From NCBI GenBank assembly GCA_016795155.1, contig JAEUIE010000033.1, positions 1 to 64,000 on the forward strand: DNA of 64,000 bases, read 5' to 3'. Below the pieces are notes generated by a model. The model was not told the DNA's origin, ran no database searches, and worked only from the letters and a program-made list of their open reading frames with translations. The DNA is from Planctomycetia bacterium (lineage in GTDB: Bacteria; Planctomycetota; Planctomycetia; Gemmatales; HRBIN36). The translations under genes were made by a program, and so were the position numbers. This document shows, one piece after another, positions 1-64,000 of the stretch; the stretch's first letter is position 1; every line of letters starts with the position of its first letter.

Positions 1-73
1 TCATGCCTCCCTGAAAGTCTGCCAACACCCGCTCACGTAAATCAACCGAGTACGCTTTCATCTGTGACTCCAT
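1..73 (-). CDS. IS630-family transposase, N-terminal start only (cut by window edge)
   Basis: Reading the minus strand from an ATG at 73 gives MESQMKAYSVDLRERVLADF and then runs off the window. A second ATG lies at 61. MKAYSxDLRxRV is the typical opening of the winged-helix N-terminal domain of IS630/Tc1-type DDE transposases; the catalytic domain is outside the window. The element's terminal repeat should lie between 74 and about 130, directly against the broken gene that follows. The call rests on about 24 residues, but the motif is distinctive. Confidence 0.7.
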   Translation of the reverse strand, partial: MESQMKAYSVDLRERVLADFQGGM

Positions 74-130
74 GACATGGACACGTCACAGTATTTCATG
101 TATTACCTGAATGCGCAAGATGGTTTTTGA

Positions 131-601
131 AAATGCTCTAATCAGCTTAAAGAAGAACAGGCAATTTGGCCGAAAGAGACGGATTGTGATCGGCTTGACA
201 GAGTCGAGTCGGCATTACGTGAACGTGGAATTCTGCTATGGCAAGCCTCGCCTTGTTGTGACACATGCACTATAGGTGAACTTTCAGATCGCATTGACGT
301 CATAGAAAGTCGTTCTCCAGGTTTCCGCGAGAGATTGCGTGGGTACACATTCTTTATTGATCAAAATGTGCCTGATTCGTTAGCAGAAAGCACACTCCTA
401 TCGATTTGTTTTGCATATGGTTGGTTTTCGCCTGATAATGAAGAAGTTGAGAATTCGATTTACCAACAGAAGGCGCTTGATATTGCACATGAGGTTTGTG
501 ATTGTCTCCGTGCCGAGGGGTTTGAAATTAACTGGAATGGTGAGTTCACTAAAAAATTCTGCATTAAGCTGATCTGGCAGCGACGGCAGTTACTTGTTTG
601 A
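131..601 (+). pseudogene. DUF6891-like protein, 5' end missing
   Basis: The frame is open from just after a stop at 128-130 to 601 and has no ATG or GTG; the only possible start is a TTG at 335. Residues encoded upstream of that TTG still look like the family: a CCDTC cysteine cluster near 263-275, followed by GYTFFIDQ, an AYGWF segment and a C-terminal NWNGEFTKK segment. This order fits DUF6891 proteins, whose function is unknown. Because conserved sequence continues to the IS630 edge, I read it as a gene cut by the insertion, with its N-terminus lost or lying beyond the element. A shortened protein from the TTG cannot be excluded. Confidence 0.6.
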
Positions 602-770
602 AAGCATTTCCGTTAGCCCTTCTGTTCGTGGGCTTGTTCCAAGTTGCAATTATTCCGAAAGTAATGTTACTGACATCTTGATGAACTTTACTGTCATTGA
701 AATGACATAGCTATGTCGCAATCGCCAGCTGCAATTGTAGCCGTACCCAGCATCTTGTTACATTCGTTAC

Positions 771-1040
771 ATGATTGCACCACATACCACTCCTAATGTT
801 GAAATGTCCAGCCGGTTATTGCGGGCCCATGGATTCTGGCCTGAAGATACGCTGTGTTGGAGCAAATCAGGCCGCACGCAGGATGCCATTGCCGAGCTGG
901 ATGCCGCCCGTTCCAGACTGCATCTCATGGTGTATAACTCGTGTGAAGATCATCTCATCCTGGAAGCGAATGTCGATCTGGATGAAATCAACGAACCGAT
1001 GCTGGATAAGGTGATCAGTAATTTTGATCTGACTCGGTGA
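771..1040 (+). CDS. small hypothetical protein (89 aa)
   Basis: The protein is acidic and soluble, without signal peptide or membrane segment. It contains an RAHGFWPEDTLCW segment and a C-terminal DLDEINEPMLDKVISNFDL helix-like stretch. I do not recognise the family. The ATG at 771 has no clear Shine-Dalgarno sequence. The reading frame has a more natural amino-acid composition than the overlapping frame that starts at 775, which is rich in Cys, Trp and Met and looks like a shadow. It lies convergent to the suf operon and ends 25 nt from the sufSE stop. Confidence 0.5.
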   Translation: MIAPHTTPNVEMSSRLLRAHGFWPEDTLCWSKSGRTQDAIAELDAARSRLHLMVYNSCEDHLILEANVDLDEINEPMLDKVISNFDLTR

Positions 1041-1065
1041 AGATTACGAATTCCCAATAATGCAA

Positions 1066-2838
1066 CTAACACTTCACACAACCCACGCAGGCTGATTCGA
1101 TGGCCTGGGCGAGGGATTTGATGCGTTGGATCATGCTGGCCAGGCCATTGCGGCGGGTGAGGGCGAGGTGTTTGTCGAGACCCAGCTTTTCCAGGAAGCC
1201 ATCGATGTCAAAGACTAGAATGGCCGAAGCCTTCTGACCGGCGAAGAGGCGTTGCAGGATGGCAATCAATCCTTTGACGATGTCGGCATCGCTTTCCGCG
1301 ATGAAATCGAGGGTATCCATTGTGCCTGGTCGCTTGCGGGCCGAGAGGTAGACGGTGCTTTGGCAGCCATGCACCCGATTCGCCTCGATGCGTTCACTCT
1401 CCGGGAAAGCAGGTAGCTTGTTTCCCAGGTCAATGATGTACTGGTAACGATCGGCCCAGTCATCCAGAAACGAAAATTCATCGATCAACTGCTCTGCAGC
1501 AGTTTCGGGGGATGTGGCACTGGCTTCGGGAAAGTTGAAGTCATTTCCCATTTGTAGAGAGATGGCAGGTTGACTGGATCGTTCCTGGCGAAGTGTCTTC
1601 AGCGATTCCACAAGTACATCGATATCGTGCGATGTGTTATACACCCCCAGGCTGGCACGGATAGTCGCATTGATGCCGAGTCTGTCCATCAAAGGCATAC
1701 AGCAATGGTGGCCAGTGCGAACGGCGATACCATCGACATCGAGTCGCAGCCCGACATCGTAAGCAGCCTGGTAAGGATTTTCCAGCACGAAGGAGATGCA
1801 GCCTGATTGGTGTTTCGCTTGACCAATGATCCGCAGGCCGGGCACTTCGTGCAGTCGCCTTTCGAGATACTTCAGCAGTACCTCTTCGTGTCGGGCGACC
1901 TTGTCCAAGCCTTGTTTCTGCAGGTAATCGATGGCGGTACCCAGCCCCACTGCACCGGCAATGTGAGGCGTGCCCGCTTCAAACTTGTTAGGCAAGTCGG
2001 CATAGGTTGTCTTGGCGAAGGTGACCTGGCGGATCATATCGCCACCACCCTGATAAGGTGGCATCTCCTCCAGCCAGGCACGTTTACCGTAAAGCACGCC
2101 GATACCGGTGGGGCCATAGAGCTTGTGGCCTGAGAAGGCATAGAAATCGACATCGAGCGACTGCACATCGGTGGGGTGATGGGCTACCCACTGAGCACCA
2201 TCGACCAGCACCACTGCTCCAACTCCGTGAGCCAGTTTCGTGATGTGGGCAATGTCAATCACACTGCCCAAGGCATTGGAAAGATGTGTCACAGCCACGA
2301 TGCGAGTGCGGGGCGACAGCAGTTTGCGATATTCATCCAGAATCAACTCGCCCGCATCATTGATGGGGATGACTTTCAGCACCGCACCATACTGTTCGCA
2401 GGCCAACTGCCAGGGGACAATGTTCGAGTGATGTTCCAGCGTGGAAACAATGATCTCATCGCCAGGCTTGAGCAAAAGCCTACCCAGGGATGAAGCCACC
2501 AGATTGATGCTTTCGGTGGTGCCGCGGGTGAAGATGATCTCACAGGATTCTTTGGCGTTCAGAAAGCGGGCGACTTTCTCGCGGGCCTGTTCGTAGAGTG
2601 CGGTCGCTTCCACGCTGAGTTCGTAGTTGCCTCGATGAATGTTGGCGTGGTGCTTTTCGTAGTAATCGCCGACCGCATCAATCACCACTTGCGGCTTCTG
2701 GGTGGAAGCGCCGCTATCGAGATAGACCAACGGTCTGCCCCGCATGGGTTGCTCAAAAATCGGGAAATCGCCACGAACATTCAGCAAGCCTGGCGGCGCT
2801 GCTATGGTATCGCGTTTCGATTTCAGCGAAGCGGACAT
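1066..2838 (-). CDS. sufS: SufS cysteine desulfurase fused to SufE sulfur acceptor
   Basis: This 590-residue protein joins two steps of sulfur mobilisation. Residues 20-415 form a class V PLP-dependent cysteine desulfurase: the PLP lysine is K239 in SGHKLYGP, preceded by VDGAQ, and the persulfide cysteine is C379 in RTGHHCC. Residues 440-575 form a SufE domain with acceptor cysteine C492 in HGCQSTVYL. Fusion would keep donor and acceptor in one chain. The tail ends in CVGCVKC, three extra cysteines not expected in SufE. It is the last gene of the suf operon and starts 8 nt after the sufD stop. The desulfurase and SufE assignments are strong; the role of the cysteine tail is unknown. Confidence 0.95.
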   Translation of the reverse strand: MSASLKSKRDTIAAPPGLLNVRGDFPIFEQPMRGRPLVYLDSGASTQKPQVVIDAVGDYYEKHHANIHRGNYELSVEATALYEQAREKVARFLNAKESCEIIFTRGTTESINLVASSLGRLLLKPGDEIIVSTLEHHSNIVPWQLACEQYGAVLKVIPINDAGELILDEYRKLLSPRTRIVAVTHLSNALGSVIDIAHITKLAHGVGAVVLVDGAQWVAHHPTDVQSLDVDFYAFSGHKLYGPTGIGVLYGKRAWLEEMPPYQGGGDMIRQVTFAKTTYADLPNKFEAGTPHIAGAVGLGTAIDYLQKQGLDKVARHEEVLLKYLERRLHEVPGLRIIGQAKHQSGCISFVLENPYQAAYDVGLRLDVDGIAVRTGHHCCMPLMDRLGINATIRASLGVYNTSHDIDVLVESLKTLRQERSSQPAISLQMGNDFNFPEASATSPETAAEQLIDEFSFLDDWADRYQYIIDLGNKLPAFPESERIEANRVHGCQSTVYLSARKRPGTMDTLDFIAESDADIVKGLIAILQRLFAGQKASAILVFDIDGFLEKLGLDKHLALTRRNGLASMIQRIKSLAQAIESACVGCVKC

Positions 2839-2845
2839 GAAAACG

Positions 2846-4168
2846 TTACTCCGAAACGCTGGTGTTCAGAAACCGATGTTCCAGTTCTTCCCGCAGTGCC
2901 GGGATATTCACCCGGCTGATCAGTTCATTGGCAAAGGCAAAGGTCAGCATGGTTTCCGCTTCGGGAACGCTGATGCCTCGTGAACGGAGATAAAAAAGCA
3001 TGTCCGCATCGAGCTGCCCGACGGTGGCACCGTGCGTGCACTTGACATCATCAGCAAAAATTTCGAGCTGAGGCTTGGTATCGATGGTGGCATCAGGGGA
3101 TAGCAGCAGCGTCTGGTTGGTCTGCTTGGCATCAGTCTTCTGGGCATCCTGCCTGACGAAAATCTTTCCGTTGAAAACGCCTTTGCCCTTGTCCGCGATG
3201 ATACCCTTGTAGATTTCATGACTGTTGCAGTGGGGCATAGCATGATCGATGGTGGTGTGGTTATCGATCAGCCTGCTGGCATCGGCGGTATAGAGGCCGT
3301 TGAGCGTGGTCTCGCAGTTCTCCGCGGTGAGGTTGGCGAAGAGATCGTTTCGCACCAGGTCGCCACCATGCGTGAAGGCATGCGAGCGGAAGTTGCTGCC
3401 CCGGCATTGCCGGGTCTGCTGGGTGAGGAAATGGAAACTGGTGGTGGCGACATCGTTGACACGGTAATGATCAATGCGGGCTTCCACGCAGAGAACAAAT
3501 TCGCTGACTGCAACTGTCAGATCGGGTTTTTCACCAGCGGAATGATGCGTTTCGATGATGGTCGCCTGGCTGTGTTTGTCAGCCAGCACCAGGATACGGG
3601 GAAATGCCATCACGCCCCGGCCTGATTCCTGGAAGATCAGGTGGATGGGCTGTTCAATAACACACTCTCGCGAGAGGTGGATGAAGACGCCATCCTGCAG
3701 AAATGCGGTGCCCAGGGCAGCAAAGACCCGATCATCGAAGGTAGCGTGACGTGCCAAGTGGTTTTCAACCAGTTCAGCTTTACTGGTGAGAGCATCATTG
3801 AGACTGAGAATAGTGCAACCAGCGGGCAGCCCCTCTAGCTGTGACAGTTCCGGCCGGAAGAAGCCATCGGTGCAGACGACCCGAATAGTGTTGGGGATGG
3901 CAAAGGGGTCAGTCAGCGGTTCAGATTGATTTTTGGCGAGCGGGAAAGTGTGCTGGTACAGCTTGTTCAACGGCGTGAATCGCCATTCCTCATCTTTGCT
4001 GCCCGGAAAGCCGAGTTCATCGAAGCGGGCAATCGCACTGCTTCGCAGCCGACGCAGGAATGGTGTATCGGTGTCGGCGACGGATTTTTCGAACGTTTCA
4101 AACGCACTCAGCATCTGGCTTTTCAATGCCAATTGTTCACTTGATGCTTTCTGTTTTGCGATGCTCAT
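2846..4168 (-). CDS. sufD: Fe-S cluster assembly scaffold protein SufD
   Basis: At 440 residues this has the usual SufD length. The N-terminal half contains the KDEEWRFTPL segment, and the C-terminal beta-helix carries SHEIYKGII, then KCTHGATVGQLDADMLFYLRSRG with the conserved histidine in CTHG. SufD pairs with SufB and SufC in the SufBC2D scaffold that assembles clusters in the cytoplasm. It lies between sufC and sufSE on the same strand. A polypyrimidine/polypurine hairpin repeat separates it from sufC (see 4203-4245), so expression within the operon may be stepped down there. Confidence 0.95.
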   Translation of the reverse strand: MSIAKQKASSEQLALKSQMLSAFETFEKSVADTDTPFLRRLRSSAIARFDELGFPGSKDEEWRFTPLNKLYQHTFPLAKNQSEPLTDPFAIPNTIRVVCTDGFFRPELSQLEGLPAGCTILSLNDALTSKAELVENHLARHATFDDRVFAALGTAFLQDGVFIHLSRECVIEQPIHLIFQESGRGVMAFPRILVLADKHSQATIIETHHSAGEKPDLTVAVSEFVLCVEARIDHYRVNDVATTSFHFLTQQTRQCRGSNFRSHAFTHGGDLVRNDLFANLTAENCETTLNGLYTADASRLIDNHTTIDHAMPHCNSHEIYKGIIADKGKGVFNGKIFVRQDAQKTDAKQTNQTLLLSPDATIDTKPQLEIFADDVKCTHGATVGQLDADMLFYLRSRGISVPEAETMLTFAFANELISRVNIPALREELEHRFLNTSVSE

Positions 4169-4202
4169 TATTGTCTCGTATTCAAAATGTGCCTGACTAG
4201 AA

Positions 4203-4245
4203 GAACCCCCTCACCCCCAACCCCTCTCCCTCCAGGGGAGAGGGG
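4203..4245. repeat. CCCCTCTCCC/GGGGAGAGGGG hairpin repeat
   Basis: An intergenic hairpin with arms CCCCTCTCCC (4220-4229) and GGGGAGAGGGG (4234-4244), preceded by CCCCCTCACCCCCAA. Similar C/G-tract hairpins occur at 31522-31542 and, degenerate, near 29990 and 46741. It lies between sufC and sufD and lacks a T-tract, so it looks more like a dispersed element or RNA-stability hairpin than an intrinsic terminator. Confidence 0.6.
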
Positions 4246-4249
4246 AGAA

Positions 4250-5017
4250 TCAGGCTTTCACCAGTTGTTTTTTCAGATCAGCTTTGATGCCATCGTAGCC
4301 CTTGGATTCGAGTTCCAGGGCAAGTTCCTTGCCACCCGATTTGACGATGCGGCCATCCACCAGCACGTGCACAAAATCGGGCACGATGTAGTTCAGTAAA
4401 CGCTGATAGTGCGTAATGACCACGAAGGCACGATTATCGTTGCGAAGGGCATTGACGCCTTCTGACACCACTTTGAGGGCATCGATATCAAGGCCTGAAT
4501 CGGTTTCATCAAGGATGGCCAGCTTAGGGTCGAGCACTGCCATCTGAAAAATTTCGTTGCGTTTCTTCTCGCCGCCGGAGAAACCTTCGTTCACTGGCCG
4601 CTTGAGCAGTTCTTCGCTCATGTGGATGAGCTTGAGCTTCTCACGCACCAGTTTCATGAACTGGGATGCATCGAGTTCAGGCAACCCTTGGTACTTGCGT
4701 TTGGCATTGAGGGCGGCACGCAGGAAGTAGGTGTTGCCTACGCCGGGAATTTCCACCGGGTACTGGAAAGCCAGGAACAGCCCTTCGCATGCCCGTTCTT
4801 CTGGGTCGAGTTCGAGCAGGTCTTTGCCGTTGAAGGTGACGGAACCTTCGGTGACTTCGAAGGCTTCTTTGCCTGCGAGCACGCCGGCAAGAGTGCTTTT
4901 GCCTGAGCCGTTTGGCCCCATGATGGCATGCACTTCGCCCGGCCTGACTTCGAGAGTCAGGCCTTTCAGGATTTCCTTATCTTCAACACGGGCATGGAGG
5001 TTTTCGATGGTGAGCAT
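4250..5017 (-). CDS. sufC: Fe-S cluster assembly ATPase SufC
   Basis: ABC-type ATPase of the SufBC2D complex, 255 residues from the ATG at 5017. The open frame continues upstream to 5098, but the extra 27 residues do not resemble the family, whereas MLTIENLHARVEDKEIL is the normal SufC start. Motifs visible: Walker A GPNGSGKST, the Q-loop in LAFQYPVEIPG, signature FSGGEKKRNE, Walker B LAILDETDSGLD and the H-loop in ITHYQ. SufC lacks a transmembrane domain and acts in the cytoplasm. It follows the small membrane gene 5176-5424 and precedes sufD. Confidence 0.95.
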   Translation of the reverse strand: MLTIENLHARVEDKEILKGLTLEVRPGEVHAIMGPNGSGKSTLAGVLAGKEAFEVTEGSVTFNGKDLLELDPEERACEGLFLAFQYPVEIPGVGNTYFLRAALNAKRKYQGLPELDASQFMKLVREKLKLIHMSEELLKRPVNEGFSGGEKKRNEIFQMAVLDPKLAILDETDSGLDIDALKVVSEGVNALRNDNRAFVVITHYQRLLNYIVPDFVHVLVDGRIVKSGGKELALELESKGYDGIKADLKKQLVKA

Positions 5018-5175
5018 TGTCTTGTCTTCAGATAGATTTCGAGATGAATTGGACGATTGCACGATGCGATCATCCGGTTGAAATTCACAGGCATACATTC
5101 ATGCTGTTTTGTTTAGCACCACTGTGCTTATTGATGGCAAATGTGGAACCAGGTGTTTTCCTTCATGTCGTACCT

Positions 5176-5424
5176 TCAATCATCAATCGTCTCGCCGTCC
5201 ATGGCAGAGCGGATGTCGAAGTACAGGCCGAGTGCTGCTCCGAATATCAGGCCGGCCAGCATTCCAGTCTCCACGTCGCCTCCCCACTGGACAAGCAGAA
5301 CGAGGAGGCCGACAAGAATCGTCCCCGTAATACTCCACTGGATAGTGCAAGGGAACAGCCGCCAGAGAGCTGATATCCATCGCCGGTACCATGGTGGCAG
5401 AGGAGGCAACTCCGACTGGTTCAA
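5176..5424 (-). CDS. small membrane protein embedded in the suf operon
   Basis: The frame encodes about 82 residues from a TTG at 5424. After a Pro-rich, Trp-containing N-terminus there are two hydrophobic segments, roughly residues 28-46 and 53-70 (GTILVGLLVLLVQWG and GMLAGLIFGAALGLYFD). The C-terminus is acidic. The frame stays open for about 50 codons upstream without ATG, GTG or TTG, and this part is hydrophilic (contains YLHDFDDEPRNDQQAD), so the start is uncertain and a rare start codon or frameshift is possible. I do not recognise the family. Its position between sufB and sufC, same strand, suggests cotranscription; any role in Fe-S assembly is inference. Confidence 0.6.
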   Translation of the reverse strand: MNQSELPPLPPWYRRWISALWRLFPCTIQWSITGTILVGLLVLLVQWGGDVETGMLAGLIFGAALGLYFDIRSAMDGETIDD

Positions 5425-5579
5425 CGGATACTGTGTAATGCTTGCTAATCGTTCGGTTCCTTTCTCGTGATCGGCTTGCTGATCATTCCGAGGTTCGTCA
5501 TCAAAGTCATGAAGGTATCGTTCGCTAATGTATAGATGAACCTCAGCATTATTTGCTGCATGAGCTAGTCATCTACTCA

Positions 5580-7019
5580 TCACCCCACGCTTCCTTCCAG
5601 GCTGATGCCCAGCAGCTTCTGGGCTTCCACTGCAAACTCCATAGGCAGCTCTTTGAACACTTCCTTGCAGAAGCCGTTCACGATCATGCTGACCGCATCT
5701 TCGCTGCTGATGCCGCGCTGGTTGCAATAGAAGATCTGGTCTTCGCCAATCTTGCTGGTGCTTGCTTCGTGTTCCACCTGGGCTGTTGGGTTTTTCACCT
5801 CGATATACGGGAACGTGTGTGCTCCGCAGCGGTCGCCCAGCAGCATTGAATCGCACTGCGAATAGTTGCGGGCATTGTCAGCACCTTTGTTGATCTTCAC
5901 CAGGCCACGGTAGGTATTCTGGCCGTTGCCTGCCGAGATGCCTTTACTGACAATGGTGCTGCTGGTGTTCTTGCCCAGATGTACCATCTTGGTGCCGGTA
6001 TCGGCCTGTTGTTTCGCTTTGGTCAAAGCTACCGAATAAAACTCGCCCACTGAATCGTTACCTTGCAGAATCACGCTTGGGTATTTCCAAGTGATAGCTG
6101 AGCCGGTTTCCACCTGCGTCCAACTGATCTTGGAAGCGAACCCTTTGCAGATGCCCCGCTTGGTGACAAAGTTGTAAATGCCCCCTTTTCCCTCTTCATC
6201 GCCGGGGTACCAGTTCTGAACGGTGCTGTACTTGATTTGTGCTTTGTCACCTACTGCAATCAGTTCCACCACCGCAGCATGCAACTGGTTTTCATCACGC
6301 ATCGGAGCGGTGCAGCCTTCCAGGTAGCTGACGTAGGCACCTTCTTCAGCAATGATGAGCGTCCGTTCAAACTGGCCGGTGCCTGCCGCATTGATGCGGA
6401 AGTAGGTGCTCAGTTCCATCGGGCAGCGGACACCCTTGGGGATGTAAACGAAGCTGCCATCGGAAAAGACCGCGGAGTTCAGCGCTGCGAAGTAGTTGTC
6501 GTTGGCAGGCACCACCGAGCCCATGTACTTCTCGACCAGTTCCGGGTGATGCTGAATCGCTTCGCTGAACGAACAGAAGATAATCCCCTTGCTGGCCAGT
6601 TCTTTCTGGAACGTGGTCTTTACCGAAACACTGTCGAAAACCGCATCGACCGCGACATTGCTGTTGCCTGTCAGCCTTTCTTTTTCTTCGAGCGAGATGC
6701 CCAGCTTTTCAAAGACCTTGTCGAGTTCCTGTTTGTCTACCTTCAAACTCGGCGCGGAATAGTAGCTCAACGACTGATAATCGATTGGACCGATCTTGAG
6801 GTTAGGCCACCAGCGAGGCTCTTCCATTTTGAGCCAGTTGCGAAACGCTTTCAGACGGAACTCGAGCATGAATGCTGGTTCGTTCTTCTTCCGCGAGATC
6901 AGGCGGATCGTGTCTTCCGTCAAACCGGGTGGAATCTGGTCAGCTTCTATTTCGGAATAGAAGCCTTCCGCATATTCGCGGCTCGCGAGTTCTTGCAATG
7001 TCTGCGTATCAGTAGGCAT
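5580..7019 (-). CDS. sufB: Fe-S cluster assembly scaffold protein SufB
   Basis: At 479 residues this is a full-length SufB. It has the N-terminal [18 protein letters not shown] segment and the LKMEEPRWW motif. The C-terminal beta-helix reads [23 protein letters not shown], with the conserved cysteine of QCDSM, then [13 protein letters not shown]. SufB holds the nascent cluster in the SufBC2D scaffold. It starts 11 nt downstream of the Rrf2 regulator stop, so the two are probably one transcript. The gene is uninterrupted. Confidence 0.97.
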
Positions 7020-7030
7020 ACAGATCCTGG

Positions 7031-7603
7031 CTAAGTTGTTTCAGATGAATGCACCGATACTGTATTTTTCATCGGTACACGGATGTTCAGATTCATCACA
7101 GCAGGCCGTGGGCGACTCTCATCGCCTCGGCTACCTATGGGCATCGCCAAACGCTGCTGCACCATCGTTGCCCAGTGCGTCTTGTCATCGAGCAGATCGG
7201 CCAGCGTCAGGCCATCAAGAATATGCTGCATGCAACTTTCCAGCGTTTGCCAGAGCGAACGCAGGTTGCACGAAGAATGATGGACACAAGTACCTTCGGT
7301 TTCAGTACCTGCATGCTTCTGGCAATACTCGCTTTCTTCAAAGAGCCTTTCGCCAATCGCCAGCAGCACGGTTCCCAGGCCCAGTTCATGAGGAGGCTTG
7401 GCGAGTTTGTACCCACCCGACCGCCCCAGGGTGCTGTCGATGAACCCCACCTGTCGAAGCAGGCTGAGCATCTTGGCAGCATAAGGGGTGGAAAGCCCTT
7501 CGCGCTCAGCAATCTCGGCAATGCTCAGGCTGTTCTTTTCCCCCGCCCGGGCAATCTGCAACAGGCAACGCAATCCATATTCTTCTTGAGCTGTGATTTT
7601 CAT
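7031..7603 (-). CDS. Rrf2-family Fe-S-responsive regulator of the suf operon
   Basis: The 190-residue protein has a winged helix-turn-helix (residues 5-65, opening [15 protein letters not shown] and containing [21 protein letters not shown]). C94, C106 and C112 follow in the spacing of IscR/SufR-type cluster ligands, with C124 downstream. Rrf2 regulators of this kind sense cluster status and repress the genes next to them. It is the first gene of the suf operon, and dyads in its upstream region (7620-7671) are candidate operators, which suggests autoregulation. The C-terminal 50 residues beyond the usual IscR length are Arg-rich and unassigned. Confidence 0.9.
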
Positions 7604-7619
7604 GATGCTGCTGGCATTC

Positions 7620-7671
7620 TAGACTCGTCTCTGCAATAGTCTACAGATAAGTGAATGATTTAAGTGCTTAT
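7620..7671 (-). promoter_or_regulatory. candidate Rrf2 operator dyads upstream of the suf operon
   Basis: Two dyads lie within 70 nt of the regulator start. TAGACT (7620-7625) pairs with AGTCTA (7638-7643), and ATAAG (7647-7651) pairs with CTTAT (7667-7671). A 25-bp footprint with outer ATA/TAT-type half sites is what IscR-like proteins bind, so the second dyad is the better candidate. No convincing -35/-10 pair could be fixed. The assignment is inference from position and symmetry. Confidence 0.35.
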
Positions 7672-7692
7672 GGGGCATTTAGATAAGGAAAT

Positions 7693-7719
7693 TTTTATTG
7701 AGACGAAGTCTCAATAAAA
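7693..7719. terminator. 12-bp perfect hairpin, terminator-like
   Basis: TTTTATTGAGAC (7693-7704) is followed by GAA and its exact reverse complement (7708-7719). The stem ends in A/T tracts on both sides, as in a bidirectional intrinsic terminator. It lies between divergent genes, where no transcript obviously needs to end, so it may insulate the suf promoter, mark the remnant of a lost gene or be a regulatory hairpin. Confidence 0.5.
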
Positions 7720-7851
7720 GTGGTTGCGATTACATTGGCATACCAAGGAGAAATTGTTTGACTTGGATAGAGTAAGCAATGAGTATGGCGAAGTGATTGT
7801 GCAGCGAAGTTACTGCGTTATTCAATATAGGCTTGGCTTCGGAGGCGATGG

Positions 7852-8313
7852 GTGGCTTCGGGCTTTTTGGTACTATCCGACGGTCGGTGTTTCGCCCGTA
7901 GGTGGTCGGCTTACGATGCTGTCCTCCACGTGGTGGCGGAGCATCTTGACGCCTCGACATCAGCGAGAGAACTGCGTGACTGGCTGCTGGCCCAGTTACC
8001 GGGACCCGAAGATGAGGAGCACGTCGGGTTCGGCCCCTGGTTTCGCAAGTCCGACCAGCAATTGGTTGAGCGGTTCTTGGACTTGCGTGAGTTCACGTCC
8101 GAGAATCAACGGCTGTTCCATCAGGCGGCGCGGCGGGCCGGTGAGCATACACAATCGGTCGAGAGCGAGGGCTGGCCAGATTGGCTCCGCAACTGCCTTG
8201 AGGACTTGGCGGCTAGAGCGGATAACGGTGAGCCGCCGCTGAGCAGGTCGGAGTGGCGCGAGGTCGTGTCTTCCCGGGGCCGGCACATCGGACCGGGTTG
8301 GCAAAAGTCCTAA
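7852..8313 (+). CDS. hypothetical protein, G+C-rich (153 aa)
   Basis: Start is GTG at 7852, chosen because a GGAGG sits 8 nt upstream and the N-terminus reads MASGFLVLSDGRCFARRWSAYD. The protein is soluble and contains LRDWLLAQLPGPEDEEHVGFGPWFRK and a Trp/Arg-rich C-terminus. I do not recognise the domain. Its base composition and codon use are visibly richer in G+C than the neighbouring genes, which hints at acquisition from a higher-G+C relative. The adjacent repeat cluster at 8329-8533 fits a recombination-prone spot. Confidence 0.65.
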   Translation: MASGFLVLSDGRCFARRWSAYDAVLHVVAEHLDASTSARELRDWLLAQLPGPEDEEHVGFGPWFRKSDQQLVERFLDLREFTSENQRLFHQAARRAGEHTQSVESEGWPDWLRNCLEDLAARADNGEPPLSRSEWREVVSSRGRHIGPGWQKS

Positions 8314-8328
8314 CCTTGAACAGCTTGG

Positions 8329-8533
8329 GTGCCATGCTCACCCCCAAGGTGAACTTGGTAAGTGTGATTTGACACGGTATCCAAATTCACCATGCCCGCC
8401 TTGAGGGCGGGCATGGCACTTTGGCCTGTGAACCGTGGCCGGGTGCCCTGGTTTGGTCGTACTCGACCTAACCAGGACGGAACCATCCTGTACCCCGGCA
8501 TCGTTAGCCGGAGTACCGGCAAACGATGGCAAC
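8329..8533. repeat. hairpin array including a double-hairpin TACT/AGTA repeat
   Basis: Several stems lie in 200 nt without a gene. GTGCCATGC (8329-8337) pairs with GCATGGCAC (8411-8419). Inside that, CCAAG/CTTGG (8344-8358) and CCATGCCCGCC (8390-8400)/GGCGGGCATGG (8406-8416) form local hairpins. Then come CCTGGTTTGGTCG (8447-8459), loop TACT and CGACCTAACCAGG (8464-8476), and GGCATCGTTAGCCGG (8497-8511), loop AGTA and CCGGCAAACGATGGC (8516-8530). The last two hairpins repeat the architecture seen at 59381-59484, including the internal mismatches. Confidence 0.75.
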
Positions 8534-8675
8534 TGTGCGAAACACCATCGGCTCCCGCAACCCAACTGCCAGGGAGTATTCGTAAAGCTTGTCTGTCAAC
8601 AGCGTAGGGTGTACGAAGTTGGTCATGCGGGATCGCTCCAGAGCGGAGGTGCCTTGGGTGGGCTTGTTTGGGATG

Positions 8676-9104
8676 TCATCTCGTTATTTGTTCTAATCGA
8701 AGTGTGTTCAACATTCTATCCACAACCTGATCGTCACGGCCGGCAGCACTTACCTTGCAACGGTAACATACACTGAGTGGCATAGAATTGGCACACAGCG
8801 CCCACCCCCGAATCCATTCGTCACCTGAAACAAAGTCCACAAAGTTACCAGTGAAATCTCCACTCCGATTGTCTGAAACCCGCCGCCCCCTGGCCCGATC
8901 AGTGTGACCAACCCATTCTACCCACTTAGCAGCACTCATGATGCCGCGTTCGTCAGGTGTTAGCCGGAGTGACGCATCGTTGGTCTCCGGAACAATAGTC
9001 AAATACCTGGCAGGCTCTCCTAATGCAGTCTCTTGGATGATCTCCGCACTCCATCTTGGTGCGAGCACAATAGACCAACCAAAAGCAGAATAGCGATTCA
9101 GCAT
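8676..9104 (-). CDS. hypothetical protein (142 aa)
   Basis: The protein is soluble and opens MLNRYSAFGWSIVLAPRW. It has an ITIVPETND-like middle (YLTIVPETNDASLRL) and a conserved-looking C-terminal half: VDFVSGDEWIRGWALCANSMPLSVCYRC, then AGRDDQVVDRMLNTLRL. That pattern (an extracellular-style beta fold ending in a short helix) looks like a real family, but I cannot name it. No signal peptide or membrane segment is seen. It stands alone between two repeat clusters on the minus strand. Confidence 0.65.
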   Translation of the reverse strand: MLNRYSAFGWSIVLAPRWSAEIIQETALGEPARYLTIVPETNDASLRLTPDERGIMSAAKWVEWVGHTDRARGRRVSDNRSGDFTGNFVDFVSGDEWIRGWALCANSMPLSVCYRCKVSAAGRDDQVVDRMLNTLRLEQITR

Positions 9105-9172
9105 GTGATACGCCTCGCGACTATGGCAACAGTCGCATCCACGTCAATCCATCCAATAAGATACAGGTTCTC

Positions 9173-9370
9173 AGGCCCAACGGGCCGGGGCAATTTAGCC
9201 CAGGGCACTGCCCTGGGGAAAGAAGCCAAAGTCGGAGAAAGCCCTGAAAGGGCGAGATAACACACTCACGATTCACAGTTATCCCTCCCCGGTGAGGCTG
9301 AGAAATCTCATGGTTTCATGCTCCCAGGGCGGTGCCCTGGGCTCTCCTCTCTCGCCCCTTTGGGGCTAAG
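9173..9370. repeat. inverted pair of CCCAGGGC/GCCCTGGG palindromic repeats
   Basis: Copy 1 contains GGCCC-AAC-GGGCC (about 9175-9185), CCCAGGGC-ACT-GCCCTGGG (9199-9217) and GCCCT-GAA-AGGGC (9241-9253). Copy 2 contains CCCAGGGC-GGT-GCCCTGGG (9323-9341) and GCCCC-TTT-GGGGC (9354-9366). Copy 2 matches the reverse complement of the first two stems of copy 1, so the pair could form one long inverted structure. No gene was seen here. The pair sits 100 nt upstream of the glutamate dehydrogenase start. Confidence 0.75.
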
Positions 9371-9472
9371 CCACCCGGTTCCAGTGGCATCCAACCCATG
9401 CCCCTGCTACATTAAGCTTCGTCTGTTCTTCTCCCAAAACCTCTCCCCCTGTTTACTTGCAGGAGATATGAC

Positions 9473-10786
9473 GTGGCAGTATCCAAAGAGGCGATCAAAC
9501 ACAAGAACATTGTCTTCACCGAACATCCCATGCTGGATGTGTCGCCGGTGTTCCGCATGGCTCGCCAGCAGATGGTCAAAGTCGCCGAGCGAAGCGAACT
9601 GGAACCGGGAATTCTTGATCGACTCAGCGTACCCAAGCGATGTTTCATTGTCAGCATTCCCGTTCGCCTTGACGATGGCTCGACGCGAGTCTTCAACGGC
9701 TTCCGTGTTCAGCATCACATTACCAGCGGGCCGGCCAAGGGTGGGCTGCGGTATCACACCGCCGTAGATCTTGGTGAAGTAGCAGCACTGGCCATGTGGA
9801 TGTCGTGGAAATGTGGCCTGATGAATCTGCCTTTCGGCGGTGGCAAAGGTGGCATCACGGTTGACCCAGTCAAGCATAGCAAACGCGAACTGGAACGCAT
9901 CACCAGGCGCTACACCGAAGAACTGCTGCCGATGATCGGGCCTCGCGTCGACGTGATGGCACCGGATGTCGGCACCGATGAACAGACGATGGCCTGGATC
10001 ATGGATACCTACTCCATGAGTATTGGCCATGCCTGCCCCGAAATTGTCACCGGCAAACCGGTTGAAATTGGTGGCTGTCTGGGTCGCCGTGAAGCGACGG
10101 GTCGTGGTGTTGTCTACACGATCATGTGTGCTCTCAAGGAATACAGCATTGATCCCAAGCAGGCTACTGCCGTCGTGCAGGGGTTTGGCAACGTGGGATC
10201 GGTCGCTTGCAATGAGCTGGTCCAGCGTGGCGTCAAGATTCTTGCCGTCTCTGATCGCTATGGTGCGATCATGAATGAAGATGGGCTCGATATTCCAGCA
10301 TTGATCAAGCATGTGAATGAAAACCCCAAGGGCTTGCCTGATTTCCCCAAGGCGAAAAAAGTTGATCCGAAAGAAATGCTCAACATGAAATGCACCGTGT
10401 TGGTGCCAGCAGCGCTGGAACGGGTGATCACAGCAGAAAATGCAGGGAAGCTGCAATGCAAGATCATTGCTGAAGGTGCCAATGGCCCCACGACACCTGA
10501 AGCGGATGACATCCTCGAAGAACGAGGCATCGTGATCATACCTGATATCCTTTGCAACGCTGGTGGTGTCACCGTCAGCTACTTCGAATGGGTGCAGGAT
10601 CTGCAGCAACTCTTCTGGGATGAAGCTGAAGTGCAGAAACGATTACAGCGACTGATGGAAGATGCGTATTCCAGAGTCAGGAAACTGGCCAAAGAACGTG
10701 ACTTCAAGAACAACCGTATCGCAGCACTGACACTCGGCGTAGAAAAGGTAGCCCGCGAAAAAGACATCCGCGGTTTGTACCCATAA
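9473..10786 (+). CDS. NAD(P)-dependent glutamate dehydrogenase
   Basis: The enzyme interconverts glutamate with 2-oxoglutarate and ammonia. At 437 residues it matches the hexameric Glu/Leu/Phe/Val dehydrogenase family. Substrate-binding K89 lies in PAKGGLRYH, catalytic K125 in PFGGGKGG and D165 in MAPDVGTDE. The nucleotide fold has GFGNVG at 237-242. The start is GTG at 9473, supported by AGGAGAT 6-12 nt upstream; the ATG at 9468 is out of frame. Cofactor preference cannot be read safely. A palindromic repeat pair lies upstream and a bidirectional terminator downstream, so the gene is probably monocistronic. Confidence 0.93.
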   Translation: MAVSKEAIKHKNIVFTEHPMLDVSPVFRMARQQMVKVAERSELEPGILDRLSVPKRCFIVSIPVRLDDGSTRVFNGFRVQHHITSGPAKGGLRYHTAVDLGEVAALAMWMSWKCGLMNLPFGGGKGGITVDPVKHSKRELERITRRYTEELLPMIGPRVDVMAPDVGTDEQTMAWIMDTYSMSIGHACPEIVTGKPVEIGGCLGRREATGRGVVYTIMCALKEYSIDPKQATAVVQGFGNVGSVACNELVQRGVKILAVSDRYGAIMNEDGLDIPALIKHVNENPKGLPDFPKAKKVDPKEMLNMKCTVLVPAALERVITAENAGKLQCKIIAEGANGPTTPEADDILEERGIVIIPDILCNAGGVTVSYFEWVQDLQQLFWDEAEVQKRLQRLMEDAYSRVRKLAKERDFKNNRIAALTLGVEKVAREKDIRGLYP

Positions 10787-10881
10787 GAGTCAGAGGTCAA
10801 GGGTGAGAAGACAGGCATCTAATTCCTGTCTTCTCATTTCGCCCCTCAACCCCGACCCCTGAAACCTCACCCCTGACTCTT
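10785..10881. terminator. bidirectional terminator between convergent genes
   Basis: GAGAAGACAGG (10805-10815) pairs perfectly with CCTGTCTTCTC (10825-10835) over a 9-nt loop. Outer segments AAGAGTCAG (10785-10793) and CTGACTCTT (10873-10881) also pair, as do GGGTGAG and CTCACCC. The structure lies between the convergent glutamate dehydrogenase and PhnD-like genes and overlaps both ends. Confidence 0.6.
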
Positions 10882-11742
10882 CCGCGGATATGCCTTCGCT
10901 ACCTCCTTCACCTTCTGTTCAAAGCCTGCAGGAACTTCTTCAAACCCTTTGAGCTTATACAGCGTCAGCACGCGGGCGCCTTCAGGCTTCTCGTTCGATT
11001 TCAGCAATGCATCTTTGAATTTAGCCAACGCATCCTTGTCTGCATGCTTTTCGTTGTACATCACCGTAGCAGGGGGGAAATCCATCGAAGTATGGATCGC
11101 CTTCAGCTTCTTGAATCTGCCTGGCTTGCGTTCCTTGAAAACTTCCATGCCTGCACCTGTAACAATCGCGGCCCGAGCATTGCCATCGAGAACTTCTTCC
11201 AGCGTTTCATCAACATTGCCAGATTTCTTCTGTTGGAATGCCTTATCCAAAGGCTGACCCAGCGTTGCCTGCAGATAATATTGCGAAACAAACGGTATAC
11301 GATCAGGGATGGCAACTTTGGCGCCTGATAGGTCTTTCAAATCCTTGGCTGTATCGCTTTCCTTGGTAACCACTACCGTTCGTGTCGAGCCTTCATCAAT
11401 GCTGGCTACCAGGAGCGCTTTGGCTTCCGGATAAGCAACTTGCAACCAGGCGTATTCCAGACCCGTTAGAATTACCAGTTGTATCTTTCCTGTTTTGAAC
11501 TCAGATTCGACCTGCGATAAGGTCACCACATCAAAAACTGCGTCGGTTTTCGTGTCTTTCTGAATGATCTCAGCAAAAGGCTTGATCTGTTCAACCACCT
11601 TGTCACGATCCTGCCCGGCAAAAACACTCTCTAATAAAGCCACCTTCACCGGCTCATGGGAGGCCGCCCGGATGGAACTCCAGGGAACCAGTATTCCGGA
11701 GGCGAGTATTGCCTGTAACCAATTCCGGCGTGTTGTCAGCAT
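10867..11742 (-). CDS. PhnD/SsuA-type periplasmic substrate-binding protein
   Basis: The 291-residue protein begins MLTTRRNWLQAILASGILVPW, a twin-arginine-like leader, and is therefore probably exported. The mature part has the type II periplasmic-binding layout of phosphate/phosphonate ABC binding proteins: KVALLESVFAG start, ALLVASIDEGSTRTVVVTKESD, DLSGAKVAIPDR and an ATVMYNEKHAD segment. No permease or ATPase gene lies nearby, so it is an orphan receptor. The ligand is unknown; phosphonate or phosphate is only the family default. Confidence 0.75.
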   Translation of the reverse strand: MLTTRRNWLQAILASGILVPWSSIRAASHEPVKVALLESVFAGQDRDKVVEQIKPFAEIIQKDTKTDAVFDVVTLSQVESEFKTGKIQLVILTGLEYAWLQVAYPEAKALLVASIDEGSTRTVVVTKESDTAKDLKDLSGAKVAIPDRIPFVSQYYLQATLGQPLDKAFQQKKSGNVDETLEEVLDGNARAAIVTGAGMEVFKERKPGRFKKLKAIHTSMDFPPATVMYNEKHADKDALAKFKDALLKSNEKPEGARVLTLYKLKGFEEVPAGFEQKVKEVAKAYPRKSQG

Positions 11743-11858
11743 GGTGTATATTCCTCATAATCCCTGAAGTCTGGCCTTGAACGCTTGCCCAGCAGGAAAA
11801 CGCAAATTATACTCGATGAGAGGCTTTGTCGTCAAAAATTCGTTCTTGAAGTCATGGT

Positions 11859-13511
11859 ATGGCTTCAGACAGAGAAGGGAACCGTTTTGTGGCCCAGCGG
11901 CGCATCCGACTTCGCGGTGTAGGTCCCCAGGTTGAGGGCAAATACTGGGAATCGGAATCGTTGCTGCGCATCGGTCGCTATGAACATCTCGAAATCGTTC
12001 TGAACGATGCCTCCATCAGCCGACGACATGGTGAATTAGCTGCTACTGACCAGGGTTGGATTGTCCGCGATCTGGGCAGCACCAATGGCACCTATCTGAA
12101 CGGTGTTAAAGTTGGTCGCACTGATCGCAAAATCAAAGTCCGTGACGTCATCCAGTTTGGCAACCTGGTCATGGTGGTAGCTGTCTGTGAAGATGGCCCC
12201 AGTGAACCCGAAGAACCACCGACCGGTGGCCTGCAGATACAGGCATCCAGCACCAATTCCTGGCACCGTGCACTCGAAAGCGTTGCTTTCCAGCACATCA
12301 ACAAACCTCGCTCTGGCGACAGGCTGATGGCACTGTTGCGTGCCGGCCATCATCTGGTTCATGCCAATTCCCTCGACGACCTGCTTCGCTCCGTTCTCGA
12401 TGATGCTGTCTCAGCACTCGATGCCCAGCGTGCCGCCATCGTGCTTTCCAATGAAGACAGCAACGATTTGGTACTGAAAGCAGTTGCAACCAAGGACAAG
12501 GAATCCAAAGGCCGGGTATACTTCAGCAAGAGCATTGCCCGCCGATGTTTTGACAAGGCAGAATCTGTTCTGTGTCGCGATGTCACTCATTCGCCGGAAC
12601 TGGCCGTTGCCAACAGCATTGCCGATGGCACCATGAGTTCCGTCATCTGTGCTCTGCTCCGCTCCCCTCGCAAACAGCTGGGCGTTTTGCACCTCGATCG
12701 TGGTCCACTAAAAGAGCCTTTCACCAACGATGATCTGCAACTGGCTGATGCCCTCGCTGCCAGTGTTTCAGCAGGCATTGAAGTCGCTCAATTAGTCGAA
12801 CAACAACGTGAACTGTTTCTGCGTACCGTTACTGCACTGGCTCAGGCAGTCGAAATGCGAGACGCCTATACGGGCAACCATACGCAGCGTGTCACCGATT
12901 ACTCTTTGATCATCGCCCAGGAACTCAAGTTAAGTGCTGAAGATGCACGCTGGGTGCAGATTGGCACGCCGCTGCACGATATCGGCAAGATTGGCATCGA
13001 TGACTCCATTCTCCGCAAGCGCACCAATCTGACACACGAAGAATATGAGATAATGAAGTCGCACACCACTAAGGGTGCGTCAATCCTGATGGCCATACCC
13101 GAACTGACACCAGCGATCCCCATCGTTCGCAGCCATCATGAACAATGGGATGGCGGCGGATACCCGGATGGACTCAAAGGCGAGCAGATTCCGCTCCTGG
13201 CCCGCATCGTTGCCGTGGCAGATGCCTTTGATGCCATGACCTCAGACAGGCCTTACCGCAGTGGGCTTTCCATGCAGCGTGCTTTTGATGAAATCCGCAC
13301 CAAGGCAGGCAAACAGTTTGACCCGGAAGCAGCAGCAGCTTTCCTCCGTCAACGCGAGAAAATCGAAGAGTCTTACTCACAGCGTGTTGTGCTGGAAGAA
13401 CCCGAAGAAGCCATTCACCCCGCCTCGATTAGCCAATCTTTCCTCGATGTCGATCATGGCACCAATACCAGTTGCATCGATCCTTCCGTATTACCACGGC
13501 AGCATCGATAA
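11859..13511 (+). CDS. FHA-GAF-HD-GYP signalling protein (putative c-di-GMP phosphodiesterase)
   Basis: Three modules are visible in 550 residues. An FHA domain (20-108) has RIGR, SISRRHGEL and LGSTNGTYLNG. A GAF domain spans about 160-312. An HD-GYP domain (325-510) has H341 in GNHTQRV, H373-D374 in PLHDIGKIG, HHEQWDGGGYPDG at 426-438 and DAFDAMTSDRPYR. The family cleaves cyclic di-GMP; FHA binds phosphothreonine peptides, so input from Ser/Thr kinases is likely. It lies 156 nt upstream of an NtrC-type regulator on the same strand, which suggests a shared pathway. No signal peptide or membrane segment. Confidence 0.88.
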   Translation: MASDREGNRFVAQRRIRLRGVGPQVEGKYWESESLLRIGRYEHLEIVLNDASISRRHGELAATDQGWIVRDLGSTNGTYLNGVKVGRTDRKIKVRDVIQFGNLVMVVAVCEDGPSEPEEPPTGGLQIQASSTNSWHRALESVAFQHINKPRSGDRLMALLRAGHHLVHANSLDDLLRSVLDDAVSALDAQRAAIVLSNEDSNDLVLKAVATKDKESKGRVYFSKSIARRCFDKAESVLCRDVTHSPELAVANSIADGTMSSVICALLRSPRKQLGVLHLDRGPLKEPFTNDDLQLADALAASVSAGIEVAQLVEQQRELFLRTVTALAQAVEMRDAYTGNHTQRVTDYSLIIAQELKLSAEDARWVQIGTPLHDIGKIGIDDSILRKRTNLTHEEYEIMKSHTTKGASILMAIPELTPAIPIVRSHHEQWDGGGYPDGLKGEQIPLLARIVAVADAFDAMTSDRPYRSGLSMQRAFDEIRTKAGKQFDPEAAAAFLRQREKIEESYSQRVVLEEPEEAIHPASISQSFLDVDHGTNTSCIDPSVLPRQHR

Positions 13512-13667
13512 ACAGGAACGTGGTCATCTGTTTCCGTTGAAATGACGCGATGATGAGCGTCTATGCCATCAGTAACAATAACAAAATGCAGAGAGCTTGT
13601 TCCACGGTGCACACCTAATCGCGTTCTTGTAGAATAAACGAGCAGCTTCGTTTGAAATCAGGTGCTC

Positions 13668-15074
13668 ATGAGTGGCGATCAGATTCGTGTTCTCGTCGTC
13701 GATGATCAGGAAGTCCATGCCCAGGCCGTAGCAGAAAGCCTGTCGCGCATCGGCTACGATTGCGCCATTGCCACCAGTGGCCAGGATGGTCTCAAGAAAA
13801 TCGAAAACGAAGACTTCGATGTGGTCATTACCGATTTGCGTATGGATGAAGTCGATGGCCTGGCCATCCTGCGTAAGGCTAAAATGGAATTGCCCGATGC
13901 GGAAGTGGTCCTGGTCACAGGTCATGGCGACATCAAAACCGCAGTCGCAGCTATGCAGGGTGGAGCTGCTACCTACCTTACCAAACCGGTAGACATCAGC
14001 GAATTGCGTGCGGTGGTGGATAAGTACACGCAACGGTATCGTCTGTCTCAAACCAATAAAGAATTGCAACGCCAACTGGATGAGCGATTCGGCTTCGAAG
14101 GTGTCATTGGCAGCAGTCCGTTGATGCATGCTGTACTGGATCGTCTCAAGCAACTGGCTCCCACCGACAGCAGGGTTCTCATTCAGGGCGAAACAGGAAC
14201 TGGCAAAGAACTGGTCGCCAAAGCACTTCACTTCAACAGCCCGCGAAAAAACAAACCGTTTGTTCCTCTTAACTGTACCGCGCTGAACGAAAACCTGCTC
14301 GAAGATGAATTGTTCGGCCATGAAGCTGGCGCCTACACCGGTGCAGACAGGCAACGCAAAGGTAAGTTTGAATACGCCAACGGTGGCACGCTGTTTCTCG
14401 ATGAGCTAGGTGAAATGTCCATCCCACTTCAACAAAAACTGTTGCGGGTGCTAGAAGATGGCCAGGTCTATCGTGTGGGTGGCAACGAACCCATCAAAGT
14501 GAACGTGCGAGTGATTTCCGCAACCCACCGCGACCTGGAGCAGGCGGTTGCCAAGGGTACTTTCAGGCAGGATTTGTACTATCGGCTCAAAGTCGTCACC
14601 ATCAAACTCCCACCACTTCGTGAACGCCGCGAAGATATCACTTTGCTGGCACATCATTTCATGAAAGAGTTTGCGAGTCGCTATGGCCGGGAGATCAAGA
14701 CCATTGCGGCTGAGGTAAGACGCATGTTCAGCAGCTACGATTGGCCAGGCAACGTTCGGGAATTACGACATGTTATTGAAAGCATGGTCGTCGTTGACCG
14801 TGATGGAATTCTGGGCATTGATGATTTACCCGAAAACGAAGGACTAGGTAAAGCCCAGGATGCCGTAGCATTGCCTCTGGGCGATTCCTCTCTGGTGGGC
14901 AAACCGCTCGCCGAAGTGGAGCGATATTATATTCTACAAGCACTCGAAATGGCCAACGGCAACCGCGAAGAAGCCGCCCAGATGCTAGGCATCGGCGAAC
15001 GAACACTGTACCGCAAAATTAAAGAATACGAAGACTCGGGCTACATGCCCAAACGCCGCCCAGTGACAACCTAA
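13668..15074 (+). CDS. NtrC/AtoC-type sigma-54-dependent response regulator
   Basis: Receiver domain near residues 5-120 with the DD pair in VLVVDDQ, phospho-acceptor D56 in VVITDLRMD (numbering from the ATG at 13668) and LTKPV. The AAA+ domain has GETGTGKE, the sigma-54 contact loop written GAYTGA rather than GAFTGA, and FLDELGEM. A Fis-type helix-turn-helix closes the protein ([23 protein letters not shown]). It should activate sigma-54 promoters when phosphorylated. A GTG at 13662 is an alternative start. No histidine kinase is adjacent; the FHA/HD-GYP gene is upstream. Confidence 0.93.
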
Positions 15075-15217
15075 AGAGATTTGCTCCAAGTTCTTAATCC
15101 GCCCATTTAGCCCGCATGGATTTGGTACAGGATAGCAATCCAGTTCCAAAAAAAAACTGTGCGCAAGTTGTTGCACATTCATCGTTCTATAGATGTTATT
15201 GCATGCAGGAATTACTC

Positions 15218-15928
15218 ATGACCGCTTCCATGCCTCGCTGGCAAGATCTGTTCACCCGCATGCTGGCTCAAGAATCTCCTGCTGAAATCGCTAGCGAGGT
15301 TGAGCCTTATCAAGCCCAGCCAGCTCTGGGTATTGACCTTGCCTTGACGTGGTGCGAAGCCATGCTGCCAGCCACAATGCTCAGCGATGTTGCTGTTTCT
15401 GCCCATTTCCCGGCAGCGTGGGGTGCAGCCAGGCATGTCGACCTGCTGACTCCTTTTCCCTGCTGCATCGGCATGGCACCACAATTTCTGCAGCGGATAC
15501 AGGCATTGCTGGAGAATAGTAAACACTTTTTCGAGCAAACCCTACCTGCCTCGCGGCCACGGTTTACTGCTGAGCCTACACTCGATTCCAAAACCGTGAT
15601 TTCCCAGTTAGCTGTTGCCCGGCTGGCGGGGGATCACGACAAGTCTCGCGAGTTGATTGCTCAACTCGATGGGGAAGTGCTGCAGAAGAATGAACTCGCA
15701 TCGCAGCACTGGCTGGAAGGTGACCGGGATACTGCTGCATCAATCTGGAACGATCTGCCTGCGGTTCATCCCGTCATTGCATTCAACCAGGCTCTAGTTG
15801 CACTGGCACACGGAGAGTCGAAACAGGGTAAAGCCCGCCTGCAGCAAGCCATCGATGGCTTTGACGAGAACACCGGCTGGCATCATCTGAGTGAATTGTA
15901 TCTGGCGTTGGCTGAGGCTGGTGTGTAA
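15218..15928 (+). CDS. hypothetical protein with TPR-like C-terminus
   Basis: Start taken at ATG 15218, where AGGA lies 7 nt upstream; the frame is open back to 15116 but that part looks non-coding. The 236-residue protein has an N-terminal half with a conserved-looking PCCIGMAPQFLQRIQALLE segment. Its C-terminal half is made of helical repeats (LAVARLAGDHDKSRELIAQL, HPVIAFNQALVALAHGESKQGKARLQQAI), consistent with degenerate tetratricopeptide repeats. No known enzyme motif. It follows the response regulator by 143 nt on the same strand. Confidence 0.65.
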   Translation: MTASMPRWQDLFTRMLAQESPAEIASEVEPYQAQPALGIDLALTWCEAMLPATMLSDVAVSAHFPAAWGAARHVDLLTPFPCCIGMAPQFLQRIQALLENSKHFFEQTLPASRPRFTAEPTLDSKTVISQLAVARLAGDHDKSRELIAQLDGEVLQKNELASQHWLEGDRDTAASIWNDLPAVHPVIAFNQALVALAHGESKQGKARLQQAIDGFDENTGWHHLSELYLALAEAGV

Positions 15929-15947
15929 TAGTTCGCAGAAAATAAAG

Positions 15948-15979
15948 CAGGGTTGCATCATTCCTCAGATGCAACCCTG
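15948..15979. terminator. 12-bp bidirectional terminator hairpin
   Basis: CAGGGTTGCATC (15948-15959) pairs perfectly with GATGCAACCCTG (15968-15979) over an 8-nt loop. A-rich sequence precedes it and T-rich sequence follows. It sits between the convergent TPR-like and pyrophosphatase genes and can serve both. Confidence 0.75.
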
Positions 15980-16033
15980 TTGAACTTTTGGGTGGTAGCA
16001 AACGCAACCCATTCTCCCAAAAAGGGTTGATGA

Positions 16034-16765
16034 TCAGCGCCTGGCGGACTGCTGCACTGGAATGGTGTTGCGTTCGATGAGTTCATTAGCTTCGGTAGCT
16101 TCGCCCCAGCCTTTGAAGACCATCTTGCCTGGGCCTTTGTAGTTGAGGAACCAGGTCTGCAGGATATCGGTCACGCCGGGGAACTGTTCATTGAGTTCCT
16201 TCAGCGACTTGACCTTGGCTAGTGGTGTATGTTCCATCACTGCCAGCACTTTGTGATCGAGTTCGCCTTTATCGACGAGTTTCAGCAAGCCGACCACTTT
16301 CACTTTGGCGACAGTTCCACGAGCAAGAGCCGGGCCGAGGATGAGTACATCGACCGGGTCGCCATCGCCACCAGTTTCCTTGGCCAGCTTGGTGCTGGGG
16401 ACTACGCCGTAATTACATGGGTAAGGCAAATACTTCACGATGCGGGGAGCGCCTTCGCGGATTTCGAGTTCCATCTTGCCCGTATGGTTGATTTCCCACT
16501 TGGCATTAGTACCTGAGGGGATTTCGACGATAGCATTGATAGTCGCATCGTCATTGCGAGTAGGGTAGCCGTTGTAAAGGTTCTTGATGCCACGAATGGT
16601 CAGTAAATCGACCTGTTTCACGTTTTCAGCTAGTGGCGCCGGGCCGTTGGCGAGTTTGTATTCGGGAGTGGCTGTACTGGGCTTACTGGATGCATCATCA
16701 GCCCCGGCCTGAGTGCAGACCAGTCCACACGTTATCAGCATGAACAGCCAAAGTCTTAAACGCAT
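16034..16765 (-). CDS. exported family I inorganic pyrophosphatase
   Basis: Hydrolyses pyrophosphate to phosphate. The core is a family I soluble pyrophosphatase: EIPSGTNAKWEI (81-92), YPCNYG (115-120) and the metal-binding GGDGDPVDVLILG with D134, D136 and D139. Unusually it opens with MRLRLWLFMLITCGLVCTQAGA, a signal peptide, so the enzyme should act outside the cytoplasm. The C-terminal WFLNYKGPGKMVFKGWG fits the family. Why a pyrophosphatase should be exported is not known; phosphate scavenging is one possibility. Transcribed alone on the minus strand. Confidence 0.88.
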   Translation of the reverse strand: MRLRLWLFMLITCGLVCTQAGADDASSKPSTATPEYKLANGPAPLAENVKQVDLLTIRGIKNLYNGYPTRNDDATINAIVEIPSGTNAKWEINHTGKMELEIREGAPRIVKYLPYPCNYGVVPSTKLAKETGGDGDPVDVLILGPALARGTVAKVKVVGLLKLVDKGELDHKVLAVMEHTPLAKVKSLKELNEQFPGVTDILQTWFLNYKGPGKMVFKGWGEATEANELIERNTIPVQQSARR

Positions 16766-17044
16766 GTATCCAGCTCCGGTGCAAAAGGCTCGATCTGTCC
16801 GAGTAACGCAAGATGTGCAACCTTGATGAATCTCAAATTAAGGAAGGCAGGCTGAAGTGTTAATAGACTTGGCGGTTCCTTCATGAAAGGATCACAATGT
16901 CTTCACAAACATCAGCTCAAAATCTTCACGTACACGAATTGAAACGCAATCATTCACAGCATTTTCAGCTATGCACCTGATAATCGTCTTGGAACTTAAA
17001 TACAAGTATGACTGTTACACTCTGTTATGATCAATGCACTTTTC

Positions 17045-18238
17045 TCAGTCGCGACTTCTCACCTTGACTTCATGCTGAATACGGTCGCTCGGATGGAGAA
17101 TAACCTGATCTCCTTCGGACAATCCTCCAAGCACTTCTGCTTCGGCACTGTTCTTCCTGCCCAGTTGCAGTTTCGTCAGTTGCGAACGTTGGTTGACAAC
17201 CCGAAACACCGCCCACTCTCCTTGCGAGCGAAACAAAGCACCGGTAGGAACTTTCAGCACATCTTTTCCTTCCCAGATAACGATGCGGGCATCGACACGA
17301 TAACCATCACCCAATGCAGAATCAGACTTCTTCAGGTCATCGAAATCAATGATGATGTAAACGCGTTGTTCTTCCACCCCCAGAGCAGAAAGCTTGAGGA
17401 ATCCCGCAGGCTCAACGAGTCGTACCCGGCCCGTGAGCGTCTGTGTACCGCCCCAACGTTCCAGGAAGACGCGAGCACCCGGCTTGATTTTTACTGCATC
17501 ACTGGAGAGTACATCCACTTCCACTTCCAAATCGGTCGGATCACCCACTTCCACCAGCCTGGTGCCTGGCGTAACCGGGCCAGCACTTTCCTGGTACACT
17601 CGAAGAATTCGACCATTGATCGGCGAGTATAATTCATAGATGTCCGTCTGCTGGGAAGTGCGACTGCGAAGCAGAGCAGCTGTGGCTTGTTCGAGTTCAA
17701 ACTCCGCTACCGTAACGCGAAACTCGGCAGCTCGGAGTTCTTCCTGTGCCATGCGTTCCAGGAGTTCTGCCTGTTCATAGGCTTCGACGGACACAGCCTG
17801 TGTTGCGAAGAGCTTTTTTGCTCTTTCGTAATTGTTTTTCGTCAGCACATGTGCTTCTTTCAAGCGGGTCTGGGTGGCTTGTGCCTGTTTCAGAGCAGCC
17901 TGAAAGGCTCGGCGTCGGGCTTCAGCTTCCGCGAGAGCCCGGGCATCCAGCAGGGAGGGATCGTTGGGCAGAATGTTGGTCAGCAAGGTGCTGCCCGGCT
18001 TGACTTCATCACCGGGATGCAGTGCGATACGCTGCATGAAACCTGCCAATGGCGCCGAAACGGTATAGCGTTCCTTGATGCGAGTTCTGCCATCTTCATC
18101 TACTGTTACGAGAAGCGTTCCGCGATTCACCTGAGCCACATCCACTCTGATTGGCGCGGGCATGAAGGCATACACCAGCGCCGCCAGGATTGCGAGCACC
18201 AGAGCCGAGTTGATAATCGTTTTCATGTACCCGGGCAT
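17045..18238 (-). CDS. HlyD/MacA-type membrane fusion protein of an ABC exporter
   Basis: 397 residues with an N-terminal anchor (INSALVLAILAALVYAFMPAP). The first biotinyl-lipoyl half (YTVSAPLAGFMQRIALHPGDEVKPG) is followed by a long alpha-helical hairpin (residues about 80-185, rich in Ala, Glu and Arg). Then come the second lipoyl half (IYELYSPINGRILRV) and beta-barrel segments. Such adaptors bridge an inner-membrane transporter to the outer membrane. It is the third gene of the operon, 3 nt after the permease. No outer-membrane TolC-like gene is adjacent. Confidence 0.88.
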   Translation of the reverse strand: MPGYMKTIINSALVLAILAALVYAFMPAPIRVDVAQVNRGTLLVTVDEDGRTRIKERYTVSAPLAGFMQRIALHPGDEVKPGSTLLTNILPNDPSLLDARALAEAEARRRAFQAALKQAQATQTRLKEAHVLTKNNYERAKKLFATQAVSVEAYEQAELLERMAQEELRAAEFRVTVAEFELEQATAALLRSRTSQQTDIYELYSPINGRILRVYQESAGPVTPGTRLVEVGDPTDLEVEVDVLSSDAVKIKPGARVFLERWGGTQTLTGRVRLVEPAGFLKLSALGVEEQRVYIIIDFDDLKKSDSALGDGYRVDARIVIWEGKDVLKVPTGALFRSQGEWAVFRVVNQRSQLTKLQLGRKNSAEAEVLGGLSEGDQVILHPSDRIQHEVKVRSRD

Positions 18239-18241
18239 GGA

Positions 18242-20614
18242 TTACTCCCTTGCCTTCAAGACCGCCACCAGGTCAAGGCGATTCAGTCGATAACTGACCA
18301 ACCACGCGGAAATACCGGTAGCAATCACGGTAATCGTGATGGCCAGGGCATACGTGGATGCATGTATCACCAGGGGAAATCGCTGCGTTTCCGTATCGAG
18401 TGCAGTCATCATCAGCCAGGCAAGCAGATAACCCAGCAACAGACCCAGAGGGATAGCCAGCAGGGTGATGACAGCGAGTTCACCCAGGAACATGGTGGAG
18501 ATTTCGCTTCGGGTAAATCCCATGACACGCAAGGTTGCTAGTTCCCGACTCCGTTCCGAAAGCGAAATACGGGCATTGTTATAGACTACACCAAAGGCGA
18601 TAACACTGGCAAAGAAAACATTGAACAAGATCATCATCAGAAGATTTTCATCCAGCAATTGCTGGAAAGTGTCAATCATTTTCTGTTTCAGATTGATACC
18701 AGCGATGCGTGGCATGGATTTCATTTCGCGGTACAGTTGATCCACGTGTTGCTGGTCGACCTGCAGAAAAGCTCCTGAGCTGGATTCACCTTCTCGCATC
18801 ATCCGATGCAAGGCATCTTTATGCATATAGGCGGCAGGCTCAGTGAAATCATCGAGCAGTGCAACTAATTTTAAGCTGCGTGTCGGACGTTCACCTTCGA
18901 GGATATCCACCTCGAGCCATTCGCCGACACGGCAATCGAAGATTTCGGCCAGCTTGGCGGAGATCACCAGGCCGTTTTGCGGAATCGGTACCTCTCGCCC
19001 CTGCAGGTTGAGCAGACGATACAGTTGGCGATCATCGCCCAGACCCAGTATCGCCAGGCGTCTGCTGCGATGTTGAAAACGCAACCGGGCCGGGACAGAC
19101 CGGAACGCTTCACTCCGCAAGACGCCCGGCAGGTGCATCAGATCGTGCATCACGCGATTGCTGGTCGGCTCAATGAATGCAATGGTCATATCCTGTCGCT
19201 GTGCTGTCTTGAACGCCAGTTCCATCATTTCGCCGACTGCATCGCGGGCACAGTTCCCCATGACCACAATGGCAATGGAGAGCGCAATACCCAGACATGC
19301 AAGAACTGTCTTGAGAGGTTGGCGTTCCAGATTCCGGAGAATCATTTGCAGCGCGGGGGACAGCCATCCCTGGAGTCCGAACTTTTCCAGAAGGGTGGCA
19401 TGGTAGACTGCCGGTGCTTCCGGTCTCATGGCTTCGGCAACCGGCAGCCTGATCGCGCTCCAGACAGCCAGCGCTGTTCCAGCACCCGATGCCAGCAGGC
19501 TCACGCCCAGACTGGCCAGAACCACACCCGGCGACAGATGGAAGTAAAAGATTGGAAAGCGAAAGAAGTGGGTATACACCTGGGTAAGGGAGTATCCCAG
19601 CCAGGCCCCCATGCTCACACCCAGGATCATACCAATGACCACCAGGAGCAGAACCAGTTTGAAGTAATGCCAGCCAGTTTCCCACGAAGAATATCCAAAA
19701 GCTTTCAGCATGGCGATCTGCTCACGCTGTATGCCGATCAGGCGAGACAGCACCACATGCAGCAGGAAAGCAGTTACTGAGAGGAAAATGATGGGTGGCA
19801 GTGATGCCATGGTGCGAAGCTGATTCATTTCATTGGAAATAAACCGGTAGGAAAGCTGGTCTGCCCGGCCATAGGCTCCTGTGCCTCCGTAATCAAAAGT
19901 GAGGCGATCCACTTTTTTGATAACTTCCGCTTCAATGGTGCCGGGAAGCAGAGAAAAGGCAACGTCGTTGAACGCACCTTCCATATCAAATGCAGCGGCC
20001 AGTTGCGAATAGCCCATCCAGAAGATGCCATATCGTCGACTGTCAGGCACGAATTCACCCGGGCGAACGGGGTAGACATATTCGGGCGAAAGCACAATGC
20101 CAACGACGGTAAGTTTCTCTTTCTTGCCGTTGATCACGGCGGCCAGCGTATGGCCAGGTGCCAGTTCATGCGCCTGGGCAAAGCTTTCATGTACCAGCAC
20201 TTCTCCGGGACGATCAGGTTCAATGTTTCTCCCTCGGCGCAGGTAAAGTCTGTTCAAGAGCGGCTCGCGGCGGTCTGGAGTCGAATTGATGCGTCCCACG
20301 GCTGGTTCAGCCATGCCGGGAACATCGAGCGAAACTTCCATGACAATACGTGGCTCGAGCTGAGCGATTCCGGGAATTTCGCGCAAGGGTTCCAGCAGAG
20401 TCTGCGGTGCACGCTTGAGGTGGACGAACAGATCGGCAAAGCGAAAGCGTTCGAAAAATGTCTGTTCCGTCAGGTGCAGAGAATCGATCGTGCAGAAGGA
20501 CATAACGAAAGTGGCAACGCCACAGGCCATGACCAGGCAGATCGCCAGGGCTTGCCCTCGCATGTGATAGAGTTCGCGCAGCAGTTTACGATCCAGAACA
20601 GACATATTGCTCAC
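18242..20614 (-). CDS. ABC transporter permease with two FtsX domains
   Basis: 790 residues with an N-terminal membrane helix ([18 protein letters not shown]), a large extracytoplasmic region, and two FtsX-like blocks: residues about 270-400 ([39 protein letters not shown]) and about 660-785 ([43 protein letters not shown]). This duplicated arrangement resembles LolCE/MacB-type exporters acting on lipoproteins, peptides or cell-envelope substrates rather than importers. It begins with GTG at 20614 and overlaps the ATPase gene by 4 nt, so the two are translationally coupled. Substrate unknown. Confidence 0.88.
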
Positions 20615-21327
20615 CAGGCCAGACCGTGTGCAGAAATTTTCTTCTGATTCGTCACGATGCTGGCAATCCTGCCATCTGATAGGGAAACAATCCGATCGGC
20701 CATGCCGGCAATCACTGCATTATGCGTAATAATTGCCGTGGTTGTACCCAGTTCACGGTTCACTTTTTCAATGGCTTCGAGCACGATGATACCGGTTTTC
20801 ACGTCGAGCGCTCCGGTCGGTTCATCACAGAGCAACACATCAGGTCGCTTGGCTACCGCTCTGGCAATGGCTACCCGCTGCTGCTCGCCACCGGAAAGCT
20901 GCGACGGAAAATGGTGCATGCGATGCTCCAGGCCTACCAGTTTCAACGCCTCGGCAGGCGACATGGGTCTCTCGGCAATTTCTGTAATGAGCTTCACGTT
21001 CTCCATTGCTGTCAGGCTAGGTATCAGGTTGTAGAACTGAAAAACAAAACCAACATGTTCCCGGCGGTATCGAGTCAGGGCAGTATCATCGTTCGCCATC
21101 AAGTCGTGATCGCGATAATGCACGGTACCCGAAGTGGGAACATCCAGACCACCCAGAATATTGAGCAGAGTTGATTTGCCACTGCCCGAAGGTCCCAGCA
21201 GTACGACAAACTCGCGTGCGTAAAGATCCAGGTCCACGCCTCGCAGCGCATGGACTTCCACTTCACCCATGCGATATATTTTGGTCAAGCCACGAGCCTG
21301 GAATACGGGTTCTAACTCTGCGGGCAC
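20611..21327 (-). CDS. LolD/MacB-type ABC transporter ATP-binding protein
   Basis: 238 residues with Walker [11 protein letters not shown]-loop [18 protein letters not shown], signature [14 protein letters not shown], Walker [12 protein letters not shown] and H-loop IITHN. The PSLTAxENV motif is typical of LolD/MacB ATPases that power FtsX-type permeases. It is the first gene of the three-gene exporter operon and overlaps the permease start by 4 nt. Confidence 0.92.
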
Positions 21328-21672
21328 GAAAGATGTTCACCAAGTAAATCAATGACTTATCGATCATCGCTGACACCGTCAGCAGCATCAAGGCTAATTG
21401 TCCATTGAGTTGGAGATTCAACTTGCATATGTGCAGCATGATTGGAGCAGCAGGATTGCAACAGCCAGTATTTTTTTTCAAATCCAGAGAATTCACGACA
21501 ACACGATTTTGATACAAGTATCTATTTGATAAGCATTTACATTAAGTACATCGAGGATAAAAAGTGGGCTAGGCAAGTTGGGGGAATTGAGCTATTCTTC
21601 TGCCACGCGGCAACTGCCGCGCTTTACGTGACATCATGGATGATGTTACATCGGCCAGGCCAGGAGGGCATC
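21328..21672. other. divergent intergenic region, A+T-rich
   Basis: 345 nt between the ABC exporter operon (leftward) and the Tad operon (rightward). It is clearly richer in A and T than the flanking genes, with a T8 tract near 21472-21479, as expected for two promoters. An open frame starts at 21442, but its N-terminal 77 codons look non-coding. I could not fix a promoter pair and saw no repeat. Confidence 0.4.
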
Positions 21673-22134
21673 ATGTCGAGTCGCCGAGCTATTCAGCGAA
21701 ACAGACGTTGCGCTCGTGGACCTGCCCAGAGGCGGCGGGGGGTGCTGGCGTTTGAACTGCTTCTGATCCTGCCATTATTGTTACTGTTAATACTGGCTAT
21801 GGTGCAGTTCAGTTTGACGTTACACGCCCGGCAGCAACTGGTAGCAGCCTCTCGAGAGGGATGTCGAGTGGCTGCCCTGGGTGGTAACCAGGAAGCCATT
21901 GAAAACACCATCAAGCGGGTTCTGGGCAACGGCCGATTGGCTGATGCCGAGATTGATATCACCGATGAAGCGGGGACACCCATTACCGCCGAGCAGATCA
22001 TTCCCACGGGCGAACCGATTTCAGTCTGGCTCAGGCTGCCTACGGTGCATGTGGTGCCTGATCTGCTTCGGTTCATGGGATACAGCATTCAAAAAGATGA
22101 ACTCATCGCCCGAACAGTGATGCGTCGGGAATAA
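21673..22134 (+). CDS. TadE-like pilus assembly protein
   Basis: 153 residues from ATG 21673, preceded by AGGAGGG at a good distance; the in-frame upstream codons are not used. An Arg-rich cytoplasmic N-terminus is followed by RRGVLAFELLLILPLLLLLILAMVQFSLTLHARQQLV. That is the TadE signature: a prepilin-like hydrophobic helix with a conserved glutamate, then ASREGCRVAA. TadE-type pseudopilins join Tad/Flp pilus assembly. It is the first gene of the local Tad block. Confidence 0.8.
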   Translation: MSSRRAIQRNRRCARGPAQRRRGVLAFELLLILPLLLLLILAMVQFSLTLHARQQLVAASREGCRVAALGGNQEAIENTIKRVLGNGRLADAEIDITDEAGTPITAEQIIPTGEPISVWLRLPTVHVVPDLLRFMGYSIQKDELIARTVMRRE

Positions 22135-22182
22135 CTACCGTTCACGGATGGAACGGCAGAGCGATTAGCAAGGAGGCGGGCC

Positions 22183-23361
22183 ATGCGAGCGAGCACGATG
22201 TTTGCCCTGATCGTGGCAGTGTTAGTGGGGCTGGGAGCAGCTGTTGCTGCCAAGGCCACCGGCGTGTTCAATCCGCCTGAGCCGAAGAAGGAACCACCAC
22301 CCATCATGGTGCTGGCCGCTGCCACGAACATTTTTGAAGGCAACATGATTCAGTCTGCCGATGTGCGGACACGCCCTGCCACGGCTCAGGAAGCGGATCA
22401 ACTGCGGCGTGGCGAGTTGCTCCCACCCATGGTGACAGCAGCGACGAAGCGGTTTGCCAAGATGAGCATTCCGACCGATGCAGCAATTCGAATAGATTTC
22501 CTGGAAGACCTGGCACCACCGACGGAACTACGAGCACGAGTAGCACCGGGGCTGCGGGCCGTGAACCTGGCCATTCCCAAGCACCATGCTGCTGGTGGGC
22601 TTATCAACGTGGGCGACTGGGTGGATGTACAATTGATGGCGGCGATTGAATCACCGGCAGTGCCACTCCCTGGCGGCGCGGCTGCAGCGGGTGGAACTAC
22701 TGCACAGGCAGCGATTATCACCCGCGCAGCACGCGTCATTGCCAAGCGCAACAGCCTGTGGCCCGTCAACACGCCACTTGGCCCCGATTGTCCAGTCAAC
22801 TTCACGCTGGAAACCAACCCTTACCGTGCTTCATTGATCGAATTTGCCAAGGACAAAGGCACATTGGTGCTGTTGCCTGTAGGCGATCAGGACAAGAAAG
22901 TCCTGGAAGCCCGACGACAGGAATCAATGAACCAGATGTCCAACGGCAATGGTGTCTACCCAGTGTCCTACAACATGGCTGAGTCCAAAGAGTATCGTGA
23001 AGAAGATAAGCGTGTCGGCGATTTTCTCAACGGAAACTATGTGATCAGTGAATCAGACCTCGTTCGCATCTTTCAGTTGAAGTACGTGCCTCCAACGCCA
23101 CCCAGCCCGGAACGCAAGATTGAAAAAGTGGTGGGCATCAGCACGGCTGGTTACAACCGTGGGCATCCTGGCAGCAGTGATGTAGGAAGCGATGAGGGTA
23201 ATGCCGGAGCCATTTCTCGCCGCAGTGGTCCTTCCACCGGTGAACCGGGTTCTTACACGGTAGGCGGTACAACCGCGAGTCCATTCCGGTTTCGTCCGCC
23301 TGATGCTTCTTCCAACTGCAATTCGTGCCAGAACAGTAAGGCCAAGTGTGGCCAGAAGTAA
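22183..23361 (+). CDS. cpaB: Flp pilus assembly protein CpaB (RcpC)
   Basis: 392 residues opening with an exported or anchored helix (MFALIVAVLVGLGAAVAAKATGVF). An SAF-type domain follows (IMVLAAATNIFEGNMIQSADVRTRP, residues about 45-70), then the CpaB core with LRAVNLAIPKHHAAGGLINVGDWVDVQLM. CpaB/RcpC acts in the periplasm with the Tad secretin. A GAGGCGGGCC ribosome-binding region precedes the ATG at 22183. The C-terminal 60 residues are Gly/Ser/Pro-rich with a CNSCQNSKAKC cysteine cluster, which is unusual. Confidence 0.85.
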   Translation: MRASTMFALIVAVLVGLGAAVAAKATGVFNPPEPKKEPPPIMVLAAATNIFEGNMIQSADVRTRPATAQEADQLRRGELLPPMVTAATKRFAKMSIPTDAAIRIDFLEDLAPPTELRARVAPGLRAVNLAIPKHHAAGGLINVGDWVDVQLMAAIESPAVPLPGGAAAAGGTTAQAAIITRAARVIAKRNSLWPVNTPLGPDCPVNFTLETNPYRASLIEFAKDKGTLVLLPVGDQDKKVLEARRQESMNQMSNGNGVYPVSYNMAESKEYREEDKRVGDFLNGNYVISESDLVRIFQLKYVPPTPPSPERKIEKVVGISTAGYNRGHPGSSDVGSDEGNAGAISRRSGPSTGEPGSYTVGGTTASPFRFRPPDASSNCNSCQNSKAKCGQK

Positions 23362-23395
23362 GGAACGGATTGTTAACACACTTTGAAATACTGCC

Positions 23396-24634
23396 ATGCT
23401 CAACAGCACATCCACTCACCGAAGACAGCACAGCCGACGAGGCGCCGCCTGGCCCCTGTTGCTGGCCAGCCTCGGTCTGGTGATGGCTGCATCTGCCCTG
23501 GCGGTTGATGCCGCGATGCTCTGGCAGGCCAGGCAGGAACTGCAGGTAGCTGCTGATGCATCAGCCCTGGGCGCCATGCTGGAACTGGCAGATGATCAAC
23601 TCCTTCGCCAGTTTCCTGGCGGCATAAAGCAGGCGACGGATCGCGCTGCCGATATGTCAGTCGTACTGGCTAATCGCCATCACGTTTTAGGTGTACCACT
23701 TCGACTCGAACCGTTTGACTCGCCGGAAAGGGATTTCACTCTGGGTTTCATTGATGACCCTTCTTCGCCCCTGCAGCCTGTTGTGGAAGATTTCGACAAT
23801 CCCAACATCAATGCTCTGCAGATAACCGCTCGGCGAACACGCGAACGGGGCACACCAGTTGGGCTGTTCTTTACCCGTTTGTTCCGCCTTTCATCAGCTA
23901 ATGTTGCAGCCAGCGCCACGGCGATGCTCGAACGACGAGTGATTGGCTTCAGGCCAGCGGGTGATATCCGCATTCCTTTGATGCCCATTGGCATACTGTC
24001 AGATCCCTCGGCAATCGAGGAACGATCCTGGGAAGCACAGATTGACAAGCCATTGTCAACGGGTGCAGTTCGCGATCAATGGATGTTTGACAAGTCAAAT
24101 CAGACATGGTCAACAACTGACGATTCTCAACAGATGGGTGATGGGCTGCCCGAAATGCAGGTGACCATTCCGCTGGAAGGCAACTTGGAAGAAGCCAACG
24201 GCATCATGCTGCAGTTTGGGCCAGTTTCACCACAGCAGTGGCGTGAACAGGCTACTCGCGGGCTTGGCCTGGAAGACCTGGTAGATTTCCAGGGACAACT
24301 CAGCCTGAACTGGGATGGCTTGCTGCCTGTAGAACAGGCTGCGATGCCTGCAGAAAAAGCCAGGCGTTTGCTCATGGATACGCTGGAGCAACTGAGTGAA
24401 CGTGGCATCGCCCGCGTCTGGCCATTGTACATCCAGGTTTCAGGCAATAGTGACGAGAACCCATCCGGATATATGATCCGTGGCTTTGTTGCGGCACGCA
24501 TTGCCCAGGTTCAGGTGAACGAACAATCGCTGCAACTGACGTTGCAGCCTACCGTCTTGATTACCAATACCGCATTGACACAGTTATCCGCAGAAGCCAA
24601 CCCATATGTCGGGAAGGTGATGCTGATCAAATAA
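23396..24634 (+). CDS. TadG-like pilus assembly protein
   Basis: 412 residues. A short basic N-terminus leads into RRGAAWPLLLASLGLVMAASALAVDAAMLWQARQELQVAADASALGAML, the TadG N-terminal pattern in which one helix is followed by an invariant ADAAALA-like stretch. The rest is a large extracytoplasmic domain with no motif I can name. It follows cpaB by 34 nt and precedes the CpaF ATPase, consistent with one Tad transcript. Confidence 0.8.
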   Translation: MLNSTSTHRRQHSRRGAAWPLLLASLGLVMAASALAVDAAMLWQARQELQVAADASALGAMLELADDQLLRQFPGGIKQATDRAADMSVVLANRHHVLGVPLRLEPFDSPERDFTLGFIDDPSSPLQPVVEDFDNPNINALQITARRTRERGTPVGLFFTRLFRLSSANVAASATAMLERRVIGFRPAGDIRIPLMPIGILSDPSAIEERSWEAQIDKPLSTGAVRDQWMFDKSNQTWSTTDDSQQMGDGLPEMQVTIPLEGNLEEANGIMLQFGPVSPQQWREQATRGLGLEDLVDFQGQLSLNWDGLLPVEQAAMPAEKARRLLMDTLEQLSERGIARVWPLYIQVSGNSDENPSGYMIRGFVAARIAQVQVNEQSLQLTLQPTVLITNTALTQLSAEANPYVGKVMLIK

Positions 24635-24710
24635 GCGCGGTCTTGAGCCAGTGGTTCGATAACGAGCAGGTTGCTGGACACGCTTCCTGTGAGGAACACT
24701 GGTATGAGTG

Positions 24711-24786
24711 CTCCCGGAAATCAAGGGGTTGGAGGTGAGGGAAAGTATGATCCCCGCCCTCTCCCCTGATCCTTTGCTTCCGGGAG
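24711..24786 (+). other. dyad upstream of cpaF
   Basis: CTCCCGGAA (24711-24719) and TTCCGGGAG (24778-24786) are exact reverse complements 58 nt apart, just before the cpaF ribosome-binding site. In RNA the intervening segment would loop out, possibly limiting read-through or translation between tadG and cpaF. Function is speculative. Confidence 0.3.
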
Positions 24787-24808
24787 TCAACAAACAAGGA
24801 TGCTCAAC

Positions 24809-26161
24809 ATGCCAGCCATCAGCACTCAGGAACGAGCCGTTCGGCACCAGCGACTCAAGGCAGACATTCATCGGCAGATGGTCGAAATGCTCGACGTCAG
24901 CAAGCTGGGACACTGGCCCGAAGAGCGACTTCGACGGGAACTGCGCGGCCTGGCTGCAAGGTTGCTGAGCCAGACACACGAACTGCTGACAGAAGATGAA
25001 CGGGAAAAACTCGCTGATGAAGTAATTGATGAAGCATTCGGCCTGGGGCCGCTGGAAGGGCTTCTCGCTGATCCACAGATTACTGATATCCTGGTGAATG
25101 GGCCGAAGTCCGTCTTTGTCGAACGTCAAGGTAAGCTGGTCGCCACGCCCATTGTGTTTGCTGATGAACATCATCTGATGCAGATTATTCAACGTATTGC
25201 CAGCAAAGTAGGGCGACGGGTGGATGAACAATCGCCGATGGTGGATGCCCGTTTGCCTGATGGCTCGCGTGTGAATGCGGTGATTCAGCCACTGGCGCTG
25301 GAAGGCCCCATGCTTTCCATTCGCCGGTTTGGCGTGCGACTGGGAATGGAAGAACTGCTGGAGATTGGCTCGGTACCTCCCGAAGCCATGGTATTCTTAC
25401 AGGCAGCGATTGAAGCCCGCATCAGCGTGCTGGTCAGTGGCGGAGCTGGTTCAGGCAAAACCACGCTGCTCAATGCCCTGTCCCGATCCATTCCCCATGA
25501 TGAGCGACTGGTCAGCATTGAAGATGCAGCGGAACTGTGCCTGCAACAACCACATGTGGTGAGGCTGGAAACCAGACCCCCCAACATGGAAGGTGCGGGC
25601 GAGGTCAAGCAGCGTGATCTGGTGAGAAATTCACTGCGTATGCGTCCTGACCGGATCATCATCGGCGAAGTGCGCGGGGCGGAAGCACTTGATATGCTGC
25701 AGGCGATGAACACCGGGCATGAGGGTTCGCTGACTACGATTCATGCGAACGATGCTCGTGATGCTCTAGCCCGCCTGGAAATGATGGTGATGATGGCAGG
25801 GTTTGAATTACCCGTGCCCGTGATTCGACAGTACATCCGTTCCGCGATCACCATCGTGGTGCATTTGTCAAGACTTAAAGGTGGTAAGCGAAGGATGATG
25901 CGACTCTGTGAAGTCACTGGCTTGAAAGACGGACGTTATCTGGTTCGCGACCTGTTCCGCTACCAGCAACAGGGTGTTCGCAACGGCATGGCGTATGGAA
26001 CGTACTATGCTACAGGTAAATTGCCGAAATGCATGGCACGTATTCGTGCAGCTGGCATCCACCTGCCTGATGATCTGTTCGTCAAACGCTGTCTGCCTGA
26101 AGCAGATTATGAAGAAATCACTCCATCGCATAGCTTAACTTCCCAGGAGTTCACACTATGA
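24809..26161 (+). CDS. cpaF: Tad/Flp pilus secretion ATPase CpaF (TadA)
   Basis: 450 residues from ATG 24809, with AAGGA 8 nt upstream; an in-frame ATG at 24800 is too close to that site. The type II/IV secretion ATPase fold shows GPLEGLLADPQITDILVNG, Walker A GGAGSGKTTLL (211-221), the Asp box SIEDAAEL and Walker B-like RPDRIIIGEVRGAEALDML, then GHEGSLTTIHAND. It energises pilus assembly from the cytoplasm. Its end overlaps tadB by 4 nt, showing translational coupling. Confidence 0.95.
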   Translation: MPAISTQERAVRHQRLKADIHRQMVEMLDVSKLGHWPEERLRRELRGLAARLLSQTHELLTEDEREKLADEVIDEAFGLGPLEGLLADPQITDILVNGPKSVFVERQGKLVATPIVFADEHHLMQIIQRIASKVGRRVDEQSPMVDARLPDGSRVNAVIQPLALEGPMLSIRRFGVRLGMEELLEIGSVPPEAMVFLQAAIEARISVLVSGGAGSGKTTLLNALSRSIPHDERLVSIEDAAELCLQQPHVVRLETRPPNMEGAGEVKQRDLVRNSLRMRPDRIIIGEVRGAEALDMLQAMNTGHEGSLTTIHANDARDALARLEMMVMMAGFELPVPVIRQYIRSAITIVVHLSRLKGGKRRMMRLCEVTGLKDGRYLVRDLFRYQQQGVRNGMAYGTYYATGKLPKCMARIRAAGIHLPDDLFVKRCLPEADYEEITPSHSLTSQEFTL

Positions 26162-27090
26162 GTCAGGAACAAATCCTGGTAGCGATTGTCAGTGGTGTGA
26201 CAGCGACCGTCGTGATGGCAGGTTATCTGATTTGCCACCGCATCCTGGTGAATCGACGGGTGGCTGCACTAGCAGCCTTATCGATGGAAGATCCAACACT
26301 GGAATCGGCGCTGCCGCTGCCACCTGCCAGAGACTGGTCGGAACGGGTGGATCGACGCTTTGCCGACCTGGTACACAATTCCGGACTGGATGCCAGCGTC
26401 GAACAGGTGATCGGCCTGATTCTGCTTTGTTGTGTCGGCTCTGGTGCTGGTTTCTATCTCTGGCGTGGTGAACTCTGGCTGGGACTGTTTGGTTTCATAC
26501 TGGGTTTGGCCTTATCGTTTGGCTATCTGCTGTTTCGTGCCGGTCGGCGACGCTGGCAGATGCATCAGCAGATGCCTGATGCTCTTTATCTGCTTTCGCG
26601 ATCGCTCCGAGCTGGCATGGGGCTTGAACATAGTTTTCACCTGGTCTCACAAGAAAGCCCGCAGCCGCTGGGTGATGAATTGCGTCGGGTTTCGGAACAA
26701 GTGAAACTCGGGTTGGCTGTACCAGCAGCGCTTCAATCAGCGAGTGAGCGCGTGGGGTTGCTCGATTTCAGTGTGTTTTCTGCCATCCTTTCAATCCATC
26801 GACATACGGGCGGGCAGTTGCCTTTGCTTCTGGATCGCCTGGCGGCAGGCATTCGTGACCGCGTTCAGTACCAGGGACAGTTCCGCGCTGCAACAGCTAT
26901 GGGGCGGGTGAGTGCGATTGCCCTGGGTGCCGCAGTGCCTTGCATTTTCCTCTGGTACATTCTGTTTCAGCCGGAAACGGTGCAGATGTTTGTGCAGACT
27001 CCGGGTGGAATTGCCATGCTGGGTGTAGCAGGAATACTGGAAATCGTTGGCGTGCTCTGGCTCTACCGCATTCTCAAGACGGATATGTAA
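26158..27090 (+). CDS. tadB: Tad pilus inner-membrane protein TadB
   Basis: 310 residues of the GspF/T2SSF-like platform family. It has an N-terminal helix (ILVAIVSGVTATVVMAGYLI), central helices near 90-130 and the cytoplasmic motif QMPDALYLLSRSLRAGMGLEHSF. LLLDRLAAGIRDR and C-terminal helices follow (ALGAAVPCIFLWYILF, IAMLGVAGILEIVGVLWLY). It starts inside the last codons of cpaF and forms the membrane platform with TadC. Confidence 0.9.
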   Translation: MSQEQILVAIVSGVTATVVMAGYLICHRILVNRRVAALAALSMEDPTLESALPLPPARDWSERVDRRFADLVHNSGLDASVEQVIGLILLCCVGSGAGFYLWRGELWLGLFGFILGLALSFGYLLFRAGRRRWQMHQQMPDALYLLSRSLRAGMGLEHSFHLVSQESPQPLGDELRRVSEQVKLGLAVPAALQSASERVGLLDFSVFSAILSIHRHTGGQLPLLLDRLAAGIRDRVQYQGQFRAATAMGRVSAIALGAAVPCIFLWYILFQPETVQMFVQTPGGIAMLGVAGILEIVGVLWLYRILKTDM

Positions 27091-27109
27091 TCCATCGACG
27101 AGGTACCGC

Positions 27110-28135
27110 ATGTATACCGAACTGCTCGAATGGGGCATTCCAGCTTTGATCTTCGTCACCGTGGCGTCCGGCTTTTATTCGCTGATCGCCCGGCAACTGG
27201 AAAGCAGACCGAAGGCACTGCAGCCTGGCGAAGAGTTGCTGCTGCATTCTGATGAACGTGCTCGTGACTGGCTGCTGGGCGATCTGACGCCAGCCCTGGC
27301 TGCACAGATTCCGGTGACCACCACTGATCGCCCGGAAGTGAACAAGGAACTACGCACAGCAGGTTTATATGGTCCGACAGCTATCCTGGAATATGCAGCA
27401 GTACGCGCGGTGCTGGTGATCATACCACTCGTTGCGACTGGCCTTCTGGCATTGATGGTAGAGAACAGCCAGATGAACAGGGTGCTGATTGGCGGATTGA
27501 TTGCTGCCATGCTGGGGTACAGCTTGCCTCGGTTGTATCTGCACTGGAAGGGCAAGGAACGCATTCGAAAGCTGGAAAATGCCTTGCCTGTCACGGTCGA
27601 TATGCTCACGCTTTGCATGACGGGCGGACAGACGTTGCAGGCATCTCTGGATCGTGTTTCCCGTGAGGTGGCACCGGCCCATCCCCTGATGGCTGCTGAA
27701 CTCTCCATTACCCGGCAACATGCGGAGCTGAGTAGTTTGCCACATGCACTGAAGCAACTGGCTGAGCGTGTACCCGTGGGGGAAGTACGGCATCTGGCAT
27801 TGATCCTGGCCCAGGCGGAAAAGCTGGGAAGTGAAACGAGCCAGGCGCTGCTCGAATTTGCCAACCACCTGCGAACTACTTTGAAACAGAGAGCAGACAG
27901 CAAGGCAAATCAGGCCATGTTCTGGATGTTGTTTCCTACGATCTTGTGTCTTTGGATTCCTGCAGCTATTCTTCTGGTTGGTCCAGCGATCCTGGAATTC
28001 CGAACGCAGCGGCAAACCATCTTCCAGGAATGGAAAGAATCACGACAGAAAGTTCGGCAAGTTAACCAGTCACCGGCCACCATGCCGGCTTCGCCTGGAA
28101 ATGCTCCATCCAATACCGTGGCAGCACGTGAGTGA
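27110..28135 (+). CDS. tadC: Tad pilus inner-membrane protein TadC
   Basis: 341 residues from ATG 27110, preceded by a GAGG sequence; the frame upstream of it overlaps tadB and is not needed. Features are an N-terminal helix (WGIPALIFVTVASGFYSLI), helices at about 105-155, the T2SSF segment LPVTVDMLTLCMTGGQTLQASLDRVSRE and a C-terminal helix pair around KANQAMFWMLFPTILCLWIPAAILLVGP. It partners TadB. Its stop overlaps the start of the following VOC gene. Confidence 0.88.
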   Translation: MYTELLEWGIPALIFVTVASGFYSLIARQLESRPKALQPGEELLLHSDERARDWLLGDLTPALAAQIPVTTTDRPEVNKELRTAGLYGPTAILEYAAVRAVLVIIPLVATGLLALMVENSQMNRVLIGGLIAAMLGYSLPRLYLHWKGKERIRKLENALPVTVDMLTLCMTGGQTLQASLDRVSREVAPAHPLMAAELSITRQHAELSSLPHALKQLAERVPVGEVRHLALILAQAEKLGSETSQALLEFANHLRTTLKQRADSKANQAMFWMLFPTILCLWIPAAILLVGPAILEFRTQRQTIFQEWKESRQKVRQVNQSPATMPASPGNAPSNTVAARE

Positions 28136-28515
28136 TGATCACGCCAAGGCTCACAATCGTTGAATTGACAGTTCGTGACTGGCAAGCTGCCATGTCGTGG
28201 TTTCAGCAATACTTTTCGTTACAGGTCATCCATCTCGATGCTTCAAACGGTTATGTTCTGCTGGATGCAGGTAGCATTCATCTTGCCATCAAAGGTAGTG
28301 CCGACGCACCGTTGCCACACGGCGTGTTATTGCAGTGGCAGGTGGAAAACCTGGATGCATTCCAGACAGAAGTGACAGATAAAGGATGCCGTGTACTGAA
28401 GCCGATCAAGGAGAGTGAAGAAGGCTATCGACGCTGTGTACTGGAAGGACCGGAAGGCATACCGATTCTGGTTTATGAAACTATGCGAGAAGAATACTCA
28501 GTGGGTGAAAAGTGA
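28135..28515 (+). CDS. VOC-superfamily (glyoxalase/bleomycin-resistance-like) protein
   Basis: 126 residues with one VOC beta-alpha-beta-beta-beta module repeated: IVELTVRDWQAAMSWFQQYFSL at the start and LEGPEGIPILVYE at the end, where the terminal glutamate often binds metal. The matching N-terminal metal ligand is Glu (VELTV) rather than His. The ATG overlaps the tadC stop as TGATG, so it is probably cotranscribed with the pilus genes, although no functional link is known. Substrate unknown. Confidence 0.75.
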   Translation: MITPRLTIVELTVRDWQAAMSWFQQYFSLQVIHLDASNGYVLLDAGSIHLAIKGSADAPLPHGVLLQWQVENLDAFQTEVTDKGCRVLKPIKESEEGYRRCVLEGPEGIPILVYETMREEYSVGEK

Positions 28516-28779
28516 AATAATGATACCACTGCATGGCTGCTTAGAAGTAGTGAAGTTGTTCAATATAGCGTGTAGCGTTAATTATCTTGAAGAACTACTG
28601 AAGCAACAGTTCGAACTCATGAAGAAGCACTTTCGTGTAACTTAGCAGGGACTTCAAATACGAAGCCTGTAACTCCCAGGTTAAATTACAGGCAGAATAC
28701 TAACTCCCCATTTTCCGCTGGCAACCCTTTCTCCTGCCTGATAAAACTTTTGCAGGTACCTCTTTGTGAGAGCAACACG

Positions 28780-29976
28780 ATGCCAACCAATGGAAAACTG
28801 AACCGTAAATTACGCATGGGCCTCGTCGGTGGCGGGCAAGGCTCTTTCATCGGCCGTGTGCATGCTACCGCCGCTGTGCTTGATAATCGCTGTGAACTGG
28901 TGGCAGGGGCACTCTCTACCGACCCTGCAAAAGCCAAAGCCAGCGCGCCTGATTACGATATCAAACCCGAACGGGCTTACGGCTCCTTTGATGAATTGCT
29001 TCAGAAAGAAAAAGCACTGCCAGCCGATCAGCGGATTGATTTTATCAGCATCACCACACCCAACCATGTTCACTTCCCGGTAGCCAAAGCGGCGCTCGAA
29101 GCAGGGTTCAATGTTATTTGTGACAAGCCCATGACACTCACGCTGGCGGAGTCAGAATCGCTGCTTGAAATTGTGAGGAAGTCAGGCTGTGTCTTTGCAC
29201 TTACCCATAATTACACCGGGCATCCGCTCGTTCGCCAGGCTCGCGAGATGATTGCAGCGGGTGATCTGGGCGAGATCAATGCAGTTCGAGCTTGCTATAT
29301 CCAGGGCTGGCTGCGAACCAGGCTGGAACTGAGCGATCAGAAACAGGCTGCCTGGCGGACCGATCCCAAAAAGTCTGGAGCTGCTGGTTGCTTTGGCGAC
29401 ATTGCCAGCCACGCTTATAACCTGGGCCGCTACATCACCGGTTTGCTTCCCGATCAGGTTTCCTGCCGACTGAAAACTTTTGAATCAGGCAGGGAACTCG
29501 ACGACTACGGTACCGCGATGATCACCTACCAGAATGGCGGGCTAGGCACAGTGACAGCATCGCAAATCACGCATGGCCGAGAAAACGACATATGGATTGA
29601 GGTCGATGGAACCAAAGCATCTCTCGAATGGCATCAGGAAGATCCGAACAAACTCTATGTGCGGAAAAATGGCGAGCCACATAAGATTTATTACCGCGAT
29701 CCTAATGCACCGTTTGCCACTGCAGGGCACAAGGGTGCATGTCGCACGCCCAGCGGACATCCGGAAGGTTATTTAGAAGCGTTCGCCAACATCTATACTG
29801 CTGCCTTCGATGCCATCATCGAACGCATCAATAGCGGCAAAGTGGAACATCAAAATACGATCTACCCCAATGTCTGCGATGGTGTCGATGGAATGAACTT
29901 CATCGAAAAGTGCGTGGCCAGTTCCAAAGAAGGTGGTGCGTGGAAAAGTCTCAAACATCCGGCATGCAGGAAGTAA
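28780..29976 (+). CDS. Gfo/Idh/MocA-family NAD(P)-dependent oxidoreductase
   Basis: 398 residues from ATG 28780. The Rossmann fold begins MGLVGGGQGSFIGRVHATAA, a GGGxGSxIG variant common in planctomycete members. NHVHFPVAKAALEAGFNVICDKPMTL follows, where CDKP takes the place of the usual CEKP. The catalytic region has GCFGDIASHAYNLGRYITG with an Asp-x-x-x-His arrangement. The C-terminal GHPEGYLEAFANIY fits the family. Substrates are probably sugars or inositols but cannot be specified. No signal peptide. Confidence 0.85.
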   Translation: MPTNGKLNRKLRMGLVGGGQGSFIGRVHATAAVLDNRCELVAGALSTDPAKAKASAPDYDIKPERAYGSFDELLQKEKALPADQRIDFISITTPNHVHFPVAKAALEAGFNVICDKPMTLTLAESESLLEIVRKSGCVFALTHNYTGHPLVRQAREMIAAGDLGEINAVRACYIQGWLRTRLELSDQKQAAWRTDPKKSGAAGCFGDIASHAYNLGRYITGLLPDQVSCRLKTFESGRELDDYGTAMITYQNGGLGTVTASQITHGRENDIWIEVDGTKASLEWHQEDPNKLYVRKNGEPHKIYYRDPNAPFATAGHKGACRTPSGHPEGYLEAFANIYTAAFDAIIERINSGKVEHQNTIYPNVCDGVDGMNFIEKCVASSKEGGAWKSLKHPACRK

Positions 29977-30050
29977 GTTCACTCTGATTCTCCCCCCTTG
30001 TCATGGGGGAGGTAGAGAGGATTCTTCATGCGGTCCTACCATCCAGATTC

Positions 30051-30392
30051 TTAATGGCGAACTTTGCCAGGCGACTGGTAACGAGTAGTGCCTATCGATT
30101 CAGGACTGCGTCTGATTTTTTCCCAATACTCTTGTTGGACATCATCATCGATGATGACATGGCGGGGTTCAAGAGAATCCATACCGTCCTTCTGGCAATG
30201 ACTGATCCAATACCAGGTGCCATTACCAACTTCGTAGTAGTTGGCATGGGCATCACGATCCTTATGTGGCTGATATAATTTGCCTCGATAGGTGATGACC
30301 TGCGAATAAGAATCCACCGTAATGCGAGCGATACGAGCTTCGACACCGGCTACGTTGCCTTTAGGTTCCATATACATGATCTTGCTTTTCAT
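30051..30392 (-). CDS. conserved small hypothetical protein (113 aa)
   Basis: Start at ATG 30392, chosen because an AAGGAGG site lies just upstream, although the frame is open to 30515. The protein begins MKSKIMYMEPKGNVAGVEARIARITV. It contains ITYRGKLYQ, ANYYEVGNGTWYWISHCQKDG and DDDVQQEYWEKIR. I recognise this layout from a widespread small bacterial family that is sometimes mislabelled as 1-deoxyxylulose-5-phosphate synthase; it is far too short for that enzyme. Function unknown. Confidence 0.75.
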   Translation of the reverse strand: MKSKIMYMEPKGNVAGVEARIARITVDSYSQVITYRGKLYQPHKDRDAHANYYEVGNGTWYWISHCQKDGMDSLEPRHVIIDDDVQQEYWEKIRRSPESIGTTRYQSPGKVRH

Positions 30393-30753
30393 CCTGCCTC
30401 CTTGGGGGATGTTACATAGCAAGGTATTCTTGCTGCCTGTAAATCCCTGCTCATTCAACCTATGGAAAGCGGTACGCCTTGTTGGCAGAATGGTCGCCAT
30501 CGTGACCACGGACACAGAATGTAGCGCAGGGATGAAAAAACATCAATTTCCCATAAAATTTATAAAAGAAAGCTTTTGGCACATCTACTACACGCAATTG
30601 ACTTGCCTGTTACTGTGACGATCGCTGAATTAACTTAGATCGTGTTGTATTGCCCTAAACCTTTCAACACATAGTTCCCAGTCTCAACCACTTACTCTGG
30701 TTGGAAAAACAGCATCGCGTGAATACACGCCCGCACTGTTTGAAAGGCTAAAT
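30393..30753. other. intergenic region without a recognised gene
   Basis: 361 nt between two divergent small genes. It contains the upstream sequences of both and is A+T-rich towards 30530-30640. No repeat, RNA gene or convincing open frame was seen. Confidence 0.4.
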
Positions 30754-31113
30754 ATGGCACGCAGAGTACTTGATCGAAAGAAATTGCGCACCGAGGCTGA
30801 TGCCGTTGCGACCGCAAAAGCCAAGGACGTCAAGGTTAAAAAGACACGCAAAACCAAAGAAGTCGATCCCAAGGCTGCTGTGCTTCCCAAAGTCAAGAAA
30901 GTGCGTGCCAAAAAAGTGAAACTGCCGCCTCGCATGCGTGTTCGCTGGTGCATCTATGATGGTGGCATGAAGCCAATGGCAATGTTCGACTATAACCAGC
31001 ATGCCGCGGCCAAAGCCCGCCTGGCTGAATATCTGGAAAAAAAACCAGGCTATTTCATGCAGCTCGTGAAAGAACTGTTTCCAGTGACGGAAACCGAACA
31101 GGCTGCTACTTGA
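30754..31113 (+). CDS. Lys-rich basic hypothetical protein (119 aa)
   Basis: The first 65 residues are strongly basic, with repeated KK/AKK/VKK motifs (KVKKTRKTKEVDPKAAVLPK, VRAKKVKLPP), like histone-H1-type tails. The C-terminal half looks folded: RVRWCIYDGGMKPMAMFDYNQHAAAKARLAEYLEKKPGYFMQLVKELF. Nucleic-acid binding is a plausible inference. A terminator hairpin follows immediately and an RRM protein gene lies downstream on the same strand. Confidence 0.7.
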   Translation: MARRVLDRKKLRTEADAVATAKAKDVKVKKTRKTKEVDPKAAVLPKVKKVRAKKVKLPPRMRVRWCIYDGGMKPMAMFDYNQHAAAKARLAEYLEKKPGYFMQLVKELFPVTETEQAAT

Positions 31114-31117
31114 TCTA

Positions 31118-31146
31118 CCTGCGATACCTTTCGCAGGAGTTTTTGG
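31118..31146 (+). terminator. intrinsic terminator after the basic protein gene
   Basis: CCTGCGA (31118-31124) and TCGCAGG (31131-31137) form a 7-bp stem with a 6-nt loop, followed by AGTTTTTGG. It begins 4 nt after the stop codon. Confidence 0.7.
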
Positions 31147-31200
31147 TGAACAGGTCTGATTCTCCGTGGAATAGGGCGCCTGCTCACCTCGTGGAGTGCG

Positions 31201-31509
31201 ATGATGGGTAAGAAATTGTATGTCGGCAATCTATCGTTTGATTTTGCCGAAGCTGATCTGCGCCAGCTTTTTGAACAGCATGGCAGTGTAGCATCGGCCC
31301 AGATCATCATGGATCGCGATACCGGCCGTTCCAAAGGCTTTGGCTTCGTGGAAATGGGCACGGATCAGGAAGCTCAGACTGCTATTGCAGCTCTGAATGG
31401 CCAATCCAGCAATGGCAGGCCATTGACTGTTAATGAAGCTCGTCCCAAGGCGCCCGGTGGTGGTGGCGGCGGTGGTCGCGGCGGATATGGAAGAGATCGC
31501 CGTTACTAG
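31201..31509 (+). CDS. RRM-domain glycine-rich RNA-binding protein
   Basis: 102 residues with a single RNA recognition motif: RNP2 is LYVGNL near residue 5 and RNP1 is KGFGFVEM near residue 47. The C-terminus is Gly-rich (GGGGGGGRGGYGRDRRY), like cyanobacterial and plant GRPs. It probably binds single-stranded RNA in the cytoplasm, perhaps as a cold-shock or RNA-chaperone factor. The start is the first ATG of an ATGATG pair. No operon partner is obvious. Confidence 0.92.
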   Translation: MMGKKLYVGNLSFDFAEADLRQLFEQHGSVASAQIIMDRDTGRSKGFGFVEMGTDQEAQTAIAALNGQSSNGRPLTVNEARPKAPGGGGGGGRGGYGRDRRY

Positions 31510-31521
31510 GCAAACTTCTCT

Positions 31522-31542
31522 CCTCTCCCCACGGGGGAGAGG
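31522..31542. repeat. CCTCTCCCC/GGGGAGAGG hairpin repeat
   Basis: CCTCTCCCC (31522-31530), loop ACG and GGGGAGAGG (31534-31542) lie 13 nt after the RRM gene. It resembles the hairpin at 4203-4245 and could act as a terminator or RNA-stabilising stem for these convergent genes. Confidence 0.6.
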
Positions 31543-31588
31543 GGCCGGCATGAGGGGTTTCACTTATTGCGAAGCCCTTCATGATCAT

Positions 31589-33568
31589 CTATTTCTTCAC
31601 CGGCACATAATACTCCACATATCCCAGCATCATTTCATCATACGTTTGTGGCCCCCAGCGCACTTCCTTCGTGGAATCAGGGTTGGCGGGGTTGCCTTTG
31701 CTGTTGTCAAACCAGCCGGTGCCTTTGATCTGCGTGCCAGGAACCACTGCAATAGGTTCAGCCAGCCGGTAGTATAGCTGCCAGTTGAAATCATAGCGGG
31801 GAATATCGAGTACCTTGTAAGATGATTTTCCAGGTTGTTCAATTTCGTACAGGAAAGCCTTGCCTCTCAAGTGCATGTGGGGCAGAAACCCTAGAATGGT
31901 CGCATGGAATGGCACTTTCAGTTGTGCATTCACTGGATAATTATCCGCTTCAGGTGGAATTCTGAACCGAGTATTGACGATTCCCGCTACCTTCACTTCA
32001 TTCTGCGGTGGCTTGTCCGCAAAGACCATGCCGATGCTGGTCTGATCGGTTGTTGACTGTCCATTGGGCGTATAGTGCATCTGGAAACGGAGCTTCGAAC
32101 CCTTGGGTAGGAACTTCGCAAAACCATCGGGATAACTCAGCACGCTTTGCCCAGGTACATAAATGGCAAAGAAAGTCGTCGTTTCGTCCATACCCTGAAT
32201 GTCTTCGGTGCCGGGAGGAAGAGCGAACACGAGTACATGGTGAACCACTTCGCGGGCTGAGGGTTTCACTTCAAGAGCCTTCACCCATTTGTCTTCAGTC
32301 AGCTTGGTATCCACATCGATGTGGATGTAGGGCATCACGCCGGTTGCTTTCACTGGAACCGCTCGTGGGAATTTGAACACGGCATCAGGCTTGCCAATCT
32401 GCCAGTCTTTCTCTGATGCACGGGGCAGGGGTGCATCGCTGGGGTTGCCTGCAGGCCGTTGGCTGCTCAGCCAACCGAGCAGATCAGCTTTGTCAACAGC
32501 GTTCAGCGAGCGATCATTGGCCCAGGGTATGTGTTTCTCCGTAGTGGAAACTGCAAACCAGGGAGGCATCGTCCCTTTTTCAACCACCTTGCGAATCATC
32601 CCTGCGTTGGCAATCACATCTTCCATTTTCTCCAGGCTGAATGGTGCAACGCCACCTTCACGGTGGCATTCCACACAGTTGGTCTGCATGATGCGGGAAA
32701 CGCGATTGTGATAGGTCACCGCAGGCATTGCCACGGACTTGGCGTGACTGAGATCAAGTTCGCAACCCGGAGCGCTGGTTGCCTGCGGCTCAACAGGCTG
32801 ATTCGATAACAAGGCTGCAACTGCATCAGCCAGGTAGGTCTCCCTCGGTTCGTTGTGGGAATAGCCCAGGCCGTACTGGTCATCAATGGCACCACGGTAG
32901 ACCAGCGTTTGCCGGGCATCGAGCAGGAATACTTCGGCAGTGCTGTTTGCATTTAGCATCTTGCTGATGGAACTATCGGCATCGTGAACATAGGGGCTTT
33001 TTAACCCATGCTGGCTGATCTGCTTGCTGATGGTCGCATTCGTTTCGTTGGAAGTCGGATTCACCAGCAGCATGTTCACGCCTTGCTTCGCGAGTTTGGC
33101 TTCCAGTTGCACGAGCGTGGGTGCATATTTCTTGCAGATCGGACAGGTAGTATTGGTAAAGGCAATCAACAGGCCATTTTTACCAATCAAATTTTTCAAG
33201 CATATTGATTTGCCTTCGAAAGTCTTCAGTTCCATGTCGGGTACGCGGAGTCCGATGCCAGCATTGGATGCGGAAATAACGCGAGGCCCTTCACGCACCG
33301 GGGCAGGTTTGGAAACATCTGCGTTGCCCGCCTTCATCGGTTGCATGAAGTTTCGGACTTCTTCCAGTGTCAGGAAGCCATCCTTGTTGGCATCAGCACC
33401 TTTGAGGCGTGAGTAAACAATAGGCTGTGCCTTCAATTCTTCCTGCGACAGCTTCCCGTCGCCATTGGTGTCCAGCAGTTTGAAGCGTTGCGTCAGCAGA
33501 TCATCCTGCGATGAAGCAGCAGTGATGAAGGTATAAAGTATCAGTGACGTAAAAAGCAGGCGTTTCAT
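31589..33568 (-). CDS. secreted EF-hand, redoxin, cytochrome c and copper-monooxygenase-like fusion
   Basis: 659 residues with signal peptide MKRLLFTSLILYTFITAASS. Two EF-hands follow at 33-44 (DTNGDGKLSQEE) and 59-70 (DANKDGFLTLEE). An AhpC/TSA-type thioredoxin domain spans about 105-250 with CPIC at C142/C145. A c-type heme site CVECH lies at 298-302. The C-terminal half resembles the type II ascorbate-dependent copper monooxygenase fold, with HH at 443-444, MHYTP near 497, HMH at 564-566 and a late Met pair at 646-647. These are the usual copper-ligand types. The combination suggests an extracytoplasmic redox enzyme; substrate unknown. Confidence 0.85.
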   Translation of the reverse strand: MKRLLFTSLILYTFITAASSQDDLLTQRFKLLDTNGDGKLSQEELKAQPIVYSRLKGADANKDGFLTLEEVRNFMQPMKAGNADVSKPAPVREGPRVISASNAGIGLRVPDMELKTFEGKSICLKNLIGKNGLLIAFTNTTCPICKKYAPTLVQLEAKLAKQGVNMLLVNPTSNETNATISKQISQHGLKSPYVHDADSSISKMLNANSTAEVFLLDARQTLVYRGAIDDQYGLGYSHNEPRETYLADAVAALLSNQPVEPQATSAPGCELDLSHAKSVAMPAVTYHNRVSRIMQTNCVECHREGGVAPFSLEKMEDVIANAGMIRKVVEKGTMPPWFAVSTTEKHIPWANDRSLNAVDKADLLGWLSSQRPAGNPSDAPLPRASEKDWQIGKPDAVFKFPRAVPVKATGVMPYIHIDVDTKLTEDKWVKALEVKPSAREVVHHVLVFALPPGTEDIQGMDETTTFFAIYVPGQSVLSYPDGFAKFLPKGSKLRFQMHYTPNGQSTTDQTSIGMVFADKPPQNEVKVAGIVNTRFRIPPEADNYPVNAQLKVPFHATILGFLPHMHLRGKAFLYEIEQPGKSSYKVLDIPRYDFNWQLYYRLAEPIAVVPGTQIKGTGWFDNSKGNPANPDSTKEVRWGPQTYDEMMLGYVEYYVPVKK

Positions 33569-33759
33569 GAGTTAGTCCTTCAGGACAATTCAAACACTCC
33601 TCCCTTAAACAAGGGAAGGCCGGGTAGGGTTTCTCATTTGTCATCTATACTTTTCATTGTGGATGATGGTTTCACTTATGCAACCATCTCCGACAAGATT
33701 AGTTTCGCTCGTGACTTATAACCTATTCACTTACGCTGATGAATATTTGGTGAAAATAA

Positions 33760-34602
33760 TCATATTCGAATCGTTTCCAGCAGCGGGCCATACAAGTCTG
33801 GTCGCCGCCCTGCTATGCGGTTCACTTCATATTCGCCAGGAATGAACACGGTTTGTTTGTTGCGGGCCAGGGTGGGATCGATAGTCGCCAGCAACATGCC
33901 CTCTTCATCATGATCCAGATAATCCAGGTCTTCACCTGTCCAGTCGATCAATCGGCTTTGGCCTATGAACCGGAACATATTTTCAATGCCTACCCGATTG
34001 CAGGAGAGGAAGTAAACATGATTTTCCAGTGCCCGCATGGCAGGGACGTGGGCCGAACTACCCCAGGCGCCTTCCGGCCAATTGGTAGGCAGCACGATCA
34101 GATCAGCGCCTAGTAATGAGAGGATCCGGCAAGGCTCTGGAAAGCTGCCATCGAAGCAGATCAGTATGCCGATCTTCAACCCGTCCAGGTCGTACACCTG
34201 GTAAGGCTCGGTGCCTGGCGTGACAAACCGGTCTACGCCGAGAAAGGGCAGATGGGTTTTACGGTAGTTGCCTACTACTCCCTCCGGGCCGATGCAGATG
34301 GCGCTGTTGTAGAGCTTGTCCCCTTCACGCTCGAGGTATCCCACTACGATGAAGACACCGAGTTCTTCACAATGCCTGATAAGCGACTGAATGGTCTGGC
34401 TGTCTTGGGTGATGGCGTTCTGCAAACCGTGTTCTTTGCTCTGGAAGCCGTAGCCGGTCAGGATGCATTCGGGAAAGACGATCAGCCTGGCCCCTTCTTC
34501 CGCAGCCAGTTCCATATGCAGTTCCACCCGGCGAAGATTGTCTTCCACATCACCAATCTGGCAATCCATCTGAATCGCAGCGACTTTCCACGGTGCAGCC
34601 AT
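33760..34602 (-). CDS. carbon-nitrogen hydrolase (nitrilase superfamily)
   Basis: 280 residues with the full Glu-Lys-Cys triad: E45 in VFPECILTGYG, K115 in YRKTHLPF and C149 in ILICFDGSFPEP. These enzymes hydrolyse amides, carbamoyl groups or nitriles through a thioester. The LP[F/L] loop and the absence of N-terminal extensions fit a soluble amidase. Substrate not predictable. The gene is transcribed alone, towards the copper-monooxygenase fusion. Confidence 0.9.
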   Translation of the reverse strand: MAAPWKVAAIQMDCQIGDVEDNLRRVELHMELAAEEGARLIVFPECILTGYGFQSKEHGLQNAITQDSQTIQSLIRHCEELGVFIVVGYLEREGDKLYNSAICIGPEGVVGNYRKTHLPFLGVDRFVTPGTEPYQVYDLDGLKIGILICFDGSFPEPCRILSLLGADLIVLPTNWPEGAWGSSAHVPAMRALENHVYFLSCNRVGIENMFRFIGQSRLIDWTGEDLDYLDHDEEGMLLATIDPTLARNKQTVFIPGEYEVNRIAGRRPDLYGPLLETIRI

Positions 34603-34734
34603 CGATGGTTCCTTTCACAATCACGAACACTTGCAAGCTGTAGAGTAGACCATTCCAACTGTCTTCGCTACAGAGAATTCATGGGAAGATGCGACATCAC
34701 TGCGTAAGATGCATTATGGGAGCAGGAGAGCTGT

Positions 34735-35535
34735 ATGAAGACCATACCCATTTTCCTCATTGATGCATTTACATCGGAAGCGTTTCGAGGCAACCCGGCA
34801 GGCGTTGTGCTGCTGGATGAGCAAGCCGATGCCATCTGGATGCAGCAAGTTGCCAGCGAAATGAACCAGGCCGAGACCGCCTTTATCGTTCCACAAGATA
34901 ATAAAGAGTTCGGGCTTCGCTGGTTTACCCCCACAGTTGAAGTGGAACTGTGTGGCCACGCGACACTTGCGTCAGCCCATATCCTCTGGCGATTGCACAA
35001 AGTTGCCAAGGATGATCCGATTGTTTTCAACACATTGTCGGGGCAACTGACCTGTACGCGGGTAGAAAACAAAATCCAGATGAACTTTCCGACGAAAGTA
35101 GTCACACCCTGCAAGGAACCTTACGGACTGCTGGCAGCGCTCCAGTTGCTGGAAGCCAACATCTTCAGCAATGGCATGGATTACCTGGTAGAAGTGAAAG
35201 ACGAAGCGACTGTTCGGAGCATGCAGCCTATTTACGCTGCACTCGCAGAAGTGAAGTGCAGGGGAGTAATTGTCACTGCCCGGTCGAGCACATCGGGATA
35301 CGATTTCATATCCCGTTTCTTTGCCCCCGCCAGTGGCATCAATGAAGATTCGGTCACCGGCTCAGCCCATTGTGCCCTGGGGCCATTCTGGTCGCAAAGG
35401 TTGGATAAGCTTTCGCTGGTAGGCTACCAGGCCTCACCCCGAGGCGGTGTCGTCGAGGTTGATACACTGAGCGACCGTGTCAATCTGCGAGGCAATGCGG
35501 TTACATTCTTGAAGGGAGAGTTACGCGGAGAATAG
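34735..35535 (+). CDS. PhzF-family isomerase/epimerase
   Basis: 266 residues. The PhzF fold is marked by IFLIDAFTSEAFRGNPAGVVLL, catalytic E47 in NQAETAFIVP, LRWFTPTVEVELCGHATLASAH and the C-terminal GINEDSVTGSAHCALGPFW. Members isomerise small metabolites such as dihydro-hydroxyanthranilate, but most, including this one outside any phenazine cluster, have no known substrate. Confidence 0.9.
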   Translation: MKTIPIFLIDAFTSEAFRGNPAGVVLLDEQADAIWMQQVASEMNQAETAFIVPQDNKEFGLRWFTPTVEVELCGHATLASAHILWRLHKVAKDDPIVFNTLSGQLTCTRVENKIQMNFPTKVVTPCKEPYGLLAALQLLEANIFSNGMDYLVEVKDEATVRSMQPIYAALAEVKCRGVIVTARSSTSGYDFISRFFAPASGINEDSVTGSAHCALGPFWSQRLDKLSLVGYQASPRGGVVEVDTLSDRVNLRGNAVTFLKGELRGE

Positions 35536-35595
35536 AGGTTGTGGTTGAAGAATGAATGACAAGCAAGAAGTGGCATCAATCTAAACATCACAGTA

Positions 35596-36018
35596 TCATG
35601 GCACGTTTTGGAGACTGACGATACTGCCAGCCCAATAAGTATCGGCCAGTGCGTTGAAGAGCCTATCGTCGGCTGTCACCATGATGCCGCCAAGTTGAAC
35701 AGCAAGTGCGAGATAGAGGCAGTCGTACACTGTCCTGCCACTTCGATCAGCAAGATCAAATGCGGTGGGCACCAGTGGCAAAGTGACATGACGGGTGATA
35801 TTCAAGGTTGAGAGCAGCGATAAGATGAAATCACCATCGGCACGTGGTAATCCTTCACGACGGATCTTCTTCCAGACGATGGCCGCCAGTTCAACGTCCA
35901 GGAAGTCCGGTGCATGTAACGGAACACCACATCCCTGGAGTCGTACTGCTTCAGCCGTATTTATTTCTTGTGTGAACCACTTGATAGCTACACTGGAATC
36001 GACGACATAGACACTCAT
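35596..36018 (-). CDS. VapC-type PIN-domain toxin
   Basis: 140 residues opening MSVYVVDSSVAIKWF, with D7 as the first acidic active-site residue. Further acidic positions lie in DFLDVELAAIVWKK, GRTVYDCLYLALA and VTADDRL. PIN domains are Mg-dependent RNases, and VapC toxins cleave tRNA or rRNA. It overlaps the upstream small gene by 4 nt, the arrangement expected of a toxin-antitoxin pair. Confidence 0.88.
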   Translation of the reverse strand: MSVYVVDSSVAIKWFTQEINTAEAVRLQGCGVPLHAPDFLDVELAAIVWKKIRREGLPRADGDFILSLLSTLNITRHVTLPLVPTAFDLADRSGRTVYDCLYLALAVQLGGIMVTADDRLFNALADTYWAGSIVSLQNVP

Positions 36019-36260
36019 CGATCACGATCCTCGCGGATGAGATCAACACTGTCACTGAACTTGATTCCCGTTGCTGCCAATCGCTCTCGAAAGGCATTGA
36101 TTCTGGCCCAAGGATCTATGGGTTTTGTTACTGCCCCGTTCACGGCTGGCTTGGGCCGCACAGACACTTCCACTTCAAATTCCAAATCAGGCTGGCTGAC
36201 TGGTATTTCGAGGTGCAGCTTGCCCTCAGCATCACTTGTTGAAGTCAGTACATAACTCAT
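36015..36260 (-). CDS. putative antitoxin partner of the PIN toxin
   Basis: 81 acidic-to-neutral residues that precede and overlap the PIN toxin gene by 4 nt (ATGA). The C-terminus (INAFRERLAATGIKFSDSVDLIREDRDR) resembles the toxin-wrapping tails of antitoxins. The N-terminal half is a short beta-rich segment with no VapB, Phd or AbrB motif that I recognise. Assigned by position; the DNA-binding fold is unidentified. Confidence 0.65.
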   Translation of the reverse strand: MSYVLTSTSDAEGKLHLEIPVSQPDLEFEVEVSVRPKPAVNGAVTKPIDPWARINAFRERLAATGIKFSDSVDLIREDRDR

Positions 36261-36342
36261 GACGAATTCCTCTCAAGTTGGATTATACCATGTATCCAGG
36301 CAAATTTGGAACTCAATCTGAACCTCGACAGCCAGTTGGTAA

Positions 36343-36675
36343 CTATTTCTTTCCTGATGCCGATGTTGATTGCCTCAGAAACTGTGATGCCCGTCTCACA
36401 CCGAAGCAAAGGACATAGGCCACTGCTGCTGTAATACAGATGAAGACCGGTGCTGCAATTCGTTCTGTACCTTCCAGCCCCTTGAGCGGGATGAAACATA
36501 ACGCTATCTGAATGACGAGTATGTAGTAAAAGATAAAGCCAATTATCCAGTCAATCCCACATGTCAGGCAGACAGCCACTATTGTAAACAGGCAATAAGT
36601 CAGTGTGCTCAGTGGATGTACGCCAAAAATGGCGTACACCAGTGGCGTAAGGAGCGTGGCAAGTATGACCACCAT
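36343..36675 (-). CDS. small membrane protein (110 aa)
   Basis: Almost entirely hydrophobic, with three to four predicted membrane helices: VVILATLLTPLVYAIFG, YCLFTIVAVCLTCGIDWIIGFIFYYILVI and IAAPVFICITAAVAYVLCFG. A basic C-terminal tail RRASQFLRQSTSASGKK faces the cytoplasm. No family recognised. The overlapping frame 36257-36499 has no comparable pattern and is rejected. Confidence 0.65.
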   Translation of the reverse strand: MVVILATLLTPLVYAIFGVHPLSTLTYCLFTIVAVCLTCGIDWIIGFIFYYILVIQIALCFIPLKGLEGTERIAAPVFICITAAVAYVLCFGVRRASQFLRQSTSASGKK

Positions 36676-36717
36676 GATGATGTAACGAGTCAGATAGGTA
36701 CTCTCCAGCTGTGCAAT

Positions 36718-37668
36718 TTACTTCCTAGTTGTTTTCATAAAACGAATGGTTTCTCGTCGACTGCTCTCCCCAATGGTGCTGGTTCGCGTATGTGTCATCT
36801 TTTCAAGCCATCCGTTTTTCAGATCAATAACAAAATCTGCATCATCTTCGATTGAGACACTTTTCGGAAAGTCATCCTTGGAAGCTGTCTTGCCTGCAAG
36901 AGATTCCAAGGTCTTCTTCAATGCTTTGGCGCCCTTCTCTGGATCAATTGTCTGCTTCCACCTGACTGTCCCCAATTGCTGTTTTTTATCGACAGACTTC
37001 AAAGTCAATACTGCTTTGGATGGAAATGGCTCTGATCCAGTGGGATTTGGCAAAACATCAGAATACTCAATTGATTCGCCAAGGCTAAGTGGGAAACCCA
37101 TCAACATAAAAAACATTTGAGGTTCCTTTGTTGCAAGGATTTCAACCTGTTCCCTGGTGCGCATCGTTGCAAGACTCTGCTTTTTGATAAACGCCAGTCT
37201 GACCTTGTCTTTTTCAGTGCGTGCAAGCCTTTCGATTGTAAGGTCAACTGTTTCATGCAACTTGATCTGAACATCTTTCCAATTTCTCACTCCTGAGTAC
37301 GCACCATCAGAATCAAGTTCGAGCTCGATCGGCAAGCTGTTGGTAATGTTCATAAACTTATGAAAGTATTGATCGTTCGCCAATTGAGCATTATCAACGG
37401 AGAGATTTCCCATTTTCCATTGAACGATAAAACCACCATCTTTGGATTTCTCCAATACTTCAAGATTAACTTGTGATTGAAACGTGACATTTGTTGGATT
37501 TCTTGGAGGTTTTTTTTCCACGACATTCTTTACATATTCGTAACTGACTTTGTCTCCGACTTTCCATTTCGGCAACAGTTCTATTTCCTTATCAAAACCA
37601 TCAGTCTGCCCGTAACAATTAGAAGCAATGAAAACACACCATGAGAAAGTCCAGAAGTATCTGAGCAT
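36718..37668 (-). CDS. hypothetical secreted protein (316 aa)
   Basis: Signal peptide MLRYFWTFSWCVFIASNCYG, then a soluble domain starting ELLPKWKVGDKVSYEYVKNVVEKKP. The repeated strand pattern (FIVQWKMGNL, LGTVRWKQTID, FVIDLKNGWLEKMTHTRT) suggests a beta-rich fold like the lipoprotein-barrel families described in planctomycetes. No catalytic motif. Codon use is A+T-richer than its neighbours. Transcribed alone on the minus strand. Confidence 0.7.
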   Translation of the reverse strand: MLRYFWTFSWCVFIASNCYGQTDGFDKEIELLPKWKVGDKVSYEYVKNVVEKKPPRNPTNVTFQSQVNLEVLEKSKDGGFIVQWKMGNLSVDNAQLANDQYFHKFMNITNSLPIELELDSDGAYSGVRNWKDVQIKLHETVDLTIERLARTEKDKVRLAFIKKQSLATMRTREQVEILATKEPQMFFMLMGFPLSLGESIEYSDVLPNPTGSEPFPSKAVLTLKSVDKKQQLGTVRWKQTIDPEKGAKALKKTLESLAGKTASKDDFPKSVSIEDDADFVIDLKNGWLEKMTHTRTSTIGESSRRETIRFMKTTRK

Positions 37669-37753
37669 GAGTTAATCCAACTGAGATTTCGTTGCAACCA
37701 GCATGTTTAACAATAATGGATGCACATTACTCAGTCAAAGATATTGCTCTGGC

Positions 37754-39457
37754 TTACGCCACAATCGACCGTCTCCGCTGCAGATAATCCCACACTACAT
37801 AGCGATCCAGATCTTTGCCTGCGACAAAGAACACTCGGCCTTTGGTGCTTTCCGCCAAGCGATACGCAAACCGTACATCCTCTTCCGACTGGTTCCAACT
37901 ACTCAAGAGAAAAATGTTGATCGTGATGCCTTCCCGTTCGCACAGCTTGGCTTCGCGCAGTGTCGCCTCTTCCGTGCGTCGATCAGGCGGATAGAGAAGG
38001 AACAGTTGGCTGCCTTCCATATGAGCTGTAGGCAAACCATCGGTAATCAGCACCACCTGGCGATTAGGCGTATCACGCCCAGAAAGAAACATTCGGGCTT
38101 GCTGCAACGCATGCTGAATGTTCGTAAAGTGTGGAGGCAAATCGAGTTCGCTGATATTCGGCTTACTCAGATCAGCCTTCAGCCTTACAACTGGCTGAAA
38201 CAGTGTTACTGGCTTGGGCAATAGTGATGCAATCTCAGAAGGATGCCGGGGCTTGGCCAGTGTGTACATCTCGATGAACTGGAGATAATCGCCGGGGAAT
38301 TCCTTGCGGATCAACCCTTCGAGCGCCAACGCCATCCGTTTCACACTGACATACAACCCGCCGTAACGCATGGAGCCTGACATATCAAGCAGCATGCAGG
38401 TGGCAGCCTTGGGGTTGTTCTTGGTCTTGTGCACCACAATATCGTCGGTGTGCAGCCGAAGTGGGCGTTCGTTGCCTTGCCGCAGCATACTGTTGATAAG
38501 CGTTTGCGGAATATCCATCTGCGCGACACTGTCGCCAAACTCGTAAGGCTTGGTCGCCTGCAGTTCGACCGCGCCTTCGCCAATGATTGGCCCCTGATGG
38601 CGACCGCTGCGACCTTCCTGCAACTGGCTGAATATCGTCGTAAGCACCTTGTTCTGAAAAAGCTTGATCGCCTTGGGCGTGAGCTTGAACCCGCCGGTGT
38701 TGGTGTCCCGTTCTAGCCCCTGTTGTTCCGCCAGGTCATTGAGATACTCATTGACTGCACGGGTCATGTTGCGAAGTTGTTCCAGATCTTCCTGCTCGGC
38801 ATAGCGCTCGAGTGCTTCCATATTGATGGTCGCCAGCCGGGCATTCTTCCGGGCCTCTTCGAGTTGCTTCAGCAACTCGTCAATCTCCAGCAATTCCTGT
38901 CGCACTTCGATGGCTGCCGGCACCGTCAGTTTTTCTTCGCCAGTGAATGTGTATCGACTTGCCAGGTCTTCCACTAGGTACTTCTGTCCGAGAATGTCAG
39001 ATAGTTTGACGACATGGCGAGCGAAGTCCTTGTCCTGCTTGCTGGCCGGGAAGTAAAGTTCTTCCAGTGCCGCCAGTTGTTCTTCAGCAATGGCTTGATG
39101 ATAATCTTTGCTCAGCTTGGCAGGTGGTTTACCTTTTTTGGCCTCGTCCTTGAACTGTTGGCTGGCCAACTTCTGCACATGTTCGGATTCATACGTCGCC
39201 AGAATCTTGGCTTTCCGTTCCCGCAAACGCTGCATGATGTTATCGATGCCGAATATGAATCCGTGAATCTGAGACGGATCAATTTCTATGGCATTGGCCA
39301 GTTCCTCTTCAGTAAACTCACGCATGTCGCCATAGTTCAGCATGTGTTCCATCGCAGCGGAAGCCATGTCAGGCGGCTCCGCAGTCGGGCTTGGGAACTG
39401 TACCGGATCATACTTCTGGTATGTATGGATTACGCCGCCGGGGGGGAGTTTGGACAT
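37754..39457 (-). CDS. VWA-domain protein (Mg-chelatase D-like)
   Basis: 567 residues from ATG 39457; a TTG at 39469 gives 4 more. The C-terminal third is a von Willebrand A domain with the MIDAS motif DMSGSM near residue 355, T in PHFTNIQHAL and D in LITDGLPTAH. The N-terminal two-thirds are helical and charged (RLRERKAKILATYESEHVQ, IDELLKQLEEARKNARLATIN). Such VWA proteins work with MoxR/Mg-chelatase-like AAA ATPases; the likely partner is 41706-43139 on the same strand, with a plus-strand antiporter between them. Precise role unknown. Confidence 0.85.
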   Translation of the reverse strand: MSKLPPGGVIHTYQKYDPVQFPSPTAEPPDMASAAMEHMLNYGDMREFTEEELANAIEIDPSQIHGFIFGIDNIMQRLRERKAKILATYESEHVQKLASQQFKDEAKKGKPPAKLSKDYHQAIAEEQLAALEELYFPASKQDKDFARHVVKLSDILGQKYLVEDLASRYTFTGEEKLTVPAAIEVRQELLEIDELLKQLEEARKNARLATINMEALERYAEQEDLEQLRNMTRAVNEYLNDLAEQQGLERDTNTGGFKLTPKAIKLFQNKVLTTIFSQLQEGRSGRHQGPIIGEGAVELQATKPYEFGDSVAQMDIPQTLINSMLRQGNERPLRLHTDDIVVHKTKNNPKAATCMLLDMSGSMRYGGLYVSVKRMALALEGLIRKEFPGDYLQFIEMYTLAKPRHPSEIASLLPKPVTLFQPVVRLKADLSKPNISELDLPPHFTNIQHALQQARMFLSGRDTPNRQVVLITDGLPTAHMEGSQLFLLYPPDRRTEEATLREAKLCEREGITINIFLLSSWNQSEEDVRFAYRLAESTKGRVFFVAGKDLDRYVVWDYLQRRRSIVA

Positions 39458-39649
39458 GGTGCCTGTCAATACAAGTGGTGAAACGCAAAGCCATATTGTT
39501 CCATGAAACCACGATTATCTCAAGCGGCTCAGCGTAATTACTATCAATCGCCTTTGGTGTATCATCAAGGGTACTCGCCTTTGTATTGGTATTCTCCATT
39601 CTAAGAGGCTACGATAAGAACGCGTAATTCCTCTCAAGGATTCAGTATC

Positions 39650-39937
39650 ATGGGTGGTTGGACACGTCTGGGGATAGTTCTCACGCTACTCTGGCTGATT
39701 GTTATCACACTCATCATACTCTTTGGTGTGTGGCCTTTGCTACAGGAAGAAGAAGCAACTCGTCCAGCCAAGTTGGAGCCACTCACTGCCGGACAATGGA
39801 CCATGCTCTACATTGCCAGCTTCGGGATCATGCCACCGTTATTCATCTGGTTCCTTGCAGCGATGGCCGCCTTCGTCGTGCCCTGGATACGTGCTGGCTT
39901 TGAAGATATTCGCCAAGCTGGCGGAAGCTCCGAATGA
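39650..39937 (+). CDS. small two-helix membrane protein (95 aa)
   Basis: ATG at 39650. Two strong hydrophobic segments: LGIVLTLLWLIVITLIILFGVW (residues about 7-28) and MLYIASFGIMPPLFIWFLAAMAAFVVPWI (about 52-80), separated by an acidic loop. No family recognised. It lies divergent from the VWA gene and upstream of the Na+/H+ antiporter on the same strand. Confidence 0.6.
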   Translation: MGGWTRLGIVLTLLWLIVITLIILFGVWPLLQEEEATRPAKLEPLTAGQWTMLYIASFGIMPPLFIWFLAAMAAFVVPWIRAGFEDIRQAGGSSE

Positions 39938-40079
39938 CTTTCGATTTCAATACCGACATGCCGATCACAGGTTGGCCTAGCCTCATCACCACCCTCAACA
40001 CTATGATGTCTCTCCAGCATGGCAATCCGGAGACTGCGACCGGTTGCCATGTTCTCGTTGTGTAGAAGGTTTGAATTGC

Positions 40080-41702
40080 ATGGAAACAGAAGTACCCATT
40101 GTTTTGGGTCTGATGACGCTAGTGATGTTGCTCTCACTGCTGGCTCCCCGGTTGCGCGTGCCGGTGCCTACGCTCATGGTGCTGGGGGGGTTGTGCATCA
40201 GCTTAATTCCCGGTTTACCTCAGGTAGTATTGCCGCCCAACCTGGTGTTCCTGGTGTTTCTTCCGCCGCTCCTTTACTCTGCAGCGTGGCATCTTCCCTG
40301 GCATGGTTTCAAACGCAATATCCGGCCGATTCTGCAATTGGCCATCGGCCTGGTAGTGTTAACAGCCTTGTGTGTGATGGCAGTCATGCAATGGGTAGTG
40401 CCCGAGATGCCTTGGGCATTGGCCTTGGCTCTTGGCGGTATTCTTGGACCGCCTGATGCTATTGCTGCTACTTCGGTAACTCGTGGCCTGGGCGTTCCAA
40501 GCAGGATCATGACCATTCTCGAAGGGGAAAGCCTGGTCAACGATGCCACCGGCCTGGTCATTTTCAGGCTGGGTATTGCTGCCATGCTGACAGGTACCTT
40601 TGTCCTGATAGATGCAGTCCAATTGTTTCTCATTGCTGCACTGGGCGGTGTGGCAGTGGGCCTGGTGCTTGGCTGGGTTGTCGGCAAAGCTCATCGCCTG
40701 CTGAACGATGTAACCATTGAAACCGTGTTGACGCTGATTACACCATATGCTGCTTACCTGATGGCTGAACACCTCCATGTTTCCGGCGTGTTGGCAACGG
40801 TTACTGTGGGCATCATGGTTTGCCGCAAGCAGGATGAATACTTTTCACCCCGCATGCGATTGCAGGCTACTGCCGTCTGGAGCACCATTGATTTTGTTCT
40901 GAACGGGCTGGCATTTGTGCTGATCGGTTTGCAGTTACCCGCAGTACTCAAACAACTCTCCAACGACAGTGCACTCTATACCACCCTGTTTGCTACAGTG
41001 GCAGTATACCTGACCGTCGTACTGGTCAGGTTACTCTGGATTTACCCCTCCGCCTGGATTCCGCGAGCACTTTTCAAGTGGATTCGCAAGCGTGATCCCA
41101 TGCCACCTGTGAAATATCTCGTGGTCATCGGCTGGTGCGGTATGCGTGGCGTGGTATCCCTTGCTGCAGCACTGGCCATTCCTGAAATCACCAATGAAGG
41201 TACACGGTTTCCCTATCGGGGCATGTTGCTGGCCATAACCTTTGGCGTGGTCTTAGGCACGCTCTTCATTCAAGGTTTGACGTTAGCTCCGTTGCTCCGA
41301 CTTCTCGGCTTGTATGATGCAAAGGCAAGTTCAGATGAACACGAAATCCAGATACAACTCGACCTGGTTGCCAGTGCAATTTCGTTTCTGGAACAGAAGG
41401 CAGGCGAGCACCCCGATCATCAGAGCCTGATCAGGAAGCTACGCGAGCATTTTGAAAGGCAAGGCGAGATCACTGCAAGCCAACTGACGATGATGAGTCT
41501 TTCTGCAGAAGATGCACGCGCCTTCGCTCGCCCCAGCCTCGAACTATTCCTGGGCGCTATCCGAGCCCAGCGGAAAAAACTGAAACACCTGCACGATGAA
41601 GGAGAAATTCACGGCGAAGCCCATCAGCGCCTGCTCGATTCACTCGATATGGACGAATCCCGCTTCCGCCATGTCTTCGCTTCGCAGTTGCGGAAGAAGT
41701 AG
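40080..41702 (+). CDS. CPA1-family Na+/H+ antiporter
   Basis: 540 residues from ATG 40080, with AAGG about 10 nt upstream; the 12 codons before it are rejected. About twelve membrane helices are visible. The CPA1 signatures are LVFLVFLPPLLYSAAWHL, GGILGPPDAIAATSV and LEGESLVNDATGLVIF, with the transport Asp in NDATG, then IGWCGMRGVVSLAAALAIP. A cytoplasmic C-terminal helix-rich tail begins near residue 415. It exchanges Na+ (or K+) for protons. The gene is inserted between the VWA and AAA genes, on the opposite strand. Confidence 0.93.
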   Translation: METEVPIVLGLMTLVMLLSLLAPRLRVPVPTLMVLGGLCISLIPGLPQVVLPPNLVFLVFLPPLLYSAAWHLPWHGFKRNIRPILQLAIGLVVLTALCVMAVMQWVVPEMPWALALALGGILGPPDAIAATSVTRGLGVPSRIMTILEGESLVNDATGLVIFRLGIAAMLTGTFVLIDAVQLFLIAALGGVAVGLVLGWVVGKAHRLLNDVTIETVLTLITPYAAYLMAEHLHVSGVLATVTVGIMVCRKQDEYFSPRMRLQATAVWSTIDFVLNGLAFVLIGLQLPAVLKQLSNDSALYTTLFATVAVYLTVVLVRLLWIYPSAWIPRALFKWIRKRDPMPPVKYLVVIGWCGMRGVVSLAAALAIPEITNEGTRFPYRGMLLAITFGVVLGTLFIQGLTLAPLLRLLGLYDAKASSDEHEIQIQLDLVASAISFLEQKAGEHPDHQSLIRKLREHFERQGEITASQLTMMSLSAEDARAFARPSLELFLGAIRAQRKKLKHLHDEGEIHGEAHQRLLDSLDMDESRFRHVFASQLRKK

Positions 41703-41705
41703 GGG

Positions 41706-43139
<1,434 letters not shown>

Positions 43140-43253
43140 CGAGGTGTCTCGTATCAAGGAAAGGGACAATGCGCCATTCTACGCAGCATGACCAAAGTTT
43201 TTGTAAAAAATACGCTTCGTTCTTCAATTCAATTGGATTCACAACATTCGCGG

Positions 43254-43748
43254 TTATTCAACGGTTCTTGGCATTACTTCCAGCGGTCCAACATCCACTT
43301 CCTGAACCTTATCCTTCGGACTGTCCAGATATGCCTGCAGCATGATCTGGGCTGCCACCTTGTCGAGTTGCTTCTTCCGCTGCGAGGCCTTGAGTCCACC
43401 TGCTTTCAATTCATCCCAAGCGAATGCTGAACTGAACCGTTCATCACAATAGAGCACAGGCAAGCCGGTAATCTGTTTCAACCAGTCGCCATAGGCTCTC
43501 ACTTGTAGTGACTTCTTGCTCTCCGCCCCACTCATGTGCACCGGTAAGCCCATCACCAGCCCCACGATCCGCTCTTTCTTCACCAGCTGCAAATAATACT
43601 CCGCCTCCTGCTCACGCTTCTGCCGTTCGTAGATCAATAACGGCACCGCGATCTTCTGATCCCGATCACAAATCGCCAAGCCGACGCGTACCGTGCCGAA
43701 GTCGATGCCGAGAAGTGGGCCGATGGGTCGTTTGCCAGTGTGATGCAT
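43254..43748 (-). CDS. ruvX: putative pre-16S rRNA nuclease / Holliday junction resolvase RuvX (YqgF)
   Basis: 164 residues from ATG 43748, the point where MHHTGKRPIGPLLGIDFGTVRVGLAICD begins to match the family; upstream codons in the same frame are not used. The RNase H-like fold shows acidic residues in GIDFGTVRVG, the LVMGLPVHMSG loop, YCDERFSSAFAW and C-terminal DKVAAQIMLQAYLDS. YqgF proteins process 16S rRNA 5' ends. It lies upstream of the AAA ATPase gene on the same strand. Confidence 0.9.
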   Translation of the reverse strand: MHHTGKRPIGPLLGIDFGTVRVGLAICDRDQKIAVPLLIYERQKREQEAEYYLQLVKKERIVGLVMGLPVHMSGAESKKSLQVRAYGDWLKQITGLPVLYCDERFSSAFAWDELKAGGLKASQRKKQLDKVAAQIMLQAYLDSPKDKVQEVDVGPLEVMPRTVE

Positions 43749-43860
43749 GTGTATTAGTGTATTCTTCAGTGGGCAAACATTCAGTTCCATAGTCGAACGA
43801 CTGGCAGATATTATTGCCCATCGGGTATTTACCACACTGTACACTGGTATGACATCTGAA

Positions 43861-43898
43861 TTGGCACGGTTAGCGTGCTTACACGCAAACCATGGCGC
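43861..43898. repeat. single-unit palindromic repeat
   Basis: GGCACGGTTAGCGTG (43863-43877), loop CTTA, then CACGCAAACCATGGC (43882-43896). The stem carries the same A/A internal mismatch (GTTAGC against GCAAAC) as the second hairpins at 8497-8530 and 59442-59479, so it belongs to the same family. Confidence 0.7.
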
Positions 43899-44052
43899 CC
43901 GAGCGTCAGGACTACTTTTTCTTTGTCACCAAATCTGGAAATCGCCAATCGATCATGACGACCTTCATGCATACCTGAGCATAATCCATTTAGATTTTGA
44001 CAATTGAAGCTGATTCGTTCAGAATGTCGGCCAGTCTTCGAAGGTTCGGAAC

Positions 44053-44802
44053 ATGTCCAATACTGCATCAACATCGTTACATGGTTTTCTTCGAGCAGTC
44101 ATCCCGTGGGGCATCGTGATGACAATCCTGGTGCTGGTTGGAATCAGCCTGCACCTGATTACAGGAGTTGCATTCAAATGGGGCCTGCTGTTTTTTGGCG
44201 CCTTCTTTGCGGGTATAGGTGGCACGTTTCTGTTTGGATTGATCAAAGGGTGGACATGGATTGAGAAGACACCCGTTTATAAAAACTGGCAGACACTATT
44301 AGGTGACAAGTTTGCCAAGCCTCTGTTGTTCATTCTGATGACCCTAATTGTGATGGTTGGTACTATTACAGTGGCGTTACCTGCGTTCATGGGTAAGCCA
44401 CAATCCAAGGTCGCGCAGGAATATCCGCTTCCCAACTTGCCCATAGTTAGGCCGAAAGGTCCCAGCAACAAAAGCAGAATCATGGATGTCAAAGATCCTG
44501 CTTACGTGGAAACCATCAAGAAAGAGTTGCAGTCAGAACAGGAGCATAACGAAGCGTTCCGATCCATGCTGAGAGGCCTTTCCCATTCGCACACTCCACA
44601 AAAAACGCTGACTGAATTGAATGAGTTGCTGTTCAGTCAGTTTAAAACTGCTGACCTGGAAACACAACGATATGTTGCCAGTAGTCTGAATTCGTTTGGC
44701 ACGAAAGCTGATATCCCCAAGATTGAAAAACTGATCAAGGAAGCCACGGATGACGAAGTTAAAAAACAAGCAAAGCGATGCATTGAATATATTTTGTGGT
44801 AG
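44053..44802 (+). CDS. hypothetical membrane protein with HEAT-like C-terminus
   Basis: 249 residues. Three membrane helices: AVIPWGIVMTILVLVGISLHLITG, GLLFFGAFFAGIGGTFLFGLI and PLLFILMTLIVMVGTITVALPAFM. The C-terminal 100 residues are soluble and helical (LTELNELLFSQFKTADLETQRYVASSLNSFGTKADIPKIEKLI), like one or two HEAT repeats. No family recognised. It ends next to a decayed kinase fragment on the opposite strand. Confidence 0.65.
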   Translation: MSNTASTSLHGFLRAVIPWGIVMTILVLVGISLHLITGVAFKWGLLFFGAFFAGIGGTFLFGLIKGWTWIEKTPVYKNWQTLLGDKFAKPLLFILMTLIVMVGTITVALPAFMGKPQSKVAQEYPLPNLPIVRPKGPSNKSRIMDVKDPAYVETIKKELQSEQEHNEAFRSMLRGLSHSHTPQKTLTELNELLFSQFKTADLETQRYVASSLNSFGTKADIPKIEKLIKEATDDEVKKQAKRCIEYILW

Positions 44803-44819
44803 TGAGGAAGTCCGGGTGC

Positions 44820-45170
44820 CAAAACCAAATCACCAGTCTGTTGTTTCGTGGCATTGCTTAAACCCTGGACAGATTGCTGGACTTCCTCGTCGTTGATCTG
44901 CTGGAGAGATGCAGACAGCGAGCCGTTATAGGACAGAGTAAGCAGGCACCGGCGGGCATCTTCGCCATAAGCTTTGAGGTGCTCATCCACCACGGCATCG
45001 AGTAATGCAGCGGGGGTGGTGGAGAGAATGTGGTGCTTGATCAGAATGGCACTCAGCTAAAGATGTTTCTCGAGAACCCAATGGTTCATTGCCTGGATGA
45101 GTTCATCACCCTGGATGAAATTCATTTGAACAGCAAGGATGTCCACCAGCAGATTGCGAGCTGTGGACAT
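44820..45170 (-). pseudogene. N-terminal module of a Ser/Thr kinase, copy 1, with internal stop
   Basis: From an ATG at 45170 the minus strand reads MSTARNLLVDILAVQMNFIQ, continues to WVLEKHL and meets a TAG at 45059-45057. The reading then resumes in the same frame with LSAILIKHHILSTT and stays similar until about 44840. It is nearly the same as residues 1-110 of 49330-49872, where the stop position is a serine codon (TCG). This module precedes the kinase domain in Gemmata-type Ser/Thr kinases; no kinase domain follows here. It is a remnant. Confidence 0.8.
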
Positions 45171-45409
45171 GGTTGCCAATACAGTCGAAAGTTACTTGAC
45201 AATGACCATATCAAAAATGGAGAATGTGGTTCCACTGATGGATTAAGTTTCGTTAATTTGGCACATGGTGGATCAGAAATAAAAAATTGAGCCTGGTGAA
45301 TCTACCCAGATTGCCAAAACGAATCATTTCTTCGCATGCATATGCCTTCATCTCTAGCCGGTAATGCTTCATGCAACCTGGCTATGCTTCTTTTTCTATG
45401 GAGTTGATC

Positions 45410-46716
45410 ATGCGTCGTTATGCGACTTCGTCTCGCTCCCTGTTCCATTTTCCTCGATTCCGTCCCATGTTTGATGTATTGGAAGCTCGCGATGTACCCG
45501 CTGCCGGGCTTCAAATCATCCACAACTCTCCTTACGAAATAGCTGCAGAGGTCGATATCTATGTGAATGATGACCTGCTGCTCGATAATGTTGCCTACCA
45601 GCAGGCAACTGGTTTTCTCAATGTTCCCTCAGGTGTCGATCTGAATGTAGCCATTGCACCAGGCAACTCCGCTTCTTCCGCTGATGCAGTTTTCAGCACG
45701 ACAGTGAACCTCGAAGATGGGAAAAACTACGTAGCTGTCGCACTGGGTGATCCGCTTTCGGCAGACCCCGCAACAGCCTTTGGTTTAGCAGTAACCTAAA
45801 AGGGCGAACGACAGGCAGTTCTGCCAGCGACGTGGATGTGCTCATTCTGCATGGCACGCCCGATGCACCAACGGTGGATGTGGTTGCCCGTGGCGTGGGA
45901 ACGCTTGTGAATAATTTCTCTTTCCGTGAATTTGCCAATGGTGGCGATTACCTGACCGTGCCGCCTGGAAACTTTTCTCTCGACATCACGCTGGCCAATG
46001 GTCGCACGCTGGTTCGCAGCTTCGGGGCAGACCTCACTGGGCTGGCAGGTGGTGCTGCCGTCGTGATGGCGACAGGCCTGGTCAACCCCGGCACCACCGG
46101 AAATGATTTCGGTCTGCTGGCTGTTTTCGCAGACGGTACCACCGCCCTTTTGCCTGTTCTGGAAAACGTGGTTAACGGTACCAGCAAGAATGACAAAATC
46201 AAAATCGAAGAAGGCAACGGCGTTTATACCGTAACCGTCAACCGCACCACCAGTACGTTCCTGGCATTGACCAATCCATCGATCACTATCAATGGTCTTG
46301 GTGGAAATGACAAGATTGATGGCAGCCGGGTCAATACCATTAGCCTGACCATCAACGGTGGAAGCGGCAATGATAAGATCTGGGGTGGCAACGCTGATGA
46401 CCTTCTCTTCGGCAATGATGGCAACGACAGGATCTTTGGTGGCCGAGGCAACGATCTGCTCAACGGCGGCAACGGCAACGATAAACTCTACGGTGAGGAT
46501 GGCGATGACATCCTCGAAGGTGGCAACGGGCGAGATTATCTCAACGGTGGCCGCGGTGTGAACCAGTTACTGGGCGGTGCCGACAACGATATCCTTCGCG
46601 CTCTTCGAGGCAGCATCAACACCTTCGATGGTGGCACTGGCAGGAACATCATCTTCCTGGTCTCAGGATCTGATGTTGTCATCAACAGCGGCGGGCGGGA
46701 TAAGATTATTCGCTGA
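45410..46716 (+). pseudogene. DUF4397/RTX-repeat surface protein with frameshift
   Basis: Start at ATG 45410 with GGAG 6 nt upstream. Residues about 17-32 include FDVLEARDVPA, the N-terminal motif shared by Gemmataceae exported proteins. A DUF4397-like domain (IIHNSP, VDIYVND, FLNVPSGVDLNVAIAPG) ends in a TAA at 45797. The second DUF4397 copy (DVDVLILHGTPDAPTVDVV) continues in another frame from near 45790, and the join is consistent with a single-base shift. From 46330 on, RTX calcium-binding nonapeptides follow (GGSGNDKI, GGRGNDLL, GGNGNDKL, GEDGDDIL). Sequencing error, programmed shift or real decay cannot be separated here. Confidence 0.8.
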
Positions 46717-46775
46717 TGCACGGTAATCAATTGATTGAAGACCCTCTCTTCCGAATGGGGGAGAGGTTTTCAGTT

Positions 46776-46982
46776 GTGAACGGGTTGAAATGGTTCCACA
46801 GACGTTGTGCATGTTTGCATAGCAAACCCTTTGACAAGCTATGCGGTGTGTTAGATAATCAGGATCACCACGGGCCTGCAAAGTGGGGCGTTTATGCTTC
46901 AGCTATTGCTGCAGGAATCGGTTTCCTGACTGCAGCAGCAACGGGCCTGCACATCGCACGACATCGCCGAACTGAACAATAG
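46776..46982 (+). CDS. possible small membrane protein (68 aa)
   Basis: The frame is open from 46716, where a TGATG overlaps the RTX gene stop, but the first part spans a CCTCTC/GAGAGG hairpin repeat, so I place the start at GTG 46776. The C-terminal half (WGVYASAIAAGIGFLTAAATGLHIARHRRTEQ) looks like a single membrane helix with a basic tail. No family recognised; the start is uncertain. Confidence 0.4.
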   Translation: MNGLKWFHRRCACLHSKPFDKLCGVLDNQDHHGPAKWGVYASAIAAGIGFLTAAATGLHIARHRRTEQ

Positions 46983-47025
46983 TCGGGAGAACTTCGGTTA
47001 CTCGCAAAAATAATAATGCGGTGAA

Positions 47026-47063
47026 TTGGCACGGTCAGCGTGAGTACCCACAAGCCATGACGC
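47026..47063. repeat. degenerate single-unit palindromic repeat
   Basis: TTGGCACGGTCAGCGTG (47026-47042), a 6-nt loop, then CACAAGCCATGACG (47049-47062). It aligns with the unit at 43861-43898 but has lost bases in the right arm. Confidence 0.55.
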
Positions 47064-47194
47064 TCAATATGCATCATTTCAAGCGTTTGGACTCTTAAAA
47101 TGAATTATTTTTCGCTGCAAGTTATACTTAGCTCCGCTTCTTTACTGGAATAGTGAATACTACAATCTTTCAGGACGGTTGTTGCGCTCAGCGA

Positions 47195-47268
47195 GTTGTC
47201 AAACTCACGACGAAATGTTTGACAACCGATGTGGCGTGGTAGAGAATCGCATCTAAGTCGAAAGCATG
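47195..47268 (+). promoter_or_regulatory. 10-bp dyad and conserved upstream block, copy 1
   Basis: GTTGTCAAAC (47195-47204) pairs perfectly with GTTTGACAAC (47217-47226). Directly after it, 47231-47268 is nearly the same as 47951-47988 upstream of the paralogous gene (both contain GTGGTAGAGAATCGCATCTA). Copy 1 has an early in-frame stop here, so the block is not coding and is better read as promoter or 5'-leader sequence. Confidence 0.5.
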
Positions 47269-47326
47269 GTTTGCGTGCACACAATCAGCGCGTCCAAACA
47301 AACCAAGTCATAGAGTAGAGTCAACA

Positions 47327-47716
47327 ATGTCTCGGCGCAAGCATCAAGTACCTGTGAGCGACATACCGCTTTATACAGGTAGACAGGAACTACGGGTGCA
47401 AAAGCTGGGATACTTCTGCGGCGTACTTTGTGGGTTGGTCATTCTGGCCACGGTGATCACTACCATCCTGCTATGTAACTCTCACGGACCAAGCAGCGGC
47501 ATGGAAGCCGGGTTCGTGTTTCTAATCTTGATTCCCCTGTCTTCGATACCTGTTGGTATAATTTGTCAGTACGGAGCAGTCGTATCAGCTATAGCGAATT
47601 TTAGAAACTCAAGCCCGGAAGCCCGAACTGGTTTGTGGTTATCACTGGGGGGCCCGGTTGCAGTTGTGATCTGCTACGCTGCGTGCTGGGGTATCATAGT
47701 GGCTACGGGTGTATAG
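47327..47716 (+). CDS. small membrane protein, paralogue 1 (129 aa)
   Basis: Three to four helices: LGYFCGVLCGLVILATVITTILLC, MEAGFVFLILIPLSSIPVGIICQYGAVVSAIANF and LSLGGPVAVVICYAACWGIIVATGV. It begins MSRRKHQVPVSDIPLYTGRQELRVQ. The gene at 48034-48429 encodes a clear paralogue with the same helix layout. The start is supported by the shared GAGTCAACAATGTCTC context in both copies. No family recognised. Confidence 0.7.
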   Translation: MSRRKHQVPVSDIPLYTGRQELRVQKLGYFCGVLCGLVILATVITTILLCNSHGPSSGMEAGFVFLILIPLSSIPVGIICQYGAVVSAIANFRNSSPEARTGLWLSLGGPVAVVICYAACWGIIVATGV

Positions 47717-47950
47717 ACATCTGCATCGTGCACTGACAGACCCAAATCACGATGTTGCCAGAACGATGGACCGCGATTGAAGCCTAGTTGAACGACGACA
47801 ATAACACATAGCGTCAATACACACCGCATGTTTGCCTATGCTACTGCACCCTCCTGCGTTTTTGTTTTGTTGTAATGAACGCTTACTGCTGCATAATTAC
47901 GACAGTGAAGGAAGACTACAGACTTTCCCAAGTGACGTTTGACATTTGAA

Positions 47951-47988
47951 GTGGTGTGGTAGAGAATCGCATCTATCCCGAAGGCATG
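47951..47988 (+). promoter_or_regulatory. conserved upstream block, copy 2
   Basis: Repeats the 38-nt block at 47231-47268 at a distance of 720 nt, and is preceded by GTTTGACA (47938-47945), a relic of the right arm of the copy 1 dyad. It lies 46 nt upstream of the second paralogue's start. The rest of 47717-48033 shows nothing else. Confidence 0.5.
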
Positions 47989-48033
47989 TTTAACATGGAT
48001 ACACGCCAACTACGGAACAAGGGGGAGTCAACA

Positions 48034-48429
48034 ATGTCTCCACTAGAGAATCCTGCGACTTCGCGCCGTACCCCTAGTTATGGTGGCAGACTGGACCTTT
48101 GGGCGCAAACGCTGGGCTACTTCAGCGCAATTCTTTGTGGGTTGATCATACTCGCCACTGTGGCCACAACGGTCTGGGTTATCTCCATTCGTGATGGCCA
48201 TACAGGCGATGTCATGGAAGCCGCATTCATGTTTCTCTTCTTAATTCCAGTGGCTTCTATCCCTGTCGGATTGATATGCCTGGTCGGGATGATCGTGTCT
48301 GTCAGTGCAATGCGAAGATACTCGAGTCTAGAAGCCCGAATGGGTTTGCGGCTCTCTCTGTGGGGCCTGGTTGCGGTTATTGCCTGCTATGCTGCGTGTT
48401 GGGGTATCATGGTGGCTAGCGGTGTTTGA
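48034..48429 (+). CDS. small membrane protein, paralogue 2 (131 aa)
   Basis: Begins MSPLENPATSRRTPSYGGRLDLWAQ with GGGGGAG upstream; the longer frame from 47956 would translate the conserved leader block and is rejected. Helices LGYFSAILCGLIILATVATTVWVI, AAFMFLFLIPVASIPVGLICLVGMIVSV and LSLWGLVAVIACYAACWGIMVASGV align one-to-one with 47327-47716. This is a tandem duplication that took its upstream region with it. Confidence 0.72.
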   Translation: MSPLENPATSRRTPSYGGRLDLWAQTLGYFSAILCGLIILATVATTVWVISIRDGHTGDVMEAAFMFLFLIPVASIPVGLICLVGMIVSVSAMRRYSSLEARMGLRLSLWGLVAVIACYAACWGIMVASGV

Positions 48430-48497
48430 ACATGACAGCCTCGGCAAACGAGTCGCGGCTGCTTTGCGTGAGCGATCGGTGATATCGGAGAAAACGA

Positions 48498-49262
48498 ATG
48501 GCACAAATTTCAACCACCATGAGGAGTTTGCTGATACTAGTTTTGGCTTATCCGGTCTTGCAAGCGAACAATCCACCTACTGGTAAGCAAGATACAAAAC
48601 AGAGTGTCAAATTACCGAAATCGGTGGACCTGCGACCTCGATTGAATTCCCTGGGACTTGTGCCCCGCGGCCAAGGTCCTCGGAACACCTGCTCGGTCTT
48701 CGCGACCATAGGTGCGATGGAATTTGCTGTCTCCAAGCACTTCGGACGTGGGACGCTGCTGAGCGTTGAATATTTGAACTGGGCTTCCAATGATGCGATC
48801 CACGATCCAACAGATGGCGGGTTCTTCCATGATCTGTTGAAGGGGTTTGAGCAGCATGGCATCTGTCTGGAAGCGGATATGCCGTATCAGAAGCAATATG
48901 ACCCCAAGCTCAAACCATCCGAAAAAACGCAACAGAAGGCAAAGCAGATTCATGGGCTGGGGTTGCAGGTGCACTGGATTAATCCATGGAAGCCTCAACC
49001 AGGACTGACCGATGAACATCTGCGTAAGATCAAAACCGTGCTGGCAAAGGGCTATCCTGTGGCGGCCGGTTCGAGCCACAGCCGTCTCATCGTGGGTTAT
49101 GTGGACGATGGGAGACAACCTGGAGGGGGTGTCTTTCTAATCAAAGACTCTGGGGCTGCAGCTTATAACACGATAACCTACCAGTTTGCGAAGGAGAAGG
49201 TTGGCGACGTGATCTGGGTTGAAGCCCCCACTAAGCAGAAAGAAAAAAAGACAGGCAAATGA
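48498..49262 (+). CDS. secreted C1-family (papain-like) cysteine protease
   Basis: 254 residues. N-terminal helix TMRSLLILVLAYPVLQA acts as signal peptide. The catalytic region reads PRGQGPRNTCSVFATIGAMEF, giving the oxyanion Gln Q59 and nucleophile C65. H194 lies in GSSHSRLIVGYVDD and the third position is D217 in FLIKDSGA, where papains normally have Asn. No long propeptide is present. The C-terminus is Lys-rich. It probably acts outside the cytoplasm. The ATG at 48498 is preceded by GGAG at a workable distance. Confidence 0.82.
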   Translation: MAQISTTMRSLLILVLAYPVLQANNPPTGKQDTKQSVKLPKSVDLRPRLNSLGLVPRGQGPRNTCSVFATIGAMEFAVSKHFGRGTLLSVEYLNWASNDAIHDPTDGGFFHDLLKGFEQHGICLEADMPYQKQYDPKLKPSEKTQQKAKQIHGLGLQVHWINPWKPQPGLTDEHLRKIKTVLAKGYPVAAGSSHSRLIVGYVDDGRQPGGGVFLIKDSGAAAYNTITYQFAKEKVGDVIWVEAPTKQKEKKTGK

Positions 49263-49329
49263 TGTCTCGGAGCTGCCATCGTTTCGGTATACCGGAACGA
49301 TGCTCAAGTCGCCGATTTTTGGACAGACG

Positions 49330-49872
49330 TTAGATGAACGTTAGCGAAGCAGCATACTGCTTCTGAAATTCCTTGAGTACCACCTCCTGGTGAACTTCCT
49401 TGTCTTCTGCAACAAATATCTCACTCAACCCACCCTTGGCATGTGGCCGCAGTATGCGATACCGCTGATCGGTGTCAGTTGGCTTTGGTGACAATGCTGT
49501 TGGCTGACTGATTTCCAGACCTACGGTCTCGGCACCCGTCTCATGCTTTGTGGGAATGCTTAAATCCTGAACGGATTGCTGGACTTCTTCATCCTTGATC
49601 TGCTCGAGAGCGGCAGGCAGTGAGCCGTTGTGGGAGAGCGTGAGCAGGCACTGGCGAGCATCTTCGCCATGCGCTTTGAGGTGCTCATCGACAACGGCAC
49701 CGAGCAATGCAGCACGGGTTGTTGACAGAATCTGATGTTTTGTCAGTATCGCACTCAGCGAAAGATGCTTCTCGAGAACCCAATGGTTCATCGCCAGGAT
49801 AAGTTCATCGTTTCGGATGAAATTCATCTGAACAGCAAGGATACCCACCAGCAGATTGCGATCTGTGGACAT
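49330..49872 (-). pseudogene. truncated Ser/Thr protein kinase, copy 2
   Basis: 180 residues. The N-terminal module (MSTDRNLLVGILAVQMNFIRNDELILAMNHWVLEK, VVDEHLKAHGEDARQCLLTLSHNGS) is followed by a linker. The start of a kinase N-lobe reads YRILRPHAKGGLSEIFVAEDKEVHQEVVLKEFQ and includes the glycine loop and the VVLK lysine. A stop then ends the frame before any HRD or DFG motif. The kinase cannot be active in this form. A second, more decayed copy lies at 44820-45170 in the same orientation. Confidence 0.82.
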
Positions 49873-50133
49873 GGAGACCGGCTACTTGGGAAGATCGTCT
49901 GATGGCAAGGATCATATCACGAGAAAGATGGGAGTGCCACTGGTGAATTGAGATTCGGTGGCTTGGGGTGCGGAGGGGGTTGTCTCTGTTGCCATGGACG
50001 CTCATCGCCGTATCATCTCGGCGGAGCGAGATGACTACAAATTGCCATTGGCTAAATTTGCGGCTCATGGTACATCTCCCATGCTGGAAGATTCCCTTTT
50101 GGGGGATGTAACAAAAATCAGGCGGAGACAGGG

Positions 50134-51675
50134 ATGTCAGCCGACTTGCTGCAAAGCCTCCAGGAGTGGGGCAAGCCGAGGATTTTAGTGCTCGGCGACA
50201 TAATGCTGGATCGTTATGTCTGGGGTGATGCGGAGCGTATCAGCCAGGAAGCGCCCGTTATTTTGCTGCGTGCTGACAAGCGGGAAGAGCGGCTGGGCGG
50301 TGCGAGCAGCGTCGCAACCATGCTTTCCCATCTCGGTGCAGAAGTGTTGCTGGCCGGGGTAGTAGGCAACGACAGTGATGCTGAGCGGGTCAGGCAGATT
50401 ATTGATGGTCTTGATATTGATCAGTCAGCGGTGCTCTGCGATGAGAGCCGGCCTACCACAGTGAAAGAGCGATACATTGGGCGGGCACAGCACAAGCATC
50501 CGCAACAGATGCTTCGCGTTGATTTTGAAAGCCGCGAGGAACTGACGGCGGAACTCGAATCGAAGCTGGAACATCTCCTTGATGACATGATGAGCAGCAT
50601 CGATGTGGTGCTGGTGAGCGATTATGACAAGGGTGTATGCACGGCCAAGCTGACGCAGGCAGTGATCCGTCTGGCGCGAGCAGCACACAAGCCGGTGCTG
50701 GTCGATCCCATTCGTTGCAAAGGCGCGGAAACGCCTCATCCATACGACAAATACCGGGGCTGTACGACCATGACGCCGAACCGTCTGGAAGCCAGCCTGG
50801 CGACTGGTCTGCCGGTGCGTAACTCGGAAGAAGCTTTGCAGGCGGCCAAGCAGTTGTTGCATCGTTATGAAATGGATGGCAGCATCATCACGCTCGATAA
50901 AGATGGCATGGCCCTGGTAATGGCTAATGGCACGCAGGCTATTTTGCCAACTCGGCCCAGACAGGTATACGACATCACAGGTGCAGGCGACATGGTGCTC
51001 AGCGTGCTGGGCATGGCCCTCGCGCATGGCTCCGATTTCACCACCGCTATTCGCCTGGCGAACATCGCTGGCGGGCTGGAAGTGGAAAAGATTGGTGTGG
51101 CACCGGTCACTCGCGAGGAAATGGTTGAAGATATCCAGCAAGTGCAGCGACTGGAGCAGACAGGCAACCTGTCGAACAAGGTTGTCACGCACGATGTGCT
51201 GCAGAAGGAACTCGTGCAGGAACGAGCCGACGGTCATCGCATCGTCTTTACCAATGGGTGTTTTGATATTCTGCATGCCGGGCATGTGCAGTATCTGCGC
51301 GAAGCCAAGGCTCAGGGCGATATTCTCGTTGTGGGGCTGAACAGCGATCAGAGTGTGCGGGAACTGAAAGGCCCGACGCGACCGATCAACTGTCAATCGG
51401 AACGGGCACTGGTGCTGGCAGCACTTTCGAGTGTTGATTATGTCACCGTGTTTGATGATCAGACGCCACTGTCGCTTATCGAACTGGTGAAGCCCGATGT
51501 GCTGGTGAAGGGTTCCGACTATCGCAAGGAAGAAGTAGTGGGCGCCCGCGAAGTGGAATCGTGGGGTGGCAGGGTACATCTTGCCGGCCTGCGGCCTGGC
51601 TGCAGCACTACCGGCACTATCCTTCGCATGGTGGGGCAAGGCGGCGAAGAGGAGAATTTGAAGAAGGTGGCTTAA
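50134..51675 (+). CDS. hldE: bifunctional heptose-7-phosphate kinase / ADP-heptose synthase HldE
   Basis: 513 residues. The PfkB-type kinase domain (15-330) has GDIMLDRYVWGD, LGGASSVA and DITGAGD at 280-286 with catalytic base D286. The nucleotidyltransferase domain (365-500) has FTNGCFDILHAGH with HAGH at 381-384. It makes ADP-D-glycero-manno-heptose for the LPS core (the epimerase HldD is not in the window). ATG at 50134 follows GGAGACAGGG. It heads a five-gene LPS operon. Confidence 0.95.
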   Translation: MSADLLQSLQEWGKPRILVLGDIMLDRYVWGDAERISQEAPVILLRADKREERLGGASSVATMLSHLGAEVLLAGVVGNDSDAERVRQIIDGLDIDQSAVLCDESRPTTVKERYIGRAQHKHPQQMLRVDFESREELTAELESKLEHLLDDMMSSIDVVLVSDYDKGVCTAKLTQAVIRLARAAHKPVLVDPIRCKGAETPHPYDKYRGCTTMTPNRLEASLATGLPVRNSEEALQAAKQLLHRYEMDGSIITLDKDGMALVMANGTQAILPTRPRQVYDITGAGDMVLSVLGMALAHGSDFTTAIRLANIAGGLEVEKIGVAPVTREEMVEDIQQVQRLEQTGNLSNKVVTHDVLQKELVQERADGHRIVFTNGCFDILHAGHVQYLREAKAQGDILVVGLNSDQSVRELKGPTRPINCQSERALVLAALSSVDYVTVFDDQTPLSLIELVKPDVLVKGSDYRKEEVVGAREVESWGGRVHLAGLRPGCSTTGTILRMVGQGGEEENLKKVA

Positions 51676-51722
51676 AAGGGGTGAGGGTTCAGGGGACAGG
51701 GGTGAGCTCAGGAGTAAGGAGT

Positions 51723-51758
51723 TTAGCACTCAGGACTCAGCACTTAGCACTCAGGACT
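51723..51758 (+). repeat. 15-bp direct repeat before the heptosyltransferase gene
   Basis: TTAGCACTCAGGACT occurs at 51723-51737 and 51744-51758, a 21-nt period, in a region (51676-51765) rich in short G/A-rich and ACTCAGGA motifs. The second copy supplies an AGGA about 9 nt before the ATG of the next gene. Confidence 0.5.
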
Positions 51759-51765
51759 AATCGCA

Positions 51766-52851
51766 ATGAAGCTGGCAGTGTTTTTGCCAAACTGGATAGG
51801 AGATGTGGTAATGGCCACGCCCGCCCTTCATGCGCTGAGAAATCACTTTGCTCAGGATACCATCATCGGAGTCATGCGGCCTTACGTGGCCGAGGTACTG
51901 AGCGGCACTGCATTTCTGGATGAAACCATACTCAGCAAAACCAAGGGGCTGACCCGTGGAATAGCAGGGCTGTCACGTCAACTTCGTCGGCAAACCATCG
52001 ATCTGGCATTGCTCTTCACCAACTCCTGGCGAACGGGTTTAGCCAGTTGGCTGGGTGGCTGCAAGCGTCGGGTAGGCTACGCCCGCGATGGCCGTTCATG
52101 GATGCTGACTGATCGTATCAAGCCGCTCTTAGGGAAAGATGGCAACTATCATCCCAGCCCGGTGCTCGAAGCATATAACCGGCTGGCGGAACATGTGGGC
52201 ACACCGCCGCCTGGGTATCGTTTGCGGCTGACTGTAACTGCAGCGGATGATCATCAGGCTGATGCGGTCTGGAACAAATTCGATATGAACATCCACCGCC
52301 CGGTCGTGCTGCTCAATCCGGGGGCGGCGTTTGGCGCAGCGAAGCATTGGCCGGGGCATCACTTTGCCCGTCTGGCCCGCATGATGGTGGATCGGCTCGA
52401 TGCCCAGGTGCTAGTGTTATGCGGCCCCAGTGAGCGTGATCTTGCTCAGTTAATCGTTCAGCTTACCGACCGGTCGGAAGTACACTGCCTGGCTGAAGTG
52501 AAGCCCTCGCTGGGGCTGACCAAGGCATGTGTCAATCGAGCCGATTTGCTGATCACGACCGATAGCGGCCCGCGTCACTTTGCTGCAGCATTCGGTCGGC
52601 CCGTGGTGACCTTGTTTGGGCCAACGCATCAGGCCTGGTCGGATACTTATTATGCACGAGAAATCTGCCTGCAGCGGGAGCTCGATTGCGGGCCATGTCA
52701 GCAACGTGTGTGTCCACTCAAAGGGGAACAGCATCATCGCTGCATGGAAGAATTGCTGCCTGAAGAGGTGTTTGCAGCAGCGATGAAACTGCTGAGCGGA
52801 ACTTTGCCACTGCGTCTATTGCCCGAACCAGAACGCCGGAGGGCTTCTTAG
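51766..52851 (+). CDS. waaF: ADP-heptose:LPS heptosyltransferase II
   Basis: 361 residues, GT9 family. N-terminal MKLAVFLPNWIGDVVMATPALHALRNHF contains the GDVVMATPAL motif. The nucleotide-binding side reads VVLLNPGAAFGAAKHWP and ADLLITTDSGPRHFAAAFGRPVVTLFGPT. A Cys-rich tail (LDCGPCQQRVCPLKGEQHHRCM) is typical of WaaF. It transfers heptose to the LPS inner core from the cytoplasmic side. Its stop overlaps the next gene's GTG start. Confidence 0.93.
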   Translation: MKLAVFLPNWIGDVVMATPALHALRNHFAQDTIIGVMRPYVAEVLSGTAFLDETILSKTKGLTRGIAGLSRQLRRQTIDLALLFTNSWRTGLASWLGGCKRRVGYARDGRSWMLTDRIKPLLGKDGNYHPSPVLEAYNRLAEHVGTPPPGYRLRLTVTAADDHQADAVWNKFDMNIHRPVVLLNPGAAFGAAKHWPGHHFARLARMMVDRLDAQVLVLCGPSERDLAQLIVQLTDRSEVHCLAEVKPSLGLTKACVNRADLLITTDSGPRHFAAAFGRPVVTLFGPTHQAWSDTYYAREICLQRELDCGPCQQRVCPLKGEQHHRCMEELLPEEVFAAAMKLLSGTLPLRLLPEPERRRAS

Positions 52852-53744
52852 TGTTCTACCTGAACCCACGCTATGAAGCAGATTTCTGGCAGCAGGGGTT
52901 GCGGCGGGAAAGCGACTTTTTCACCTGCTGCGAAGGCGTTGCCATAGGTCGACATGCACGCAGACAGGTGCGACGCATTTCGCTGAATCACTATCAGATT
53001 TTCCTGAAACGCGAAGAACCGGTGCAACTACGCGACCGGTGGGAATCGTGGTGGAACGGTTTCGGCTGGTGCTCCAAAGCTCGGCGTGAATGGCAGATTC
53101 TTGTACGGTTGCGTGAACGGGGCCTACCATGCCCTGAACCGATTGCGGTGGGCGAAACGGGGAACCTGGCATTTCTGGTAGTTCGTGGCTTTGCAGAATC
53201 CTTCGACCTGCCTACCTGGCTGGCGTTCCGGCCAACGGAGGAAGAACGACATGCAGTGCTGCGACACATGGGGCACGCGATTGCTGACCTGCATGACGCC
53301 GGCTTCACCCATCCCGATTTGTATGCCAAGCATATTTTCATTCATCGGCCCACACTGCAGGTATCGATGGTTGATTTTCAGCGTACCCGATGTGTCAAAT
53401 CCATGAGCCTGCAGCAGCGTTCGCGGGAACTCGCCCGACTGGATGCCACGCTCCATCCGGGTGCGGTTTCGATTAAAGAACGGCTGACGTTTCTGCATGC
53501 GTATCTGCATCGGGCTTATGGCCATGTGCATCCGCACCTGGTGCGTGAATCTGCCAGTGTAGTTTCTGCAGAAAGCAGCAGGCTGCTCAAGCGACGACGC
53601 ATCCAGCGGATGTATGCTGAAACCTCACTTCTTTCCGGCGATGTTTCGGTTGTCACCTATTGCAGGGTGAAAGTACCAGATATGATTTCAACACGGGTGA
53701 CTGACAGTGCAATGTCACTGCCCAGCCGCAGGACGGGCAAATGA
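52851..53744 (+). CDS. LPS-core sugar kinase (WaaP/KdkA-like), first copy
   Basis: 297 residues starting GTG at 52851, overlapping the waaF stop. The protein-kinase-like fold of LPS kinases shows IFLKREEPVQLRD (ATP lysine), E in KARREWQILVRLRE, catalytic FTHPDLYAKHIF (H154, D156) and metal-binding MVDFQRTR (D175). Members phosphorylate heptose or Kdo of the inner core. It overlaps the next gene by 4 nt. Confidence 0.85.
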   Translation: MFYLNPRYEADFWQQGLRRESDFFTCCEGVAIGRHARRQVRRISLNHYQIFLKREEPVQLRDRWESWWNGFGWCSKARREWQILVRLRERGLPCPEPIAVGETGNLAFLVVRGFAESFDLPTWLAFRPTEEERHAVLRHMGHAIADLHDAGFTHPDLYAKHIFIHRPTLQVSMVDFQRTRCVKSMSLQQRSRELARLDATLHPGAVSIKERLTFLHAYLHRAYGHVHPHLVRESASVVSAESSRLLKRRRIQRMYAETSLLSGDVSVVTYCRVKVPDMISTRVTDSAMSLPSRRTGK

Positions 53745-54610
53745 GTTTGCCAACCTGGGGCGACGCTAAATCCGTCTGGCAGCAGACCAGCCCGGTGTGG
53801 AAACAACACGTCAACAAAGCGGATGCTGAACAAGTCATGGATTGGCCTGTTTCGGATGATTTTCACACCAAGCAGGGACGTTCCACTGGCCGCATTGTCA
53901 TTCATCCGCAGCTTTCTATCTATCTGAAACGACACTGGAAATTCACCTGGCGTGAACAACTACATGCCAGAATCAAGCCATCGGCCAACTGGTCGCCGGC
54001 CCAACAGGAATGGCATCACCTGCAGTGGGCCATACAGAATGGATTTCACGTACCCGAGCCACTGGCTGCCGGGCAGATGATATCATCAACAGGCCAATTG
54101 CTCAGTTATCTGGCCATTCGTGAGCTGACCGGCATGCTGGCACTGCACCAGGCTATTCCGCTGGCTTCATCCATCATGCCCGCAGCAACCTTCAGCCTTT
54201 GGAAACAAAGCGTTTTTGAGCAGTGTGCCGCCATTAGCAGGAAACTGCATCAGGCCGGCAGATACCACAAGGATTTGTACCTGTGTCACTTCTATGTCAC
54301 GATGCCGGTTGCGAACCAATCTGTGCCTGGGCCACTGGCGATCATCGATCTGCATCGCATGGGGCATCATCCGCTCTTAGGCTGGCGCTGGCAGATCAAA
54401 GATCTCGCTCAGTTTCTCTACTCTACCTGGAATGTGACAGGCATTGCGGAGAGTGATCGCAGCCAGTTCATGCATAACTATCTGCAGACTGATCGACTGA
54501 CCGAACACGAGAAAAGCTGGTGGCACCTGATTCAGAACAAGGCACGCCGCTACGCCAGGCATAATCAACTGGAGATTGCTTCCCCACACACATTGGGGAG
54601 GGCTGCATAA
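53741..54610 (+). CDS. LPS-core sugar kinase (WaaP/KdkA-like), second copy
   Basis: 289 residues overlapping the first kinase by 4 nt (ATGA). Kinase signatures: IYLKRHWKFTWREQ, SPAQQEWHHLQWAIQNGFHVPEP, catalytic YHKDLYLCHFY and metal-binding AIIDLHRMG. It is divergent from 52851-53744, so the two probably phosphorylate different positions or sugars. Tight coupling implies equal production. Confidence 0.85.
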   Translation: MSLPTWGDAKSVWQQTSPVWKQHVNKADAEQVMDWPVSDDFHTKQGRSTGRIVIHPQLSIYLKRHWKFTWREQLHARIKPSANWSPAQQEWHHLQWAIQNGFHVPEPLAAGQMISSTGQLLSYLAIRELTGMLALHQAIPLASSIMPAATFSLWKQSVFEQCAAISRKLHQAGRYHKDLYLCHFYVTMPVANQSVPGPLAIIDLHRMGHHPLLGWRWQIKDLAQFLYSTWNVTGIAESDRSQFMHNYLQTDRLTEHEKSWWHLIQNKARRYARHNQLEIASPHTLGRAA

Positions 54611-54612
54611 AC

Positions 54613-55809
54613 ATGAAGATTGCACTTTGCTACGAAAGCATGATGCCACACCAGGGTGGCTGTGAAACTTACATTGCAGACCTGGCCCGTTGCCTGGCGC
54701 AGGACAATCACGAAGTGCACCTGTTTGCCAGCAAGTTCGATACGGATGCCTTCCCCGATTCGGTGATGCATCACTTGTTGCCGGTGGCAACCGGTCCGCG
54801 ATTCTGGAGGCCGTGGGCCTTTGCCCGTTCCTGTTATCAATCCTTGCAGCAACATACTTTTGATGTCACGGTTGGCTTCATCAAGACCTGGGGGCAGGAT
54901 GTGCTGATGACTCAGGGTGGCTTTCATATTGCCTCAGCAGAGCACAATGTTCGTAAACATCGTAGCCCACTGGCACGGGGATTTGTCCGCCTGTTGCATG
55001 CCATCGATCCGAAACACTGGTCGTATCGCAGGCTGGAACGGAAGCAGCTATATGATTATCCTTCGACCATCGTGGTGCCGAGTCGCATGGTGCAGCAGCA
55101 TGCACACCAGTATTATCCCGAAGTGACAGACCGGCTACGTGTCGTGCACAATGCCATCGATGCTGACCGGTTCTCAACGCAGGATCGCTTCCGCATCCGA
55201 TCCCAGGTACGCGATCAGAACCGATTGCATCCGGAAGATCATATCGGTTTGTTCGTCGGGCACAACTATCGTCTGAAAGGGTTGATTCCGCTGCTCCATG
55301 CCGTCCGACTCATTCCCGATTCGGTCAACTTCAAGCTGCTCATCTGTGGTAGCCAGAAGTATCAGCGGTATGAAAAGATGGCAGCACGGCTGGGCATCAG
55401 CGAGCGAATAAGATTCCTAGGCTTTGTGCCTGATGTACGTGAAGCCTTCTTTGCAGCAGATTTTCTGGTGCATCCTTCCTTTTATGATCCGTGTGCACTG
55501 GTCACAATGGAAGCGCTGACATGTGGCTTGCCGGTGATAACGACAAAACTCAATGGCGGATCGGAACAATTGCCTGCCTGCATGACCTCGCTGACCATTG
55601 ATACGCCGCATGATCATGCAGCGATGGCCCGCAATATTGAAAAGCTATGCTACGCGGAAAATCGTTCAGTGCTTTCGCGTGCAGCACGCGAAACCGCGTT
55701 ACGCTGGACATTCACCGATCACTACCGTGCTTTGCTGGCGATCTTTGAAGAGGTATCCAAACGTAAGCGTCCGGTCGTCTTGCTTCCACGCCCCGGTAAA
55801 GTTTCATAG
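54613..55809 (+). CDS. GT4 glycosyltransferase (WaaG-like)
   Basis: 398 residues with GT-B fold. Acceptor side: MKIALCYESMMPHQGGCETYIADLARCLAQDNHEVHLFA. Donor side: GLFVGHNYRLKGLIPLLHA, FVPDVREAFFAADFLVHPSFYDPCALVTMEALTCGLPVITTKLNGGSEQ with the EALTCGLPV motif. Resembles WaaG, which adds glucose to heptose II. It starts 2 nt after the second kinase stop and closes the operon. Confidence 0.88.
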   Translation: MKIALCYESMMPHQGGCETYIADLARCLAQDNHEVHLFASKFDTDAFPDSVMHHLLPVATGPRFWRPWAFARSCYQSLQQHTFDVTVGFIKTWGQDVLMTQGGFHIASAEHNVRKHRSPLARGFVRLLHAIDPKHWSYRRLERKQLYDYPSTIVVPSRMVQQHAHQYYPEVTDRLRVVHNAIDADRFSTQDRFRIRSQVRDQNRLHPEDHIGLFVGHNYRLKGLIPLLHAVRLIPDSVNFKLLICGSQKYQRYEKMAARLGISERIRFLGFVPDVREAFFAADFLVHPSFYDPCALVTMEALTCGLPVITTKLNGGSEQLPACMTSLTIDTPHDHAAMARNIEKLCYAENRSVLSRAARETALRWTFTDHYRALLAIFEEVSKRKRPVVLLPRPGKVS

Positions 55810-55853
55810 TTTTGTGGGACTCGTTTCCTTCGTTACATTCGTGTCCCACAGGG

Positions 55854-56594
55854 TTACCACAATTGCCATTGTTCATACGCCAGAATGTACCCCGCCAGGA
55901 CTGCATTGCTGGCGGCATGGGCGATAACGCAAGCCCAAAGATTCCTGGTCTTCCAGTACAGCCAGTGAATCATCAATATCCAGACTAATGCCGCAGTCCA
56001 TTCAGCATGCACCGCGACAAAAGCAAGCGTCACAATGATGACGCTCGCCCGGGTCAACTTGCCTAGAGGCACCTGTTGCCAGCGTTCATCAATAATGATG
56101 CGAATAAGAAACCCACGCCAGAATAATTCTTCCATGATCGGGACCGCAACGACCATACCAATCAATCGAATCAGCAGAAACCCATACGCTGCTGCATCAG
56201 CACCGTCGGCAAAAGGCTGATAAGCTGTCCTGCTCGCCGGCTTAATCCACTCTACCAGGTCAGGTATGTTGAACCATTCAGCCAACTTCGCCACGATACC
56301 CGGCAACACCAACTGTTCAAAGTTCCACTTGCACAGCACAATCCAGATGATGCCTCCCACGATGCCTGCCAGCAGCCCCAGCCCGGCACCATTCCACGAC
56401 CAGGCTGGATAATATCGGCGCCCCCACCACAAGGCACCCAGCACCGCGACAACCTTGAACTCATAAATCGGGGTGAAATAACCTTTCAGCGACTCTAGCC
56501 CTTCGAGCGAAGTAAACACACCAAAGAACAGGAAGGGCAACACATACGCCAGGAATGGTTTCCACGATGTTTCTGCAGTTTCTGGAACTGACAC
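55854..56594 (-). CDS. CPBP-family intramembrane metalloprotease
   Basis: 246 residues with about seven membrane helices. The Abi/CAAX-protease motifs are present: E155-E156 and R160 in PIMEELFWRGFL, H196 in FVAVHAEW, and H226 with N230 in CVIAHAASNAVL. The length and motif spacing resemble the CAAX protease-related proteins found near exosortase systems, but no exosortase is in the window. It starts 3 nt downstream of the M24 peptidase stop on the same strand. Substrate unknown. Confidence 0.87.
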   Translation of the reverse strand: MSVPETAETSWKPFLAYVLPFLFFGVFTSLEGLESLKGYFTPIYEFKVVAVLGALWWGRRYYPAWSWNGAGLGLLAGIVGGIIWIVLCKWNFEQLVLPGIVAKLAEWFNIPDLVEWIKPASRTAYQPFADGADAAAYGFLLIRLIGMVVAVPIMEELFWRGFLIRIIIDERWQQVPLGKLTRASVIIVTLAFVAVHAEWTAALVWILMIHWLYWKTRNLWACVIAHAASNAVLAGYILAYEQWQLW

Positions 56595-56597
56595 AGG

Positions 56598-57734
56598 TTA
56601 AACCTCCAGCTTCAACGCATGATTGGAAAGCAGTTCAAAGCCCTGATCGGTAATCAGATAATTGCGTTCGAACCGCATGCCGCCCACACCTTTGATGTAA
56701 AGCCCCGGCTCCAGTGTCAGCACATCGCCTGCCATCAGGGTGTCAGAACTTTCAGGCACCAGAAATGGGGCTTCAGGATGTCCCAAGCCTATGCCATGCC
56801 CAGTATGATGGGGGAAGTAGGTGTTCAGATGCTTTTGCTCAAACACCTCGCGAACGGTGCGATCAATATCCTTGGCCAAGGCCCCGGCTTTCAATTTCTT
56901 CTCACCGGCCTGTATCGCCTCCATGCAGGCGTGATACATATCCCGTTGTCGGTCACTGGCTTTGCCATCGCAGATATGCGTGTTGGCGAAATCAGCACGG
57001 TACTGGCCAACGATGGTCGAGAAATCGAGCAAAACCAGTTCACCTGACTGCACCTTGCGATCCGAAGGCGGCCCGCCTACCGATTCGGTTCGCGGCCCGG
57101 TGACAAAATCGCCATAGATAATCGCCTGCCCCCGGGTTGCAGTCATCGCGGCATTCTGCACCAGGAAGAAAATCTCCAGTTCGCTCATGCCAGGCTTGAT
57201 GCTTTTCAGGCCAGCAGCCATCCCCGCCTCACCCGCACGCATCGATACTTTCAATACTTCCAGTTCATCAGCATCCTTTCTCCGCTTCATGGCATGAATG
57301 ATGGCATCCACATTCTGTACCTTGCTATTGGCTGGCAAACCCTGCAGCACACCGGCAGGCACCTGGGAAAACTCGATTGCCACGCTGCTGGCTTTGCTTT
57401 TCTTCACTCGTTCCAGAACATTACTGACCAGCAAGGCTTCCCGATGCGGTGCAGAATGCTTCCCATCGTACCAGGGCGGAGCCACCACTTCATCGACAAA
57501 CGACACATCGCAGAAGCCCTTCACCATGCTGTCTGCAATCAGAACTGCCTTGCTGTCCCGCTGCAGCATCAGCACCGCACCAGCATCATTGCTGCGAAAA
57601 ACAAAAGGCGACTGATGGTAGCCGCAAAAATAATAGAGATGTTGCGGATCGTAAATGAGAATAATATCCGCCTGTTCAGGCAGAGCCTTCCAAAGCCTCT
57701 CGCGACGCCCTCGACAACCTTCCAGAGTAAGCAT
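56598..57734 (-). CDS. M24-family aminopeptidase (Xaa-Pro type)
   Basis: 378 residues. The N-terminal creatinase-like domain spans 1-150; the pita-bread metallopeptidase domain has all five ligands: D237 in LLDFST, D248 in YRADFANTH, H313 in HHTGHGIGLGHPEAP, E342 in LTLEPGLY and E356 in MRFERNYLI. Removes N-terminal residues next to proline, or acts as a prolidase. No signal peptide. It leads a two-gene unit with the CPBP protease. Confidence 0.92.
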   Translation of the reverse strand: MLTLEGCRGRRERLWKALPEQADIILIYDPQHLYYFCGYHQSPFVFRSNDAGAVLMLQRDSKAVLIADSMVKGFCDVSFVDEVVAPPWYDGKHSAPHREALLVSNVLERVKKSKASSVAIEFSQVPAGVLQGLPANSKVQNVDAIIHAMKRRKDADELEVLKVSMRAGEAGMAAGLKSIKPGMSELEIFFLVQNAAMTATRGQAIIYGDFVTGPRTESVGGPPSDRKVQSGELVLLDFSTIVGQYRADFANTHICDGKASDRQRDMYHACMEAIQAGEKKLKAGALAKDIDRTVREVFEQKHLNTYFPHHTGHGIGLGHPEAPFLVPESSDTLMAGDVLTLEPGLYIKGVGGMRFERNYLITDQGFELLSNHALKLEV

Positions 57735-57806
57735 GGCTAACCTGTCTTTTCCAATTTGGCTGATTGAAGTAGTATCTGAATCCGACTGTCACCAGTCTAC
57801 TGGAAC

Positions 57807-59366
57807 ATGGATGAAGTCCGCAGGCAAGACACTATGTCAATTTCCTATGAGATATCCGGACGCAGACATTGGGCTTATCCCATACAACTTCAGACGCGAA
57901 CAGCCTGGTGGCAGTTGGCACCGGTGCAGTGCGGATTCCTGATAGTGTGGTCGTTGCTGTTGTTCGTATATGGCATCCATCAGGGTGATCTCTACCGCAC
58001 GGAAGGCTTGCGTGCTGTGCTCGGTGCAGAAATGTACCGCACAGGCGACTGGGTGATTCCCCGTTTGTATGGCGAGTCGATCCTCACCAAGCCGCCAATG
58101 CTCTATTGGGCCATCGCACTCACGGGACAACTGTATGGCGAAGTAACCGTCTGGGCGACTCGCTTACCCGCTGCCTTTGCCGGCATGCTCGCAGTACTCG
58201 TCGTCTGGGCTGTATTTCGACGATATTACTCGCCATCCATTACACTGCTGGCTGCTTTGGCACTCCCCTGTACCGGCATGTGGCTCGAAAAGGCATCGAG
58301 TGCCGAGATTGATACTCTGCTCATTTTCTGGGTACTGGCCGCCTGGGCCTGCTTTATACGACTGATGGAAGTCTTGTCGCAGAAGCAATCTTCATACCAG
58401 CAACTCTTCTGGTGGTGCGCTGCATTGCTCTGTGTTGCCGGTGGCGTACTCACCAAGTGGACAGGATTTCTGTTCTTCTATGCCATGGCTATTCCCTGCC
58501 TGTTCTGGCACCGGCAATTCTGGCGACTCTTCCACTGGCATCATCTGCTTGCTGCCTTGCTGGGTGTTGCAGTGGTATTCAGCTGGCTCGGCTTGGTGAT
58601 CAACGAACTGGGTTGGTCGCAAGTTACAAGCATGTTGTGGAAAGAAGGCGCACCCCGTGTGCTGCATGGACAGAATGCCAGCCGAACGTTGGTTCTGGAA
58701 ACGTTGGCTCATCCATTTCTGGTGCTGGCTATCTGCCTGCCTTGGCCCATCTTCCTGGTTCATGCCTGGCGAAGGAAACTGTATCACCGTGATGCTAAGG
58801 TGCCTGTAACGATGCAAGTGATGATCGACCGCTCCCTCTGGTGTTGGGCATTGGCAGGCACCTTGATGATGACCTTCTTTCCAGACCACAACATCAGGCA
58901 GAGTTTTTCACTGGTTCCCGCCTGGACACTGTTGGGTGTGCTGGCACTTTGCCGACTCTTCCAGGCTGCTGCACTGCCATCCTGGATGCAGCAGAAACCA
59001 TTACGCGCACTGATGCTGGCCCTGGCTGTCTGGTGTGTGATCAAAATCGTTCACGTTGAAGTGCTGATTCCCGCTCGATTTGCCAAAAGGCCTTCACTCG
59101 ATGAACAAGCATTCAAACTCCAGCAGGCCATTCCGATTACTGCAACACTCTACATCTCAAAACTCAAAGATGAATGCCTGATGTTTCACTATGGCAGAGA
59201 AGTCATCAGGCTGCGAGAGTGGGATGGCATAATACCTACATATTGCTTGCTAACCGCCGCAGAATGTGCCAGTTGGCCTACAGAATTAGCTTCCCAAATA
59301 AAGCATGAAACACCTCTCCTTAATGCTCAATGCGAACCGATCTTCTTGGTACAACTGGCACGGTAA
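57807..59366 (+). CDS. GT39-type membrane glycosyltransferase (ArnT/PMT-like)
   Basis: 519 residues with about ten membrane helices. The first loop has GDLYRTEGLRAVLGAEMYRTGDWVIPRLYGESILTKPPMLYW, the pattern of ArnT/PMT-family glycosyltransferases, with an acidic residue in YRTE and the TKPPMLYW motif. These enzymes move sugars from polyprenyl phosphate donors to proteins or lipid A. The start may be ATG 57807 or 57834. A lipid A role would fit the LPS operon upstream but is inference. Confidence 0.85.
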   Translation: MDEVRRQDTMSISYEISGRRHWAYPIQLQTRTAWWQLAPVQCGFLIVWSLLLFVYGIHQGDLYRTEGLRAVLGAEMYRTGDWVIPRLYGESILTKPPMLYWAIALTGQLYGEVTVWATRLPAAFAGMLAVLVVWAVFRRYYSPSITLLAALALPCTGMWLEKASSAEIDTLLIFWVLAAWACFIRLMEVLSQKQSSYQQLFWWCAALLCVAGGVLTKWTGFLFFYAMAIPCLFWHRQFWRLFHWHHLLAALLGVAVVFSWLGLVINELGWSQVTSMLWKEGAPRVLHGQNASRTLVLETLAHPFLVLAICLPWPIFLVHAWRRKLYHRDAKVPVTMQVMIDRSLWCWALAGTLMMTFFPDHNIRQSFSLVPAWTLLGVLALCRLFQAAALPSWMQQKPLRALMLALAVWCVIKIVHVEVLIPARFAKRPSLDEQAFKLQQAIPITATLYISKLKDECLMFHYGREVIRLREWDGIIPTYCLLTAAECASWPTELASQIKHETPLLNAQCEPIFLVQLAR

Positions 59367-59380
59367 CTATTGACACTCGA

Positions 59381-59484
59381 GATGGGTGCCACGGTTTCGT
59401 CGTACTCGACGTAACCGTGCAGCGTAAACGTGGCAGACAACTTGGCATTGTTACGCTGAGTACAGCGAAACAATGGCACCCATC
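59381..59484. repeat. double-hairpin palindromic element, best copy
   Basis: Outer arms GATGGGTGCCA (59381-59391) and TGGCACCCATC (59474-59484) are exact reverse complements. Inside, CACGGTTTCGTCG (59390-59402), loop TACT, CGACGTAACCGTG (59407-59419) forms hairpin 1. TTGGCATTGTTACGCTG, loop AGTA (59459-59462), CAGCGAAACAATGGCA forms hairpin 2. Loops are complementary to each other and each stem has one conserved T-T or A-A mismatch. It fills the space between the GT39 and ECF sigma genes. Confidence 0.85.
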
Positions 59485-59520
59485 TTGCATACCGATTGCA
59501 TCTTAATCGCCCACTAGACA

Positions 59521-61164
59521 TTACTTCTCAGGCACCGTCGCTACGGCATCAGGCTTATTCCCCGTACGCCAGACCGTGACTGCCACCTGCTTCAAATCTT
59601 TTCGTTGCACCTTCAACATCACGTAGGGATAGTTTTTGTAATTCCATTTCTCAGACTCTGGTGGCTTGCCATCATAGTTGAGCAGAAGGTGGGCTACTCC
59701 ATTCTTATCGGGTGCAATCCAGCATTTCTCCAACGGAGACAATGTCACGCAGTTGGTTGGCTCCAGCACTGTCACCACCAGCATGGCTTCCTTGTTCCAG
59801 TCGATTTGAAACATGCTCCCATCCCACGATGGATCTCGCATCACCTGCACATTGGGTGGAAATTCCACCTTCGGAGCTTTCTCGGTACAATCCCGAAATT
59901 CCTGTTCACACAAAATAAGACTGACCAGCAGCGTCTTCCCATCAAACTGCTGCTTGACTGGCCGAGGCAGCAAGGGAACCATGCCAATCTGCATACTTCC
60001 CGACGAGGAAACAACATTCTTTGCCAGCGTAGTACGTTCACTGGCAGAGGGAACCCGATCAGCAGGCGGCACGGGAATTTCAGGTAGAGTGTACGGAGCA
60101 CCTTTGCCTTGCTGCGGTGAATTCGCCAACTGCTGAGGCATGGGTATCTCCGCATTTTGTCTTGGCGGGGGTGGGGCCTGCGTCGGTATATCGTTGGAAT
60201 CTACTTGTTGCTGCTGCTGACTTTGCCCCTGCTGAGTTGCCTGTCTCCAGGGCGAAATCTCTGGAACTGTAGCAGCAGTTGGAGACGCAGCTGAAATGTT
60301 GTTTTCTGTTACCGAAGCTACTATCGGCTGCACCTTGGCCAGATGATAGCCCGAAGCAAGAGCCCACCAGCCTACCCCTCCAGCAAGCAATGCACCCGCC
60401 AGCAACGATGAAATAATCCAGCCAATCGGTTTCCGGGTCGTCAGCAAAGTTGCAATCACGGGTGAAACAGCTGTTGCAGTCGATGCACCCGATTGCAGCA
60501 ACCCGACTGCCTGACGGGCAATCTCTGGTGCCAGGCGGTTAATCATCACACCACTCACCTGGGTACCCATGAGGACGGCACCACCTGCAGTTCCATGCTG
60601 TAGCAGTTGTTTCTTCAATTTTAACCTGGCTCGGTAGAGTAGCCCATGAACAGCAGCAGGGGACTGGTTCAAGTGCAAAGCTGCCTCATCACGCGAAAGC
60701 CCTTGAATCAGGCATAGATCAATGACCGATTGATATTCAGGTGACAGGAATCTCTTCTCTTCCTGCCACCATCCTTTTAATAACTCTTCTCTGCAGGCAG
60801 CCGATGGTTGTCGGGAAATCTGAGCCAGTTTCTCTCTTCGTTTGCGTTGCTGCATGGCTAATCTCCGCGCTAACCGACGGGCAACACCTACCAGCCAGCC
60901 TGCAACACTGTCAGGCTTCCTGAGCTGGGCTGCACGCTGGGCCAATAGCAAGAACGTTGCCTGCAGCACATCTTCTGCATCAGCAGGCTCCATCAATTCT
61001 CTTTGGCATTGCCGCCAGACGAGAGTGCCATGCCGACGCACCAGCGTTTCAAACGCACTGGATGATCTTTGTTGAACAAACTGTTGCAAGAGTGCACCAT
61101 CAGAAACTGAATCCAATTCAGTCTGATACTGTACACGACGAAGAATATTGCCCCATGCTGCCAT
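59521..61164 (-). CDS. ECF sigma factor with membrane anchor and extracytoplasmic C-terminal extension
   Basis: 547 residues. Sigma-70 region 2 spans 35-105 (ADAEDVLQATFLLLAQRA, SVAGWLVGVARRLARRLA) and region 4 spans 135-190 (GLSRDEAALHLNQSPAAVHGLLYRARLKLKK). A helix at 247-270 (GWIISSLLAGALLAGGVGWWAL) anchors it. Beyond the helix is a Gln/Pro-rich linker (about 310-360) and a C-terminal domain with FPPNVQVMRDPSWDG. It resembles planctomycete ECF factors that carry fused sensor regions in place of a separate anti-sigma factor. Targets unknown. Confidence 0.9.
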   Translation of the reverse strand: MAAWGNILRRVQYQTELDSVSDGALLQQFVQQRSSSAFETLVRRHGTLVWRQCQRELMEPADAEDVLQATFLLLAQRAAQLRKPDSVAGWLVGVARRLARRLAMQQRKRREKLAQISRQPSAACREELLKGWWQEEKRFLSPEYQSVIDLCLIQGLSRDEAALHLNQSPAAVHGLLYRARLKLKKQLLQHGTAGGAVLMGTQVSGVMINRLAPEIARQAVGLLQSGASTATAVSPVIATLLTTRKPIGWIISSLLAGALLAGGVGWWALASGYHLAKVQPIVASVTENNISAASPTAATVPEISPWRQATQQGQSQQQQQVDSNDIPTQAPPPPRQNAEIPMPQQLANSPQQGKGAPYTLPEIPVPPADRVPSASERTTLAKNVVSSSGSMQIGMVPLLPRPVKQQFDGKTLLVSLILCEQEFRDCTEKAPKVEFPPNVQVMRDPSWDGSMFQIDWNKEAMLVVTVLEPTNCVTLSPLEKCWIAPDKNGVAHLLLNYDGKPPESEKWNYKNYPYVMLKVQRKDLKQVAVTVWRTGNKPDAVATVPEK

Positions 61165-61243
61165 ACAACACCTTCCTTCTGCTCTAATAGGGAAAGTGCA
61201 TCATGAACTTTACGGCGCGCGCCACTTTATTCTATTTTTTTCG

Positions 61244-62434
61244 TCAGGCTACCGGAAATGACAAGCGGAAAGTGGTGCCCTCTCCTACCTTGCTATCAAC
61301 ATGAATGCTTCCACCGAGTTTCAGCATGATTCGCTGGACGGATGCCAATCCCAGGCCAGTGCCCTTGGCTGCATCCTTGGTAGTGAAGAAGGGTTGAAAC
61401 AGATTGGCCTGCGTCGCTTCATCCATGCCAGAACCGGTATCAGTTATTTCCATCAGTACGCGCTGATTAGCAGGATCAGGCAGCGACCGAATGGTGACTC
61501 TACCTGAGTCGGCTATTGCATCCCGGGCATTGAGCACTAGGTTCATCAGCACCTGTTCCACCGAACCGACATCTGCCCTTATCTCAGGCAACCCGGTGGT
61601 AAGCTGCAGCTTCAGTTCGATCTTTTTACCCAAGGCACTGTGCAGCATGCGCTGCAAATCGGTAATGACCGTATTCAATCTCAATTTCTGAGGAGGCTGC
61701 ATTTGGCGACGGCTGAAATCCAGCATGTGTCGTGACATCTCCGATGCTATCAACCCTGCCTTGCGAATCTCCACCAGCATCTGTTTGATATCTTCTGATG
61801 TCTCTGCTTCCAATGCCAGGTCAGCGAAGTTCAGAATGACCGTCAGATAATTATTGAAATCATGTGCGACGCCACCTGCCAGGAGTCCCATGGCCTGCAT
61901 GCGTTCACTTTGCCGCAGCTGAGCCTCGAAACGCCGTCGCTCCGTAACATTGCGGGCAATCACTTCAACACAGACAGTTTTGCCTTCCACGCGATCACGC
62001 CGCAAGCTCATTTCCAGATGAACCTGCTGCTGATCCTTATCCATCAGCACCAGGTTGCCTCGAACATATTCTTTGCTGCCATCCAGCGAAAGCGAATCGC
62101 TGCTGCCTGTCTGAGCAAAGTCGCTGAGATTCTTACCAATCAACTCTTCTTTTTTGTAACCCAGCAGTTCGGCACCAGCTTTATTGATTGCCAGGATGGT
62201 GCCAACGCGATCCAGCCGAAAAATGACATCACTGGCATGCTCAACCAGTTCAGCGTAGAAATGTTCCTGCTGACGATCATGCTCTTGTTGTGCTTTCTGC
62301 TGACTGGCTTGCTTCATCAATCGTGCACGCAGCCAAGTGGCCCAAACCATCAGAACTATGGTCAATGCAGCGATACTGACCAGAAGAAATCGACCATCAT
62401 TCCAGAACGTAGGTATTTGCGCGAGCATTATCAC
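61244..62434 (-). CDS. membrane PAS-domain sensor histidine kinase
   Basis: 396 residues: one N-terminal helix (LLVSIAALTIVLMVWATWL), a PAS domain about 60-170 (LVEHASDVIFRLDRVGTILAINKAGAELLGY), and a HisKA domain with phospho-acceptor H191 in GGVAHDFNNYLTVI. The ATPase domain has N in LMNLVLNARDAI, DTGSGM and TKDAAKGTGLGLASVQRI. No receiver or partner regulator is adjacent, so its regulator is unlinked; the NtrC-type protein at 13668-15074 is one candidate of the right class. Confidence 0.92.
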   Translation of the reverse strand: MIMLAQIPTFWNDGRFLLVSIAALTIVLMVWATWLRARLMKQASQQKAQQEHDRQQEHFYAELVEHASDVIFRLDRVGTILAINKAGAELLGYKKEELIGKNLSDFAQTGSSDSLSLDGSKEYVRGNLVLMDKDQQQVHLEMSLRRDRVEGKTVCVEVIARNVTERRRFEAQLRQSERMQAMGLLAGGVAHDFNNYLTVILNFADLALEAETSEDIKQMLVEIRKAGLIASEMSRHMLDFSRRQMQPPQKLRLNTVITDLQRMLHSALGKKIELKLQLTTGLPEIRADVGSVEQVLMNLVLNARDAIADSGRVTIRSLPDPANQRVLMEITDTGSGMDEATQANLFQPFFTTKDAAKGTGLGLASVQRIMLKLGGSIHVDSKVGEGTTFRLSFPVA

Positions 62435-62544
62435 TGTGTAATCTTTGTGAGGTCAGTGCATTGTTGCACTTTTGCACAATAATTAAACAAGCAATTTTAA
62501 AGAATCAGCAAAAATCCAGAAATTTTGATACTTCCACTACTATT

Positions 62545-63534
62545 TCAACGCCTGTCATCAAAGCCATGCGGATGGCTACGGTGCCATTTCCAGGCTGTTT
62601 CGACAATCTCATACAGACTTCCCAATCGAGGTTTCCACCCAAGTCTGCTTTGAGCCAGCGCAGCACTGGCCACCAGAATCGCTGGGTCGCCTGCACGACG
62701 TGAACCTTCGACCACATTGACCAGGCATCCAGTCACTTCGCTGCAGACTTTGATAACCTCGCGAACACTATGCCCCTGACCTGTTCCCAGATTCAAACAA
62801 AGCCCCTTGCCCGGAGTAATGGCTGACAGGGCACGCAAATGTGCCTCCGCCAAGTCCACCACATGAATGTAATCCCGAACGCAGGTACCATCTGGCGTAG
62901 GGTAATCGGTTCCAAAGACGTGAATTGCCTGCCTTTGCCCCAAAACTGTTTGCAGGATCAGCGGAATCAAATGCGATTCCGGGCTATGGTCTTCGCCAAT
63001 GTCCCCATCTGGATGAGCCCCCGCTGCATTGAAGTATCGCAACGCTGCATAACCCAAGCCGTATGCATGTGCTGCATCAGCAAGAGCCCACTCAATCATC
63101 AGCTTGGTTCGACCATAGGGATTGATAGGCTGTTGCGGAGTGGCTTCCGTAATGGGTATTTCAAACGGAGTTCCATAAGTGGCACAGGTACTGGAGAACA
63201 CCAATTTCTGAACCTGACAGGCCTGCATGGCTTCCAGCAGGATAAGTGTATTCGCTACATTGTTGCGATAATATTTGAAGGGATGTTCCACCGATTCGCC
63301 TACATAGGCAAACGCGGCAAAGTGAACTACCGCTTCGATCTTCTTCTCACGCAAAACTGCAATGAGCCTCTCACGCTCTGCCAGATCAGCAACAACTAAT
63401 CTATCCCCAGGCACCGCAGCTGCATGGCCAAACGACAGATTATCGTAAACCCAGACATCATGTCCATGTTCGAGAAACAGCCTGACCGCATGACTGCCAA
63501 TGTATCCTGCACCACCTGTTACCAGAAGACGCAT
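62545..63534 (-). CDS. galE: UDP-glucose 4-epimerase
   Basis: 329 residues of the extended SDR family. NAD site TGGAGYIGSHA (6-16), VVHFAAFAYVGES, catalytic Ser/Thr in FSSTCATYG and the YxxxK pair in NPYGRTKLMIEW. Converts UDP-glucose and UDP-galactose and supplies sugars for envelope polysaccharide. It ends convergent to nothing nearby and follows the protein at 63537-64000 by 2 nt on the same strand. Confidence 0.94.
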   Translation of the reverse strand: MRLLVTGGAGYIGSHAVRLFLEHGHDVWVYDNLSFGHAAAVPGDRLVVADLAERERLIAVLREKKIEAVVHFAAFAYVGESVEHPFKYYRNNVANTLILLEAMQACQVQKLVFSSTCATYGTPFEIPITEATPQQPINPYGRTKLMIEWALADAAHAYGLGYAALRYFNAAGAHPDGDIGEDHSPESHLIPLILQTVLGQRQAIHVFGTDYPTPDGTCVRDYIHVVDLAEAHLRALSAITPGKGLCLNLGTGQGHSVREVIKVCSEVTGCLVNVVEGSRRAGDPAILVASAALAQSRLGWKPRLGSLYEIVETAWKWHRSHPHGFDDRR

Positions 63535-63536
63535 AC

Positions 63537-64000
63537 TTATACTCCCCCAACCATGACAGCAGGCCGCTTAGCTGGGTCAGGCTCAGCTTCGCTGATCAAT
63601 TCATGCACCATCCACGGCACATTACCTTCACCAAACAGCAGGAAGCCGATCATGCCTGCTACCGGTGATTCTTCCGTCCATCCAAAATGAATTTCCGGAG
63701 GCTTACCGACCTTGGCCAGTTCCAGAACCACCGCTGCCAGCGTATGTGCGATCGAAGCTGAGCGAGTGATTTTCAGCATATACCGGCCTTCTTCGCTTAA
63801 CACTTCCAGAACGGGCTGCTGATAAAAATCACTCGCATCATGCAGTTCTACTTCAATAAACAAAATGGGCATATTCTCAGGCAGACGATGCTCCCGGCGT
63901 ATCATCTTTTCCTTCTCTTCAAGACTGCGTCGGCCTGGACGATGTGGCACCAGAATAGGCCACTCCGATGCACGAATGCTTTCCCATAAAAACCTGGATT
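63537..64000 (-). CDS. C-terminal end of a larger protein, possibly an APC-type permease (cut by window edge)
   Basis: The frame stays open to the window edge, reading FLWESIRASEWPILVPHRPGRR before the internal methionine at 63950, so the visible 154 residues are only the C-terminal part. It contains LEEKEKMIRREHRLPENMPILFIEVEL, SIAHTLAAVVLELAKVGKPPEIHFGW and FGEGNVPWMVHEL. I associate this soluble module with the C-termini of planctomycete amino-acid permeases of the APC superfamily, but no membrane segment is visible to prove it. Confidence 0.5.
   Translation of the reverse strand, partial: SRFLWESIRASEWPILVPHRPGRRSLEEKEKMIRREHRLPENMPILFIEVELHDASDFYQQPVLEVLSEEGRYMLKITRSASIAHTLAAVVLELAKVGKPPEIHFGWTEESPVAGMIGFLLFGEGNVPWMVHELISEAEPDPAKRPAVMVGGV

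Follow-up and report, generated by a model that had tools for sequence, protein, structure and literature searches.

The element at positions 59381-59484 of the window (the whole 64,000-nucleotide stretch of planctomycete DNA analysed here) is almost certainly a REPIN, in which two inverted REP units form a non-autonomous derivative of a RAYT (REP-associated tyrosine transposase) element. Most of what is known of REP elements comes from proteobacteria. The initial annotation saw in the element its best candidate for something undescribed. This holds at the level of the family, which is new and has an altered recognition tag, but not at the level of the kind, REP/REPIN, which is already known. 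The assignment as a RAYT-mobilised REP/REPIN follows from a RAYT gene on another contig (C44), which lies between inverted units of the same family, and from internally deleted relatives on a further contig (C10).

Structure of the Doublets

The element has the boundaries first given for it, with 11-bp outer arms (GATGGGTGCCA/TGGCACCCATC) enclosing two hairpins. The arms consist of two inverted tags plus a few adjacent bases. Each unit is 36 nt long. Its tag, GGGTGC, is followed by a stem of 7 bp and then 5 bp, which is interrupted by a T·T mismatch and capped by the loop TACT. The fixed mismatches and loops that had been noticed in both hairpins are real, but the second hairpin is not a different one: TACT/AGTA and T·T/A·A are the two strands of a single unit, and hairpin 2 is therefore of the same type as unit 1, in inverted orientation. 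A second doublet, first placed at 8441-8533, is present and has the same build, but its outer arms are degraded, with no 11-bp arm and with the tag on the right altered to AGTTGC. The features of the two loci are as follows.

59384-59419, plus strand: REP unit 1, tag GGGTGC at 59384-59389 (covariance model, 58.4 bits)
59390-59419, plus strand: hairpin of REP unit 1, CACGGTT T CGTCG TACT CGACG T AACCGTG
59420-59445, no strand: doublet spacer, 26 nt
59446-59481, minus strand: REP unit 2, inverted, GGGTGC + CATTGTT T CGCTG TACT CAGCG T AACAATG in the minus-strand reading (56.4 bits)
59381-59484, no strand: whole REPIN, an inverted doublet with tags outward, between convergent genes
57807-59366, plus strand: left neighbour, mannosyltransferase-like (PF13231)
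59521-61164, minus strand: right neighbour, sigma-70 family factor
8441-8476, plus strand: second doublet, REP unit 1, GGGTGC + CCTGGTT T GGTCG TACT CGACC T AACCAGG (58.7 bits)
8477-8498, no strand: second-doublet spacer, 22 nt, starting with ACGGAAC
8499-8534, minus strand: second doublet, REP unit 2, tag AGTTGC + CATCGTT T GCCGG TACT CCGGC T AACGATG (50.7 bits)

Each of the four hairpins has 12 of its 13 stem positions paired (7 bp + mismatch + 5 bp, closed by the 4-nt loop), and their folding z-scores range from -4.9 to -8.3. A scan of the 64-kb window found these four alone as TACT-loop hairpins of unit size. The spacer at 59420-59445 has ends like those of subfamily copies on contigs C48 and C3, while its middle and length are variable (26-64 nt). 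The ACGGAAC with which the other spacer starts also opens the sequence inside the hairpin of the decayed RAYT elements on C10.

Just before the second doublet, at 8327-8419, the window contains two more tagged hairpins in inverted orientation (GGGTGCCATGCTCACC... and ...GGCGGGCATGGCAC). This pair resembles the repeats around a RAYT gene on contig C22 (TGCCATGCCCACC/GGTGGGCATGG), which indicates that two REP families lie side by side.

Copy Number, Arrangement and Placement

The genome to which the window belongs is 5.28 Mb in 68 contigs. The tag and core, allowing at most one mismatch, match 59 genome sites, compared with none for a reversed control pattern, and the covariance model gives 67 matches at E <= 0.01. 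The pattern, the covariance model, pairing and the RAYT-adjacent units together bring the total to about 85 units, so the two loci seen at first, which might have been the only copies, belong to a sizeable family.

All 12 compact inverted doublets have their tags outward, in (+,-) order. Their spacers measure 11-64 nt and are exactly 22 nt in half of the cases (6 of 12). The units beyond these doublets are mostly singles, chiefly of a subfamily with a GCGTG stem. This is the commonest subfamily, and its singles occupy the middle of an imperfect palindrome that measures about 107 bp and has CTAAGT...ACTTAG as its ends (examples are loci L002, L008 and L042).

The units are mostly extragenic: 4 of 25 tested fall in open reading frames of at least 150 aa, against 86% of random nearby positions. 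When the covariance model was run on 102 genomes of the order, matches were confined to the genome studied here, to G002, a member of the same family with two copies, and, weakly, to G037. The copies in G002 have the T·T mismatch and the TACT loop on new stems. The same-family genomes all represent other genera, and only this one of them has copies (two units). The family to which the window doublets belong is thus lineage-specific.

The location of the 59381 element between convergent genes, and the strength of its hairpins on both strands, are what might be expected if the doublet were mainly an RNA or transcription element, acting as a two-way terminator or as a protector of mRNA 3' ends, with its spread being incidental. 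Known REPs can take on terminator or mRNA-protecting roles. However, convergent gene pairs are not the sole setting, since units lie between genes in every orientation, and no T-run follows the 59381 doublet on either strand. Furthermore, a fixed T·T mismatch, tag and loop would be of no help to termination, and a RAYT gene is flanked by units of this very kind. Such a main role is highly unlikely, and the REPIN reading is retained.

Covariation and Fixed Positions

Among 52 distinct units, 96% of stem cells are paired, and both sides have changed at 9 of the 12 stem pairs. Double-changed (compensatory) cells number 124, against 38.4 +/- 4.6 in shuffled alignments; sliding the partners left no more than 12. 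The compensatory change, and the selection on structure that had been read from two loci, are thereby borne out across the genome.

The T·T mismatch is kept in 77 of 78 units and the tag GGGTGC (that is, GTGC) in 69 of 78. The initial searches had demanded the mismatch and the loop, and each was freed in turn as a check. Searching by tag and loop with the mismatch free gave 53 sites, 51 of which have T at the mismatch position. With the loop free, all sites had TACT or differed from it by a single base, mostly the last. Stems that drift with compensation around a constant tag, mismatch and loop are the signature of a folded strand that a protein would recognise.

Strong covariation could also be the mark of a family of structured non-coding or cis-regulatory RNAs whose loops are conserved, and in which TACT and AGTA possibly form kissing loops, and the initial annotation had considered both an RNA role and such loop-loop pairing. 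The loop contact was rejected. TACT reads as AGTA on the opposite strand, so that complementary loops arise automatically, indeed trivially, in any inverted pair, and single units predominate in the family. No evidence for an RNA role emerged: an Rfam search of the window gave no family over its gathering score, the strand of the units relative to genes is not fixed, and we know of no T·T-specific role in RNA. An RNA family is therefore very improbable, more so than a terminator or mRNA protector, and recognition of a folded strand by a RAYT is the preferred explanation.

RAYT Genes and Their Flanking Units

The genome encodes several RAYTs. A search for such a gene had been proposed at the outset, and it yielded one with hairpins of the family on both flanks.

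C44:144214-144798, minus strand: intact RAYT gene, with inverted units of the window family directly on both sides
C44:144154 (plus strand) and C44:144851 (minus strand): the units flanking this gene

The two flanking units read GGGTGC CATAGTC T GGTCG TACT CGACC T GACTATG and GGGTGC CATAGCT T GCGTG TACT CACGC T AGCTATG. In these, the pairs adjacent to the mismatch also differ, with compensation, while the T·T itself is unchanged.

The protein encoded between them scores 70.2 bits (E 1.7e-19) against the NCBIfam model NF047646 (REP_Tyr_transpos), whose curated cut-off is 80 bits, falls under the Pfam Y1_Tnp cut-off, and forms a long, poorly placed branch in the tree. The HxH motif is conserved, and a tyrosine aligns to Tyr115 of E. 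coli TnpA-REP (4ER8), to which the similarity is remote (E 1e-8). Two paralogues, on contigs C32 and C5, exceed the NF047646 cut-off with 91.1 and 92.5 bits, respectively. Against the IS200/IS605 model transpos_IS200 (cut-off 55 bits), the C32 RAYT scores 25.8 bits and the C44 RAYT has no match.

On either side of the C32 RAYT lies a complete REPIN that belongs to a sister family (L037 1306-1395 and 2030-2122), with a GTGG tag, a T-G mismatch one position further out, and the same TACT loop as in the window family. A further TACT-loop family, GTGTGG CAGGGTTATTCGG TACT CCGAATGACCCTG, recurs at 8 or more genomic sites (L137-L144, e.g., C8:104584 and C5:145113). A different RAYT, on contig C5, has the canonical W-Q...D-H-x-x-R region, and its flanks are unrelated hairpins (AATCGTGACCCAC/GTGGGATACGATT; L091 1359 and 2232).

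Integron integrases and IS200/IS605 transposases also use folded single-strand sites with extrahelical bases, as discussed in PMC8266576, but the notion that the units are attC-like or other recombination sites of such an enzyme is extremely improbable, given that the gene between cognate units is a RAYT and that the units form dispersed doublets and singles with no cassette array.

Decayed RAYT Elements

Besides the intact locus, the genome contains internally deleted RAYT elements on C10.

L256 484-893 and 2388-2749 (C10:56983-59249): RAYT elements with internal deletions, nested, with GCACGGGTGCC/GGCACCCGTGC at their ends

One internally deleted element on C10 spans GCACGGGTGCC to GGCACCCGTGC. 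At a distance of 2 kb lies a second copy, which has 176 bp in common with it at 99.4% identity but a different left flank, and a third copy starts inside the second. The sharp left ends at different flanks are as expected of mobile sequences. The unit and the ACGGAAC of these copies closely resemble the window doublet at 8441, and a series from complete RAYT element through internally deleted element to compact doublet emerges. The decay intermediates connect the complete RAYT element with the small doublets. In themselves, the nested C10 elements document, in a natural setting, the change of a RAYT element into small non-autonomous forms.

Proposed Mechanism

The probable mover of the units is the C44 RAYT, a putative small single-strand DNA transposase. 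The unit strand bearing TACT and T·T would fold into a hairpin when single-stranded, for example at a replication fork. The RAYT may then recognise the GTGC tag at the 5' foot, the T·T mismatch and the TACT loop, cut the strand by its HUH/Tyr site, and carry the single-stranded unit or doublet to new, mainly extragenic, sites. Binding and cutting specific to single strands are predicted for the cognate RAYT from its HxH motif and tyrosine and from its homology to 4ER8. Binding and cleavage by the RAYT, its choice of strand and any activity today are inferred for this putative RAYT/REP pair.

RAYT Loci and Tags across Planctomycetes

A profile of the RAYTs of this genome retrieved 80 RAYT loci, nearly all of them planctomycete, and 77 of these had enough flanking sequence. 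Inverted repeats bound 70 of the 77, compared with 0 of 77 in the control. The bounding repeats are mostly GGGTG[CG]CA plus a hairpin, with GTGG or GTGC at the canonical GT[AG]G position. The tags on the two sides of a locus are concordant in 43 loci and outright discordant in 6. A tag could be assigned to 71 loci, 41 with GTGC and 30 with GTGG, and at least 10 changes between the two are placed on the RAYT tree.

Position 28 of the RAYT is arginine in 40 of 41 GTGC loci and in 10 of 30 GTGG loci, a link for which there are five phylogenetically independent pairs (3.6 for, 0.4 against), too few for significance. Residue 37 (Ser/Thr) also goes with the tag base (L176-L255), and is likewise not significant when phylogeny is allowed for. 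These two residues are a lead as candidate determinants of tag specificity. The TACT loop is also found at RAYTs of other genomes in the order (L101 and L102). That it might be general to the RAYT clade was rejected by a census of 4-nt hairpin loops at the 80 loci, where CAAG occurred at 15 loci and AGTA/TACT at 3.

It is conceivable, if somewhat doubtful at present, that planctomycete RAYTs form a large GTGS-recognising clade with repeated switches between GTGG and GTGC, that the GTGC-reading RAYT of the window family reads tag, T·T and TACT together, and that tag specificity is set by few positions, with Arg28 of the C44 RAYT as the candidate. The split of the 71 tag-assigned loci between GTGC and GTGG opens the choice of tag by RAYTs to direct tests.

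Comparison with Known Systems

The window element matches a REPIN in all tested respects save the last base of the tag, by which it departs from the strict canonical definition. The canonical REP tag is GT[AG]G at the foot of the stem (PMC6006769, PMC3733652), and the published variants, namely GTAG, GYAG, GYRG, GTRG, GTMG and GTGG, all end in G (PMC2817692, PMC3733652). A class of REPs tagged with GTGC was not found in a full-text literature search with REP terms (subscription papers lay outside its scope). A single planctomycete genome combines several RAYTs and several REP families with a non-canonical GTGC tag.

With the REPINs and BIMEs (Bertels & Rainey 2011, PMC3116915; PMC6006769), the window family shares an inverted pair of tagged hairpins, a short spacer, dispersal between genes, and a RAYT bounded by its own units. 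It differs from them in the GTGC tag, in having both the mismatch and the tetraloop fixed, and in having only 12 compact doublets, other units being mostly single. Similar to the GTAG REPs with their RAYTs (Nunvar 2010, PMC2817692; Di Nocera 2013, PMC3733652), it has an imperfect palindrome with a tetranucleotide at its 5' foot, two inverted REPs flanking a RAYT, and compensatory stem changes. Its tag, however, ends in C, while GTGG is the tag of its sister families in this genome.

RAYT-like genes accompanied by inverted repeats without a canonical tag are known from the TIRtrons and from the REP-like repeats of TnpA-Y1 subclass 2.6 and class 3, the last of which is mainly planctomycete (PMC3733652, PMC6006769). 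In contrast to these, the window family has a tag at the canonical position with one base changed, and a strong hairpin. The C44 RAYT resembles E. coli TnpA-REP (PDB 4ER8) as an HxH and tyrosine enzyme. In the E. coli REP pair the stem mismatch is read, while in group-3 pairs loop bases are read (PMC8266576); the window family differs from both in that mismatch and loop are fixed together in one REP family.
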